Shown here: positions 1-53,112 of the stretch, piece by piece
Layout of the letters: every line of letters starts with the position of its first letter
Numbering within the stretch: position 1 is the first letter of the stretch
Assembly (NCBI GenBank): GCA_944383415.1
Contig: CALWPK010000008.1
Coordinates: 1 to 53,112 of the forward strand
Reading direction: 5' to 3'
Origin: an uncultured Clostridia bacterium
Lineage (GTDB): Bacteria > Bacillota > Clostridia > Christensenellales > UBA1242
Length of the DNA: 53,112 bases
The notes under the pieces: generated by a model
Seen by the model: only the letters and a program-made list of their open reading frames with translations
What the model was told of the DNA's origin: nothing
The model's database searches: none
Translations under genes and position numbers: made by a program

Positions 1-2
1 TT

Positions 3-131
3 GTTTTTGATAATAACAAACTTTTACCATATTTGTCAAATGATATGCAACACTTTGATAAAAAACAAATTCTTTGGGCATTCTTTGTTTTGCGTTCAGT
101 AGTTGCGAGGACTGACTTGCGAGTTCGCTAA
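3..131 (+). CDS. C-terminal fragment of an unknown protein running in from the left edge
   Basis: An open frame enters the window at base 3 and ends with TAA at 129-131, giving about 42 residues. The peptide has a normal amino-acid mix, including the stretch ILWAFFVLRSVVARTD and a basic end. Frame 2 closes immediately, at TGA 8-10. Frame 1 stays open to a TAG at about position 100 (102 at the latest), so the choice of frame 3 rests on length and composition only. The start lies outside the window and the family was not recognised. It precedes the next plus-strand gene by about 70 bp and would belong to the mobile element. It could be a non-coding coincidence. Confidence 0.3.
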   Translation, partial: VFDNNKLLPYLSNDMQHFDKKQILWAFFVLRSVVARTDLRVR

Positions 132-201
132 AATTTTCTACTTGATTATAAAGTTGTCGTCAAAGGGGTAGAAATTTGATTTATAAGTTTAGGAGTTAAT
201 T

Positions 202-882
202 ATGAGTATTGAAAACAATACCGTTAGGAAACGAGGAGTTAGTATTATCAGCCGAGAGGCTGTAATGAATAGAAAACAATTTTTTGAAAAAAAGAAAATA
301 TATTGGGAACAATTTGAAAAGAAGATAGGACTTCACAAAATAGTTAAAAACGCTTTACTTAATTTGCAAGAGCCAACAGCAGAGTTTTTGGTCGTTCCTC
401 GACTACTGGAAAAATTCTTTTTACTTTATCTAAACAAATTTTTCCCTAGTCAACAGAACAAGCAATGTGCTTTGAATGTGGCTCGGGTTTTTGCTTTACT
501 ATCTCATCAATATTATCACTCCGCTGAAAAGTTTAATATGAAAGTATCTTTTTTTGTTTCGCCTAGCATTTGGGAAAAGTGGTTAATTGGAAGAAAAGCA
601 AAAGAAACAAGTATTAAAATTTTGGAAGAAATGGGGTTGATTACCAAATATCGTTTTAATCGCAACAAACACGCACCAGCAGAAGAATCTAGGTTTGTCA
701 TTATGTATCAATTTAATTTGCAAAAAGTAAAATGGCTTTATGCTTGCGTTAAAATTTTAATTGCATTAGAACAGAAAACATCGTGTGAAGACCAAAGAGT
801 TGTAAACAAATATGAAGAAATAACGGAAGACATTTTTGGTTATATTGAAAAAGTTGAGGACGAGGAAAAATATTTATTTTAG
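202..882 (+). CDS. Unknown 226-aa protein, possible winged-helix DNA-binding protein
   Basis: A soluble, basic protein with no signal peptide or membrane segment. Residues about 110-175 look like a winged helix: a helical region, a stretch ending in IKILEEMGLITKYRF that resembles a recognition helix followed by the first wing strand, and then a strand-rich segment. This shape is common in plasmid replication initiators and small regulators carried by mobile elements, but no family signature could be named. The ATG at 202 follows TTTAGGAGTTAAT, which gives a good Shine-Dalgarno site. The gene faces the minus-strand cargo operon, with a hairpin at 921-950 between them. Function is not assigned. 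The coding call itself is strong because of length and the ribosome-binding site. Confidence 0.75.
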   Translation: MSIENNTVRKRGVSIISREAVMNRKQFFEKKKIYWEQFEKKIGLHKIVKNALLNLQEPTAEFLVVPRLLEKFFLLYLNKFFPSQQNKQCALNVARVFALLSHQYYHSAEKFNMKVSFFVSPSIWEKWLIGRKAKETSIKILEEMGLITKYRFNRNKHAPAEESRFVIMYQFNLQKVKWLYACVKILIALEQKTSCEDQRVVNKYEEITEDIFGYIEKVEDEEKYLF

Positions 883-920
883 TTTGTTCCTCTTGACATT
901 TATATTGGTTTAAGAGTTAA

Positions 921-950
921 AAAGGAGTGGTCTTTACTGACCACTCCTTT
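921..950 (-). terminator. Rho-independent terminator, probably of the minus-strand cargo operon
   Basis: A perfect 12-bp stem (921-932 with 939-950) encloses a 6-nt loop. Read on the minus strand the stem runs into TTTTTAAC, a short U tract. It lies about 90 nt past the stop of the 1039-1578 gene. It may also stop plus-strand transcription from 202-882, although no U tract follows on that side. Confidence 0.7.
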
Positions 951-1038
951 GAGTTATAGTTCGTATGTGTTTTGTTAAAACTGACACACTGCGTTATACG
1001 GGCTGACAATTCTTTGTTTTATGCTTTTTAATATCAGT

Positions 1039-1578
1039 TTAATTTACTTCTTGCATAAATCTTAATTCGGTGCGAACAGCATAAAAAATGCTTTCGCTTT
1101 TATGCTTTCCCGTTTCAACAACAAGTTTTATTGGGTTTGTGTCATTCACTTTCAAAAAGAGAATTTGTAGTTTTTGCTCGGGTGTAAAATTTGAATAAAC
1201 TTTTGAAATCAACGAATTGTTTTCAGTTGTGAACAACACAAGCATTTTGAGGCTGTTTGCTTTTGAAAATTCATTTAATTCTAAAAGCAATTCAAAAAGT
1301 TTTTCGCTGTCAAATATATTTGAAATTTTATCTAAATCTATTACAAATAAATCTATTTTTGCCAGGTGTTCAGTTTTATGTTGTGTTAGTAATTTTTTAA
1401 CTTTATTTATCGCTTCGCTTGGCTTTTCTGCATTAAAACACTCATAATTCTCAAAATGGTAACAACAAATATTGCTAGCAAGGTCGCCACAAATTTCATT
1501 GTTCTCACCGAAAATTACCGAAACATTTGCAGAATCAACAAGTTTGAAAGTGTTAGGCAAAGAATATTTTAATGACAT
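1039..1578 (-). CDS. Unknown 179-aa cargo protein
   Basis: The last gene of the minus-strand cargo operon. It is a soluble alpha/beta protein with alternating hydrophobic strands and helices. LFVIDLDKISNIF at about residues 76-88 looks like a hydrophobic strand ending in an acidic turn, reminiscent of a Walker B strand, but no Walker A P-loop is present. The start ATG at 1578 is preceded on the minus strand by AAGGAGGTAAAATT, a strong Shine-Dalgarno site. The upstream gene ends 58 bp away. The family was not recognised, and a role with the nuclease-family protein upstream is only inferred from operon position. Confidence 0.75.
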   Translation of the reverse strand: MSLKYSLPNTFKLVDSANVSVIFGENNEICGDLASNICCYHFENYECFNAEKPSEAINKVKKLLTQHKTEHLAKIDLFVIDLDKISNIFDSEKLFELLLELNEFSKANSLKMLVLFTTENNSLISKVYSNFTPEQKLQILFLKVNDTNPIKLVVETGKHKSESIFYAVRTELRFMQEVN

Positions 1579-1636
1579 AATTTTACCTCCTTAATTTTGC
1601 TAGAAAAAGAGTGGCAAACTTGACTACTCTTTAAAT

Positions 1637-2026
1637 TTACATTTTACTTAAAATGTTTTTCTTTTCTTTTTCATATTCTTCTTTTGATATAGCGCCTCTA
1701 TTTTGCAAGTCGTTCAAATATGTTAATTGTTCTGTCGTGCTTTGTTTTGGGCTTTCATTTTCTAAGTGACTATTTATTTTTTCTAACTCACAAACTTTCA
1801 AAATATGAACTATCAAAAATGAAATAAAGGTGCTAAAACTAAGTAAAATGGTAGGTGATGCAATATAAAAGTATATTGCATCTTGTTCGTGGTTCACGCT
1901 AAGAATAATGCCAACACATAACAAGCCTACGCTAACAAATAATGTTAAAGCAAACAAAATGATAATTGTTGTTTCAACAAACTTTCGTGAAATTATGCGA
2001 TTGCTAGGTTGCCCGTTATTACTCAT
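1637..2026 (-). CDS. Two-helix membrane protein with C-terminal SHOCT domain
   Basis: A 129-residue protein with two strongly hydrophobic segments (about residues 17-43 and 51-75), then a polar linker and a C-terminal SHOCT-like motif (about 99-129) containing LTYLNDLQNRGAISKEEYE and a lysine-rich end. SHOCT domains are short helical hairpins, commonly found at the C-terminus of small membrane proteins and thought to mediate oligomerisation. Its start overlaps the stop of the preceding SHOCT gene by 4 bp (2023-2026), so the two are translationally coupled and probably act together. In this operon they could form a membrane partner for the nuclease-family protein, which is inference from context only. 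Confidence 0.8.
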   Translation of the reverse strand: MSNNGQPSNRIISRKFVETTIIILFALTLFVSVGLLCVGIILSVNHEQDAIYFYIASPTILLSFSTFISFLIVHILKVCELEKINSHLENESPKQSTTEQLTYLNDLQNRGAISKEEYEKEKKNILSKM

Positions 2027-2226
2027 TTTTTACCTCCACGACTTAAAATTTCTGCTTTTTTCTCATTGTATTCTTGTTCAGTTATTAAGCCCTTTTCTTT
2101 AAGTTCGTTTAATTCTGCAAGCGGGTTTTCACCTTTTGATGATTTCTTTTTCCACACCTTTGCTGCAATTAAAACGATTGCTGTGACCAAAGCTGCCACA
2201 CCGAGTGCGATAAATGCGTATATCAT
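2023..2226 (-). CDS. Small single-pass membrane protein with SHOCT domain
   Basis: A 67-residue protein with one N-terminal transmembrane helix (about residues 3-24), a lysine-rich stop-transfer segment (KVWKKKSSK) and a SHOCT domain (about 35-65: LAELNELKEKGLITEQEYN, then an Ala-Glu-Ile-Leu end). The Shine-Dalgarno site (TAGGAGGTAAAA before the ATG at 2226) is strong. It overlaps the following SHOCT membrane protein by 4 bp, so the two SHOCT proteins are likely made in a fixed ratio and may form a hetero-oligomer. Molecular function is unknown for the family. Confidence 0.8.
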   Translation of the reverse strand: MIYAFIALGVAALVTAIVLIAAKVWKKKSSKGENPLAELNELKEKGLITEQEYNEKKAEILSRGGKK

Positions 2227-2307
2227 TTTTACCTCCTATTTCCATTAAAACTTAAAAAAATATATTAGTCCAATCTATTCGGGTTAATTTTAAATAAAAT
2301 GTTAATG

Positions 2308-2484
2308 CTACTTTACTTCTTTGCAAGATAATATTTGAACATTTTGACCAGCGAACATTTGCTTTACTTTATTTTTGGCTAAACCCTCACTATATGCAGA
2401 AACTATCATTTGATTTTCTGTCATTGTTAAAATGCCAAGAAAGGAATTAGGAATTATGCGAAATGTCACCTCAAATTTTTTCAT
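2308..2484 (-). CDS. Small 58-aa protein downstream of the nuclease-family gene
   Basis: A short ORF with ATG at 2484, preceded on the minus strand by TAAGGAGTAAAA, a strong ribosome-binding site. It starts 9 bp after the stop of the nuclease-family gene. The peptide begins MKKFEVTFRIIPNSFLG and ends QILSCKEVK, a likely small alpha/beta fold with charged helices and no membrane segment. The tight spacing and strong Shine-Dalgarno site argue for a real gene. In toxin-antitoxin or defence operons such a small partner often inhibits or regulates the nuclease, but nothing in the sequence proves that. The family was not recognised. Confidence 0.7.
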   Translation of the reverse strand: MKKFEVTFRIIPNSFLGILTMTENQMIVSAYSEGLAKNKVKQMFAGQNVQILSCKEVK

Positions 2485-2493
2485 TTTTACTCC

Positions 2494-3633
2494 TTAATTA
2501 AGTGTTGCAAGTGCTTTTGAAATAGCACCATTTGGCTCAAATATTTTCTCTACCATTTGTTTGCAATCTTCTTCCAAAAATTGTGTATTGTCATTCAAAA
2601 CAAGTTGTTGGTATTTTTCAACTGCCTCACTTGAATCTTGCTTATTTCCAAACAGCCATTGTTTTGGGCATTGGTTTTGGGTGGAATTCTTTACAAACAA
2701 CAAAGACATTTCATTTACGCATATTTGAAAGTAATGGGTTGGGTAATTTGCAAGTTCGTTTATTCTAAACATCAAATTCACTTGACCTCTATTTGTAGTT
2801 GGAACAAGTTGTTTTTTATTTTCCGTTACAATGGTCGCACCTTTTTGTTCAAGCAATTTTGATAAAATCTTTGATGTTTCTTGTATCCAATTTGGCTTGC
2901 TTTCAAAGATAAAATCTAACACTTTTTTATTGTTTCTATATATCTCTAATGCTTGTTTTTTCAATTCAAATTCATTGTTCATATCAAATTCCCTTTCTAT
3001 TATTTTTTTGTAATCCTCAATAAGTGTTTTAATTATGTTGTCGGCTGAGTCTATGTTGACTTTTTGTAAAACATCAAATATAAATTTGTAGTCTATTTCA
3101 AGCCATTCAGTATAAGTTGAATTTGCTTTGTTTGGGGTTAAATATAGCATAACTTTTTTATGGTTTTTATATTTTCCGCTACAAAGGAAATTTTTATATT
3201 TTTCAAGTTGGTTGTCGTGCTGGTCAGAATCAACTTTGTTTTCAATAGCAACAACAATTTTTTGAGTTTCATTCTTTGTAATTTCAAGGTCAAAAAGAAT
3301 ATCAATTCGCCCATCTTTTACTGCAATCTCACGATACACATTGACTTTGTCAATGTTTCCATAAAGCATATCAAAAAAGTCAAGTTCGCTCGTTATATCT
3401 TTTGCAAGTAGTGTCAAAAAATTTCTTAAAAACTGATGACCGATATTTCCACTTTTGCTAGGGTCTAAAAGAAACGCCAAAAAATCACTATGCCTTAATT
3501 CTTGTCGGTTAATATTCAAAATGTCAAATACATTGTATTTATCATAACCAGCCCTAACAAGTGGGCGAATGACCGCATTGTCAAAGTTTAATGCAAAAAC
3601 TTGTAATTCTTTTTCGGTTGGTATTTCTGCCAT
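2494..3633 (-). CDS. PD-(D/E)XK nuclease superfamily protein
   Basis: This 379-residue protein matches the pattern of the PDDEXK_4-type family often found in defence islands and mobile elements. An N-terminal block holds E46 and H48 in ELRHSDFLAFLLDP. The nuclease core follows: DGRIDILFD gives D111, and VVAIENKV gives the E131-x-K133 pair. A helix with Q142 and Y146 (QLEKY) is typical of the fold. The C-terminal half (about 200-379) is helical then mixed, and probably senses DNA or a partner. The start ATG has AAGGAGTAGAT upstream. It is the first gene of the minus-strand cargo operon and is preceded by a structured 190-nt leader. It likely cuts DNA in a defence or competition role. The fold is confident, the role is inferred. 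Confidence 0.8.
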   Translation of the reverse strand: MAEIPTEKELQVFALNFDNAVIRPLVRAGYDKYNVFDILNINRQELRHSDFLAFLLDPSKSGNIGHQFLRNFLTLLAKDITSELDFFDMLYGNIDKVNVYREIAVKDGRIDILFDLEITKNETQKIVVAIENKVDSDQHDNQLEKYKNFLCSGKYKNHKKVMLYLTPNKANSTYTEWLEIDYKFIFDVLQKVNIDSADNIIKTLIEDYKKIIEREFDMNNEFELKKQALEIYRNNKKVLDFIFESKPNWIQETSKILSKLLEQKGATIVTENKKQLVPTTNRGQVNLMFRINELANYPTHYFQICVNEMSLLFVKNSTQNQCPKQWLFGNKQDSSEAVEKYQQLVLNDNTQFLEEDCKQMVEKIFEPNGAISKALATLN

Positions 3634-3639
3634 ATCTAC

Positions 3640-3834
3640 TCCTTAAAATTGGCACAAAATAAAAGTGCCGCCCTCAATGAGAGCGACACAGTGCTAATAC
3701 CGACACCCTCGTTGAAGAGCGACCTTACAACTCACGCAAAGCGTTGGGTAATCAGTGAATAGCCAAACAAAATTAAATCGCTTGCGTGCTAAAAATAAAA
3801 TATGAAGTTGTAAGGTCGCAATAGTATTATAGCA
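3640..3834 (-). ncRNA. Structured leader RNA of the nuclease-family operon
   Basis: On the minus strand an extended -10 box (TGC next to TATAAT, 3826-3834) predicts a start near 3819. Exactly there begins one arm of a perfect 14-bp inverted repeat (3806-3819 pairing with 3719-3732). Inside it is a second stem (3779-3788 with 3734-3744, one bulge). Downstream come two similar units, each with a CTC/GAG mini-hairpin (roughly 3700-3722 and 3670-3692), and a GGCAC/GTGCC hairpin about 20-40 nt before the ribosome-binding site. It is either a regulatory 5' leader or a separate small RNA. Alternatives are a single-strand origin for the Rep protein or a transposon-like inverted repeat. Confidence 0.5.
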
Positions 3835-3963
3835 CAATGATTGCAAAAAAGGAAATATTTGTCGATATTTTTATTGAAATTTCTTACTTTATTGTGTTTC
3901 ACAAGCCCGACAATTCGTTTATACGGCGATGAAAACAAGTCTTTGGTGCTTTGTTTGCAATAC

Positions 3964-3991
3964 AAAAAAAGCGGGTGAAGACCGCTTTTTT
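3964..3991. terminator. Bidirectional Rho-independent terminator
   Basis: A perfect 10-bp stem with a GC core (AAAAAAGCGG at 3965-3974 and its complement at 3982-3991) has a 7-nt loop and U tracts in both directions. It sits directly at the 3' end of the 3995-5137 gene and ends transcription of that gene on the minus strand. Confidence 0.85.
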
Positions 3992-3994
3992 ACT

Positions 3995-5137
3995 TTATTT
4001 ATTTTTTACCTGACTGCTTTTTTCTTCTATGTATTTATCTAGCAAATCATAGGCTTTTCGCATTATTTCTAATTTTGTTTTGCTATCTATGTATTTACGA
4101 CCAAAAATGATATCAATATCTTTTTGACTAACTCCTGCGTTTTTCATCATAAGTTTAACTGAATAACGCAGCCATTTGAACTGGAATTTTCTCATTTCTA
4201 CATTTTCTAAATTATCAATTTTTGATTTCCAAGTATGTGCAAATTCTGATGTAATTTTTAATTTATCACGAATGTCTTTTGTGTCTTTATTAAGTGCAAA
4301 AGAGGCAGGCTCGCCATTTTCTTTAATACATAGAAAATCAGAATATTTCGTATTAAATTCAGAACCAAGTTTTTGGCGATTCTGTTCACTGTTAGTTTTT
4401 AACCATTCAATAACTATTAACATTCTTTCAGTGAGAGGGTATTTTTTGTTTGGAGTAAATATGCTTTTTTCTTCTAAAATCAAAACTGATTCTTTTTCAA
4501 AACTTATGGCTCGCTGAAAGTATATCGTTTTATTTTCATAGTCTATATCGGTATATTTTGCACCCAAAATTTCTCTTGTGCGGCAACCCAACAAGGCTCC
4601 TAAAACAAATATTGCTTCTTTACGATTTGTAATTGTCATATTTACTAAGCGTAAATATTCGGGTTCGTTAATGTGGAAAAACACATCTCTTTCCTTTGGA
4701 ATATGTGAGGTATCTTTTTTTTCTCGTGCTTTTCTATATACAATTTTCTTTAAATTTTCGCTTGGGTTGTCGGCTGTGCGATAACCTAACACGCATAAAA
4801 TATCATAGCCATTTTCTCTATTTTCAAGGTAGTTTTCAAATTTTTTTTTGCTGATTGTAGGTAAGTTTTTAAGTTTTAGCCAATTTTTGATATCTTGGTA
4901 GCGATATCCCAATAAGCGAGCTATTTGGTTTTTTGTCCATTTTGAGTGTGTAAATTCATTTGTTTTATAAATGCAATTTTTAACTAATTGTCGTGCTACA
5001 TAAGCATCAAAATTAAGTGGCTTTGGCTCGTGTGGTTTATCAGAACAACTCATTTTGCAATTTCTGCAATAATAGTATTGCACACCATTCTTCTTGCTAT
5101 TTATTGGCAATTCCTTTCCACATTTCTCACATTTCAT
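3995..5137 (-). CDS. Tyrosine-recombinase-like protein with N-terminal zinc ribbon
   Basis: The 380-residue protein has a zinc ribbon at its N-terminus (C3, C6, C24, C27), a helical middle that looks like a DNA-binding core-binding domain (about 50-150), and a C-terminal region aligning with phage-integrase catalytic domains. LLGCRTREIL carries the first arginine (R186) in the usual Arg-I position. KWLRYSVKLMMKNAG supplies R324, with the usual histidine replaced by K321. A tyrosine (Y363, RKAY) lies where the nucleophile is expected. The LGH box is changed to FGRKY. It may be an atypical recombinase or a catalytically altered DNA-binding relative. It is convergent with the cargo operon and divergent from the Rep-like gene. 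Confidence 0.65.
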   Translation of the reverse strand: MKCEKCGKELPINSKKNGVQYYYCRNCKMSCSDKPHEPKPLNFDAYVARQLVKNCIYKTNEFTHSKWTKNQIARLLGYRYQDIKNWLKLKNLPTISKKKFENYLENRENGYDILCVLGYRTADNPSENLKKIVYRKAREKKDTSHIPKERDVFFHINEPEYLRLVNMTITNRKEAIFVLGALLGCRTREILGAKYTDIDYENKTIYFQRAISFEKESVLILEEKSIFTPNKKYPLTERMLIVIEWLKTNSEQNRQKLGSEFNTKYSDFLCIKENGEPASFALNKDTKDIRDKLKITSEFAHTWKSKIDNLENVEMRKFQFKWLRYSVKLMMKNAGVSQKDIDIIFGRKYIDSKTKLEIMRKAYDLLDKYIEEKSSQVKNK

Positions 5138-5208
5138 AAAAATATTATATCAGAAATTAAAAAATGTTACAAGCGTTTGTATGTGGAAGTGTGAAAAGGA
5201 GAAGAAAA

Positions 5209-6012
5209 ATGAAAGTTGAAAGTAAAGATTTACATATTTTACCACAGCAATTTATTCAAGCAAAAGTAATAACATACTCAAATGGTCGCAAAGCAATCGT
5301 GGGTAAAAAGGTTATAAATGGTGCTAAAAGTCCCATTAAAAAGCGAGGTCGGTGTCCGCCCGTAAATCGCAACGAACCTATGACCAAAAAAGCATTAAAA
5401 AGGACAAAAAATCATAATTTTGGAAGACTTTTTGAACTGGACTTGATTGACCAAAATTGTCGTTTTGTTTCCCTTACAATATGCAAAGAGAAGTATAACA
5501 TTTATAACAAAGTTAGCAAAAGGTTTAAGCATTTTATTGCCGAGGTTCGTGAAAAAGTAAAAAATCATTTTATTGGCACTGCAAGATTTATTGAATTGCA
5601 AAAAAATGGATTTTTCCATATACATTGTATTTTGGTTTTTGATAATAAAAATATTGATTTGACTTGCAAAGATTTGCACAAAATGTGGGGTTGGGGTTTG
5701 GTTGATATGAAGGCTGTCAAAAACAGATTTGGTCTTTTTGATTATCTAACAAATTTAAAACACAATATGACCAATAGAAAGGACAATAAGTTTACCCGTT
5801 ACCCGAAAGGTGCAAGAATAATTTACATTAGTCCAAATTTATCAAGAGCAAAAAGTAAAGATATTTTACTTACACCAGAAAAATATTCTGCGTTGCAAAA
5901 TAGTGGAGAATATGAAGTGTATTTTAAATCACATCAATACTATGACCCTACTACACAAAAGAAAAGAAATCGCATTGATAAAAAAATTTTAATTCAAAAA
6001 AATAAAAAATAA
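5209..6012 (+). CDS. HUH-type rolling-circle replication initiator-like protein
   Basis: The 267-residue protein shows the three motifs of HUH Rep enzymes in order. A strand motif FVSLTI (about residue 85) stands for motif 1. HIHCILVF (about 138) is the metal-binding His-x-His. FDYLTNLKH (about 177) is the tyrosine/lysine helix carrying the likely nicking Tyr. The N-terminus is basic. The ATG at 5209 is chosen because AAAAGGAGAAG lies just upstream, while an in-frame start 45 bp earlier has no ribosome-binding site. Such proteins nick one strand to start rolling-circle replication or transfer. It probably lets the excised element replicate or be mobilized. The family is confident, the exact subfamily is not. 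Confidence 0.75.
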   Translation: MKVESKDLHILPQQFIQAKVITYSNGRKAIVGKKVINGAKSPIKKRGRCPPVNRNEPMTKKALKRTKNHNFGRLFELDLIDQNCRFVSLTICKEKYNIYNKVSKRFKHFIAEVREKVKNHFIGTARFIELQKNGFFHIHCILVFDNKNIDLTCKDLHKMWGWGLVDMKAVKNRFGLFDYLTNLKHNMTNRKDNKFTRYPKGARIIYISPNLSRAKSKDILLTPEKYSALQNSGEYEVYFKSHQYYDPTTQKKRNRIDKKILIQKNKK

Positions 6013-6033
6013 AATGAGGAGGTTTGAGCAAAA

Positions 6034-6099
6034 TTGAAATTTGTGTTTTATAAGGTTCCATTATTATTTTTAATGTGCTTTAATAAAATTGCAAGTTAA
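6034..6099 (+). CDS. Possible 21-aa hydrophobic peptide
   Basis: A TTG start lies about 12 nt after a very strong GAGGAGG site that otherwise has no obvious partner. The frame encodes 21 mostly hydrophobic residues (MKFVFYKVPLLFLMC and a short end) and stops at 6097-6099. It overlaps the start region of the next small gene. It could be a leader peptide or translational coupler for the gene at 6089. It could equally be chance, with the GAGGAGG being the remains of another start. Confidence 0.2.
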   Translation: MKFVFYKVPLLFLMCFNKIAS

Positions 6100-6292
6100 A
6101 TTTTGCGAAAAAATTATGAATATACGCTTTATTGCGAAAAAACAAAAAGTTGAGTATCAAACAGTTGATACAACTATTGGTTCATTAAAAGAAATTGATA
6201 AGAAAGAACTTTTCCCTTTATTTGAACTAATAATGAAAGAATTAAAAAATGAACAAAAAGAAGAAAACAAAGGAGGACAAATAAATGAATAA
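6089..6292 (+). CDS. Small unknown protein translationally coupled to the serine recombinase
   Basis: The frame runs to TAA at 6290-6292 and overlaps the recombinase start (6285) by 8 bp. The recombinase ribosome-binding site AAGGAGGACAAATA lies inside it. The peptide is charged, 58-67 residues, with a C-terminal KEENKGGQINE tail. The start is uncertain: TTG at 6089, or ATG at 6116 giving 58 residues, with neither having a good Shine-Dalgarno site. Small genes just upstream of large serine recombinases often encode accessory or excision factors or domain-of-unknown-function partners. No family was recognised. Confidence 0.55.
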   Translation: MQVKFCEKIMNIRFIAKKQKVEYQTVDTTIGSLKEIDKKELFPLFELIMKELKNEQKEENKGGQINE

Positions 6293-7985
6293 AGAATCAA
6301 ATAAGGTTGCGGTTGGCTATTGTAGAGTTTCAACCGATAAACAGCGAGAAGAAAGTTTAGACCACCAACAACGAGAAATTCAAAAATATGCTGATGAGAA
6401 TGGAATTAAAATAATTAACTGGTATATTGACCACGGGTATTCTGGAACAACGGAAGAAAGACCAGACTTTCAAAAAATGATAGAGGATAGTAAAAAGAAA
6501 GAGTTTAATTTAGTGCTAGTGTGGAAACTTGATAGATTCTCTCGTGATAAGTTTGTAAGTGCTAATGCTAAACATAAACTAAAAGAAAATGGTGTTTCTG
6601 TCTTTTCAGTTATTGAAAGAATTGAGAATACGCCCGAGGGAGAAATCATAGAAAGTCTGTTTGAAGCAATGAATCAATACTATGTAAAAAATCTTGCTCG
6701 TGGTGTATTGGGCGGAATGGTTGAAAATGTTAGAAATGGTATAAGCGTTGGAAGTTGCACTTTTGGCTATATGTTGACACCAAAATTAGATGAAAATGGC
6801 AATATTGTTAAAAAATATAGCAAGACTGGAAAGGCTAAACCCGTAAATATTTATACTCTCCACCCAGAACATTCTGCCACTGTAAAACTTATTTTTGATA
6901 TGTTCTTGGCTGGTGCAAGTAGAAATGAAATATTAGCACGATTAAAAGAGTGTGGCTACAAGAATTCAAAAGGTGGAGATTTCAAAGCAACTAATATTGA
7001 TAAAATTTTAAGAAATGAGCGTTACACAGGTGTTTATATTTTGGAGTATAACAAAGGTAAACAAGTCAATTATATGGACACCGAAGTAATACGCAACGAA
7101 GGTGGACTGCCAAAAATAATCGACAAAGAAGACTTTGACAAAGTTCAGCAAATGCTAAATGCTCGCAAACATCAACCAAATGCTCGCTCACTGGTTAGTT
7201 ATCTATTGACTGGTAAAATTGTTTGCGGAAATTGTGGAGCTCAATTTACAGGCTCTACTCACTACAAAAACGGACAACCTTATCACTATTATCGTTGCGG
7301 GCGTAATAATGATGACTGCAAAATGATATCTATTCGCAAAGAAGCCATTGAAAACTTTGTAATAAAAGAAATTGAAAAAGTTGTAAAAAGTGGAGAGTTT
7401 GTTGCAAGCATACTTGACCGTTTTGCTGAGTTCTATAAAGAAAGAAATAACAACAGCGAAATTATTAAAAGGCTTGAAAAGAATTTGCAAGATATTGAGC
7501 GTAAAATTGGCAACTTGACAAAGATAGTGGCCGAAACAGGAAAATATACTGAAATGTTTGAAACTGAGTTGGATGCTCTTACTGATGAAAAAATTAGAAT
7601 TCTTGCAAATCTTAAAAACGAAACAAATATGGGTTTGGCTGAGTTTATTACAAAAGACCAAGTTCGCCGTTCTTACTGCAAGGTTTTGAAATTATTAAAA
7701 AGCGGAAAAGTTGAAGACCAAAGAACAATTATCAACACTTTGCTTAATCGTGTCGTGGTTTATAAAGACCGAGTTGAAACCTTTATCAATATTTTACCTT
7801 ATGAGGGTTCTATTGCCGAAATGTCAATCACAAATGCTGACTTGGAAAAATATGGCTTGCTAGAAACCTCAAAAAATGAAAATATCACTCAGGAATGCAA
7901 TATTCCGAGTGATATTTGCTTTGGTAGTCCTATGGGGAATCGAACCCCAGTCTTAGCCGTGAGAGGGCCACGTCCTAACCTCTAG
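6285..7985 (+). CDS. Large serine recombinase (site-specific integrase) reading into tRNA-Glu
   Basis: An N-terminal resolvase domain contains YCRVSTDKQ with the nucleophilic serine (S16) and VWKLDRFSRD. The recombinase DNA-binding domain (about 165-290) has LARGVLGGMVENVRNG and RNERYTGVY. A zinc beta-ribbon follows (CGNCGAQF and paired cysteines, about 315-345), then a coiled-coil region (about 390-450). This is the full architecture of large serine integrases, which catalyse attP x attB integration and, with a directionality factor, excision. The frame continues past the normal end of the family through a hairpin and into the antisense strand of tRNA-Glu, where it finds TAG at 7983-7985. 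The last 17 residues are therefore antisense tRNA. The start has AAGGAGGACAAATA upstream. Confidence 0.92.
   Translation: MNKESNKVAVGYCRVSTDKQREESLDHQQREIQKYADENGIKIINWYIDHGYSGTTEERPDFQKMIEDSKKKEFNLVLVWKLDRFSRDKFVSANAKHKLKENGVSVFSVIERIENTPEGEIIESLFEAMNQYYVKNLARGVLGGMVENVRNGISVGSCTFGYMLTPKLDENGNIVKKYSKTGKAKPVNIYTLHPEHSATVKLIFDMFLAGASRNEILARLKECGYKNSKGGDFKATNIDKILRNERYTGVYILEYNKGKQVNYMDTEVIRNEGGLPKIIDKEDFDKVQQMLNARKHQPNARSLVSYLLTGKIVCGNCGAQFTGSTHYKNGQPYHYYRCGRNNDDCKMISIRKEAIENFVIKEIEKVVKSGEFVASILDRFAEFYKERNNNSEIIKRLEKNLQDIERKIGNLTKIVAETGKYTEMFETELDALTDEKIRILANLKNETNMGLAEFITKDQVRRSYCKVLKLLKSGKVEDQRTIINTLLNRVVVYKDRVETFINILPYEGSIAEMSITNADLEKYGLLETSKNENITQECNIPSDICFGSPMGNRTPVLAVRGPRPNL
7872..7915 (-). 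terminator. Terminator of tRNA-Glu, inside the recombinase reading frame
   Basis: Just past the CCA end of tRNA-Glu, the minus strand forms a stem of 8-9 bp plus 5 bp with a single bulged base (7882-7896 with 7902-7915), followed by TTTTCATTTTTTG. The position and U tract are typical of a tRNA gene terminator. The same DNA encodes the C-terminal part of the serine recombinase on the other strand. Confidence 0.75.
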
Positions 7986-7996
7986 ACTATAGGACC
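7922..7996 (-). tRNA. tRNA-Glu, anticodon CTC
   Basis: A complete cloverleaf with encoded CCA (7922-7924). The acceptor stem pairs GGTCCTA with TAGGACT (one G-U pair), the anticodon loop is CTCTCAC giving CTC, and the T arm is TGGGG/CCCCA around TTCGATT. It reads GAG codons. The mobile element lies directly beyond its 3' end, and a good promoter (8008-8036) lies upstream. Confidence 0.95.
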
Positions 7997-8007
7997 ATTA
8001 CTATTAT

Positions 8008-8036
8008 ATTTTATCATAAATTGATTTTATTTTCAA
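8008..8036 (-). promoter_or_regulatory. Sigma-A-type promoter of tRNA-Glu
   Basis: On the minus strand, TTGAAA (8031-8036) and TAAAAT (8008-8013) are separated by exactly 17 bp, about 11 nt before the mature tRNA 5' end. This supports the tRNA being expressed despite the insertion downstream. Confidence 0.7.
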
Positions 8037-8069
8037 GTATATTTACTTAATTTATTTAAAATTTTATGA

Positions 8070-8075
8070 TATAAT
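8070..8075 (+). promoter_or_regulatory. -10 box of comEC (leaderless start predicted)
   Basis: TATAAT ends 7 nt before the ATG at 8083. The -35 region is weak (TTAATT at 17 bp). Transcription would begin at or next to the start codon. Confidence 0.5.
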
Positions 8076-8082
8076 TATATTG

Positions 8083-9594
8083 ATGAAATCACGTTGGTTC
8101 AATTATCGACCATTATGTATTGTTTTTATCTTCCTTTTGCTAGGATCAGTTTTTGTTTTCTATTTATCTGATTATAAATTATTTACCATTATTATCACTA
8201 TTATAATTTTTGTATTTCTGATGGCATTGACGATCTTGAAAAGAAGAATTAAATATGTGTTAATTCCGCTGATCTCATTCATACTCGGTGCGTCTTTGTA
8301 TTATGGTGTGGTGACTTCATTTCAAGAAGAGATTGAGACTCCAAACACCATTCAGGCAAGAATTTATAATGTTAATTTGCCAGAAGATGGAAGAATTAGA
8401 GTGTATGCGGATAGTTGCGAGTTTGATGGGAAAGAGATAAAAGAAAATTTAATTATCTATATTTATGACAATTCAAATTTGTTTGAAAATATTGAAATTG
8501 GAAGCATAATCAGTTTCTCACCAAGCAATTTTTATCAAACGGATCTATTTTACTATGGCACACCGAATGCGAGTTATTATTTGAAAGGATTAAAGTATAG
8601 TGCAACGGTTAGTGCTAGCAATGTAACGTTTTTAAAAACAGACAAAACTTTCGCCGAAAAATTAAAACAATATGTGAAAGACAATTTAAGAGGAAGTTTA
8701 ACGAATGAAAATGTTGAAATTGCTTATTCGTCTTTGTTTGGTGAAATAGAACTTTTGTCTGACAGTCAATATAATGCATACAAATTATCTGGTGTAGCAC
8801 ACCTTTTGGCAGTCTCTGGTTTGCATGTCGTAATAATAGTTGGAATTTTATATAAAATTTTAGATTTTTTGAAAATTAAAAATTGGCCAAGAATTATTAT
8901 TGTATCTATTTTACTAATTTTTTATACGTATATATGCAATTTCGCAGTGTCAATTATTAGATCAACGATTATGTCTATAGTAATGTTGCTTGCACCAATC
9001 TTCTTTAGGGAATATGATTCATTGTCCTCAATCGCGTTGTCTGGAATAATCATATTCTTTATCAATCCATTGACCGCGTTCGATCCTGGATTTTTGATGA
9101 GTTTTGCGTGCGTGGTAGGTATAACAATTTTAAATAAGCCAATTTCGACTGCGCTCACTCACACAAAAATGCCCAAATGGCTTGTCGATAGTCTATCTAT
9201 GAGCATTTCCACTATGGTGTCTCTAATATTTATTATGGCACATTTCTTCAATACACTGAATGTAATATCTCTAATAGCCAATATAATTTTGATACCTATA
9301 TTTTCGTTCGCGTTTATAATTGTATTTGTTGTGTCAATTGTCGCTCTAGCGCTTCCATTTGTAACAATAGTGTTATATCCAGTCAATTTTATTTTTGATT
9401 TTATCAATATTGTTGCCACGATTTTGGGAAATTTATCTATTTCAAACTTCGAGACAATATCTTTTCAATATGCTACAATATTAATATATTTCTTATTATT
9501 GCTATTAATTAGTAGGATTTGTGTAGCAAATAGGCAAACAAAAGTGATCTTATCGTTGCCAACGTTTGCATTATTGGTGGTATGTTTGTTATAA
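8083..9594 (+). CDS. comEC: ComEC/Rec2-type DNA uptake channel without metallo-beta-lactamase domain
   Basis: A polytopic membrane protein of 503 residues. N-terminal hydrophobic helices (about 5-70) are followed by an extracytoplasmic beta-rich segment (about 80-190) and then the ComEC competence domain, recognisable by GVAHLLAVSGLHVVII (about 240) and several more membrane helices. ComEC forms the channel that takes single-stranded DNA into the cell. Typical proteins are about 750 residues and end in a metallo-beta-lactamase domain. This one stops after the last helices and the next gene follows directly, so that domain is absent. The start ATG at 8083 has no Shine-Dalgarno site but lies 7 nt after a TATAAT, suggesting a leaderless message. 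Order comEC-holA-rpsT is conserved in Firmicutes. Confidence 0.88.
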   Translation: MKSRWFNYRPLCIVFIFLLLGSVFVFYLSDYKLFTIIITIIIFVFLMALTILKRRIKYVLIPLISFILGASLYYGVVTSFQEEIETPNTIQARIYNVNLPEDGRIRVYADSCEFDGKEIKENLIIYIYDNSNLFENIEIGSIISFSPSNFYQTDLFYYGTPNASYYLKGLKYSATVSASNVTFLKTDKTFAEKLKQYVKDNLRGSLTNENVEIAYSSLFGEIELLSDSQYNAYKLSGVAHLLAVSGLHVVIIVGILYKILDFLKIKNWPRIIIVSILLIFYTYICNFAVSIIRSTIMSIVMLLAPIFFREYDSLSSIALSGIIIFFINPLTAFDPGFLMSFACVVGITILNKPISTALTHTKMPKWLVDSLSMSISTMVSLIFIMAHFFNTLNVISLIANIILIPIFSFAFIIVFVVSIVALALPFVTIVLYPVNFIFDFINIVATILGNLSISNFETISFQYATILIYFLLLLLISRICVANRQTKVILSLPTFALLVVCLL

Positions 9595-9595
9595 T
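9566..9595 (+). promoter_or_regulatory. Promoter of holA inside the end of comEC
   Basis: TTGCAT (9566-9571), an 18-bp spacer and TATAAT (9590-9595) end 6 nt before the holA ATG. The promoter overlaps the last codons and stop of comEC. No Shine-Dalgarno site is present. Confidence 0.6.
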
Positions 9596-9601
9596 ATAAA
9601 T

Positions 9602-10522
9602 ATGAAATTTATTGAATTGAATAAAAACTTAAAGTCAAAAGTGCAAAACGTCTACAAAATTATTGGAGACGATATGTTTTTGATCAGGCAAACAATTATT
9701 AATCTAAAAAAATATCTAATTACATCATTTGGAGAGTTTAATTTTGTTAAATTAAATGCAGAGAAGATGAAATCAGATGAAATAGAAGCAAATCTATTGA
9801 CGCTTCCTATTAATAATAATTACAGGCTACTTGTCATAGAAAATCCAAATGGAGAAGTATGTAAATTCATTAACAAATTTAATTTTTCAGATAGTTCTAC
9901 AGTACTTCTCGTATTGAATGCTGATAAGATAACGGTAGGCGAGACGATTGATTGCACTAAACTCGATAGAAAGGATATCAACAACTATATTTTAAATTAT
10001 CTTTCAAAATTGCAATTGTCCATTCGTGAACAGGCTTTAGATTATTTGGTAGATTCTTGCTCATCAGATATGTCCAAGATCAATAATGAATTGAACAAAA
10101 TTGTATCGTATTCGCTAGGAGAGAACATTGATGTAATAGATTTGAACTTGGTCACGAATATAGTTTCATACTCAAACGAATATGTAATATATATGTTGAC
10201 CAATGCAATTGATAATAAAGATTATACGACTTATCAAAAGATGATTAATCAAATGAACAAATCTCAATCTGCCTCTGAAATATTTTCATATTTGGGCAAA
10301 TATTTTAGAAGGATGCAATACATTTCAATTGATAAACAAGATGATGAATTGACAAAAATTTTGAATATCAAACCTTATGCGATTAAAATATCCAGACAGC
10401 ATATAGCAAAGAATGGTATTAAATACTACATCAATTTGTATCAAAAATATGTAGATCTAGATTATAAAATTAAATCTGGCGATATAAGTGCCAAAAATGC
10501 TTTGTATGAATTAATTTTTTAA
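9602..10522 (+). CDS. holA: DNA polymerase III delta subunit
   Basis: A 306-residue protein with the layout of bacterial delta: an N-terminal RecA-like region beginning with the nucleotide-binding-domain strand VYKIIGDDMFLIRQ, followed by the LLVIENP strand, then a helical lid region (KLDRKDINNYILNYL) and a C-terminal collar domain ending in DYKIKSGDISAKNALYELIF, where the IKSG motif is characteristic of HolA. Delta opens the beta clamp within the clamp loader. The ATG at 9602 is preferred over an upstream in-frame start because a TATAAT box ends 6 nt before it and the homologous N-terminus begins there. It lies 7 bp after comEC. Confidence 0.88.
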   Translation: MKFIELNKNLKSKVQNVYKIIGDDMFLIRQTIINLKKYLITSFGEFNFVKLNAEKMKSDEIEANLLTLPINNNYRLLVIENPNGEVCKFINKFNFSDSSTVLLVLNADKITVGETIDCTKLDRKDINNYILNYLSKLQLSIREQALDYLVDSCSSDMSKINNELNKIVSYSLGENIDVIDLNLVTNIVSYSNEYVIYMLTNAIDNKDYTTYQKMINQMNKSQSASEIFSYLGKYFRRMQYISIDKQDDELTKILNIKPYAIKISRQHIAKNGIKYYINLYQKYVDLDYKIKSGDISAKNALYELIF

Positions 10523-10525
10523 TAT

Positions 10526-10554
10526 TTGCAATATTCTTCTATTAATGATATAAT
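10526..10554 (+). promoter_or_regulatory. Promoter of the YgjP-like gene
   Basis: TTGCAA (10526-10531), an exact 17-bp spacer and TATAAT (10549-10554) end 7 nt before ATG 10562. It starts 3 bp after the holA stop codon. Confidence 0.7.
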
Positions 10555-10561
10555 AAATGTT

Positions 10562-11233
10562 ATGTTTGTAAATAGTTTGATTGAGCCAAAAGAGATAATT
10601 TATTCAACACGTAGGACAATTTCTTTGATCATAAATTCTAATGGTGAATTGATTGTACGTGCACCAATTAATTGTCCGATGAGCAAAATTGAAAAATTCA
10701 TCAACGAAAAGGCGGATTGGATCATTAAGAAAAAGAATTTATTTTCAGAGCACAATTTCTATAGTCCGCTCAAATTTGAAGGAAATGAATATTTGTATTT
10801 ATTGGGAGATAGGTATAATATCATCTTGGCAGATTCTACAAGGGTGAGAGTCAAAGGTGACATAATCGAGATACCAAAATTAGATGCTAGGAGTAAACTG
10901 CTACGTTTTTTATCTAGAACGGCAAAAAGATATATTTCAAAACGGGTAGAGTATATTGCTGGATTATTCAAATTGAAGTATAAATGCATATCTATAACGT
11001 CAGCACATACCAGATGGGGTTCGTGTAGTTATAATAATAAACTAAATTTTACTTACAAACTAATAATGTGCCCAAAAGAAGTGATTGATTATATAATCGT
11101 CCACGAATTGTGCCACACGATAGAAAAAAATCACAGCAAAAATTTTTGGAGTAAAGTAAAAACAATTTTGCCGAATTATAAGTCTTATGAAAAATGGCTA
11201 AAAGACAATCGCGGAATAATAAATATGATTTAA
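10562..11233 (+). CDS. YgjP-type (DUF45) zinc metallopeptidase family protein
   Basis: A 223-residue protein of the YgjP/DUF45 family related to M48 and SprT peptidases. The signature is IIVHELCHTIEKNHSKNFW near the C-terminus, giving H181, E182, H185 and H191 as zinc ligands and catalytic residue. TRWGSCSYNNKLNF, also typical of the family, lies before it. The true substrate is unknown; in other bacteria the gene often sits near restriction or repair genes, while here it follows holA. The ATG at 10562 is chosen over an in-frame upstream start because it lies 7 nt after a consensus promoter and matches the family N-terminus. Confidence 0.85.
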   Translation: MFVNSLIEPKEIIYSTRRTISLIINSNGELIVRAPINCPMSKIEKFINEKADWIIKKKNLFSEHNFYSPLKFEGNEYLYLLGDRYNIILADSTRVRVKGDIIEIPKLDARSKLLRFLSRTAKRYISKRVEYIAGLFKLKYKCISITSAHTRWGSCSYNNKLNFTYKLIMCPKEVIDYIIVHELCHTIEKNHSKNFWSKVKTILPNYKSYEKWLKDNRGIINMI

Positions 11234-11263
11234 AAAAATACCAACTGTCTATTGGTATTTTTT
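11232..11263. terminator. Bidirectional terminator between the YgjP-like gene and rpsT
   Basis: A stem of AAAAATACCAA with TTGGTATTTTT around a 7-nt loop, with A/T tracts on both sides, is placed between two convergent genes. It overlaps the YgjP-like stop codon region. Confidence 0.85.
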
Positions 11264-11278
11264 GTTACAAATTATATA

Positions 11279-11539
11279 TTAATTGTTGTTAGAATATGAA
11301 CTTAATCTTGCTTTTTTTCTATTTGCCGTAGTTTTTTGTAAAATGCCTTTTGAAACAGCAGAATCAATCAATGAAAAAGCCTCACTCAAAAATTTAGAAG
11401 CGTTTTCACTTTCATTATTATCAACAGCATTCTTGTATTTTTTCATATAAGTAGCAATCTTGGATTTATATGATTTATTTTCTAATGTTTGTCTGTCAAT
11501 AACTTCTATGCGTTTCTTAGCGGATTTAATATTAGCCAT
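11279..11539 (-). CDS. rpsT: 30S ribosomal protein S20
   Basis: An 86-residue basic helical protein starting MANIKSAKKRIEVIDRQ, the characteristic S20 N-terminus, with the helical hairpin and TTANRKKARLSSY near the end. S20 binds 16S rRNA at the bottom of the small subunit. The ATG at 11539 has TGGAGGTTTTGT upstream, a strong Shine-Dalgarno site. It is convergent with the YgjP-like gene and near holA, the arrangement seen in many Firmicutes. The C-terminus is Asn-rich (SSYSNNN), which is slightly unusual. Confidence 0.95.
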   Translation of the reverse strand: MANIKSAKKRIEVIDRQTLENKSYKSKIATYMKKYKNAVDNNESENASKFLSEAFSLIDSAVSKGILQKTTANRKKARLSSYSNNN

Positions 11540-11630
11540 ACAAAACCTCCATTTCGTTTGTTAGTATAACAAATATTGTATTAAATTGCAAGTGCTTTCA
11601 CAATATTTTTGCAAAATCATAAATTATTAT

Positions 11631-12302
11631 ATGTTAAAAAAGTTGAAACCAACTATTGCTATATTAGATAGCGGAATAGGAGGTATTAGTATTCTGCAAA
11701 GTCTCATCAAAAAATATCACTCAGGCAATTTCATTTATTTTGCTGATAATCTGTATATGCCTTATGGTAACAAAAGTAAAACTTTTATAAAAAGACGTGT
11801 AGAGAGTATCATTTTAGAATTGTTTGACAAATATGAAGTCGACCTTGTCATCATTGCTTGCAATACTGCTTCAAGTTTGATTGATGAAAGTAAGTACAAG
11901 AATGTTTTGACAATGAAATTTAATCCGAATATACACTGCTTTGCCACAAAACTTACCAAAAAGATGTTGAATAGGGAAAATGTCATTGCTGACTCAACGT
12001 TAGCCAAACGGATAGAAGAAAATATTTTTGACAAAGAAAAATTGGATCGACTTATTAAATATCATATAGATAGATATAAACTTAATCAATTGGATAGTTT
12101 TGTGTTAGGTTGCACTCACTATGAATTGGTCGCAGACATATTCGAAAAATATTGTCCCAACACTCAAGTAATAAAAAATAGTACTTATTTGATGAAGAAC
12201 ATCAATTATTTTCCAAATACAGATCAATTGACAGTGGAATTCCTTCAATCAAAGAATAGTTATAGTTACTTGATGAAATTAAATAAATTAATAAGGAGAT
12301 AG
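11631..12302 (+). CDS. murI: Glutamate racemase (compact form)
   Basis: This enzyme makes D-glutamate for peptidoglycan. Visible motifs are IAILDSGIGG with D13 and S14, IIACNTASS with catalytic C77, and VLGCTHYEL with catalytic C161. The protein is 224 residues, shorter than the usual 250-270. The segment between the two catalytic cysteines is 84 residues instead of about 110, and the usual VIGVIEPG/VIGT block is not recognisable. It may be a divergent but active racemase. The ATG at 11631 is chosen because the family N-terminus begins there; the upstream extension has no ribosome-binding site. glmS starts 2 bp downstream, so the two form an operon for cell-wall precursors. Confidence 0.82.
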   Translation: MLKKLKPTIAILDSGIGGISILQSLIKKYHSGNFIYFADNLYMPYGNKSKTFIKRRVESIILELFDKYEVDLVIIACNTASSLIDESKYKNVLTMKFNPNIHCFATKLTKKMLNRENVIADSTLAKRIEENIFDKEKLDRLIKYHIDRYKLNQLDSFVLGCTHYELVADIFEKYCPNTQVIKNSTYLMKNINYFPNTDQLTVEFLQSKNSYSYLMKLNKLIRR

Positions 12303-12304
12303 TT

Positions 12305-13987
12305 ATGTGTGGAATATATGGATATATCGGGAAATGTGATGCGTATATTGAAGTATTAAATGGGTTATCCCGTTTGCAATATAGGGGATATGATTCGTGC
12401 GGGATAGCATATTTTGATAAAGGATTCAAAATCAACAAAGCAATAGGAACACTAGATAACCTGCCTCAAACATTGGAGTGTACGCCCATTATAGCGTTTG
12501 GTCACACTAGATGGGCGACTAATGGTGAGGTGAATATTGTCAATACGCATCCACATACGTCGTATGACAAAGAATTTGTATTGGTACATAATGGGATAAT
12601 TAAGAATAGTGATAAGTTGAAAAAAGAATTAATAGAAAAAGGCATATCCTTTTATTCAGATACTGATACGGAAGTAATTGTTAATTTAATTGCAAGTCTG
12701 TCAGGAAAAATCGAAAAGAGACTGGAAAAATTATACAAGATACTAGATGGGAGTTTTTCATTAATCATAGGAGATAAGAGCGGAGATATTTATATAATGA
12801 AAAAATTTAGTCCGCTCAACATTCTTCAAGCAGATGATGGAATATATATTTCAAGTGATGTTTCAAGTTTAAAAAATGGTTTTTTGTATACATTAAAAGA
12901 TTTTGATATTATTAAAATAACTGACAATGATATTGTTCCATTATCAAGGACTATAATAGATTTTATACCGCACGAGAATAAGATTGTTGAATTTTCGCTA
13001 GGCAAATTTAAACATTATATGCTAAAAGAGATATATGACACGCCAAAAGGAATTGAAAAAACATATTATTATCTGCAAAGACAAGATATCCGAAAGATAT
13101 TCAAGCATTACAATGAATTCACTTTGATAGGTTGTGGGACGGCATATCATTCTTGTTTGATAGGGGAGGAATATTTTTCAAAAACTGCACGACTCAAAGT
13201 TCATAGTTATTTGGCTTCGAATTATACGATTGAAAGGAAAATAAAAAGAAATCATTTACACATTATTGTGAGTCAGAGCGGAGAGACAGCGGATTGTATA
13301 AAGGTGGCGGAACAAATTAAAAAATTTAATGGCAAGATCCTTTTGATAACGAATGAAGAATCAAGTACAATGGCGCGCCTTGCAGATTACAAAATTTTTA
13401 CTAAAGCAGGCAAGGAATTGGCTGTCGCTAGCACCAAGACATATTGTACCCAAGTATTCGTTTTTGCGTATATTACTCAGTTGATCGTAGACAAAAGATT
13501 TTCATTAGACATAAAAGACTTTGTAAATCAATTGACAAAATTCATTGTTAAAATTAATATAAAATCTTTGGTAAATAAATTGAAAGATAAAGATAAATTG
13601 ATCTTAATAGGCAGAGATATTGACTACGCTTTATTGTTGGAAGCAAGTTTAAAAATTAGAGAGATTGATTATATTTATACTATACCGATGTATTCGGGCG
13701 AATTAAAACACGGTACACTTTCTTTGATTGATAATGATAGCGTAATCTTGTCATTAAATACCTCAAATGACATTTCAAAATTAGACGTAGTCAAAAATGA
13801 GATCGAATCAAGGGGCGGAGAAGTGGTAGAAATTGATAAACTTGTCGATTTAACTCACATACAAAAATATTTAAAACCAATATTTGCCATAATACCTTTT
13901 CAACTGTTGAGTTATAACATAGCACTTGAAAAGGGTTATAACCCAGATATGCCAAGAAATTTGGCTAAGAGTGTAACGGTTGAATGA
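12305..13987 (+). CDS. glmS: Glutamine-fructose-6-phosphate aminotransferase
   Basis: This enzyme converts fructose-6-phosphate and glutamine to glucosamine-6-phosphate, the entry to UDP-GlcNAc and the cell wall. MCGIYGYIG gives the N-terminal nucleophile Cys2 of the glutaminase domain, with LQYRGYDSCG and GHTRWATNGE following. Two SIS domains contain GCGTAYHSC and SQSGETAD, and the end NLAKSVTVE is the canonical GlmS C-terminus. At 560 residues it is about 40 shorter than usual. AAGGAG lies 6-11 nt before the ATG, at the end of murI. No glmS ribozyme fits in the 2-bp gap, and none was found upstream of murI. Confidence 0.95.
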   Translation: MCGIYGYIGKCDAYIEVLNGLSRLQYRGYDSCGIAYFDKGFKINKAIGTLDNLPQTLECTPIIAFGHTRWATNGEVNIVNTHPHTSYDKEFVLVHNGIIKNSDKLKKELIEKGISFYSDTDTEVIVNLIASLSGKIEKRLEKLYKILDGSFSLIIGDKSGDIYIMKKFSPLNILQADDGIYISSDVSSLKNGFLYTLKDFDIIKITDNDIVPLSRTIIDFIPHENKIVEFSLGKFKHYMLKEIYDTPKGIEKTYYYLQRQDIRKIFKHYNEFTLIGCGTAYHSCLIGEEYFSKTARLKVHSYLASNYTIERKIKRNHLHIIVSQSGETADCIKVAEQIKKFNGKILLITNEESSTMARLADYKIFTKAGKELAVASTKTYCTQVFVFAYITQLIVDKRFSLDIKDFVNQLTKFIVKINIKSLVNKLKDKDKLILIGRDIDYALLLEASLKIREIDYIYTIPMYSGELKHGTLSLIDNDSVILSLNTSNDISKLDVVKNEIESRGGEVVEIDKLVDLTHIQKYLKPIFAIIPFQLLSYNIALEKGYNPDMPRNLAKSVTVE

Positions 13988-14087
13988 GTGAAAGTCAAAA
14001 TGCACTATAAATTAAATTCAATATTTAGCGTAAGGTTTAGATAATCTTCTATTATTCGATAAGGGGTTCGTTTATTATTTTCGAAAC

Positions 14088-16364
14088 TTAATATTGAAAC
14101 GAAGATTTCACATACCACTTTCGCTTGTTTTTCGTGAGTTCACTATCCAATAAATTCATAAGATAGTCTTTCGGTTTGATCACAACTTCATCCGATTTAT
14201 TGTTTTGTTCGTCCATTAAATAATATGAAATTTCATTAAATTTAAAGATGTTGCTATCAGTGATATTGATCGTTTCTGATTGCTCAGAAATGTGCGCTAT
14301 TATTTCCTCGCTATTTTTCGTTTTTTTGTATAACTTGTATTCCTTATTCTTTTTTGTTGGAAATGAAATGTTCGCGCCCACTTTATCAAGTCCAATCTCT
14401 AAGTATAAATTATTGTTATTTTTTATTTCAATTGGTCTATTGTCAGTTTTGAAATAATCATACGCAATATAACGATCCAAATTTGTAGTAGGGGAGACTA
14501 TTCGATGATTTTCCTTTGCCTCCAAAACGTCATAAGGTAAATATTCAACATTTTCTGGTTTTTCAAAATCGGCAGGAGCACACTTTGAATATAAGTATTT
14601 TAAAATGTTTTTATTGATTTCAGTAGGTTCAACCGAACTCAGTAGGCTATCTGGTAGATAATTTTTCCTTAGATCGGCTATCCAAGTCAACATTGTGTGT
14701 TCGCTGGTATATGCGATGTTATATAGATCAGTGTTTTTCTCTCCATTATATGCCGTTCCTGTTTTGCTAGCAACAGGAAGATTCGGTGAATTTAAACGTT
14801 TCGATGTACCGCTTGTTGCACTGTCTTTTAAAATATCATTAATTATAAAACAATCTCCTTCATTGAATACATCTTCTAAATAATCGGTATATTCGTATAC
14901 AATATTTCCATCTTTATCTAAAATTTTATCCACAAACGAAAGGCTATGATATTGTCCCATATTTGCGAGAGTTAGATAAGCGGAAAGTAAATCGGTTAAT
15001 TGCACACCGTTTTTTAAACTTCCTAAAGCAAGGTTTAGATTTAGGTCAGATTTTTCAATTAATATATCGACATCAGATAAACAATCGCGAGAATTGTTGA
15101 ATCCTAGATATTCCAACGCTTTTACGCTAGGGATATTTAAGGAATGAGAAAGAGCATACCTAGTGGTTATATATCCGTGAAATGTCTTGTCGGCGTTGTT
15201 AGGTGAAAATCCATTATAATTAATTTTTTCATCTAAGATATATGTCGCAGGAGTCAATATATTGTGTATTATGCAAGGAAGATACACTGAAAATGGTTTT
15301 AGTGTCGATGCTGGTTGACGTCTTAGATTATGCAAATTGTAGTTGCTATTAGCAAAATATGATAGCACTTTTCCTGAATTGTCTACGACTATAGACAAAC
15401 TATCTAGATTTGCACCTGTTTCATTTTCACTAACGTTTAATTGCGAATTATTAATTCTTATAACTTCCTTTTGCAATTCATCATCTTTAAATGTGACGAT
15501 TTGATATTCTTTATTGATCAACTCGCGTTCGCTAATATTTAATAGTTTACATGCCTCAAATATTGCTTCTTCTTCATAGGAGTGATCTAGTTCGTTATAT
15601 GTTGAGAGTTTAATAGGAGAAGATAATACCTCTTTATATTCTTGTTCGCTAATGCTTCCCGCCTGATACATAGTTTTGGCGACAAAATTTTTCCTTTCTA
15701 CCGAGTTTTCATAATTAGTTTTTGGCGAATATCTTAATGGTGATTTGATTATACCCGCGAGACAGCACGCCTCATTTATTGTTAGATCCTTTGCAGACTT
15801 GTTGAAATAGATCTTGCTAGCATTTTCTATCCCATAGGCATTTGAGCCAAAATATATGGTGTTTAGATACATTTCTAAAATTTCATCTTTTGAAAACTCT
15901 TTTTCCATTTTGATAGATAAAACAATTTCTTGAATTTTCCTTGAATATGTCTTTTCATTACTCAATAGTGCATTTTTGATCAATTGTTGGCTAATAGTGG
16001 AGGCACCTTGCGATTTGCTTTGATTCATTAAATTCACCATGCCTGCTTTAATAATTCGCTTTAAATCATAGCCGTTATGAGAATAGAACCTCTTATCTTC
16101 AATATCTATAAATGCGTCTTTTACATATTCTGGCAAACTTTCAATTTCTACAATTGAACGATTTGTATTATAAAGCGTATTATCCATTCCTGTAGAAGAA
16201 TAAACTTTTACTCCATTGTTTAAATTGGTTAGTTTATTTATATCTAGGTCATATTTGTTATAAATTATTGACACGGTAATTGCAAAGGCAAGAAATAAAA
16301 AACTTATTATAATCGCTATAATTAACAATATTTTCATACTCTTCTTATGCTTCAAATTTTTCAT
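14088..16364 (-). CDS. Class A penicillin-binding protein (transglycosylase/transpeptidase)
   Basis: A bifunctional peptidoglycan polymerase of 758 residues: one N-terminal signal-anchor helix (about 10-35), a glycosyltransferase domain (GT51) with IEDKRFYSHNGYD and GASTISQQLIKN, and a transpeptidase domain with PASTLKPF (the SxxK serine), SHSLNIPSVK (SxN) and ASKTGTAYN (KTG). The C-terminus extends into a beta-rich region of about 130 residues. It acts on the outer face of the membrane. The ATG at 16364 is preferred; a TTG 24 bp upstream is the only longer start. No clear Shine-Dalgarno site is seen. It is divergent from miaB, sharing a short AT-rich intergenic region. Confidence 0.92.
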   Translation of the reverse strand: MKNLKHKKSMKILLIIAIIISFLFLAFAITVSIIYNKYDLDINKLTNLNNGVKVYSSTGMDNTLYNTNRSIVEIESLPEYVKDAFIDIEDKRFYSHNGYDLKRIIKAGMVNLMNQSKSQGASTISQQLIKNALLSNEKTYSRKIQEIVLSIKMEKEFSKDEILEMYLNTIYFGSNAYGIENASKIYFNKSAKDLTINEACCLAGIIKSPLRYSPKTNYENSVERKNFVAKTMYQAGSISEQEYKEVLSSPIKLSTYNELDHSYEEEAIFEACKLLNISERELINKEYQIVTFKDDELQKEVIRINNSQLNVSENETGANLDSLSIVVDNSGKVLSYFANSNYNLHNLRRQPASTLKPFSVYLPCIIHNILTPATYILDEKINYNGFSPNNADKTFHGYITTRYALSHSLNIPSVKALEYLGFNNSRDCLSDVDILIEKSDLNLNLALGSLKNGVQLTDLLSAYLTLANMGQYHSLSFVDKILDKDGNIVYEYTDYLEDVFNEGDCFIINDILKDSATSGTSKRLNSPNLPVASKTGTAYNGEKNTDLYNIAYTSEHTMLTWIADLRKNYLPDSLLSSVEPTEINKNILKYLYSKCAPADFEKPENVEYLPYDVLEAKENHRIVSPTTNLDRYIAYDYFKTDNRPIEIKNNNNLYLEIGLDKVGANISFPTKKNKEYKLYKKTKNSEEIIAHISEQSETINITDSNIFKFNEISYYLMDEQNNKSDEVVIKPKDYLMNLLDSELTKNKRKWYVKSSFQY

Positions 16365-16416
16365 CAATGTATTATTTGCAAAATGCAAAATTTAATAAGT
16401 ATTTTGCCAATTTTAG

Positions 16417-16445
16417 TTGAAAAATCCTTTATATTATATTATAAT
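16417..16445 (+). promoter_or_regulatory. Promoter of the miaB-mutS-mutL-miaA cluster
   Basis: TTGAAA (16417-16422), an exact 17-bp spacer and TATAAT (16440-16445) lie 10 nt before the miaB ATG. The predicted message has a leader of only a few nucleotides. Confidence 0.7.
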
Positions 16446-16455
16446 AATATTTATT

Positions 16456-17781
16456 ATGAATAGTTATCAAGGAAAGACATTTAATGTAGTTACTTATGGT
16501 TGTCAGATGAATGTACACGAATCAGAAAAAATTCGTGGAGTTTTGTCTAGTCTAGGGATGCAAGAAATTGAAGATATTGAATCTGCGGATGTGGTTGTGT
16601 TTAATACTTGTTGCATCCGCGAAGGGGCAGAGGATAGGGCGTATAATAATGTAATGGCACTAAGACCGATCAAGGAAAAGAATCCAAGCAAAATCATAAT
16701 TCTCTGCGGATGTATGCCTCAGCAACCGAAAGGAAAATACAAACTCAAAGAAAGACTGCCTTTTGTTGATATAATTATAGGGACACATAACGTCAACCAG
16801 TTGGATCAATACCTTTTGAAATATGCGATGACCAAAGAGCATATTTATGACATCATTGAAAAGCCAATAGGTAGTTTAGACAATAACAATTGTGTGCGAG
16901 ATGATAAAATCAATGCCTATGTCAACATAATTTATGGTTGCAATAAGTTTTGCACTTATTGTATTGTACCTTATGTGCGAGGCAGAGAAAAGAGTAGGAC
17001 ACCTCAAGATATCTATAGAGAGGTGAAAGATCTTGTTCAAAATCAGGGTTATAAATACATAACATTACTTGGTCAGAATGTCAATTCGTATGGAAAAGAT
17101 TTGAAAGAGAAGATGTCTTTCAGCGAATTATTGACATATCTTTGTCAAATTGAGGGAGATTTTAAAATCAAGTTTATGACATCTCATCCTATGGATCTCG
17201 GTGACGATTTGATCAAAGTAATGAAACAAGAGAGCAAAGTAGCAAAGGCATTACATCTCCCAGTCCAGTCAGGCAGTTCGCATATTTTGGAAAAAATGAA
17301 TAGGCATTACGACATCAAACACTATATGTCAATTATCAAAAAATTAAAACGCGCTATTCCAAACATCTCTTTGTCTACCGATATAATAGTAGGTTTTCCT
17401 GGAGAGAGTGAAAAAGATTTCAATTTGACATTGAAATTGTTGAAAAAAGTCAAATATGACCAAGTCTTTGCCTTTATGTATTCAAAGAGGACTGGCACGC
17501 CCGCTGCCACATTTGACAATCAAATTGATGAAAAAGAAAAAAATATAAGGTTGAATAAATTATTAAGATTGCAAAAATTGATTCAAAAAGATCAAATCAA
17601 AAAATATTTCAACAAAACCTATGATTGTTTGATAAGGCATATTAATGGTATTGCTGTTGGTATAACGGATGGTGGCAAAGATATATATATTCCTAATTAT
17701 AAATATGTAAATCAAAACTACTTTGCAAAGGTCAAAGTAGAGGATATTCGTAATCACAAATTGTCAGGAGTAATAAAATGA
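16456..17781 (+). CDS. miaB: tRNA-2-methylthio-N6-isopentenyladenosine synthase
   Basis: A radical-SAM methylthiotransferase that adds the 2-methylthio group to i6A37 of tRNAs reading UNN codons. The N-terminal MTTase domain carries CQMNVHESE, NTCCIREGAE and CGCMPQ, the three cysteines binding the auxiliary 4Fe-4S cluster. The radical-SAM core has GCNKFCTYCIVPYVRGREKSR, with CxxxCxxC. The C-terminal TRAM domain is present. 441 residues is normal. The start is placed at 16456 because the homologous N-terminus begins there and a promoter lies just upstream. It overlaps mutS by 4 bp. MiaA, the enzyme making the i6A substrate, is encoded three genes downstream. Confidence 0.95.
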   Translation: MNSYQGKTFNVVTYGCQMNVHESEKIRGVLSSLGMQEIEDIESADVVVFNTCCIREGAEDRAYNNVMALRPIKEKNPSKIIILCGCMPQQPKGKYKLKERLPFVDIIIGTHNVNQLDQYLLKYAMTKEHIYDIIEKPIGSLDNNNCVRDDKINAYVNIIYGCNKFCTYCIVPYVRGREKSRTPQDIYREVKDLVQNQGYKYITLLGQNVNSYGKDLKEKMSFSELLTYLCQIEGDFKIKFMTSHPMDLGDDLIKVMKQESKVAKALHLPVQSGSSHILEKMNRHYDIKHYMSIIKKLKRAIPNISLSTDIIVGFPGESEKDFNLTLKLLKKVKYDQVFAFMYSKRTGTPAATFDNQIDEKEKNIRLNKLLRLQKLIQKDQIKKYFNKTYDCLIRHINGIAVGITDGGKDIYIPNYKYVNQNYFAKVKVEDIRNHKLSGVIK

Positions 17782-20342
17782 GAGAACGAAAGACAAATAA
17801 GCCAGAAAAACTATCTCCAATGATGGTGCAATACCTAGCAACCAAAGAGCAATATAAAGATTGTATATTATTCTATCGCTTAGGTGATTTTTATGAAATG
17901 TTTTATGATGATGCAATTATTGCAAGTAAAGAATTGGATTTGACATTGACTGGAAAGGATTGTGGTACAAAAGAGCGGGCGCCAATGTGTGGCATTCCTT
18001 ATCACGCCTATGAGTCTTATGTCCAAAAATTAATAGAAAAAGGATATAAAGTTGCCATTTGCGAACAGATGGAAGAACCTGGCAAAAAATTGGTAAGAAG
18101 AGATGTGGTTAGGATTATTACACCGGGCACAGTGATAGATTCATCGATGTTGAATGAAAGTACAAATTCATATATAATGTGTGTTTATAAAGATAAAAAC
18201 ACAATATCTTACGCTTATAGTGATATTAGTACAGGAGAATTCAACGTAGGTGAATATACAGGAAAAAACTTCAAAAATTACATTAACGATCAAATCATAC
18301 GAGTTATGCCTTCCGAAATTATTTGTAATAGTGAAATGAAAATGATATCTGACGAGTTGCCTTGTGTACAGTCTAACGATAGATTCAAGTTTAATACCTA
18401 TTATGATTGGGCGTATAATTACTCGGACGCACAAAGAGCAATTTTGAAACAATACAATATAAATTCAATCAAAGGTTATGATTTTGACTCAAAATATTGC
18501 ATTATCGCTATAGGGGCATTGCTTGAATATTTTTTAGAAACACAAAAAAGAGAATTGAGACATTTAAAGATGCCAAGACTTATTCGCGATGAGCAATTTA
18601 TGTATCTTGATACCAACACCAGAAGAAATCTAGAAATAGAGACAACAATGCGAGAGAATTCGCGCTATGGCAGTTTACTTTGGGTATTGGATAGCACTTG
18701 TACCAGTGGCGGATCGCGTATGTTGCGCAGTTGGATAAGACAACCCCTTCAAGACAAAGATGAAATTAACAAACGACTTGATATGGTAGAGGCAATCTAT
18801 TTAGACGCATTGATACGTGCCGATTTGAAAAACACACTTTCAAAAGTGCAAGATATAGAAAGAATCGTGGGCAAAATTGCTTATGGAAATTTCACTCCTA
18901 AAGACTGTATAGCACTTGCATCATCGTTGTCTCAAACACCAAATCTTAAGAAAATTTTGATGCGCTCAAGCAATAAATATATACAAGACTTAGCATCGAG
19001 ATTGACAGACACACGAGAGATATCTGACTTAATATTCAGCACAATTTCAGAGAATCCGCCTGCCATTATGAAAGATGGGGGATATATTCGATCAGGTTTC
19101 AATGAATCTTTGGATAGACTTCGAAATATGAAGAGCAACGCAGAAGATTATATATTACAGATGCAAGCACGAGAAAGAGAGGCAACAGGTATCAAGAATT
19201 TAAAGATAGGATACAATAAAGTTTTCGGTTACTACATTGAAATAAGTAAAATTTACAATGATTTAATTCCATTCAATTATATCAGGAAACAAACGGTCTC
19301 CAACAACGAGAGGTACATTACTGAGGAATTGAAAAAATTTGAAGAAGAAGTGTTGACGAGTCACGAGGAAGCATTGAAATTGGAGGAAAAAATCTTTGAC
19401 AATCTCAAATCTCAATTATTAGAAAACACTTCGGTTATGCAAAATATTGCCATAACTATATCTACAATTGATTGTATTTATTCATTGAGTGTCGTCGCTA
19501 CGGAAAATGATTATGTCAAACCAAATATTACTGATGGGAAACAGATAAACATTGTTGAAGGCAGACATCCAGTGGTAGAAAAAATGATTAAAAGTTCCGA
19601 TTTTATTCCTAACGATTGTAAATTAAATGACACCGATCAGCGAACTATGATTTTAACCGGTCCTAATATGGCGGGAAAATCGACATATATGAGGCAGGTT
19701 GCTTTGATAGCGTATCTAGCACATATTGGCAGTTTCGTTCCAGCAAAAAGCGCTGACATCTGCATTGTTGATCGAATTTTCACTCGCATTGGTGCTAGCG
19801 ATGATTTGGCTGTTGGGCAATCCACTTTTATGGTCGAAATGATAGAAGTTGCCAATATTTTAAATTATTGTACAAACAATAGTTTGATTATTTTAGATGA
19901 GGTAGGTAGAGGCACGTCTACGTTTGACGGACTATCTATCGCTTGGGCAGTCGTTGAATATCTATCAAAAAAATTAAAAGCCAAGACTTTATTTGCCACA
20001 CATTATCACGAATTGATGCAATTAGAAGGTCTATATGATGGAGTGAAGAATTTTTGTATTTCGATCAAGGAAATAGGTGGAAAGTTGGTATTCTTACGTA
20101 AGATTATGCGTGGCAGTGCAACGAAAAGTTATGGTATAGAGGTTGCTAGTCTTGCTGGAATACCTGACGAGATAATTAATCGAGCAAAAGAATTGATGAA
20201 AGAATTTGAAAGCGAAAAAATGAATGACAACGCTCAAATAGAAAGTGAAATTATTGATACATTACGTGATATTGATATCAACAAACTTTCGCCAATGGTC
20301 GCATTCGATACATTAGCGCATCTTATCGAATTGGTTAAATAA
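17778..20342 (+). CDS. mutS: DNA mismatch repair protein MutS
   Basis: Recognises mispaired bases and recruits MutL. The 854-residue protein shows the N-terminal mismatch-binding domain (FYRLGDFYEMFYDDA, where the Phe and Glu of the F-x-E motif are visible), connector, lever and clamp domains, and the C-terminal ABC ATPase with Walker A GPNMAGKSTYMRQ at about residue 628, signature STFMVEM, Walker B LIILDEVGRGTSTFDG and the switch histidine in FATHYHEL. The start overlaps the miaB stop (ATGA), with GGAG in miaB as ribosome-binding site. mutL follows after 15 bp. Confidence 0.97.
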   Translation: MRERKTNKPEKLSPMMVQYLATKEQYKDCILFYRLGDFYEMFYDDAIIASKELDLTLTGKDCGTKERAPMCGIPYHAYESYVQKLIEKGYKVAICEQMEEPGKKLVRRDVVRIITPGTVIDSSMLNESTNSYIMCVYKDKNTISYAYSDISTGEFNVGEYTGKNFKNYINDQIIRVMPSEIICNSEMKMISDELPCVQSNDRFKFNTYYDWAYNYSDAQRAILKQYNINSIKGYDFDSKYCIIAIGALLEYFLETQKRELRHLKMPRLIRDEQFMYLDTNTRRNLEIETTMRENSRYGSLLWVLDSTCTSGGSRMLRSWIRQPLQDKDEINKRLDMVEAIYLDALIRADLKNTLSKVQDIERIVGKIAYGNFTPKDCIALASSLSQTPNLKKILMRSSNKYIQDLASRLTDTREISDLIFSTISENPPAIMKDGGYIRSGFNESLDRLRNMKSNAEDYILQMQAREREATGIKNLKIGYNKVFGYYIEISKIYNDLIPFNYIRKQTVSNNERYITEELKKFEEEVLTSHEEALKLEEKIFDNLKSQLLENTSVMQNIAITISTIDCIYSLSVVATENDYVKPNITDGKQINIVEGRHPVVEKMIKSSDFIPNDCKLNDTDQRTMILTGPNMAGKSTYMRQVALIAYLAHIGSFVPAKSADICIVDRIFTRIGASDDLAVGQSTFMVEMIEVANILNYCTNNSLIILDEVGRGTSTFDGLSIAWAVVEYLSKKLKAKTLFATHYHELMQLEGLYDGVKNFCISIKEIGGKLVFLRKIMRGSATKSYGIEVASLAGIPDEIINRAKELMKEFESEKMNDNAQIESEIIDTLRDIDINKLSPMVAFDTLAHLIELVK

Positions 20343-20357
20343 ATTTTAGGAGGATTT

Positions 20358-22280
20358 ATGTCTATTAATATTCTTGATAGTCTGGTCATCAATAGAATCT
20401 CTGCAGGAGAGGTGGTAGAGAGTCCTTTTTCTATTGTAAAAGAATTAATAGACAATTCAATAGACGCTGGTGCTACCAAAATTAGCATTGAGATTAAGAA
20501 TGGCGGTATTGATTCTATAATTGTCAAAGACAATGGTAAGGGAATTGACTATGACGATATCAAAAAGGCATTCTTGCCACACGCTACTAGCAAAATAAAA
20601 GATGTCGATGACCTTGATTCTATTTCAACGCTCGGTTTCAGAGGTGAAGCACTTGCCAGTATTTCAAACGTTAGTCAGACAAATATGATTACTAAGACCG
20701 AGATTTCTGAATGTGCATATTCAATTGATGTTAATGGTGGGGTATTCGGTGAAATTAGTCCAGTTAGTGGAGACACAGGGACAAAAATAGAAGTCAATAA
20801 TTTGTTTTTCAATACTCCTGCAAGAAGAAAATTTTTGAAAAAACCAAAGCAAGAAGAAAATTTGATTACGAACATAATATCAAGATATATTTTAGCACAC
20901 CCTAGTATAATGTTTAGATATATCGTTGATGGAAAAACGATTTATCAATCACTAGGCAAATCACTTTTAGATGCAATATATTGTGTATATGGCGAAGAAA
21001 CTACCCATAATATTATGCTAGTTGAAAAATCTTTGGGCAACTTAAAATTGACAGGATATGTATCAAAAGTTGGCTTTAGCAAACCAAATACAACCTATCA
21101 AACATTGATAATCAATTCGAGATATGTAGTAGATGAGATTGTGTCCAAAGCGGTATATATGGCGTTCGAAGAATATTTAATGACCAGGCAATTTCCGTTT
21201 TATGTATTGAATTTGACTATGCCTACGGTGGACATTGATGTCAATGTTCATCCGAACAAAATGAATGTGAAGTTTGCGTATCCATCCAAAATCTATGACT
21301 TAGTTTATACTGCGACTCGTTCGTCAATATATCAGTTTTTAAATCCAAATAAAAATACGATCGTAAACATTGAAGAAATTGAAAAACCGACAGAAAATTT
21401 AATTAAAACTGACATCAATTCCCTGAAAGAAATCACTATTGAACCGAACAAAAATACTTTCAACAATTCGGGCTTTATAGAACTAAGACAAACAACATAT
21501 AATCCTATCACTATATTTGATATCAAAAATGACGATATAGCAAGAAATAATATTGGGGAAGAAGATGTAAAATTTAATCAAGTCAATCGAAGTGTGGAAG
21601 CAATTATAGACGTCGATAAAAGTATTGATTTTGACCAAAATGAAAAAATATTATCCGACAATAATGAAAATATCAAAACTAATATATATAAAAATGTGGA
21701 AGATTTCCTTGATTATAAAATTGTTGGCGAACTATTTAATGAATTTATAATTCTAGAAAAACAGGACAAAATGTTTTTGCTCGATTTTCACGCTGGACAC
21801 GAAAGATTAAATTATGATAAATTGACAAAAATGGTTAACGATAGGGAATTAATTATTCAAGATTTATTAATTCCTTATACTCAAGAATTGAGTCAGATAG
21901 AAATAGATTTCATTATGCAATTGAAGCCTGAATTAAAAAATTTAGGTTTTGATATAGATAGATTTTCTGAAAATAAAATTATTATAAACTCTGTGCCAAT
22001 GCAATTGAAGGATATTAATTTAAAAACTTTTGTGGACGATTTGGTACACGATATGAAAAATTTGAAGCCTAGTATGAACAATGAAATTCGCCATTATTTG
22101 ATGCAGAAAGCGTGCAAAAGCAGTGTGAAATCTGGAATGAAATTATCTGAAATGGAAATAAAAGAACTATTGAAAAATTTAGACATCAATAATCCTGTAT
22201 TATTGTGCCCGCACGGTAGGCCAGTGGTGACAGTTGTTACTCGTGCACAAATTGAAAAATGGTTTAAGAGAATAGTGTAA
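20358..22280 (+). CDS. mutL: DNA mismatch repair protein MutL
   Basis: GHKL-family ATPase of mismatch repair, 640 residues. ATP-binding motifs are ISAGEVVESPFSIVKELIDN, VKDNGKGID and GFRGEALASIS. A variable linker (about 340-440) precedes the dimerisation/endonuclease domain. The metal-binding endonuclease motif DQHA-x2-E-x4-E is changed to DFHAGHERLNYD (about 475), while ACKSSVKSGMKL and CPHGRPV are kept, so nuclease activity is probable but the motif is not canonical. TTAGGAGGATTT precedes the ATG. It lies between mutS and miaA as in many Clostridia. Confidence 0.95.
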   Translation: MSINILDSLVINRISAGEVVESPFSIVKELIDNSIDAGATKISIEIKNGGIDSIIVKDNGKGIDYDDIKKAFLPHATSKIKDVDDLDSISTLGFRGEALASISNVSQTNMITKTEISECAYSIDVNGGVFGEISPVSGDTGTKIEVNNLFFNTPARRKFLKKPKQEENLITNIISRYILAHPSIMFRYIVDGKTIYQSLGKSLLDAIYCVYGEETTHNIMLVEKSLGNLKLTGYVSKVGFSKPNTTYQTLIINSRYVVDEIVSKAVYMAFEEYLMTRQFPFYVLNLTMPTVDIDVNVHPNKMNVKFAYPSKIYDLVYTATRSSIYQFLNPNKNTIVNIEEIEKPTENLIKTDINSLKEITIEPNKNTFNNSGFIELRQTTYNPITIFDIKNDDIARNNIGEEDVKFNQVNRSVEAIIDVDKSIDFDQNEKILSDNNENIKTNIYKNVEDFLDYKIVGELFNEFIILEKQDKMFLLDFHAGHERLNYDKLTKMVNDRELIIQDLLIPYTQELSQIEIDFIMQLKPELKNLGFDIDRFSENKIIINSVPMQLKDINLKTFVDDLVHDMKNLKPSMNNEIRHYLMQKACKSSVKSGMKLSEMEIKELLKNLDINNPVLLCPHGRPVVTVVTRAQIEKWFKRIV

Positions 22281-22282
22281 AT

Positions 22283-23212
22283 ATGAAAAAGATTATTATC
22301 ATAACTGGGCTTACTGCCAGCGGGAAAAGTGAATTGGCTGACAGCACGGCAAAAAAATATAATGGTGCAATAATATCTGCAGATAGTGTTCAAATTTATA
22401 AGGGCTTAGATATAGGTAGTGCCAAAGAAAGTATAGATGTTCGCAAACAAATCCCACATTATTTAATTGATATAAAAAATTTTGATGAAGATTATGATGT
22501 AGGGCAGTTTGTTTTAGATTGTGAGAATGCTATAAACAATATCATTTCAAACGGACAACTTCCAATTGTTGTGGGTGGCACAGGATTATATATAAAGGCA
22601 TTAATCAATGGTTTCAATTTAGGTGAAAACAGGGCAAATTTAATATTTAGAGAAAAATATGAAAGGTTAGCCAACGAATTTGGCAAAGATTATGTTTGGA
22701 ATGAATTGTATAAATTAAATCCAGAAAAAGCAAAATCAGTGCATCCAAACAATTTAAAACGTGTTATTAGATACTTAGAATTAGAATTAAATAAATATGA
22801 TGAAAATACTCAATCGGTACAAAGTGGGTGCAATGCGAGCGGAAATAAAAGCGGAATTTTGAATAAATTTAAAGTGTTAAAATTGGCAATAATTGACGAT
22901 AGAAACGTCATCTACGATAAAATTAATAAACGAGTAGACAGAATGATAGAGCAGGGGCTAGAAAAAGAGATGTCAAATTTAATAAGAAATGGGGCAACTC
23001 GCAATACGCATTCCACGAATTCGATCGGATACAAAGAATGGTTTGATTATTTTGAAGGCAAGCAAGATTATCAAACTACTGTCAATTTGATAAAGCAACA
23101 CAGTAGAAATTATTGCAAAAGACAATTTACTTTTTTAAAGACCATACCGGATTTAACATTTTGTACCAAATCTGAGGCAGAAGAAAAAATAAAGGAGTTT
23201 ATGAATGATTAA
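22283..23212 (+). CDS. miaA: tRNA dimethylallyltransferase
   Basis: Transfers an isopentenyl group from DMAPP to A37 of tRNAs, making the substrate of MiaB. A P-loop (GLTASGKSELAD, residues about 8-19), SADSVQIYKGLDIGSAK and the conserved PHYLID segment are visible, as are GGTGLYIKALI and the C-terminal KQHSRNYCKRQFTFLK. The length of 309 residues is normal. The ATG is 3 bp after mutL, with only a weak AGAG-type ribosome-binding site, so translation probably depends on coupling to mutL. It overlaps the next gene by 8 bp. Confidence 0.96.
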   Translation: MKKIIIITGLTASGKSELADSTAKKYNGAIISADSVQIYKGLDIGSAKESIDVRKQIPHYLIDIKNFDEDYDVGQFVLDCENAINNIISNGQLPIVVGGTGLYIKALINGFNLGENRANLIFREKYERLANEFGKDYVWNELYKLNPEKAKSVHPNNLKRVIRYLELELNKYDENTQSVQSGCNASGNKSGILNKFKVLKLAIIDDRNVIYDKINKRVDRMIEQGLEKEMSNLIRNGATRNTHSTNSIGYKEWFDYFEGKQDYQTTVNLIKQHSRNYCKRQFTFLKTIPDLTFCTKSEAEEKIKEFMND

Positions 23213-24446
23213 TATAGATTTAAAAATTTTATCACTTGTCAATGAAAGTGAGATAGAGTGTAGTAAACAATTTGAAGAGATAGAAAAAATCGAATTTTCC
23301 AATCAATTAAAGGTCTTAAACGCATTCAATAAAAATCATATTCAAGCACATCACTTCATTGGAAGTAGCGGTTATGGGCACAATGATATCGGCAAGGAAA
23401 AGATCTCAGCCGTCTTTGCCGACATTTTTCATACAGAATCCGCATTTGTGAGTCCGCTAATTAGTTGTGGCACAGAGGCTATTAGTCAAACTTTATTTGG
23501 TTTACTTCGCCCAGACGATAGTATATTGTGCATTTCTGGCACGCCTTATGACACTTTAAAGCAAGTGATATATGGGGTAGAAGGGAAGAATGTAGGCTCG
23601 CTGAAAGATTACAATATAAATTATTACGAAGTTGATTTGCTTGATGGTGAATTTGATCATATTGAGATAAAGAACAAAATTAATTCGATCAAACCAAAAG
23701 TTGTATACATTCAAAGATCTAGAGGTTATTCTTTGCGAAATGCATTAAATATTGAGCAGATTAAAAATATTATATCTGATATCAAAACATATTCCAATGT
23801 AAATATCGTTGTTGACAATTGCTATGGTGAATTCACTGAAGAGTTGGAACCTACAGATGTTGGAGCCGATATTGTTGTAGGATCTCTATTGAAAAATATG
23901 GGTGGAGGAATAACTCCAACAGGTGGTTATATTGCAGGGAAAAAAGATCTGATTGAATTGATTTCATTCAAAATGACTAGCCCCGCACTGGGGGTGGATA
24001 CGGGGTCTTATGAACCTGGATACAAATCATTTTTTGAGGGCGTATTTATTGCCCCTCATATTGTGGCACAAGCAAAAAAATTGGTTGTGTTGGCTAGCAG
24101 AGTTTTATCAAAATTAGGATATAAAACGACACCAAACTATGATGATAAATTATCCGATATAGTTTGTTGCATACATTTTAACGATAAGAAAAAGTTGATT
24201 AAATTCACTCGTGCTATACAAATGTCAAGTGCAATTGATAGCGACTCGATCTTAGAACCAGGAGAAATGGATGGCTACGAAGATTTAATTATAATGGCAA
24301 GCGGAAGTTTCAATCAGGGCAGTAGTATTGAACTTAGTTGTGATGGACCAATGAGAGAACCCTATGCGGGTTATTTGCAAGGATGTCTAACTTATCAGCA
24401 CGGTAAAATAGGATTAATGAATGCTATAAAAGCGATATTGAATTAA
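23205..24446 (+). CDS. Methionine gamma-lyase family protein (aluminium resistance protein type)
   Basis: A PLP-dependent fold-type I enzyme of 413 residues, of the family annotated as aluminium resistance protein or methionine gamma-lyase family (YnbB type). The N-terminal half has HHFIGSSGYGHNDIGKEK. The PLP-binding region contains VDNCYGEFTE (the Asp that contacts the pyridine nitrogen) and GSLLKNMGGGITPTGGYIAG with the likely Schiff-base lysine. Its real substrate is uncertain. Presence directly after miaA matches the mutS-mutL-miaA-ynbB order of Firmicutes. AAGGAG precedes the start inside miaA. Confidence 0.88.
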   Translation: MINIDLKILSLVNESEIECSKQFEEIEKIEFSNQLKVLNAFNKNHIQAHHFIGSSGYGHNDIGKEKISAVFADIFHTESAFVSPLISCGTEAISQTLFGLLRPDDSILCISGTPYDTLKQVIYGVEGKNVGSLKDYNINYYEVDLLDGEFDHIEIKNKINSIKPKVVYIQRSRGYSLRNALNIEQIKNIISDIKTYSNVNIVVDNCYGEFTEELEPTDVGADIVVGSLLKNMGGGITPTGGYIAGKKDLIELISFKMTSPALGVDTGSYEPGYKSFFEGVFIAPHIVAQAKKLVVLASRVLSKLGYKTTPNYDDKLSDIVCCIHFNDKKKLIKFTRAIQMSSAIDSDSILEPGEMDGYEDLIIMASGSFNQGSSIELSCDGPMREPYAGYLQGCLTYQHGKIGLMNAIKAILN

Positions 24447-25803
24447 TTGATTAGACACACAAAATAAAAAATCCAGATAATGTTTTTTATAATTAATACG
24501 ATTTTATGATATAAACTCAACCGATAAAAAATTCAAATACTAATAAATGAGGAATAAACGAATCATTGATAGTATTTGTTTTTTATCCAACTATATGATT
24601 AGGGTAGAGATAATGAAATATCTAATGAAATTTTTGGAAATTAATAATAATCCAAAGGGCGACACGTATGTGGAAGAATCTAGGGTAATATGAAAATTTA
24701 TATTCATATCTTTTCGCAAAACACTTCTTTTGCGAAAAGATATGTGAGAAATTGCTTAAAATCCTGTGGAAATCACATAATTTATCCACCGATACGATTT
24801 TATAATCATATATATGACATATTATGATATATCATTTGTTTAGTTATCCACATATTGTTGTGTTTATGATTTATATACACAATTTAAATTTAAATATAAA
24901 ATCCAGTGTTTTAATTAAAATTTCGTTTGATGTAAATAAGCGATAATTTCTGATATTATTAATGACCTATTATTTATCTTTTTAATCTAGAATTCGTCTC
25001 AGCGCATTCTGGCATTGCTAAAATTATTTTCTATATTAATCAATAGATATTTTTAAATAATTCCTATAGGATCATATTTCATATTTATTCTACTTTGTCT
25101 TGCTTGTCGTTATATCTAACTTATTTGTCTAAGAAATAGATTATCTGTCAATTTTGCTATTTTATCAAAATTGATATCTTTGCGTAAAAAACCATTTCAA
25201 TTGAAAAATTTAAAAAAAATCTAATGCTATAGATGATGCTAGATTTATAATATTAAATTTAAACTTTAAATCCTTTTATTTTTGGAATCATTGCAATTAA
25301 ACAGATCCATCACTTATTATTCTATTATTTTTGTCTAATTCATAGTTTTCTAGCTATTGGATGATTGAATTTGTATTATTTTACTCTACCCTATCTCTCA
25401 ATTTATATCTTATATGTATTAATAGGCAAATTAAATTTGTTTATTGTATTTTTATCCTTTTTATCTAGCAGAGGCTTTGAACATCTCTAAAATTATCCAA
25501 TTCTGATATTTATAGTCTAATGGATATTTTTTTAAGACAAGAATATTTAATTCATACGGAAAAATAAAACCTACAAGATATACAATCTCTATAAAAAGAA
25601 AGCAAAACAAATAATAGAATATTGAACTTGGTTTCTAAATAGAATGTTAATATTAATTATCGTTTTTTCTTGACGAATAAGTAGGTCTTGATATATTTCT
25701 AAATTGATATTATTTATAGTTTTTATTATATAATGAACTGTAAATTTGAGAATTTATAAATCCACATTAATTTTAAAAAAATAAGTTATCTAGATATCTT
25801 TTA
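24447..25803. other. 1.36 kb AT-rich non-coding region with DnaA-box-like sites
   Basis: No reading frame with a ribosome-binding site or recognisable protein was found on either strand. The left part (24,660-24,900) holds a perfect DnaA box TTATCCACA (24844-24852), a one-mismatch copy TTATCCACC (24782-24790), and weaker inverted copies at 24669-24677 and 24765-24773. It also holds a perfect 17-bp inverted repeat. The remainder is extremely AT-rich with many stop codons and could include decayed genes. It lies where plus-strand genes to the left face mostly minus-strand genes to the right. Confidence 0.6.
24705..24744. repeat. Perfect 17-bp inverted repeat (40-nt hairpin)
   Basis: CATATCTTTTCGCAAAA at 24705-24721 and its exact complement at 24728-24744 flank a 6-nt spacer. 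No U tract follows on either strand, so it does not look like a simple terminator. It sits 20 bp from the first weak DnaA-box-like site, suggesting a protein-binding palindrome or cruciform. Confidence 0.85.
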
Positions 25804-26883
25804 TCAATCAACATCAAGCATACTTTCGCGTGCACGTTCAGTTGCGGTATCAAGGTTGATAAACATATCTATATACAATTGTTTAATTGACTTTTCGAGC
25901 AAGTTGAATCTGTCGATTTGAGCTATTATATCTCTACTTGCCCCATTATATTTTTTTCCAGCCTGGCTAACTAGCCCATAAAATTCTGATTCAGATAAAT
26001 CTGAAGTTTTTAAAAGTTTTAAATATGTCGCTATTTCACACGAATTACAGTTTGTTAAAATAACAGAGTAAGCTTTTTTCCTATCTAAGTTAGCATTGGT
26101 TTTTAATAAATATAATATGCTCAAATAATCATTAACATTGATAGAATCATTATAACAAATTTCAATTTGATTTTCTTTTACATATTTAGATAAAATTTTA
26201 ATGACTTCAGATGATATAGTTATCAAATATGAATTTTCGTTTTCATATTTTTTTAAACTTGCAATCATTTTGTAACTAAAATGCGAAGCAATTTTTTTAT
26301 AGATTGTATCTATACCTTCGTTCATTTCCAACTCTTTATTATATGCAGAGTATATATTTTTTCGCATTAAATAGATCATTATATGAATACAATTATTTAT
26401 ATCTTCAAAACAAATGTTATCAAATTCGCTTATCTGTTTAATGCTGAAATCTGATAAAGGATAATATTCCAATATGTATCCAAGAGGCTCTTGACGACGT
26501 CCTTGACAAATAATATTATATAATCGTGACAATTGCTCATTATCTAAATTATTAATGATTTTTATATTCTCAATTAATTTAGATTTGCTTTCGCCATATT
26601 TATGAATTGGACTACCAATTTGCTCAATTAAATAATCTATTTGTGATTTGTTCAAATTTTTGTAAAATTTGATGGATTCATCATCAAGATAGTTATCATA
26701 TAAATGTTGGAGGAGATAATATTTTAGAGTTTTAAAAATATTGTTTTTCACATCATCTGGAAGCTGATTTAAAAGTTTAAAGTTTAAGGCATCAGATTTA
26801 TCAATTTTTAATAATTTGATTAGATTATTCGTTATGCCATCTTTTCTATAAAGTTTTACAATTTTATCAATGTTTATCATCAT
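25804..26883 (-). CDS. Unknown helical protein of 359 residues
   Basis: The family was not recognised. The protein is rich in Leu, Ile, Asn and Lys, with predicted helices throughout, no signal peptide and no transmembrane segment. The repeated alternation of helices could indicate a repeat (TPR- or HEAT-like) scaffold, but no periodic consensus was clear. The C-terminus is charged (ARESMLDVD). The ATG at 26883 has TTAGGAGTAT upstream. It lies alone between the large non-coding region and the serS terminator, and its AT-rich codon use matches the surrounding chromosome. Function is unknown; the coding call is firm. Confidence 0.75.
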   Translation of the reverse strand: MMINIDKIVKLYRKDGITNNLIKLLKIDKSDALNFKLLNQLPDDVKNNIFKTLKYYLLQHLYDNYLDDESIKFYKNLNKSQIDYLIEQIGSPIHKYGESKSKLIENIKIINNLDNEQLSRLYNIICQGRRQEPLGYILEYYPLSDFSIKQISEFDNICFEDINNCIHIMIYLMRKNIYSAYNKELEMNEGIDTIYKKIASHFSYKMIASLKKYENENSYLITISSEVIKILSKYVKENQIEICYNDSINVNDYLSILYLLKTNANLDRKKAYSVILTNCNSCEIATYLKLLKTSDLSESEFYGLVSQAGKKYNGASRDIIAQIDRFNLLEKSIKQLYIDMFINLDTATERARESMLDVD

Positions 26884-27090
26884 ATACTCCTAATTGCAAT
26901 TTATTATATTATGATTAATAGGATATTAATTTTTTTAATTTTTTAAAGTTGAAAGGTACCGTTACCATATCTTCGTACATTATTAAAATCTCTTTTATCA
27001 ATGTCTTTTCATAACTTCATCCATTAAATTACATACCCTTATTTATTACACGGAGTATATCACAGATATTCTCTAATGTCAATATGGCAA

Positions 27091-27123
27091 TAAAAAATTA
27101 GGTCAAATGGATTATGACCTAAT
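27091..27123 (-). terminator. Rho-independent terminator of serS
   Basis: On the minus strand ATTAGGTCA (27115-27123) and its complement (27097-27105) form a 9-bp stem around 9 nt, followed by TTTTTTA. It lies about 70 nt past the serS stop codon. Confidence 0.8.
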
Positions 27124-27191
27124 AATAATGCTCGTAGCAGATAAGAAACGTTATTCCATATTATCAAAATCTTTAGTTACTAAGCAATATT

Positions 27192-28481
27192 TTACTTCTT
27201 TGGTTTAATGATTTTAGTGCCACCCATATATGGTTGCAAAACGGCAGGTATGTTTACGCTACCATCGCGGTTTAGATTATTTTCAAGGAATGCGATTAGC
27301 ATTCTTGGAGGTGCTACAACTGTATTATTTAATGTGTGAGCCAAATCATTGGAGCCGTCTGCCTTTTTATATCTGATTTTCAATCTTCTTGCCTGTGCAT
27401 CAGTTAAATTACTACACGAACAAACTTCAAAATATTTTTTCTGTCTTGGACTCCACGCCTCTATATCCAAACTCCTATATTTTAGGTCTGCCAAGTCACC
27501 TGAACAACATACAAGCGTCCTCACGGGGATATTCATATTTCTAAATAATTCTACTGAATAGTTCCACATTTTGTTGTACCAATCTTCACTATCTTCAGGT
27601 TTGCATATTACAATCATTTCTTGTTTCTCGAATTGATGTACGCGGTAAATTCCTCGTTCTTCAATGCCGTGTGCACCTATTTCTTTTCGAAAGCAAGGAC
27701 TATATGAGGTTAGACAAAGAGGTAATTTATCTTCTGGAATGATTGTGTCCATAAATCGTCCAATCATTGAATGCTCACTGGTGCCTATGAGATACAAATC
27801 TTCCCCCTCTATTTTATACATCATATTTTCCATTTCTTCAAAACTCATTACACCATTTACAACGCTGCTATGAATCATAAAAGGCGGTATACAATAAGTA
27901 AATCCTTTATTGATCATAAAGTCGCGTGCGTAAGCAAGGATTGCCGAGTGCAAACGTGCAACATCACCAGTCAAATAATAGAAACCTTGACCTGATGTTC
28001 TACGTGCAGCAGCAAAGTCTGCCCCGTCTAATTTTTCAATAATATCTGCGTGATAAGGAATTTCGAAATCAGGAACGACAGGCTCACCGAAGACTTTGTC
28101 TTGCACATTTTTGCTATCATCTTCACCAATTGGAACATCGTCTGCAATAATATTTGGAATAGTCATCATTGCCTTTCTTATTTTGATATCTAATTCGTCA
28201 ACATCTTTTTCAATAATGCCAATTCTTTCATTATTTTCCACCACTTGTGCTTTTAATTGATTTGCCTCATCTATGCGTTTTTCCTTCATTAATGTACCAA
28301 TTTTACTAGACATTGTGTTTCTATTAGCACGCAAACTATCGACCTCTTGTTTCAAGACGCGAATTTTGGCATCCATTTCAAGCACATCGTCTACCAAATG
28401 AAGTTTGCTGTCTTGAAATTTCTTTTTGATGTTTTCCTTTACTAAATCAGGATTAGTTCTAATTAAATTTATATCTATCAT
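27192..28481 (-). CDS. serS: Seryl-tRNA synthetase
   Basis: Charges tRNA-Ser. The 429-residue enzyme has the N-terminal coiled-coil arm (about 25-105, from DAKIRVLKQEVDSLRANR) that grips the long variable arm of tRNA-Ser, then a class II core with motif 2 (SYSPCFRKEIGAHGIEERG-like, about 265) and motif 3 (NTVVAPPRMLIAFLENN). The start is placed at ATG 28481 with AAAGGAGAAATT upstream; a longer in-frame start 33 bp earlier would lie within the T-box terminator. Expression is controlled by a T-box leader sensing uncharged tRNA-Ser. Confidence 0.96.
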   Translation of the reverse strand: MIDINLIRTNPDLVKENIKKKFQDSKLHLVDDVLEMDAKIRVLKQEVDSLRANRNTMSSKIGTLMKEKRIDEANQLKAQVVENNERIGIIEKDVDELDIKIRKAMMTIPNIIADDVPIGEDDSKNVQDKVFGEPVVPDFEIPYHADIIEKLDGADFAAARRTSGQGFYYLTGDVARLHSAILAYARDFMINKGFTYCIPPFMIHSSVVNGVMSFEEMENMMYKIEGEDLYLIGTSEHSMIGRFMDTIIPEDKLPLCLTSYSPCFRKEIGAHGIEERGIYRVHQFEKQEMIVICKPEDSEDWYNKMWNYSVELFRNMNIPVRTLVCCSGDLADLKYRSLDIEAWSPRQKKYFEVCSCSNLTDAQARRLKIRYKKADGSNDLAHTLNNTVVAPPRMLIAFLENNLNRDGSVNIPAVLQPYMGGTKIIKPKK

Positions 28482-28489
28482 AATTTCTC

Positions 28490-28700
28490 CTTTTAAACAA
28501 AAAATATCACCCATCTATTGTATAGAGGTGATATTTACCACTGTGCCACTCTATTTGAGCGCGAAACGCCCCACTCTTTTTTGCAAATTGTGCTATGCAA
28601 TCAGCCTCGCATTACCGAGTGTCTAAGGGGTAGACGTATAAAACTTCCGTGATTTGCTTTCACCAACCGCAAACTCTCTCGCACTTTCATAATATACTAG
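28490..28700 (-). promoter_or_regulatory. T-box riboswitch of serS
   Basis: The minus-strand leader contains AGAGAG and GGTTGGTGAAAGC (about 28650-28685), the conserved stem I motifs. The T-box core TGGCACAGTGG (28538-28548) supplies the UGGN that pairs with the tRNA CCA end. The terminator hairpin ATATCACC...GGTGATAT (28504-28534) is followed by TTTTTTG. Antiterminator and terminator share the GATATTTACC/ATCACC segment. A UCU serine specifier is possible at 28632-28634, but its loop was not modelled with confidence. Low charged tRNA-Ser would switch serS on. Confidence 0.85.
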
Positions 28701-28730
28701 TCCCTATTATCGACATATTGAACTAAGTTT

Positions 28731-28759
28731 ATTATAAATTTATTATAATATTTTGTCAA
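28731..28759 (-). promoter_or_regulatory. Consensus sigma-A promoter of serS
   Basis: A perfect TTGACA (28754-28759), an exact 17-bp spacer and a perfect TATAAT (28731-28736), placed just upstream of the T-box leader. Confidence 0.85.
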
Positions 28760-28852
28760 CTTATTTTTGATAAAAATGAAAAATTTATTCAAAAAACATT
28801 AGTTTTTTACGCAAAGATTTGATATAATAATATTATTATAAAGAGGAATTTT

Positions 28853-29899
28853 ATGTCAAACAATTATTATCTTGATAGAAATCGCAATAATATGCGAAAA
28901 TTAAACGAATTATTGACTGAGTTGCCACCATTTTGCAGTATATTTTTTATTGGAATTCAGGATACCACTACTCCACTGACAAGATTAAATTATGCTAGCG
29001 ACCTGAAGACATTTTTCAATTATTTGGTGACGTATGAAACAGTTTGTTTTAATAAAAAAATAATAGATATTACAACTAATGACATAGACAAAATTGATTC
29101 ACATTTGATAGAGCGGTATATGGCTTATTTATCTTATTATGACAAAGATAATGGCGAAGTCATTACAAATGGCGAACGAGGGAAACTAAGAAAATTATCT
29201 AGTCTTAGAGCATTTTTCAAATATTTATTCAACAAAGATATGATCAAGGCAAATGTGGCATCAAAAGTTGCGTCTCCGAAACTGCACGAAAAACCGATAA
29301 TTCGTCTAGAACCACAAGAAACAGCCGAACTACTCTACTCTTGCGATACTCTATCTGGATTTTCAAACCATCAGCAAAAATACAACGAGAAATTCAAAAC
29401 TCGCGACAATGCAATTTTATCATTGTTCTTGACGACGGGTATTCGTGTCAGCGAGTGTGTAGGATTAAATATTGATGATATCAACTTTAATCTAAATTCA
29501 TTTCGTGTGACAAGAAAAGGAGGGAATCAAGTTATTCTTTATTTTGGCGAAGAAACGGCAGAAATTTTAAAAGAATATTTGCAATATCGAGATAGTTTAA
29601 ATATTCCAAAAGAAGAACACGCTCTTTTTGTTTCAAGTCAAGGAAAACGTCTTAGTGTCCGTGCTATGGAATATTTAGTTAAAAAATACGCAAAAGTAGC
29701 CACCCCATTAAAAAATATCACTCCACACAAATTGAGATCAACCTATGGTACCAATCTATACAATCAAACGAAAGATATCTATATAGTTGCAGAAGTTTTA
29801 GGTCACAAAGATGTGAACACTACAAAGAAACATTATGCTGCAATCAGTGAAGATATAAGACGATCAGTTGCGGGGAAAGTTAAACTTAAGGAAGATTAA
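28853..29899 (+). CDS. Xer-type tyrosine recombinase
   Basis: A 348-residue tyrosine recombinase with a SAM-like core-binding domain (about 15-150) and a full catalytic domain: TTGIRVSEC with Arg at about 197, the beta-hairpin lysine in TRKGGNQ (about 221), HKLRST (His and Arg at about 291-294), GHKDVNTTKKHY with His 317 and nucleophile Tyr about 327. It resembles the housekeeping Xer family that resolves chromosome dimers at dif rather than phage integrases, with single-protein XerS as a close analogue. Its place next to lexA on the core chromosome supports that. AGAGGAATTTT lies before the ATG, and a TATAAT lies about 30 bp upstream. Confidence 0.85.
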   Translation: MSNNYYLDRNRNNMRKLNELLTELPPFCSIFFIGIQDTTTPLTRLNYASDLKTFFNYLVTYETVCFNKKIIDITTNDIDKIDSHLIERYMAYLSYYDKDNGEVITNGERGKLRKLSSLRAFFKYLFNKDMIKANVASKVASPKLHEKPIIRLEPQETAELLYSCDTLSGFSNHQQKYNEKFKTRDNAILSLFLTTGIRVSECVGLNIDDINFNLNSFRVTRKGGNQVILYFGEETAEILKEYLQYRDSLNIPKEEHALFVSSQGKRLSVRAMEYLVKKYAKVATPLKNITPHKLRSTYGTNLYNQTKDIYIVAEVLGHKDVNTTKKHYAAISEDIRRSVAGKVKLKED

Positions 29900-30180
29900 A
29901 ATTAGTTTATCAGTCATTTATAATAGATTTGTTTTATATCTAGATTATAAATAACATAAAGTGTATTTAATTAATAGAATACACAATATATGGTGTTATA
30001 CGAATTGATAAATATATAATCCATTTTCTCACTTTATTCAATCAATATTTGTAGTATAATAAATAATCATTCCTATTTTAATTTCTGTAATATAATTAGT
30101 ATTGATAAAAAACAAATATTAAAATCCCTTTTATTTCAATTAAATCTGTTAATTTTCTATTAAAAAAATTTATAAAATAT
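29900..30180. other. AT-rich intergenic region without recognisable genes
   Basis: About 280 bp between the Xer-type gene and the lexA operator. No ORF with a ribosome-binding site, no stable terminator hairpin and no conserved motif was recognised. It is strongly AT-rich, with TATAAT-like strings that are not supported by -35 boxes. Confidence 0.5.
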
Positions 30181-30197
30181 CGAACAAATGTTTGACA
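30181..30197 (+). promoter_or_regulatory. LexA operator overlapping the lexA -35 box
   Basis: CGAACAAATGTTTG (30181-30194) matches the Gram-positive SOS box CGAAC-N4-GTTYG. It overlaps a consensus -35 TTGACA (30192-30197). A matching -10 at 17 bp is TAAAGT, with a TATAAT 5 bp further on. LexA would repress its own gene and be released by DNA damage. Confidence 0.85.
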
Positions 30198-30241
30198 ACG
30201 TTTTTTATTTTTGATAAAGTATAATAGGAGTATAAAAATTT

Positions 30242-30826
30242 ATGGATAAAACTATAGAGACTTATAATTTTATTGTTTCTTATTTAGAAGATAAAAAATA
30301 CCCCCCTACTATTCGGGAAATTTGCAATAAACTCAATTTAGATTCAACATCAAGTGTGGTTTATCATTTAAAAAAATTGGAAAAAATGGGTAAAATCACA
30401 CGTTCTGTAAACAAAAATCGTGCAATTGAATTGGTAGATAAATCTGTCAACAATATCACTCTGCCAGTTGTAGGTGTCATCGCCGCAGGACAACCTATAT
30501 TGGCTGAAGAGACCCTGCTTGATAAGGTCATAGTATCAGAAAATTTATTTTCTGGCACCAATATGTTTATTTTAAAAGTTAAAGGTGACAGTATGATAAA
30601 CATTGGCATATATAATGGTGATTTTGTAGTCATATCAAAGCAATCTGTTGCAAATAATGGCGAAATTGTTGCTTGTTTGATTGACAATGAGGCAACGGTT
30701 AAGCGATATTACAAAGAAAACGGTTATTTTCGTTTGCAACCAGAAAATTCGTTTATGCGTCCCATCATTACTAATCACGTCGACATTTTAGGAAAAGTTG
30801 TAGGACTCATAAGAAATAAATTTTAA
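30242..30826 (+). CDS. lexA: SOS repressor LexA
   Basis: A 194-residue LexA/S24 protein. The N-terminal winged helix (residues 1-65) has YPPTIREICNKLNLDSTSSV, the LexA DNA-binding pattern. The self-cleavage site is Ala-Gly in VIAAGQP (about residue 80). The catalytic dyad is the Ser in VKGDSMINIGI (about 117) and the Lys in ATVKRYY (about 152). RecA bound to single-stranded DNA would trigger cleavage and derepress SOS genes. AGGAGTATAAAAATT precedes the ATG. An SOS box lies in its own promoter, so it is autoregulated. No other SOS box was noticed in the window. Confidence 0.96.
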   Translation: MDKTIETYNFIVSYLEDKKYPPTIREICNKLNLDSTSSVVYHLKKLEKMGKITRSVNKNRAIELVDKSVNNITLPVVGVIAAGQPILAEETLLDKVIVSENLFSGTNMFILKVKGDSMINIGIYNGDFVVISKQSVANNGEIVACLIDNEATVKRYYKENGYFRLQPENSFMRPIITNHVDILGKVVGLIRNKF

Positions 30827-30857
30827 AGATTTATGTGTTTTAGCATAAATCTTTTAT
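30826..30857 (+). terminator. Terminator of lexA
   Basis: AAGATTTATG (30826-30835) and its exact complement (30844-30853) form a 10-bp stem with an 8-nt loop, followed by TTATTTC. It begins at the lexA stop codon. Confidence 0.75.
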
Positions 30858-30913
30858 TTCTATTGACTAAATGCACTTTTTAATATATAATATTAATATT
30901 ATTAAGGGGTATT

Positions 30914-32233
30914 ATGAGGACAGCAGATTTAATTCCATTGATTTTATTAGAATTAAATGAATGTGATAAGTATGGTTTTGAATTGACTAAATCTATTGAG
31001 ACAAAATCAAAAGGCAATATTATAATAAAACAACCTACTCTTTACACTATATTGAAAAAATTAGAGAAATCTAAGTTTATTTCTTCGTATTGGCAAGACA
31101 GCGATATTGGAGGCAAAAGGCATTATTATAAAATTACAGATAATGGTAGATTGCAAGTCGCTACTCTACCCAGTTACGATCGATTGATTGAAAACATTTT
31201 GCATGAAAGTGGTGAGGACCAAATATCTTTTAGAGACAATTTGGAAGATCTACAAACTTTTTCAACTGAGAAATCTGATGAAAAAGTATATAAAAATCAA
31301 GCAAAAGCGGACGTATACTCTTCCGTATCAATTATGGATAGCATAATTGACGATACTCCTCAAACATCCGAAATTCCTGAAGTGCAAAATAATATCTCGC
31401 TCACTCCGCAAGAGTCAATTTTATCTACAAGCGAAGTGTTTGGAGCAAATAGCATTGATAACGCTACAGAGTTGGAGATTAATCAGTCTAATACTCAAAT
31501 TTTGAAGAATGAAAAGACTAATACGGAAGAAAATTTTGCTGAAAACAAAGATATTTCTAAATTTACAAAAAAAGAGTCTACTAAATTATCTGAGGAATAT
31601 AGAAGTCAATTTACGTCAAATACTCCTGTTGATAATGCTGGTCAATCAACAAATAATTTCAATGAAAGTAAATCAATTGAGAATATTTCACCTAATTTTG
31701 AAAATGACAATAGATATATTAATAATGAACCTTATAAAAAAATTAAATACGTAGACTATGTTGATTTTAAAACAAACTCAAATTATATTTATGCAAGGAA
31801 TGTTGTCAAGAATATAAAAAATAAAATATTTGCCACTTCTCTATATCTATTTATTATAATGATAATATCGGCTATTGTTTCTACAATTCAAGGTAAGAGT
31901 GAACCAATTTATTATGTATTCTTTTTATTGGCTTTAGCAGTTTTGATCTTTTATCCTTCTGTATTTGCCAATAAGTATGAAAAATTGCGATTGAAGTTAC
32001 AAAATAAAAAATATGAACCAGACTTGAAAAAACGGCTCTATATATCTTTGGCAATTGAGTTGACAATAATCATTATATGTATAATAGTTAATATGAATAT
32101 TGGAAACAATACTATTAGAATGATGCTTGAGATATCTAATTTTGCCAATTTCTATGCCCCAATTTTGATTTCAACCGTTATGTTTGCAGATATTATATTC
32201 ACATACATATTTATAAAAAAATCTAATCAATAG
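30914..32233 (+). CDS. PadR-like regulator fused to a membrane domain
   Basis: A 439-residue protein. Residues about 1-85 are a PadR-type winged helix (TADLIPLILLELNECDKYGFE, then PTLYTILKKLEKSKFI and GGKRHYYKIT). A long polar, Asn/Ser/Glu-rich linker (about 95-285) follows, and then a C-terminal region with four hydrophobic segments (about 310-435). The regulator is thus anchored to the membrane, an unusual layout for PadR proteins, which are normally soluble dimers of 100-190 residues. It is co-transcribed with the ABC transporter that follows after 7 bp, and probably senses the same envelope or drug signal and controls the operon. AAGGGGTATT precedes the ATG. Confidence 0.8.
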   Translation: MRTADLIPLILLELNECDKYGFELTKSIETKSKGNIIIKQPTLYTILKKLEKSKFISSYWQDSDIGGKRHYYKITDNGRLQVATLPSYDRLIENILHESGEDQISFRDNLEDLQTFSTEKSDEKVYKNQAKADVYSSVSIMDSIIDDTPQTSEIPEVQNNISLTPQESILSTSEVFGANSIDNATELEINQSNTQILKNEKTNTEENFAENKDISKFTKKESTKLSEEYRSQFTSNTPVDNAGQSTNNFNESKSIENISPNFENDNRYINNEPYKKIKYVDYVDFKTNSNYIYARNVVKNIKNKIFATSLYLFIIMIISAIVSTIQGKSEPIYYVFFLLALAVLIFYPSVFANKYEKLRLKLQNKKYEPDLKKRLYISLAIELTIIIICIIVNMNIGNNTIRMMLEISNFANFYAPILISTVMFADIIFTYIFIKKSNQ

Positions 32234-32240
32234 GAGTCTT

Positions 32241-33173
32241 ATGATACCAGTATTGAGCGTAAATGGACTGACAAAAATATATGGAACTAAAAAGGTAGTC
32301 AGCAATGTAACCTTTTCTCTTTATCCTGGTCAAATTTTTGGATTTGTTGGACCAAACGGTGCAGGTAAATCTACAACTATACGAATGATTACTGGACTCA
32401 CTCCCATTAGTAAAGGTAGCATTAGGATTTGTGGCTATAGCATAGAAAGAAGTTTTGAACATGCTATTTCTAATGTTGGTGCAGTCGTTGAGATTCCTCA
32501 ACTCTACCCCTATATGTCTGGGTTGAAAAATCTTAAATTATTTGCTGGCTTTTATGGCAAATCTGCGTTAAAAAGAATTCCTGAGATTGTGAAACTTGTC
32601 GGAATGGAAAATAGAATAAAAGATAAACTATCTACCTATTCTCTCGGTATGAAACAAAGATTAGGAATTGCTCAAGCACTGTTGAATAAACCAAAATTGC
32701 TGATATTAGATGAACCTACCAACGGACTTGATCCTAATGGAATTGTAGAAATGCGAAACATCCTTAAAGTGCTGGCGGAAAAAGAAAATATTACTATAAT
32801 CATATCAAGCCACAATCTCGCAGAACTAGAACATACTTGCGATGTCATTGGGTTGATAAATAATGGTAGAATTATAGAGTATAAAACAATGAAAGAAATT
32901 AATAGCATTGTTGAATCAAAACAACGCATTCAATTTATTTGTAACTACCCTAATTATGCAGCATTGACATTGAAACAAAAATATAATATAACATCAAAAG
33001 TTGTTGGGAATTCTGTAATTTTACCTTTAAAAGAGGCGAATATTGCAGTAGTGGTATCATATTTGACCTACAAAAAAGTAAAAATTTATGGTTTAAAAAA
33101 GATTCAAAAATCTTTAGAAGAATTATATTTCGAATTGTTAAATAACGAGCGTCCATCTACAAGTATAGTTTAG
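32241..33173 (+). CDS. ABC transporter ATP-binding protein (BcrA/drug-export type)
   Basis: A 310-residue ATPase. Walker A is GPNGAGKSTTIRMI (about 36-49), the signature is YSLGMKQRLGIAQAL, Walker B is LLILDEPTNGLDP and the switch is ISSHNLAELE. A C-terminal extension (about 225-310) is typical of the BcrA/YxlF-type exporters for peptides or lipid-linked molecules. It energises the permease encoded 7 bp downstream. TAGGAGTCTT precedes the start. Operon membership with a membrane-bound PadR-like protein suggests response to an antimicrobial or envelope stress. The substrate is not predictable from sequence. Confidence 0.92.
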   Translation: MIPVLSVNGLTKIYGTKKVVSNVTFSLYPGQIFGFVGPNGAGKSTTIRMITGLTPISKGSIRICGYSIERSFEHAISNVGAVVEIPQLYPYMSGLKNLKLFAGFYGKSALKRIPEIVKLVGMENRIKDKLSTYSLGMKQRLGIAQALLNKPKLLILDEPTNGLDPNGIVEMRNILKVLAEKENITIIISSHNLAELEHTCDVIGLINNGRIIEYKTMKEINSIVESKQRIQFICNYPNYAALTLKQKYNITSKVVGNSVILPLKEANIAVVVSYLTYKKVKIYGLKKIQKSLEELYFELLNNERPSTSIV

Positions 33174-33180
33174 GAGTATT

Positions 33181-34932
33181 ATGTTTAAAGTTGTTTCAGC
33201 AGAGATTAAGAAAATGGTGTCCAAGCCAGGTGTCTATATACTGGCTATTTTACTTGCGGTAATACTAGTTTTAGGTGTTTTTATATATAGACCCTCAGTA
33301 TATCAAGATACGTCACTTAATCTGCAAGGAGATACAGTTTTGGATATCTACAATCAGTTTGACGGTGGCTTAAATGCTGGTATAAAATATGATATAGATG
33401 ACAATATTACTAATGCTTCCTATCCTGTGACTTTATACAGAATTAATGACATCACATATAAGGATCATATAAATGAATTGGTTAGTCAATTTGAGACAAA
33501 CTTCTCTGCTTATAGGAATTGTGCGTATGATTCATCTAGTTCCAATACTATAAATACTATCAGAACAAATTTATTGCAAAGTTTAACTGATCTAAATACT
33601 GCAATAATTACGGGAATTAATAATGCTCAGAATGGAGCATATACAATTCTTACAACTAACTCAAATTTCAACATTTATGAAGAATACTATGAATATGTAT
33701 ACAACAATTTTGATGTCATAGTTAATGAATCAAATAGGACTAGCATTGCAGAAATATGCAAAGAATATGAAGATAGATTTAAAGACTCGTTTATCAATTC
33801 AATAAATAATTTCAAATACCCTACTCTAAGCGATGAGTTTATTGAAGATTATACGGCAAATGTAGAAGGAACCAAATATTTTACGATTAATGCTAGAATG
33901 CAAGAAATTATTACAGATATATACGAGTTAAGAGATCTGGCTCAGTCAAATTCAGATACTAATCAAAGTATTAGTTCGAAAGACGAGATGCTAAGACTGA
34001 TCAATTTATATGTCAATACTGCGGATACTTTTATCAATCTTGTAAATTATGAATTATTGTCAAATGCTTTTTCTGCAGTTGACACGAATGATCAGTTGGA
34101 TCTTATGTACTTGGCAAATCAGTCGCAATACAATTCAAATTCACTATTGATTAGATATACATACCTATTTGAAAACAACAAGACTGAAAATGATTTTGCA
34201 CATCCACTTACAATTGGCGTAACATCAAATCACGAAACAAATGCTTATGACTATGCATATTTTATCTTGAGGTTATTCTCATTTATAATAATAGTATATG
34301 CGGTGATGACTGCTTGTCACTCTATTGCAGGAGAGATAAAAGAAGGTTCAATGAGATATCTTGCTATTCGTCCTGTCGGTAGAATAAAATTGTTTTTTGG
34401 TAAATTGCTTGCGATTTTACTGATGTCTATTATTATGATTTTATTCTCTGCAATTGTTGCTCTTTGTGTAGGTGGAGCCGTATACGGCTTTGAATCATTG
34501 AAAATTCTTACAATATTCAACGGTTCAACGGCTATGACTATGCATCCTATTGTAATGCTATTGGTTTATCTGTTGAGTATGTTCTTGGAGTTGGCTGTAT
34601 ATGCATCAATTGCTATGTTATTGTCATGCTTGTTCAAATCTGATTTGTTTGCGGTTACGATTATGTTGGTGCTTTATCTTATTAATACATTATTGCCAGT
34701 ATTTGCAGGTGGAATAAATAGTTGGCTTGCCTACTATCCGTTCTCTCATATATCACTATATTCACTCTTCGGCAGTTCAAACTATGCTTTGTCAGACAAT
34801 TTCTTAAATATTCTTTTAGGTGCAAAAGTTTACGCGGGTACCAATATTGGTTTGACTATAAGTGTTACATTGTTATTTATAATAATTGCTAATGTTCTAG
34901 GCTCAATATTGTTCAAGAAAAAGGAATTATAA
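33181..34932 (+). CDS. ABC-2-type permease with large extracytoplasmic domain
   Basis: A 583-residue membrane protein. One N-terminal helix (about 15-36) is followed by a soluble, extracytoplasmic region of about 310 residues rich in Asn, Tyr and Thr (about 40-350), then five or six helices in the last 220 residues, with cytoplasmic IAGEIKEGSMRYLAIRPVGR between the first two. That segment is the usual coupling motif of ABC-2 permeases. The large outer domain resembles that of exporters such as YhgE/BcrB-like or NatB-like proteins and may bind an antimicrobial peptide. It is the last gene of the operon. AGGAGTATT precedes the ATG. Confidence 0.85.
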   Translation: MFKVVSAEIKKMVSKPGVYILAILLAVILVLGVFIYRPSVYQDTSLNLQGDTVLDIYNQFDGGLNAGIKYDIDDNITNASYPVTLYRINDITYKDHINELVSQFETNFSAYRNCAYDSSSSNTINTIRTNLLQSLTDLNTAIITGINNAQNGAYTILTTNSNFNIYEEYYEYVYNNFDVIVNESNRTSIAEICKEYEDRFKDSFINSINNFKYPTLSDEFIEDYTANVEGTKYFTINARMQEIITDIYELRDLAQSNSDTNQSISSKDEMLRLINLYVNTADTFINLVNYELLSNAFSAVDTNDQLDLMYLANQSQYNSNSLLIRYTYLFENNKTENDFAHPLTIGVTSNHETNAYDYAYFILRLFSFIIIVYAVMTACHSIAGEIKEGSMRYLAIRPVGRIKLFFGKLLAILLMSIIMILFSAIVALCVGGAVYGFESLKILTIFNGSTAMTMHPIVMLLVYLLSMFLELAVYASIAMLLSCLFKSDLFAVTIMLVLYLINTLLPVFAGGINSWLAYYPFSHISLYSLFGSSNYALSDNFLNILLGAKVYAGTNIGLTISVTLLFIIIANVLGSILFKKKEL

Positions 34933-35018
34933 TATTCGATTAGTCGCCATTTTAATAATAAAGTTTCTCAATTCTTATTCAATTTTATTTTAATTGAATG
35001 AAAGACAATATTTAGCAG

Positions 35019-35055
35019 AAAAAAATAGGTAAAATTTTGATTATACCTATTTTTT
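35019..35055. terminator. Bidirectional terminator overlapping the rnhA stop codon
   Basis: AAAAAATAGGTA and its complement form a stem with A/T tracts on both sides, between the ABC operon (plus) and rnhA (minus). The rnhA stop codon (35047-35049) lies within the stem, so RNase HI translation would end inside the hairpin. Confidence 0.8.
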
Positions 35056-35487
35056 CATTTTTGCTATTTCACCAGTCGCCAATTCATCGCACCTATTGTT
35101 ATATATATTGTCTGCGTGTCCTTTCACTTTTATCCAATTGATTTTGTGCATATTATTTAATTCAATCAATTGTTGCCACAACTCTAAGTTTTGTACTGGT
35201 TTTTTGTTGCTATTTCTAAATCCATTCAATTGCCATTTACTTATCCAATCTTCTCTGAATGCATTTATTAAATAGGCACTGTCGCTATATAGATCTATTT
35301 GACAAGGGTCTTTTAATAGATCTAATGCTTTGATTGCCGCTGTCAATTCCATTTGATTATTTGTGGTATTTTCTAGATGTCCACTAATCTCTTTTTTCAC
35401 ATCCTTGTAAAATAAAATAGCACCCCAGCCTCCATTACCGGGATTACCGCTACACGCACCATCAGTATAAATCGTCACCTTCTTCAT
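35047..35487 (-). CDS. rnhA: Ribonuclease HI
   Basis: Degrades the RNA strand of RNA:DNA hybrids. The 146-residue protein has YTDGACSGNPGNGGWGAIL with the first catalytic Asp, NQMELTAAIKAL with the catalytic Glu, DLYSDSAYL with the second Asp, and VKGHADNIYNNRCDELA with the last His/Asp. The ATG at 35487 is chosen, not the upstream in-frame starts, because a perfect promoter ends 7 nt before it and the family N-terminus MKKVTIYTDG begins there. The message is predicted to be leaderless. Confidence 0.95.
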   Translation of the reverse strand: MKKVTIYTDGACSGNPGNGGWGAILFYKDVKKEISGHLENTTNNQMELTAAIKALDLLKDPCQIDLYSDSAYLINAFREDWISKWQLNGFRNSNKKPVQNLELWQQLIELNNMHKINWIKVKGHADNIYNNRCDELATGEIAKMKK

Positions 35488-35494
35488 AATCATT

Positions 35495-35523
35495 ATTATA
35501 AAAAAAGACTCCTCATTTGTCAA
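35495..35523 (-). promoter_or_regulatory. Perfect consensus promoter of rnhA, leaderless
   Basis: TTGACA (35518-35523), an exact 17-bp spacer and TATAAT (35495-35500), then exactly 7 nt to the ATG at 35487. The predicted +1 is the A of the start codon or one base away. Confidence 0.85.
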
Positions 35524-35748
35524 ATAAATAAGAAGATTCAATTATATTGATAAAACTTATCAAAAGAAATAAAATTTTATTAAACTATTTGCCTCTAACT
35601 CAATTTAAAATTTTGTCTACTATAAATATTATTCAAAACTAGGTTTTTTAGATTTTTTACTAGAGGAATACTATAACAACATTTCCGTTATTATTATCAA
35701 TGTAGAATATTAATTCTCTCTTGCAATAATATTATTAATTTATATTTT

Positions 35749-35823
35749 TGGCAGGGGAGACGCGATTCGAACACGCAACCGACGGTTTTGGAGACCGCTA
35801 CTCTACCATTGAGCCACTCCCCT
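35749..35823 (-). tRNA. tRNA-Trp, anticodon CCA
   Basis: A complete cloverleaf with encoded CCA. The acceptor pairs AGGGGAG with CTCCCCT, the anticodon loop is CTCCAAA giving CCA, and the T loop TTCGAAT is flanked by a GC-containing T stem. It reads UGG. A perfect promoter lies upstream. Confidence 0.95.
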
Positions 35824-35832
35824 ATACTTTTT

Positions 35833-35861
35833 ATTATACAATACTTAAAATTCATTGTCAA
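35833..35861 (-). promoter_or_regulatory. Perfect consensus promoter of tRNA-Trp
   Basis: On the minus strand TTGACA (35856-35861), an exact 17-bp spacer and TATAAT (35833-35838), 9 nt before the tRNA. Confidence 0.85.
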
Positions 35862-35951
35862 GAAAAGATAACATTTTTATTAAATTTTAGTATTGATGTA
35901 TAACGGATTTCGAATTGTTAATATAAAAAAATAGACTGATAGACAATTTAA

Positions 35952-36104
35952 CTAGACAAAGAAAGTGAAGATTCTAATTTTGTTTGTATACTTGAGATTA
36001 AACACTTTGAGAACTTGACAGAATCAGATTTGGGTCAAATTCAATCATTTGGAGATGCGTAATTCGCGTTAAACTATATCGGAGCAGAAGATTTTGTATA
36101 TTAA
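35952..36104 (+). pseudogene. Remnant of a nuclease-like gene
   Basis: A plus-strand frame after a stop at 35949-35951 encodes a peptide-like stretch: NFVCILEIKHFENLTESDLG, then QIQSFGDA, a TAA at 36060-36062, and in the same frame FALNYIGAEDFVY before the next stop. The strand with E-x-K in ILEIK and the following Gln-Ile helix resemble the core of PD-(D/E)XK nuclease-like proteins of AAA-ATPase-associated type. No ribosome-binding site or start is present. It is probably the last piece of a decayed gene in the 500-bp gap between tRNA-Trp and rny. Confidence 0.35.
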
Positions 36105-36273
36105 TTGAGGGAAAATCATTTAAAAAGCAAAAATTAAAATAATAATAGAATAGGAATATAACCTTAAAAAAAATCTATAAAAGAAGAGAAAATTTAAGGA
36201 GAACAACCAAAAAACATAAAGCGTATTGAAAAAATTATCCAAACTTAAATTCTGATGATTAGTATATTAATAT

Positions 36274-36307
36274 AAAAAATATTGCTAACATATTAGCAAT
36301 ATTTTTT
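36274..36307. terminator. Strong bidirectional terminator after rny
   Basis: A perfect 15-bp stem (36274-36288 with 36293-36307) with a 4-nt loop and A/T tracts on both sides. It lies 31 nt past the rny stop codon on the minus strand. Confidence 0.85.
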
Positions 36308-36338
36308 GTTTTATAGAAAACAAACAAATATTTTTAAT

Positions 36339-37946
36339 TTACTTAGCAGTGTCTGTGAAACGAGATTCACGAATTACATTTACTTTGATATGACCCGGAT
36401 ATTCAAGTTTTGCTTCAATTTGTTTTGCAATATCGTGGGCTAAAACTTGTGCCTCATCATCACTAATCTGCTCAGGTTTAACCATCACACGGATTTCCCT
36501 ACCCGCTTGAATCGCATAAGTTTTTTCAACACCTGAGAATGAATTTGCTATCTCTTCAAGATCTTGTAGACGTTTGATATAGTTTTCAATAGATTCTCTT
36601 CTAGCACCTGGTCTAGCACTTGAAATAGCATCAGCCGCTTGAACCAACACAGCCTCAAGGGTTTTAGGTTCAACATCATTATGGTGTGCTTCAATACAAT
36701 GAATTACCGCTTCGCTCTCTTTGTATTTTCTAGCAAGTTCTACACCGATGCTTACGTGTGTACCTTCTACTTCGTGATCGACAGCCTTACCAATGTCGTG
36801 TAATAATCCTGCTCTTCGAGCAACTTTTTCATTTGCACCCACTTCCGCTGCCAGCATTCCAGCAATATATGAAACCTCAAGAGAATGATTTAATACATTT
36901 TGACCATAACTTGTACGATATTTTAATCTACCTAAAACTTTGACAATTTCAGGATGAATATTGTGGATATCCGCATCAAAGCAAGCATTCTCTCCCGCTT
37001 CTTTAATAGTTTCTTCTACATCTCTTTGTGCTTTTTGAACCAATTCCTCAATTCTTGCTGGATGAATTCTGCCATCTAAAATAAGTTTTTCCAATGCGAT
37101 TCTGGCGACTTCACGTCTGACAGGATCAAATCCTGATAATGTAATTGCTTCAGGGGTATCGTCTACTATGAAATCAATTCCTGTTGCCGATTCTAGTGCA
37201 CGTATATTTCTGCCCTCACGACCAATGATTCTACCTTTCATCTCTTCGTTAGGCAACGTAACGGTGCTAGTAGTCACTTCACTAGTATGATCTGCTGCAC
37301 ATTTTTGAATGGCTAAAGTGATAATGTTTCTTGCTTTTTTATCTGCTTCATTTCTAGCATTGTCTTCTATTTCTTTCGCAATTTTAATAGCGTCAATTTT
37401 CGCCTCTTCAGTATATCTATCAATAATTACTTGTTTCGCCTCATCTTTAGTCATCTGGCTAACTTTTTCAAGTTCTTTGATGATATTTTCTTGCATTTCG
37501 TCAAGTGCATTTTCTTTGCTTGCTAAGACTTCGATTTGATTGTGCACTCGCTCTTTTGCCTGTTCTAATTCTTCAGTTTTTTTATCTAGAGCCGTTTCAC
37601 GTTTAGATAACAATTCTTCGCGTGCATATAGTCGCTCTTCATTACGCTTTGATTCTTCTCTTCTTTCCTTGTTTTCTTGTTCGAAAGTTGATTTCAATAT
37701 ACCAATTTCCTTGTTGGTTTGTTCAACTTGCTCTTTTTTAATCTTTTCTGCTTGAGCATAAGCATCTTCTAGTATTTTATCTGCATTTTTTTTAGCCGAT
37801 TTAGATTTTTTATTCATAACTACGGTATAAATACCGAAGCCTGCACCTATACCGATACCTATACCGACCAAAAATAGAACAATAGATAAAATGGTTGCCA
37901 AACTATTACTTACGCTACATAGCAAACTAAAATTTACTATGTTCAT
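36339..37946 (-). CDS. rny: Ribonuclease Y
   Basis: The membrane-bound endoribonuclease that starts mRNA decay in Firmicutes. It is 535 residues. The N-terminal membrane helix (about 15-40, [17 protein letters not shown]) is followed by a long coiled coil (about 45-210, rich in [12 protein letters not shown] and [11 protein letters not shown] patterns), a KH domain ([19 protein letters not shown]), and an HD phosphodiesterase domain ([15 protein letters not shown], then [11 protein letters not shown]). The ATG at 37946 has AAAGGTAGGTTAAG upstream. It acts at the inner face of the membrane, probably with the degradosome-like set of partners. The gene is monocistronic here. Confidence 0.96.
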
Positions 37947-38156
37947 CTTAACCTACCTTTCATATCGCATTTGCGACAATATAATTGTACTACATTTTAT
38001 ATATAAAAGTCAAGTCTTAGGGCAATTTAAATTAATTAATTTATCTATAGTTATTGCAATGAAAACAAAATTTTAAAAAATTAAATATGTTATCAATACT
38101 ATAATTTAATTTGTAGTGTATATAACAAAAATAATACACAATATATAGTATGATAA

Positions 38157-39308
38157 CTATTCTTTATCTAAATCAATCACTTCCATATTTAATACGATGA
38201 GATTGATCAGATTCTCTAAATCTACTTTTTTCTCTTCGTTCTCAGCTTCTTCAATTTTAGGCTTAATTATTGGATTGCGTGGCAAAAATACAGTGCAACA
38301 ATCCTCGTAAGGTAGAATACTTGTATCATAGGTATCTATTTCTTTTGCTATTCTTATAATTTCCTCTTTGTTGAAACTTATCAATGGACGCAAAACAGGA
38401 AATTTTGCTACAGCATTTGTGCTGGTCAAACTTTCTATGGTCTGACTAGCGACCTGTCCCAAACTTTCTCCTGTAATAATAGTTTTATACTTGAATTTCT
38501 CGCACAATATATTAGCAACCCTGAGCATTGATCGTCTCAATAAATTGATCGCATACTCTGTTTTGCAATTGACATGAAATTCCTCTTGAAGTTTGGTCAT
38601 AGAGCATATATACATATACTTTGCACCAATAAATTTTTTGATCTTTTTTGCTAGCGTTATGACCTTTTCTTTGGCTTGAGGACTGGTATATGGAAAACTG
38701 TCAAAATGCAAAATGTCTTGCCTGAGTCCGCGTTTTGCCATAGCAAAACCCGCTACAGGACTGTCTATTCCTCCACTCAATAAAAGCAAGCCATAACGTT
38801 TTTCATCCAATGGCAATCCTGAGTAAGCATAAATGATATCGTAAAAAATGAAAGTATAGCCATTTTCTCGGATATCTACATGAATAGTGATTTTAGGATT
38901 GTGAATATCGACTTTTGCCCGACTATTATTCTTCAAAATGATTTCACCCAGATCAGCCTCAAATTCATTTGATTTGATAGGGAAAGATTTGTCCGCACGA
39001 TTGACGTCACATTTGAAAGTTGTATCTATTTTTATAGTTGCAACATAATCTAAAATTTGTTTTATATCGTTTTTTATTTCTACAGCCTTTGATATTGAAT
39101 GTATCCCAAAAACACATTTCAATTTTGAAATGATTTCATCTTCATTTTCATAATCTCGTATTACAAAACGATTTTGTATAGATTCAATCTTGCAAATGCA
39201 GTCTTTTAGTGCTGTTTTAATATTATTGTGCAATAGTTTGATAAAATATTTTTTGTTTCCACCTTTTAGATGTATTTCACTAAATCTAATTAATATTACA
39301 TTATTCAT
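38157..39308 (-). CDS. thiI: tRNA 4-thiouridine synthetase ThiI
   Basis: Adds sulfur to U8 of tRNA. The 383-residue protein has an N-terminal ferredoxin-like and THUMP region (about 1-165, RFSEIHLKGGNKKYF) and a PP-loop adenylation domain with LLLSGGIDSPVAGF (about 180), TGESLGQVASQT and CCTVFLPRNP, which holds a cysteine pair. The C-terminal rhodanese domain found in enterobacteria is absent, as in most Firmicutes. Sulfur would come from the cysteine desulfurase encoded just upstream, with which it overlaps by 4 bp. The ribosome-binding site AGAGG lies inside iscS. Confidence 0.93.
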   Translation of the reverse strand: MNNVILIRFSEIHLKGGNKKYFIKLLHNNIKTALKDCICKIESIQNRFVIRDYENEDEIISKLKCVFGIHSISKAVEIKNDIKQILDYVATIKIDTTFKCDVNRADKSFPIKSNEFEADLGEIILKNNSRAKVDIHNPKITIHVDIRENGYTFIFYDIIYAYSGLPLDEKRYGLLLLSGGIDSPVAGFAMAKRGLRQDILHFDSFPYTSPQAKEKVITLAKKIKKFIGAKYMYICSMTKLQEEFHVNCKTEYAINLLRRSMLRVANILCEKFKYKTIITGESLGQVASQTIESLTSTNAVAKFPVLRPLISFNKEEIIRIAKEIDTYDTSILPYEDCCTVFLPRNPIIKPKIEEAENEEKKVDLENLINLIVLNMEVIDLDKE

Positions 39309-40411
39309 TTGTTCAACCTCTTATTTAATTCGCTAACTGTCTCATTAAGTGCTTTTGCCATTTCTATACAATCATTAATAGAAACATCATTACCGAAACT
39401 AATTCTAATGGCTCCGGATAAATAATCTTTTTCTACAATAGTTGATAGCACTCTATTATTCCCCGCTTTGCTATTACAGGCAGATCCTGTGCCGACCAAA
39501 TAACCTTTCGTTTCCATTACGTGTTCTATTGTCTCCCCTCGCAAATTTTTAAAGCAAATTGATATTATATTATCCACACTATTATCTTTTGATACCAGAT
39601 AATAGTCAGTCTTAAGATTGTCTAAAATTGCTTTTCTGTATAGGCTAAAATCGGTCTTTTTCACATTCTCCATAGCAGTCTTAAATGCTAAGATCGCAGG
39701 CGTGTTTTCAGTACCTGAACGAAAATTCATTTCTTGTCCGCCACCGAGAATGAATGGTTTGAATTTGTTTGGATTCGAAATAAACAGACCGCCTATTCCT
39801 TTAGGTCCGTTGATTTTATGAGCAGATATTGTATAGAAATCTACGCCTAATTTTGATAAATCTATATCAATTTTACCTACTGCTTGCACTCCATCGGAAT
39901 GCACCAAAATATTTGGATTAATTTCTTTTGCTCGCCTGTTAATATACTCAATATCGTTGATTGCCCCAGTCTCATTGCTAACGTGAATGATCGAAATGAA
40001 CGCAACATCTTGGTCAATTAATTCAATTAGTTTGTCTGCATCTACACCGCCATTTTTTTGCAAAGGTACGAATATGATGTTATAGCCGAGTTCCTTATAA
40101 TATTTTGCAGTCTCATATATTGAACTATGTTCCCCGCCACCTATTAGATATTTTTTATCTTTTCTTGTGATTATTGAATGCAAGACCGAATTATTGCTCT
40201 CGGTCGCCGAACCTGTGAAGATGAAAGTTGATTTGGATCTCGCATTGAACTTTTTCAGAAAATATTCCCTACTCTCCTCTATTATCTTTTTCACTTCCAC
40301 AGACGGATAATATAAAGAACTGGGATTGAAAAAGTATTCACTCGCCTTAACATAACTTTCAAGTGATTCTTTGCTTATTTTTGTGGTCGATGCATTATCA
40401 AAATATTTCAT
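39305..40411 (-). CDS. Cysteine desulfurase (IscS/NifZ-type partner of ThiI)
   Basis: A PLP enzyme of 368 residues that takes sulfur from cysteine as a protein persulfide. The start MKYFDNASTTKIS is the typical N-terminus. HVSNETGAIND, VHSDGVQAVGKI and ISAHKINGPKG contain the aspartate, glutamine and Schiff-base lysine. RSGTENTPA binds substrate and GTGSACNSK carries the catalytic cysteine. Pairing with thiI (4-bp overlap) points to tRNA thiolation rather than general Fe-S assembly. No Shine-Dalgarno site; a -10 box lies 7 nt before the ATG. Confidence 0.92.
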   Translation of the reverse strand: MKYFDNASTTKISKESLESYVKASEYFFNPSSLYYPSVEVKKIIEESREYFLKKFNARSKSTFIFTGSATESNNSVLHSIITRKDKKYLIGGGEHSSIYETAKYYKELGYNIIFVPLQKNGGVDADKLIELIDQDVAFISIIHVSNETGAINDIEYINRRAKEINPNILVHSDGVQAVGKIDIDLSKLGVDFYTISAHKINGPKGIGGLFISNPNKFKPFILGGGQEMNFRSGTENTPAILAFKTAMENVKKTDFSLYRKAILDNLKTDYYLVSKDNSVDNIISICFKNLRGETIEHVMETKGYLVGTGSACNSKAGNNRVLSTIVEKDYLSGAIRISFGNDVSINDCIEMAKALNETVSELNKRLNK

Positions 40412-40418
40412 ACTCTAT

Positions 40419-40447
40419 ATTGTACCACTTATGCGATATTTTTACAA
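40419..40447 (-). promoter_or_regulatory. Promoter of iscS-thiI, leaderless
   Basis: TTGTAA (40442-40447), an exact 17-bp spacer and TACAAT (40419-40424), then 7 nt to the ATG at 40411. Confidence 0.75.
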
Positions 40448-40614
40448 ATAAATTGGTGAAATAGTTTAAATAAGATTAAATAGATTATTCCATTCAATTA
40501 TAATCTAGTCGTTAATAATCAATACAAATATTCAAACATCGCTATATATAAATCAATTTTAGTGCGTTTTTTCAAAATATACTGCCAATTTGATTTATCA
40601 CTTGTCTTCATTTT

Positions 40615-41025
40615 TTAATAAATTATTCTTAACATTCCCAAAATCATCAAAAAAGTTTGAAAAAACGAAATCAGCGCTATTGACCAAACATCCATTGCGC
40701 CAATATTTAATGCGAAAAGAATGTCCGAATTATTATTAAAATACTCTTCTACTATTTTTTTGTGGTTATAAATATCTTTAACACCAAACTTACTTTCTAA
40801 TTTTTTTCTGAGATAATTCTCTGCATTAGAATATATTTCATCGAGTTCGTAAGGATAGATTTCAACCTCAAAACTAAGCATTATAATGTCTGCAAAATAA
40901 TACCTATATTCATTAATAATATTTTTATTCAAACACATTCTAAAATCATTTGTTTTGGCAATATTTTTCAAAACCGATTTAATCTCTTCACTTTCAAACA
41001 GTTTGTTCAATTCTTCAATCCGCAT
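40615..41025 (-). CDS. Unknown 136-aa protein with C-terminal membrane helix
   Basis: A soluble, charged N-terminal part (about 1-105) with helices and tyrosine-rich segments is followed by one hydrophobic helix at the end (about 112-133, SIALISFFQTFLMILGMLRII). This suggests a tail-anchored or cytoplasm-facing membrane protein. The ATG at 41025 has AAGGAATAAC upstream. It lies between iscS and the yunB/spoVA genes and could be sporulation-related, though no family was recognised. Confidence 0.65.
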   Translation of the reverse strand: MRIEELNKLFESEEIKSVLKNIAKTNDFRMCLNKNIINEYRYYFADIIMLSFEVEIYPYELDEIYSNAENYLRKKLESKFGVKDIYNHKKIVEEYFNNNSDILFALNIGAMDVWSIALISFFQTFLMILGMLRIIY

Positions 41026-41172
41026 TGTTATTCCTTAAATTTGTATTTATGATATCTTATCATAGATTTCAAATCAAACAAATTATTATTGGTTGTATTT
41101 TATAATTTTTATTAATTTTAATAGAAATTGTTTCATTCTAGTTAAGGATGTAATTTTAATGATTTCTAGATT

Positions 41173-41823
41173 TTATGGCACGAGATTCAATGCTTCGCCC
41201 AAACTTCCTCCATTTAGATATACCTCAGGCACTTTACCTATAATAATGCTTTCAGCGAGCAAGACTTGGTTTGAAGTATAGATATCATACGATTTGATTG
41301 GTAGCACAATATTCACATGTACATTTATGTATAAATACAATGTATGTTTTGTCATATTTATCCCTACAGATTCAAATGTGCTTTCAAAATTGCTACTCAC
41401 TGCACCTATTGGTGTCAATTTCAAATTAATAATTGGTCCGCGACCGATTAAAAATGGTATTCCTGAAAATGTACCTAAATTGATATTTAAACCCTCGTCA
41501 CCCAATGTTTGCATTTCAATTTGTGCTTGTTCCACGATTTCACGAGATATACTATTTATTTCGAATTGATTGGCAGTAAATGATGCTATATCACCGCTGG
41601 CGGTGTAACTTATGTCTATCAAAGAATCATATTTCAAAGATAGATTGATGACATTGCTCACCGCTCTATTTATTGCTTCTTCCGTTACCGCTCGAGTTTC
41701 AGCAGAAGTATAAGTTTTGATTATCGGACTGACAACAAAAAAATAATACATTAGAAATATTATTAAAAAGATAACAATAGTCAATTTTATTACAAAACTC
41801 TTTTTGCGATGTAATCTTTTCAT
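41173..41823 (-). CDS. yunB: YunB-family sporulation protein
   Basis: A 216-residue protein with a basic N-terminus, one membrane helix (about 10-32) and an outer domain with TRAVTEEAINRAVSNVINLS, GTFSGIPFLIGRGP and IKSYDIYTSNQVLLAES, matching the YunB family. In Bacillus YunB is a mother-cell protein made under sigma-E and needed for proper spore formation. Neighbouring spoVA and sigF genes support a sporulation role. A start-site promoter was not assigned: no consensus sigma-A box, and the sequence ATACATTAATAA upstream might be a sporulation -10 box. Confidence 0.87.
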   Translation of the reverse strand: MKRLHRKKSFVIKLTIVIFLIIFLMYYFFVVSPIIKTYTSAETRAVTEEAINRAVSNVINLSLKYDSLIDISYTASGDIASFTANQFEINSISREIVEQAQIEMQTLGDEGLNINLGTFSGIPFLIGRGPIINLKLTPIGAVSSNFESTFESVGINMTKHTLYLYINVHVNIVLPIKSYDIYTSNQVLLAESIIIGKVPEVYLNGGSLGEALNLVP

Positions 41824-42034
41824 ACAATAATTTATTAATGTATTTTATTATTATATTGATTTCGACCAAATCTTCTATAAATAGCAGGCAAAATAAGAAG
41901 ATTTATCTTTGATCCTATAGATGGACTATAAAGAAAGTCAACACATAGTATAAACTATTTAAAACAATATCGTTCTATAAAATATCATCTTAGAATATGG
42001 AAATATAATTTATCTTTATAAAATCATTTCATTG

Positions 42035-42412
42035 TCAATGCCCGCCCCGTTTCGATTTGCTACTAAATATGAGAGCAAATATGAACGAGGCAAAGATCGC
42101 CATCGCTATTCCTCCAGACGCCGCAGTCAGACCTCCGGTAAATATTCCGATGATGCCTTCTTCTTTTGCCGCCATCATTGCACCTCTAGCGAGATTTGCA
42201 CCAAATCCTATTATAGGCACGGTCGCTCCAGCCTTTGCGAACTCTTTGAATGGAGCATAAATATTAAATACTTCCAAAATCATACCGATTATTAAAAATA
42301 ACACCAAAATTCTAGCGGTTGTGATTTTTGTTCTAATCACTAGTATTTGTGCTAAGAAACATATAAACCCGCCCACTAAAAAAGATATAACATAATCCCA
42401 TATACTTATCAT
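42035..42412 (-). CDS. spoVAE: Stage V sporulation protein AE
   Basis: A 125-residue integral membrane protein with four hydrophobic segments, containing GFICFLAQILVIRTKITTARILV and GATVPIIGFGANLARGAMMA (shortened here), both typical of SpoVAE/SpoVAEB. With SpoVAC and SpoVAD it forms the channel that loads dipicolinic acid into the forespore and releases it on germination. It is separated from spoVAD by 111 bp, with AAGGGAAAAATAA before the ATG. SpoVAA and SpoVAB, found in Bacillus, are not encoded nearby, as is common in Clostridia. Confidence 0.93.
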   Translation of the reverse strand: MISIWDYVISFLVGGFICFLAQILVIRTKITTARILVLFLIIGMILEVFNIYAPFKEFAKAGATVPIIGFGANLARGAMMAAKEEGIIGIFTGGLTAASGGIAMAIFASFIFALIFSSKSKRGGH

Positions 42413-42523
42413 TTATTTTTCCCTTTTTATTAACTAAATTTCGATAAACCTCAAACAAATCAATTGAACAAATGGATATTTTGGATTTAATTTCATTGAT
42501 TTTAATAAATTTCAAATTTTATT

Positions 42524-43618
42524 TTACTTTTTTGTTATCCGTTTTTTGCTAGACAAAGATGATGTATTTGTCTTTCTTTTAATACGTGATGCCTCATTCG
42601 TCTTTTTACGATCTTTTTTGACGTCTATGTCGTTGAATACAAGTTCTACAGCGTGTGCTATGCCTGGAATCGTGTCCCCCTGCTGAGATGTGGTTGTGCT
42701 CATCAACGCTCCAGTAGAGACTAATAAGACACGTTTGAAATCACCCTTCTTCATCTTGTATAAAACGTACGAATTCAACACGCTTGCGCTACAGCCAGCA
42801 CCACTGCCTCCCATAAATACACGTTCAGTTTTGTCATATATCATACATCCGCAGTCTGAATAGTTTTGACCTAAAATAATATTTTCGTGTTCCATAAGAT
42901 CAATCAATATTTCGCTACCCAATTTCCCTAAATCTCCGGTCAAGATAATGTCGTAATCTGAAACTTTATGATGAGTATTTTCCAGGTGTGTCTTTATGGT
43001 ATCGCAAGCGGCTGGCGCCATTGCTGCACCCATATTATTTACATCTGAAATTCCATAATCAATAACCTTACCGAAAGTGACTGCATTGATTCGTATTTTA
43101 CTTGGTATATTTGAAACTATGCTTGCTCCGCCACCAGTTATAGTCCATTGTGCTGTAGGTGGACGTTGATTTCCAAGTTCCAATGGAAATCTGTATTGAC
43201 GTTCTGCACTGCTGAAATGAGTACACGTTGAAGCAACAATATTATTAGCGATCTTGTTATCTACAAAAATTCCGCCGATAGCCAAAGATTCCGTCATAGT
43301 AGCACAGGCTGAATATAAACCAATAAATGGCAAATTTAATTCACGTGCCGTGAACGAAGAACTAACAATTTGATTAAGCAAATCTCCTCCTATGAAAAAA
43401 TCTATATCAGTTATTTTTAGACCGGCCTTGTCGATAGCATTAATTATTAAATCATATAATAGTTTTCGTTCAGATTTTTCAAAGGTTTTTTCTTTTAATG
43501 TGTCGTCTTGAATAACGTAATCAAAATAATCTTTTAGTGGTCCTTTCCCTTCCAATGGTCCAACCATACTAAATCCTTCAAGGATATAAACATTATTTTT
43601 CAACTTATATGTTTGCAT
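42524..43618 (-). CDS. spoVAD: Stage V sporulation protein AD
   Basis: A thiolase-fold protein of 364 residues that binds dipicolinic acid on the outer surface of the spore inner membrane. Visible are DFFIGGDLLNQIVSSSF, GLYSACATMTESLA (the thiolase-like cysteine region) and GGSGAGCSASVLNSY. Usual length is about 335. Here a basic tail of about 30 residues (KKTNEASRIKRKTN and SSKKRITKK) is added at the C-terminus, which is unusual and may anchor it to the membrane or nucleic acid. The start has GGTGAGGGATTT upstream, and it follows spoVAC by 18 bp. Confidence 0.95.
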   Translation of the reverse strand: MQTYKLKNNVYILEGFSMVGPLEGKGPLKDYFDYVIQDDTLKEKTFEKSERKLLYDLIINAIDKAGLKITDIDFFIGGDLLNQIVSSSFTARELNLPFIGLYSACATMTESLAIGGIFVDNKIANNIVASTCTHFSSAERQYRFPLELGNQRPPTAQWTITGGGASIVSNIPSKIRINAVTFGKVIDYGISDVNNMGAAMAPAACDTIKTHLENTHHKVSDYDIILTGDLGKLGSEILIDLMEHENIILGQNYSDCGCMIYDKTERVFMGGSGAGCSASVLNSYVLYKMKKGDFKRVLLVSTGALMSTTTSQQGDTIPGIAHAVELVFNDIDVKKDRKKTNEASRIKRKTNTSSLSSKKRITKK

Positions 43619-43636
43619 AAATCCCTCACCATAAAC

Positions 43637-44083
43637 CTATATAAAATATCCTATGATACCGCAAATTATTGATCCAACTACACCACATACAATTACAGGT
43701 CCTGCAATGGTGAACATTTTGACGCAGATACCATAAATAATTCCTTCTTTTTTGAATTCTATGGCAGGACTAGATATTGAATTAGAAAATCCAGTGATTG
43801 GTATCACCGAACCCGCTCCTCCCCAAGCCCCAATCACATCATAGACTCCAATGCCAGTAAGTAGACAAGTGATAAATATTATAGACATGAGCATACATGT
43901 ACTGACTTCGCTTTCACTGAGGCTTGGAAAAAAATAGGTATATAGATCAAAAAATCCCTGTCCTATGGCACAAATCGTTCCACCTAAAACAAATGCCTTA
44001 ATTAGCGAGGGCCAAGCACGTGTTTTAGGCACTTTCGATTCGACATAAATATTGTAATTTACATTTCTTTTTTCTTTGTCCAT
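43637..44083 (-). CDS. spoVAC: Stage V sporulation protein AC
   Basis: A 148-residue membrane protein with four hydrophobic segments. VKMFTIAGPVIVCGVVGS and the GAWGGAGSVIPITGFSNSI loop are typical of SpoVAC, the mechanosensitive-like channel subunit for dipicolinic acid movement. The N-terminus is hydrophilic (about 1-25). TAGGAGAAAAATT precedes the ATG. It is the first gene of the spoVAC-spoVAD-spoVAE group and is divergent from the lipoprotein gene. A sigma-F/G promoter was expected but no convincing match was found. Confidence 0.94.
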   Translation of the reverse strand: MDKEKRNVNYNIYVESKVPKTRAWPSLIKAFVLGGTICAIGQGFFDLYTYFFPSLSESEVSTCMLMSIIFITCLLTGIGVYDVIGAWGGAGSVIPITGFSNSISSPAIEFKKEGIIYGICVKMFTIAGPVIVCGVVGSIICGIIGYFI

Positions 44084-44220
44084 AATTTTTCTCCTAACAG
44101 ATTATTAACAGAAAAAATAAAATATAAACCTTAATGAAAACAGAAAAAATATAAAAATTTTTAAAAATTTCAAATATTTATATAAAATTTATACATAATA
44201 ACACCAATAAAGGAGAATTT

Positions 44221-46161
44221 ATGAAAAAAATTATACCAATTATATCAATTTTAAGTGCTGGTGCGATACTCACAGGATGTGCTAATTCACCTGCCAAAGT
44301 AAATTCAAATGATCTACTAAATAGTATAAACAATTTTCAAACTACAGTAGACAATTATACTAAAAATGAAAGTGAATCATTGACGAAAATTGCATTAAAC
44401 AAATATGAATTGACTGTTTCTGCTCCAATCAATGCGACTTTAGTCAATTCAGATGATTCAGAAGATACAACAATAGATAATTCAATAGATGGGAAAATTA
44501 GCGACATCAATAACGATAATAAATCCAGCAATATTATTAATGAGATCAAAGATAACACTAGCAAAGATAATGGACAAACTAGCATTAAGGAAAATGATCA
44601 ATTGCCCACAAGGGAATCAAAGGAAAATCTGATAATTGAAAATCAAAACAATTCAAACAAATATGATAACATCCAAAAAGATATGACTATTTCCCCTATT
44701 CAAAATCAATCAAATGATGAATCAAAAACCTTGCAGAATATGAGCGAAGATAGAGAAATTAGAAAGCAAAAAGTGATAGACGGTTTGCAGTCTGAAACTT
44801 TGAATAAAAATAATAGCATTAATCTTATGAATGAACAAGATGAGACTGATAACAATGCTGATACTGCTGATTCTAGCAACACAGATACAAACGAAGATAT
44901 TGCTGACAATGAAAACATTTCAGATGAAGATGCCGATGAAAATAGCACACAGATATCAACGCTCTATTCCCTTTCCTCCGACATAGAAGATTCTTGCGAT
45001 GAATTTTGCGAATTGAAGGAAGAAATCGTGGATGCTATAATTGAAACTCAAAATCTCATTTCAAAGGTCCAATCAAAAGAAATCGAATTGACTGCAGAAC
45101 AAAAAATCTTCATATCTCAACAATCTGAACAATTAAAAAATTTGGGACGTAGACTATCAGCCGTCACCCGAGAATTGTCATTGAGTTTAGATGATCTGTC
45201 AACTTTGACTCAAAACAATGTCAACAATGTGGATAGTTTGTCATTGAAATATCTAATAGTTCTAGATAATCTAATTAATGGAAATGAATTAATGGAAAAT
45301 GGACTTCAATCATTGAATATGATCAACAGCCTATTTGATATCAATTCAAATATTGAGCCAAACAATAGAGGAAGGATTTTATACGGATTCAGACGAAACA
45401 ATGAACAGCCCATTATCAAAGATTATTTGATAAAAGAGGATGGTCAAATCGTTGAAAACAATCTTTCAAACACTAGCGAAAATAATGAAGGTGTTGATAT
45501 GAATGAAAAAACAGATTCTACTACTCTAGAAGATAATGTTGAAGATAATTTTCAAGATACACAAATTAATGACAATATTCAAAACACAAATAGTATAGAC
45601 GATATAAACACTATGCAAAACACGCAAACAAAAAATAGTTCGAAACTTAGCAATGTCGATACCTACAACAACAGGCGTTTTAATTCAAACATTGATACTT
45701 ACGGAAATAATTTTAAAAATACTGACACATTTTTTAATACTGCACTATTAGACAATGAATTTCTATATGGTAGAGGTGGATATCCGTATGCCAACAATTA
45801 TATGTACAACAATCCTTATGCAATGAATTATTACAATCAAACTAATGAATTAAATTCAAATACAGGTAATACAAATAATGATCAAAACACTACTACAAAT
45901 AGTGTAGATAACGATAATACTACACTTGATAAAGTGCAAGAAAAAAGTGAAAAGACAAATAAGAAACTCAATAAATTGCAAAAAAATATTGACTCATATA
46001 GAGACGAGAATACGCCTAGTTTGAAATCAAAGTTCAACAAATTTAAGCAGTCTGTGTCAAATTTCTTCGCTAAATTTTCAGTACCAAAACAAAAAGGACA
46101 ATATGAAAATCCAATATATAAATATAACAACGTAGATTCCAAAAATAATGAAACTAAATAG
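44221..46161 (+). CDS. Large Asn/Asp-rich lipoprotein of unknown function
   Basis: A 646-residue secreted lipoprotein: signal peptide MKKIIPIISILSAGA and lipobox LTGC with Cys20. The rest is low-complexity, dominated by Asn, Asp, Ser and Thr (about 60-240 and 400-600), with one more ordered, coiled-coil-like segment (about 250-380: SDIEDSCDEFCELKEE and leucine-heptad stretches) that contains two cysteines. There is a short Gly/Tyr-rich piece (YGRGGYPYANNYMYNN, about 520). Adjacency to spoVA and sigF suggests a spore-envelope or germination role. AAAGGAGAATTT precedes the ATG. The end overlaps sigF by 8 bp. The family was not recognised. Confidence 0.8.
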   Translation: MKKIIPIISILSAGAILTGCANSPAKVNSNDLLNSINNFQTTVDNYTKNESESLTKIALNKYELTVSAPINATLVNSDDSEDTTIDNSIDGKISDINNDNKSSNIINEIKDNTSKDNGQTSIKENDQLPTRESKENLIIENQNNSNKYDNIQKDMTISPIQNQSNDESKTLQNMSEDREIRKQKVIDGLQSETLNKNNSINLMNEQDETDNNADTADSSNTDTNEDIADNENISDEDADENSTQISTLYSLSSDIEDSCDEFCELKEEIVDAIIETQNLISKVQSKEIELTAEQKIFISQQSEQLKNLGRRLSAVTRELSLSLDDLSTLTQNNVNNVDSLSLKYLIVLDNLINGNELMENGLQSLNMINSLFDINSNIEPNNRGRILYGFRRNNEQPIIKDYLIKEDGQIVENNLSNTSENNEGVDMNEKTDSTTLEDNVEDNFQDTQINDNIQNTNSIDDINTMQNTQTKNSSKLSNVDTYNNRRFNSNIDTYGNNFKNTDTFFNTALLDNEFLYGRGGYPYANNYMYNNPYAMNYYNQTNELNSNTGNTNNDQNTTTNSVDNDNTTLDKVQEKSEKTNKKLNKLQKNIDSYRDENTPSLKSKFNKFKQSVSNFFAKFSVPKQKGQYENPIYKYNNVDSKNNETK

Positions 46162-46879
46162 TCCTGATATTATCTTTCATCTCTTTTAATACTTTATTTT
46201 CAATTCTACTAACTTGGACTTGGCTTACGCCAAGTTCTTTTGCTATTTCACTTTGTGTTTTATCTAAATAATACCGCATTATTATCACTTGCTTTTCTCG
46301 TGCACTTAAATTTTCTATCATATCTCGAAGAGTTAGTTTATCCAAAAAGGTGTCTACGTTAAAATTGTCACTAAGTTTATCTAGAATTGTCATTGAATCA
46401 TCATCTTCATTATATTTTTCGTTCAAAGAAAGGGGCGAAGTATTTGCCTCCATAGCAAAAACAATTTCGCTTATATCCATTTTGAATTCTTGCGAAAGTT
46501 TTTCTAAACTTGGATTTTCACCATATTTTTTATTATAATCGTATATATAATTTTTGATCAATATCGCGGTATGTTTGATACTCCTTGACACTTTGACACT
46601 TCCATCATCTCGGAGAAATCGCTTTATCTCCCCTGCTATCATGGGTACGGCATAGGTCGTAAATTTTACATTGAAATTTGGATCATAATTGTTTATTGCT
46701 TTTACAAATCCGAGTGCTCCCAATTGATATAAATCATCATATTCAATCCCTTTATTAAGGTATCTTTTCACTACACTTTTGATCAGTGGAGAATTAAGAG
46801 TTATCAATTTTTCTTTCGCTAAGTCATTTCCTTTTTTGGCTTGATTCAACAACTCAAAAGTCTGTTCATTAGTTAGCAT
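46154..46879 (-). CDS. sigF: RNA polymerase sporulation sigma factor SigF
   Basis: Forespore-specific sigma-70-family factor, 241 residues. Region 2 has YDDLYQLGALGFVKAINNYD and FTTYAVPMIAGEIKRFLRDD. Region 3 has SLEKLSQEFKMD and region 4 has LSAREKQVIIMRYYLDKTQS with the helix-turn-helix IAKELGVSQVQVSRIE. The gene directly follows spoIIAB (1-bp gap), the diagnostic arrangement of the sigma-F switch. Its end overlaps the convergent lipoprotein gene by 8 bp, so no terminator fits between them. Confidence 0.96.
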   Translation of the reverse strand: MLTNEQTFELLNQAKKGNDLAKEKLITLNSPLIKSVVKRYLNKGIEYDDLYQLGALGFVKAINNYDPNFNVKFTTYAVPMIAGEIKRFLRDDGSVKVSRSIKHTAILIKNYIYDYNKKYGENPSLEKLSQEFKMDISEIVFAMEANTSPLSLNEKYNEDDDSMTILDKLSDNFNVDTFLDKLTLRDMIENLSAREKQVIIMRYYLDKTQSEIAKELGVSQVQVSRIENKVLKEMKDNIRTI

Positions 46880-46880
46880 T

Positions 46881-47312
46881 CTAGATCCCCACTACGCTTT
46901 TTTCAATCTCTTTTTCCATATTGACCGTTACTCCTTCTTTGTTGTTTTTCACTTCCAACTTGTCCATAAAACTTTCCATTACAGTAAATCCCATTCCGCT
47001 CCTCTCTTGATTTGGTTTGCTGGTATAAAAAGGAGTCAGAGCACGTTCAATATCTTGGATACCGATTCCATTATCTGTGATGCTGATCAAAATTTTGTTA
47101 TTGTTTGTCACTATTTTCATATTGACATAGCCAGGTTTTTCGGGGTATGCGTGTACAATAACATTTGTGATCGCTTCATTGACTGCGGTTTTTATGTCTT
47201 CCAATTCGCTAATGCTGGGGTTTAATGGCAAAATGAAACTAGCCACTACATTCCTTGCAAATGCCTCATTCTCTGCTATTGCTTTAAATTTAATTTCCAT
47301 ACAATTTTTCAT
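46881..47312 (-). CDS. spoIIAB: Anti-sigma-F factor and kinase SpoIIAB
   Basis: A GHKL-type serine kinase of 143 residues that holds SigF inactive and phosphorylates SpoIIAA. N box AVNEAITNVIVHAYP, G1 box ITDNGIGIQD and G2 box RSGMGFTVMESFMD are intact. The start at 47312 is supported by AAGGAAGGAAATAAA; an internal Met four codons later would also fit the family. It lies 15 bp after spoIIAA and 1 bp before sigF. Confidence 0.96.
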   Translation of the reverse strand: MKNCMEIKFKAIAENEAFARNVVASFILPLNPSISELEDIKTAVNEAITNVIVHAYPEKPGYVNMKIVTNNNKILISITDNGIGIQDIERALTPFYTSKPNQERSGMGFTVMESFMDKLEVKNNKEGVTVNMEKEIEKSVVGI

Positions 47313-47327
47313 TTTATTTCCTTCCTT

Positions 47328-47639
47328 TTATATAATTTTTGGCATTATGTCATAGAGACCTGACATTTTGAAAATTCTTTCTGCGTTTCTGCTTGGATTT
47401 GAGATAAATATTGGTTTGTTGCATTCTCGCATCTTTTTATATCTTCCTATCAAAACGCCTACGCCCGTGCTATCCATAAAAGTCAATTCAGATAGGTCCA
47501 TAACTATTTGAACAAAACCTTTTTGAGTGTCTAGTAAAGTATCCAAATTCTTTCGTACTGTACCTGCCGTATATTCGTCAAGTTCGCCTGAAAGCAAAAT
47601 GTATAGTGTCTTATTAACAATTCTAGATTTTATTTGCAT
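47328..47639 (-). CDS. spoIIAA: Anti-sigma-F factor antagonist SpoIIAA
   Basis: A 103-residue STAS-domain protein. DLSELTFMDSTGVGVLIGRY carries the phosphorylated serine (about residue 57). Unphosphorylated SpoIIAA binds SpoIIAB and frees SigF, and SpoIIE phosphatase (not in this window) resets it. AAGGAGCGTATT precedes the ATG. It is the first gene of the sigma-F operon. A sigma-H promoter was expected upstream, but no clear match was found; a small GTTAG/CTAAC hairpin lies just before the ribosome-binding site. Confidence 0.95.
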   Translation of the reverse strand: MQIKSRIVNKTLYILLSGELDEYTAGTVRKNLDTLLDTQKGFVQIVMDLSELTFMDSTGVGVLIGRYKKMRECNKPIFISNPSRNAERIFKMSGLYDIMPKII

Positions 47640-47754
47640 AATACGCTCCTTGTTAGCATTCTAACAAAACTAGAATTAAAAAAAATAATAACTATTGTTG
47701 AATTTGAATAGTATTTTGTTGAAGATTGTTGAGTTTAAATTTCACCTTTCCTAT

Positions 47755-47780
47755 GAAAAAAAACAGGCATAAGCCTGTTT
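47755..47780 (-). terminator. Terminator of the zinc-ribbon gene
   Basis: AAACAGGC (47761-47768) and its complement (47773-47780) form an 8-bp stem with a 4-nt loop, followed on the minus strand by eight U residues. It lies about 80 nt past the stop at 47862. Confidence 0.8.
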
Positions 47781-47861
47781 CATAAATTAATATAGTATAA
47801 AAACTTATTGTTTTTTTATTAAATTTTTTAATACCCGTTATAATTAAAAGAAAATTTATTA

Positions 47862-48899
47862 TTATTTAGAAAAATGCATAAATAGCAGAATCGCACCTAC
47901 GACAAGCAAGCAAACGAAGATGACAGTTAAGAATACTCTTAATTTATCTTTAGGAAGTTTTCCGACTTTTCCTGTCTGACCGTTCATCACTACTTTATAT
48001 CTTTTATCTTTAACCTCTGAACTGATTAAATATATAGGCAAGAGACAATAATTATATCTGCGGTCTATATAGTCAGTATTTAATGTGAGTTGTTCAATTT
48101 TGGTGCAACCATGCTTTTTTAAGAGTTGCTGTTTGATATCTTCCTTAATTATAGTTTCTGCAGTTACCACACAGGAATTAAACATTTTATCTTTATACTC
48201 GAGCATATATCCATACATAAAATCTTCTTTGAACTCAACAGCGGATCCATATTCAAAAGGCATAATAGAAGCAAGTTCTGCTTGCTCAATATTTGAATTG
48301 GCTTCAATAGTTATATTTTTATATGCTTTGTCAAATATTCCGCTTACATTTTTATAATGTGTCCTAGTCTCAACTTTGCCATCCCGCGTCCTGTAAGTAT
48401 CAGTATAACTGAATACCCCACGATATGTGGAGGCTGTAGAGATATCAAACACAAAGGCATTCGCATAGATACCGTTTACATTATTTTCATTAATTTTTCT
48501 AAACACCTTTTTATTTGCATAGAATTTTTTATTTACAGTCGTTTTGAATTTTTTCAAAGCATCTGCTTTTCCAAAAGTAAAAGGTAAAATAGAATCTATA
48601 TACAATAGATTTTTTGATTTTGATTTGACTATGGTTGAATTCCCGCAATAAGGACATACTGTCTGCATTTGAAATTTTGAGAGCATTACGTTTGCACCGC
48701 AAGACTTGCATTTGAAACTACGCAATGAGTTGGCTAATTCATCTGTGGACTGATCTATCGTATGCTCATCGAATGTCTTTTTGTTGAAACTATAATTATA
48801 TGCCACAGGAAAAACTGTGCCACAACTTGAGCAAACGTTGCCCTTATCTTTTGGACTGAAATGCAATTGTCCACCACAATTTTCACAATTTTTTAACAT
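47862..48899 (-). CDS. Zinc-ribbon protein with C-terminal membrane helix
   Basis: A 345-residue protein. Two zinc ribbons lie at the N-terminus: CENCGGQL with CSSCGTVF (about 5-29), and CKSCGANV with CPYCGNST (about 63-87). A middle domain (about 100-305) is rich in aromatic residues and contains FGKADALKKFK and NVNGIYANAFVFDI. One transmembrane helix lies near the end (about 318-342). This layout matches the TFIIB-type zinc-ribbon-containing proteins common in Clostridia, whose function is unknown. The ATG at 48899 has no Shine-Dalgarno site but lies 6 nt after an extended -10 box. Transcribed alone. Confidence 0.82.
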   Translation of the reverse strand: MLKNCENCGGQLHFSPKDKGNVCSSCGTVFPVAYNYSFNKKTFDEHTIDQSTDELANSLRSFKCKSCGANVMLSKFQMQTVCPYCGNSTIVKSKSKNLLYIDSILPFTFGKADALKKFKTTVNKKFYANKKVFRKINENNVNGIYANAFVFDISTASTYRGVFSYTDTYRTRDGKVETRTHYKNVSGIFDKAYKNITIEANSNIEQAELASIMPFEYGSAVEFKEDFMYGYMLEYKDKMFNSCVVTAETIIKEDIKQQLLKKHGCTKIEQLTLNTDYIDRRYNYCLLPIYLISSEVKDKRYKVVMNGQTGKVGKLPKDKLRVFLTVIFVCLLVVGAILLFMHFSK

Positions 48900-48905
48900 A
48901 AATCA

Positions 48906-48914
48906 ATAATAGCA
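48906..48914 (-). promoter_or_regulatory. Extended -10 promoter of the zinc-ribbon gene, leaderless
   Basis: TGC directly precedes TATTAT (48906-48911) on the minus strand, giving an extended -10 element, and ends 6 nt before the ATG at 48899. No ribosome-binding site is present. Confidence 0.6.
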
Positions 48915-49199
48915 AATAAATTAATTAATATCAAATATTTTTTTAAAGTTTTTAATTAAAACATTAATTTTATAAATATTTTAGTTTTAATAGTGAATAT
49001 AAATTATTAAAATACTTATTTATAATATGCTATTATTTAATTAAAATAGTAAAATTATTAAAAATTTTCTATCAAATGTGTTTGTTTAAATTATTTTAAA
49101 TAAAAAAAGAATTAGGTAATATATGAAATCCAAAAACGACGAGACTTTGGATTCAGAATTTCATTGCTAATTCTTTGAAAAATATTAAATTGAATTATA
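48915..49199. other. AT-rich gap with a weak hairpin after asnS
   Basis: About 285 bp with no gene. AATCCAAA (49127-49134) and its complement (49146-49153) form an 8-bp stem with an 11-nt loop about 45 nt past the asnS stop. No U tract follows closely on the minus strand, so it is only a possible terminator. The rest is mostly A and T. Confidence 0.4.
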
Positions 49200-50582
49200 T
49201 TAAAATTCACAATTGTTTGGAGTGCGAGGGAACAAAATTACATCACGTATATTAGTAACTCCTGTCACATACATTAAAATTCTTTCAAAACCGAGACCAA
49301 ATCCACTATGTTGAACTGACCCGAATTTTCTAAGATTCATATACCACCAATAGTCTTCTTCTCTGAGATTTTTTTCTTTCATTATGGCTTTCAATTTTTC
49401 GTTATCAGTCTCTCTTTCGCTCCCGCCCGTCACTTCACCAATGCCCGGAAACAAAAGATCGCATCCGCGAACGGTTTTGCCATCATCATTGATTTTCATA
49501 TAAAATGCCTTGATGTCTTTTGGATAATCTGTGACAAATACAGGACGTTTGAAAATCACCTCAGATAGATATCTTTCGTGTTCTGTTTGAATGTCTGCAC
49601 CCCATTCTACAGGGTACGCAAAATTTTTGTTGTTCTTCTTCAATATTTCAATCGCCTCAGTATATGTGATGTGTGCGAAGTCGTTTTCTATAACATTATT
49701 TAATCTATTAAATAAATCTTTATCTACAAAACTATTGAAAAAAGCCATTTCGTCCGGACACTTTTTCATAATGCCAGATATGATGTATTTCATCATTTCT
49801 TCTTCCAATTCCATCAATCCATTTAGATCCATAAACGAGACTTCTGGCTCAAGATGCCAAAATTCGTTTAGATGTCTATTCGTATTGCTATTCTCTGCTC
49901 TAAATGTTGGACCAAAAGTGTAAATTTTGCCAAACGCAGCAGCACAAGCCTCACCTTCCAATTGCCCCGTTGGAGTTAGATAGGTCTTTTTGCCAAACAA
50001 TTCATCTTTTGGATCAAACTTTTTCGCCTCATTATAAATGTCTTGTGTGGTCACTCTGAACAATTCACTTCCACCCTCGCAATCTGACGAGGTGATTATA
50101 GGAGTGTGAACATATACAAATCCTTTTTTATTGAAAAATTCGTGCAACAAAAACGATAGTTCACTTCTGACTCTAAACACTGCGTTAAATAGATTCGTTC
50201 GTGGTCTAAGATATGCGATTTCTCGCAAAAATTCTAGAGAATGTTTCTTTTTTTGAAGTGGGTATTCGCTATCGGTAGCGCTAATCACTGTTATTTCAAT
50301 AGCCTTCATTTCGAAAGGTTGTTTATTTTCAGGCGTTAGTACAATTTTGCCTTTACAAATAATAGCGGAACCTGTATTTAATTTTTCAACAATATCAAAG
50401 TTTGTCAGATCTTCTTTTGTGAAAACGACTTGCAGACCTTTGAAAGAGGTGCCATCATTGACATCCAAAAAACCAAAGTTACCATTTCCACGACAACTTT
50501 TCACCCATCCGGCTATGATGATCTCTTTGTCTTTAAATTCCGCAATATTTTTGTGCAAAGTCGAAATATCTGTTTTCTTCAT
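49200..50582 (-). CDS. asnS: Asparaginyl-tRNA synthetase
   Basis: A class IIb synthetase of 460 residues. An N-terminal OB-fold (about 20-105, IIIAGWVKSCRGNGNFGFLD) is followed by the catalytic core: motif 2 FGPTFRAENSNTNRHLNEFW, and motif 3 SGFGLGFERILMYVTG. FRAENSNTNRHLNEFWHLEPE is the AsnRS form, distinct from AspRS. Presence of AsnRS suggests direct charging of tRNA-Asn instead of transamidation only. The start is placed at ATG 50582, after TTTAGGAGAAAATGAT; a longer in-frame start lacks a ribosome-binding site. aspS lies upstream on the same strand. Confidence 0.95.
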   Translation of the reverse strand: MKKTDISTLHKNIAEFKDKEIIIAGWVKSCRGNGNFGFLDVNDGTSFKGLQVVFTKEDLTNFDIVEKLNTGSAIICKGKIVLTPENKQPFEMKAIEITVISATDSEYPLQKKKHSLEFLREIAYLRPRTNLFNAVFRVRSELSFLLHEFFNKKGFVYVHTPIITSSDCEGGSELFRVTTQDIYNEAKKFDPKDELFGKKTYLTPTGQLEGEACAAAFGKIYTFGPTFRAENSNTNRHLNEFWHLEPEVSFMDLNGLMELEEEMMKYIISGIMKKCPDEMAFFNSFVDKDLFNRLNNVIENDFAHITYTEAIEILKKNNKNFAYPVEWGADIQTEHERYLSEVIFKRPVFVTDYPKDIKAFYMKINDDGKTVRGCDLLFPGIGEVTGGSERETDNEKLKAIMKEKNLREEDYWWYMNLRKFGSVQHSGFGLGFERILMYVTGVTNIRDVILFPRTPNNCEF

Positions 50583-50717
50583 ATCATTTTCTCCTAAATT
50601 TTTTAAACTTTTATGAAATAAATCTACATTTATATTAAAATTATCAAGCATTTAAACAAATTTTTATTAATTATGAAATTTTTATTATTTGTTGCGATTT
50701 GAATTTATGTTAGATAA

Positions 50718-51995
50718 TTATGGTGTCAACCTATCTGGACCACGAAATAGGAACATAGTATCTTTGATAGTTGGAATATTTAGTAGCAACATTATCAATC
50801 TATCTACCCCAATTGCGAATCCGCCGTGTGGAGGTATGCCATATTTGAAGAATTCTAAATAGAATTTCACATCGTCGCCGAGACCCTTTTCCTCTGCGTT
50901 TTTCTTGATCTCTTCATATCTATGTTCACGTTGGGCACCTGATGTTATCTCAATTCCTTTCCATATCAAATCATATCCTTGCAATATTCCATTTTCTCGC
51001 ATATGATAAAATGCACGTTTGTCTGGCGGATAATCTGTTACTACCAAAAACTCGTGATTGAATTTGTCTTTTGCTAGTTTTTCACACAATCTTTCGGCTT
51101 CGGTCGTTAAATCAGTTTTTTCCTCTTCTGACACTGTAAAATTATATCGTTTTTCAAGTTCGTCATATATGTCTCTTAGTTTCATTTGTGGGAATGGCAA
51201 TGTCGGCACATTTATTTCTACACCAAAGATTTCCTTTATCTTTTCACCAAATCTTTCTTTCACTTTTTTCAGTGCATAGGTTATCATTTCTGCTTCCAAA
51301 TTCACAACATCGAGAAATGAATTTATATAAGAAAATTCCACGTCAAAACTTGTGAATTCTGTGGCGTGTTTTTTCGTGTGAGACTTTTCCGCCCTGAAAC
51401 AAGGTGCGATCTCAAACACTCTTTCAAATCCGCTAGCCATTGCCATTTGTTTATAAAATTGTGGACTTTGTGCGAGATACGCTTTTCTATTAAAATATTT
51501 CACTTCAAAAACTTCTGATCCGCTCTCGCTCGCTGATGCAATAAACTTGGGAGTATGAATTTCTATGAAATCATTGTTCAAGAGATATTCTCTCATTGCC
51601 GACAATAATACAGTCTCTACCTGAAACATCAATTGATTTTTCTCCTGTCTTAAATCAATCCAACGATAATCTAGACGTTGATCAATTGAACTATCGTCGC
51701 TGATAGGCAATGCCTCTGCTCTAGAAGTAATCTCTACACTATCTGGGATGACTTCCATTCCTCCTAGTTTGACATATTCATTTTGTACTGCTGTACCGGT
51801 CACTTTCACAGTACTTTCTAGTGTTGCGTGAGAAAAAATTTCTGCAATTTCAGGTCTTTCAGATTTTATGACCGTGATTTGAATCTTTCCTGACAGATCG
51901 CGAATAACAACAAATTGCATATTTTTTTTGTCTCTAAGATTTTCTATAAATCCCTGAAATTCCACTTTGCCTGGTTTTATTTCTGCTATTTTCAT
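50718..51995 (-). CDS. aspS: Aspartyl-tRNA synthetase, archaeal/eukaryal type
   Basis: A class IIb synthetase of 425 residues. It lacks the GAD insertion of the usual bacterial AspRS (about 590 residues) and has the compact form seen in Archaea and some Clostridia. An N-terminal OB-fold (about 10-100) precedes the core, with motif 2 FEIAPCFRAEKSHTKKHATE and motif 3 GGFAIGVDRLIMLLLNIP. Such enzymes can be discriminating or may also charge tRNA-Asn; with AsnRS next door, strict Asp specificity is plausible but was not shown. ATG 51995 follows TTTGGAGATAAAT, and a TATAAT lies about 30 bp upstream. Confidence 0.93.
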   Translation of the reverse strand: MKIAEIKPGKVEFQGFIENLRDKKNMQFVVIRDLSGKIQITVIKSERPEIAEIFSHATLESTVKVTGTAVQNEYVKLGGMEVIPDSVEITSRAEALPISDDSSIDQRLDYRWIDLRQEKNQLMFQVETVLLSAMREYLLNNDFIEIHTPKFIASASESGSEVFEVKYFNRKAYLAQSPQFYKQMAMASGFERVFEIAPCFRAEKSHTKKHATEFTSFDVEFSYINSFLDVVNLEAEMITYALKKVKERFGEKIKEIFGVEINVPTLPFPQMKLRDIYDELEKRYNFTVSEEEKTDLTTEAERLCEKLAKDKFNHEFLVVTDYPPDKRAFYHMRENGILQGYDLIWKGIEITSGAQREHRYEEIKKNAEEKGLGDDVKFYLEFFKYGIPPHGGFAIGVDRLIMLLLNIPTIKDTMFLFRGPDRLTP

Positions 51996-52106
51996 ATTTA
52001 TCTCCAAATTACGTATATAATTATAGCATAGTTTTATTTTTATGTAAAGAAATCTAAATTTACTTATTGAATGAAAATAAAACAATTATTGTTTTTTCAA
52101 AACTGA

Positions 52107-52158
52107 CAAAAAAATAAAGAGGTCGTTTTAGATGACAGAATAAGTACAACCTCTTTAT
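52107..52158 (-). terminator. Long-loop terminator
   Basis: ATAAAGAGGT (52114-52123) and its complement (52149-52158) form a 10-bp stem around 25 nt that contains a second small GTC/GAC stem. On the minus strand it is followed by TTTTTTTG. It would end transcription of the decayed TetR gene and of the 52520-52804 gene upstream of it. Confidence 0.65.
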
Positions 52159-52197
52159 TATGCTAAAAAGCACGTTATTATTTTACAATATAACAAT

Positions 52198-52432
52198 CTA
52201 AAATAAAATTAAAATTTTTATTAATTTGCAATTTTTTTCAATATAATCTATAATTAAATCAAATTTTTGTCGAATTTTGTAGCAATGAAGATAAAATGTT
52301 GAACGATTGACACCCGCTTTGTTACAAATTTCCTTTATTGTTATATATTCTATATCTTTTTTCTCAACAAAATAATTAAACACAATCCATCAAAAATATG
52401 GTATTAAAGTATTTACTTTCCGCTTTGTTTAT
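52198..52432 (-). pseudogene. Decayed TetR-family regulator
   Basis: The minus strand encodes the start of a TetR helix-turn-helix domain in two frames. After a good GGAGAG site the expected ATG is ATA (52430-52432), followed by NKAESKYFNTIFLMD. A frameshift follows, then FNYFVEKKDIEYITIKEIC and NKAGVNRSTFYLHC in the next frame, the classic TetR recognition helix. The frame then stops after a further 24 residues, so the ligand-binding domain of about 120 residues is gone. Three lesions (start, frameshift, truncation) make it non-functional. It follows the 94-residue membrane protein gene, which it may once have regulated. Confidence 0.75.
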
Positions 52433-52519
52433 AAAACTCTCCTTTAATTTTCTTCAATTTCATTGCTGATTTTATTTGCAAAATTGATAATATCTTAGTC
52501 ATATTATTTTCGCTATTAG

Positions 52520-52804
52520 TTAAAATTTTTTATAGATATGATAATTTACGTTCATTCCTACCATACATATTACAGCAATAATACTACCGACAATTTGCCA
52601 TACAAGTTCTGTTGGAATGATTTCCATAGCTAAACACATTCCAATTCCTAATATCAATGTAAATGCTATACCAAATGTATAAGCAAATACATTTGCTGGA
52701 GTCTTAGCTTTCTTGTCCAATTTTTTAAGAGCCTTAACTTTAGAAGTATCTTTTGGTGCATATTCGTTAGCAATCTGTTCAGCATAAAATTTATCTGTGT
52801 TCAT
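52520..52804 (-). CDS. Small membrane protein with two helices
   Basis: A 94-residue protein beginning MNTDKFYAEQIANEYAPKD. A charged N-terminal part (about 1-37, with KVKALKKLDKKAKTPA) is followed by two transmembrane helices (about 38-62 and 66-88). It resembles a family of small clostridial membrane proteins that databases often label dihydropteridine reductase, a name with no support in the sequence. The ATG at 52804 is chosen because AAGGAGGTAAGT lies just before it; a longer in-frame start has none. A decayed TetR gene follows, the usual partner of this family. Confidence 0.75.
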   Translation of the reverse strand: MNTDKFYAEQIANEYAPKDTSKVKALKKLDKKAKTPANVFAYTFGIAFTLILGIGMCLAMEIIPTELVWQIVGSIIAVICMVGMNVNYHIYKKF

Positions 52805-52915
52805 ACTTACCTCCTTACACACACTTATTATAGCATGAGAATATAAATTGTTAGACAACACAAAGATAAATTTTTGTTGATTTAAAGCAGTGAAAACAAA
52901 TTATTTAATAAATTT

Positions 52916-52949
52916 TATAAAAAAAATTGATAATCTAAATTATCAATTT
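52916..52949 (-). terminator. Terminator of the tRNA-Tyr/tRNA-Thr operon
   Basis: An 11-bp stem (AAAATTGATAA with TTATCAATTTT) around 6 nt starts directly after the tRNA-Tyr CCA end on the minus strand and is followed by TTTTTT. Confidence 0.85.
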
Positions 52950-53034
52950 TGGTGGGAAGAGGTGGATTCGAACCACCGAAGACGAAGTCGACGGATTTAC
53001 AGTCCGTTGCATTTAGCCGCTCTGCAATCTTCCC
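52950..53034 (-). tRNA. tRNA-Tyr, anticodon GTA
   Basis: A complete cloverleaf with a long class II variable arm (CGACTTCGTCTTCG region) and encoded CCA. The anticodon loop is CTGTAAA, giving GTA, and the acceptor pairs GGGAAGA with TCTTCCC. It lies 2 bp after tRNA-Thr, in one transcription unit. Confidence 0.95.
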
Positions 53035-53036
53035 AA

Positions 53037-53111
53037 TGGAGCTAGTGAAGGGAATCGAACCCCCAACCTGCTGATTACAAGTCAGCTGCTCTACCGTTGA
53101 GCCACACTAGC
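53037..53111 (-). tRNA. tRNA-Thr, anticodon TGT
   Basis: A complete cloverleaf with encoded CCA and discriminator U. The acceptor pairs GCTAGTG with CACTAGC, and the anticodon loop is CTTGTAA giving TGT. Its 5' end is one base from the right edge, so any further tRNA genes or promoter lie outside. Confidence 0.95.
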
Positions 53112-53112
53112 A

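Follow-up and report, generated by a model that had tools for sequence, protein, structure and literature searches.

The leaderless mechanism is already known in other bacteria. Within the Firmicutes, Zheng et al. reported leaderless genes in 56 of 209 genomes at an average of 4.2%, concentrated in the Lactobacillales and Mycoplasma, with a strong TG extension in Lactococcus (PMC3160421). By dRNA-seq about 9% of the mRNAs of S. pyogenes, S. agalactiae and S. pneumoniae are leaderless (PMC6431027), and fractions of 16–18% have been given for mycoplasmas (PMC10568206, PMC3160421). For clostridia, 15 candidate leaderless genes were listed for C. difficile (PMC7438776), 2–3% for solventogenic species (PMC9045289) and 4% of start sites for C. 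phytofermentans, the latter generally accompanied by another upstream start with an RBS (PMC5171806). The statement in a preliminary description of the DNA studied here that leaderless translation is uncommon in Firmicutes holds for the clostridia tested so far, where few cases were found, but not for streptococci and mycoplasmas.

The window, i.e. the whole stretch of 53,112 nucleotides analysed here, is contig C8 of a genome of 1,086,119 bases in 16 contigs. Its relatives are by name uncultured Clostridia MAGs, including Candidatus Caccovivens faecavium, and the class Clostridia is assigned from these names. Genome scans covered 1,083,879 bases (99.8%, GC content 34.5%), leaving out 2.2 kb of two small contigs. 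A home-made frame-aware Markov model blind to upstream signals called 829 genes, 826 of which have enough upstream sequence for positional counts. We use d for the number of nucleotides between the end of the -10 box and the start codon.

The locus comprises a comEC-like gene, holA and a gene for a YgjP-like metallopeptidase on the same strand, separated by gaps of 7 and 39 nt (Table 1). All three names were matched by Pfam. As read in the preliminary description, a TATAAT ends 7, 6 and 7 nt before the respective ATG, and on inspection of the sequence none of the three start codons has an SD-like site within 20 nt. The -35 boxes ascribed to holA (TTGCAT, 18 bp) and the YgjP-like gene (TTGCAA, 17 bp) likewise have the positions and spacers claimed for them; comEC has no good -35 element. 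TGn precedes TATAAT in all three genes, i.e. the boxes are extended -10 elements, and the comEC stop codon TAA (9592–9594) is itself part of the holA -10 box. As the N-terminus MKSRWFNYRP of comEC is common to three genus members and holA shows an N-terminus of the MKF-EL type throughout the family, both starts appear to be correct. The start of the YgjP-like gene is less firmly fixed, because its N-terminus is variable. By coding score our own gene caller had placed the comEC start at 8221, a caller error that was corrected by hand; the conserved N-terminus supports 8083. The comEC product has 503 aa compared to open frames of about 700 aa in many family members, and its C-terminal part seems to be missing. 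The hairpin with U-run behind the YgjP-like gene is likely the terminator of the three-gene block; a simple terminator scan did not flag it.

Table 1. Features of the comEC–holA–YgjP-like locus (window coordinates)
Feature	Position	Strand	Basis and remarks
comEC extended -10 box TGATATAAT	8067–8075	+	sequence and genome pattern scan; 7 nt to ATG at 8083
comEC-like gene, 503 aa, predicted leaderless or 1-nt leader	8083–9594	+	Pfam Competence PF03772, 4e-48
holA -35 box TTGCAT, within comEC, 18 bp spacer	9566–9571	+	sequence
holA extended -10 box TGTTATAAT	9587–9595	+	TG 9587–9588, TATAAT 9590–9595; 6 nt to ATG at 9602
holA (DNA polymerase III delta), 306 aa, predicted leaderless	9602–10522	+	DNA_pol3_delta PF06144, 1e-6; PF21694, 5e-7
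YgjP-like gene -35 box TTGCAA, 17 bp spacer	10526–10531	+	sequence; promoter scan 10/12
YgjP-like gene extended -10 box TGATATAAT	10546–10554	+	TG 10546–10547, TATAAT 10549–10554; 7 nt to ATG at 10562
YgjP-like metallopeptidase gene, 223 aa, predicted leaderless	10562–11233	+	Pfam YgjP-like PF01863, 2e-54
Hairpin and U-run 3' of YgjP-like gene	11233–11263	+	fold -10.1 kcal/mol, z -2.3

Upstream of the locus, a gene for a large serine recombinase (Resolvase, Recombinase and Zn ribbon domains; 6285–7985) runs into the 3' end of a tRNA-Glu(ctc) at 7922–7996, and a G2P-like replication gene lies at 5164–6012. Homology of the related genome G049 with the window begins only at 7909, and the DNA to the left therefore looks like an integrated element at the tRNA. 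A search of the window's first 9 kb for an attachment-site repeat was negative; the left end of the element may lie beyond the contig.

Judging from sequence, comEC, holA and the YgjP-like gene very probably each have an extended -10 promoter of their own and give rise to leaderless mRNAs, as part of a genome-wide minority mode. Each promoter would be read by the housekeeping sigma factor, and transcription would start on the A of the start codon or 1 nt before it. Since a promoter so placed puts the start at the ATG, the mRNAs, with 5' ends predicted from promoter position, should be leaderless. Translation would do without Shine-Dalgarno contact and, in this leaderless form, presumably begin on the 5'-terminal AUG with 70S ribosomes or with the assistance of IF2.

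An excess of -10 boxes close to start codons, which the preliminary description had proposed to look for in the whole genome, is present and sharp. An exact TATAAT is found at d = 6 in 38 of 826 genes, while other distances show a mean of 3.8 and a maximum of 10 (binomial P = 7e-12 against the maximum at any other distance). If one mismatch is allowed, 63 genes are found at d = 6 compared to 10–12 at d = 5, 7 and 8. Internal and out-of-frame ATGs of the same genome show no peak at d = 6, and TATAAT occurs 6–7 nt before them about once per 500–1000 ATGs for each distance. Boxes before called starts are in excess of chance. Of the genes with a box at d = 6, 37 of 38 start with ATG and only two carry an SD, compared to 491 of the 788 remaining genes (P = 5e-13); SD-like sites are found in 493 of the 826 genes overall (about 60%).

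The complete pattern TGnTATAATN6ATG occurs 37 times in the genome, once in the reversed control and five times at a spacing of 10. Six of the 37 matches stem from a single tandem array on contig C1 and were discounted; the gene-based counts exclude them. This array has a 16/32-bp unit and spans 158988–159133 of C1 (18988–19133 of L022), and its reverse strand is made up of repeated extended -10 boxes (TGATATAATAGTACAATGATATAATAACATAATG), all in one direction. After subtraction of background we estimate that 55–60 genes, or about 7%, are leaderless, with a share of about 10% among genes that look first in their transcription unit; both values are predictions.

The location of the box just before the ATG and the missing SD would also fit a translation signal instead of a promoter, comparable to the AT-rich non-SD ribosome site proposed for Bacteroides and relatives (PMC9581028), a reading that we find hardly credible. 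A TTG is located at a spacer of 16–17 bp in 22 of the 38 d = 6 genes (about one at most other spacers) and TGn in 23 of 38 (1–4 at shifted positions). The same anatomy is found in 76 TATAAT boxes lying 15–35 nt upstream of SD genes; TATAAT, TGn and the upstream TTG are shared with these promoters of leadered genes. The box moreover avoids tight downstream positions, as expected of promoters: only 2 of 256 genes at such positions have it at d = 6, compared to 36 of 557 others (P = 1e-4). The 16S rRNA tail carries a normal anti-SD, and IF3 is encoded in the genome.

Bacterial RNA polymerase prefers a pyrimidine at -1 and an A at +1. T at -1 is found in 95% of d = 6 genes compared to 67% of SD genes (P = 3e-4) and 58% of the rest, and in 96% of the independent one-mismatch set. 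This signature of T at -1 and A at +1 fits transcription starting at the ATG, given the preference of the polymerase. For genes with d = 7 the situation is less strict: exact TATAAT is found there in six genes compared to about four expected from background, and because this excess is small, comEC and the YgjP-like gene could have a leader of 1 nt. Leaders of 1–5 nt in place of strict leaderlessness, a variant compatible with the main explanation, are favored by the distance of 7 in these two genes and by comEC homologues in other genera with d = 8 to 11; we consider them rather unlikely in view of the genome peak at exactly d = 6 with T at -1 and A at +1. The earlier proposal that the spacing puts +1 on the start codon is well supported by the d = 6 peak, the promoter elements, the -1/+1 signature, the near-exclusion of SD and conservation, but has to be relaxed for the d = 7 genes, which fit a 1-nt leader as well.

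With respect to described systems, the predicted fraction of about 7%, counted in genes and for that reason not strictly equal to the mRNAs or start sites of the cited papers, is higher than in C. difficile, solventogenic clostridia and C. phytofermentans of the same class (15 genes or 2–4%). Streptococci and Lactococcus resemble the present lineage as low-GC Bacillota with a TG-extended -10 box beside the ORF (Lactococcus, PMC3160421) and in a leaderless mode partly conserved between species, but they belong to another class, whereas we deal with an uncultured Clostridia bacterium of 1 Mb in which the mode is predicted from sequence alone. Mycoplasma shares the small genome and the leaderless minority (PMC10568206, PMC3160421), but M. 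pneumoniae carries an SD on about 8% of its genes (PMC10568206) compared to about 60% here. In Deinococcus-Thermus and Actinobacteria a -10 box is likewise placed directly before the start codon (PMC12340547, PMC3160421); there it is a TANNNT box on about 20–40% of genes, and here a full TGnTATAAT on about 7%. With about 55–70 of 826 genes the genome stays below the share of more than about 20% that marks leaderless-rich genomes of the Deinococcus or Actinobacteria type. The suggestion of a lineage in which leaderless translation is routine therefore goes too far: the mode is predicted genome-wide, but for a minority of about 7% of genes next to an SD majority. In this Clostridia lineage the mode appears to be undescribed in the searchable literature; gene-caller tables may include relatives.

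Comparison with related genomes showed that the pattern is enriched in the genus. The genus has 31 copies of TGnTATAATN6ATG per Mb (29.5 without tandem-array copies), compared to 10 for the other members of the family and 2.4 for the class background of 41 other genomes, which were taken from the beginning of an evenly sampled list of 277. The density in the genus is about 12-fold over this background; the control at spacing 10 gave densities of 3.9 (genus) and 3.2 (family) per Mb. Values for individual genera range between roughly 1 and 40 per Mb. In genus g5, 14 leaderless-type genes have a homologue in the present genome, and five of these are leaderless-type here as well, where 1.2 are expected (P = 0.004).

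A holA homologue was found in 58 of 59 family genomes. TGnTATAATN6ATG precedes it in the three genus members, in genera g20 and g27 and in L152; a box at d = 6 is present in G049, G011, L152, G020, G056 and G027 and is kept in genera g1, g20 and g27 at 35–82% protein identity, while the -35 element TTGCA is kept in G049, G011 and L152. Three further genera probably have variants of the box, again at d = 6 (TATTAT, TAAAAT, or TATAAT without TG). L151 holA is without the box, and in most other genera of the family holA has an SD. For comEC, d = 7 was found in G000, G049 (TGCTATAAT) and L151 (TGTTATAAT), which includes two of three genus members; L152 and G004 had d = 8, g12 and g27 had d = 11, and G011 comEC lacks the box. 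In each of the three genus members, G049 and G011 included, the YgjP-like gene has d = 7. In L152 its ATG overlaps the holA stop codon (TAATG), a coupled layout with no promoter, so the autonomous promoter of the YgjP-like gene may be derived.

The locus could also be a single operon whose promoter lies upstream of comEC. Translation of holA and the YgjP-like gene would then rely on coupling or on re-initiation behind the stop codon of the gene in front, and the TATAAT boxes would have arisen by chance in AT-rich DNA. This is suggested by the common strand, the gaps of 7 and 39 nt, the likely terminator located only after the YgjP-like gene and the overlapping layout in L152. We nevertheless regard it as very unlikely, since extended -10 boxes are kept at equal distance in relatives of 35–82% protein identity, TATAAT precedes non-start ATGs by 6–7 nt only about once in 500–1000 cases, and both holA and the YgjP-like gene have -35 elements. 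No SD is found before the internal genes holA and YgjP-like, as an SD-led polycistronic operon would have. Besides their own predicted leaderless mRNAs, read-through transcripts could serve for translation of these two genes as well, given the short gaps of 7 and 39 nt.

The succession of three such genes had been taken as a sign that the mode is routine, which gene order does not bear out. Leaderless candidates form six adjacent same-strand pairs and one triple, numbers matched in 22–24% of shuffles; when 70 leaderless labels were shuffled over the gene order, at least one triple arose in 22% of trials, i.e. about one in five. Clustering of leaderless genes is hence unsupported by gene-order shuffles (P about 0.2). 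Only five candidates follow a same-strand gene at a distance below 50 nt, and two of these are holA and the YgjP-like gene. The unusual feature is that two of five tight-context candidates occur in one locus, rather than the triple itself. The claim of a changed operon transcription map accordingly applies to these two genes.

Many of the leaderless candidates encode RNA-modification, tRNA or DNA-repair enzymes, among them RsmF-type, TruA, Dus, two SpoU, TsaD, Pth, SmpB and RNase R proteins as well as a CCA-type polymerase, UvrD, AddB, RecX, two UDG, HolA and HolB. RNA/DNA-processing enzymes account for 22 of 48 leaderless genes compared to 12 of 40 random SD-led genes outside tight downstream position (P = 0.19), with categories assigned by us from Pfam names. 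The bias toward such enzymes, non-significant against this small control set, is suggestive only. We tentatively put forward that genes of former operons in this family, at first SD-led or coupled, may be becoming self-standing leaderless units by gaining an extended -10 box, sometimes around the preceding stop codon as between comEC and holA, and losing the SD, and that the mode may favor low-abundance RNA-modification and DNA-repair enzymes; this is a possibility we hold with some doubt.

With the predicted leaderless genes described here, an uncultured Clostridia lineage with small genomes would be added to the bacteria combining SD-led with leaderless initiation, and this in a class whose mapped members have few leaderless genes. 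Because related genomes differ in the mode of holA, SD-led or leaderless, the switch between both can be followed. Gene callers that expect an SD may misplace starts in this lineage, and promoters inside groups of closely spaced genes will be overlooked when such genes are joined in operon prediction.
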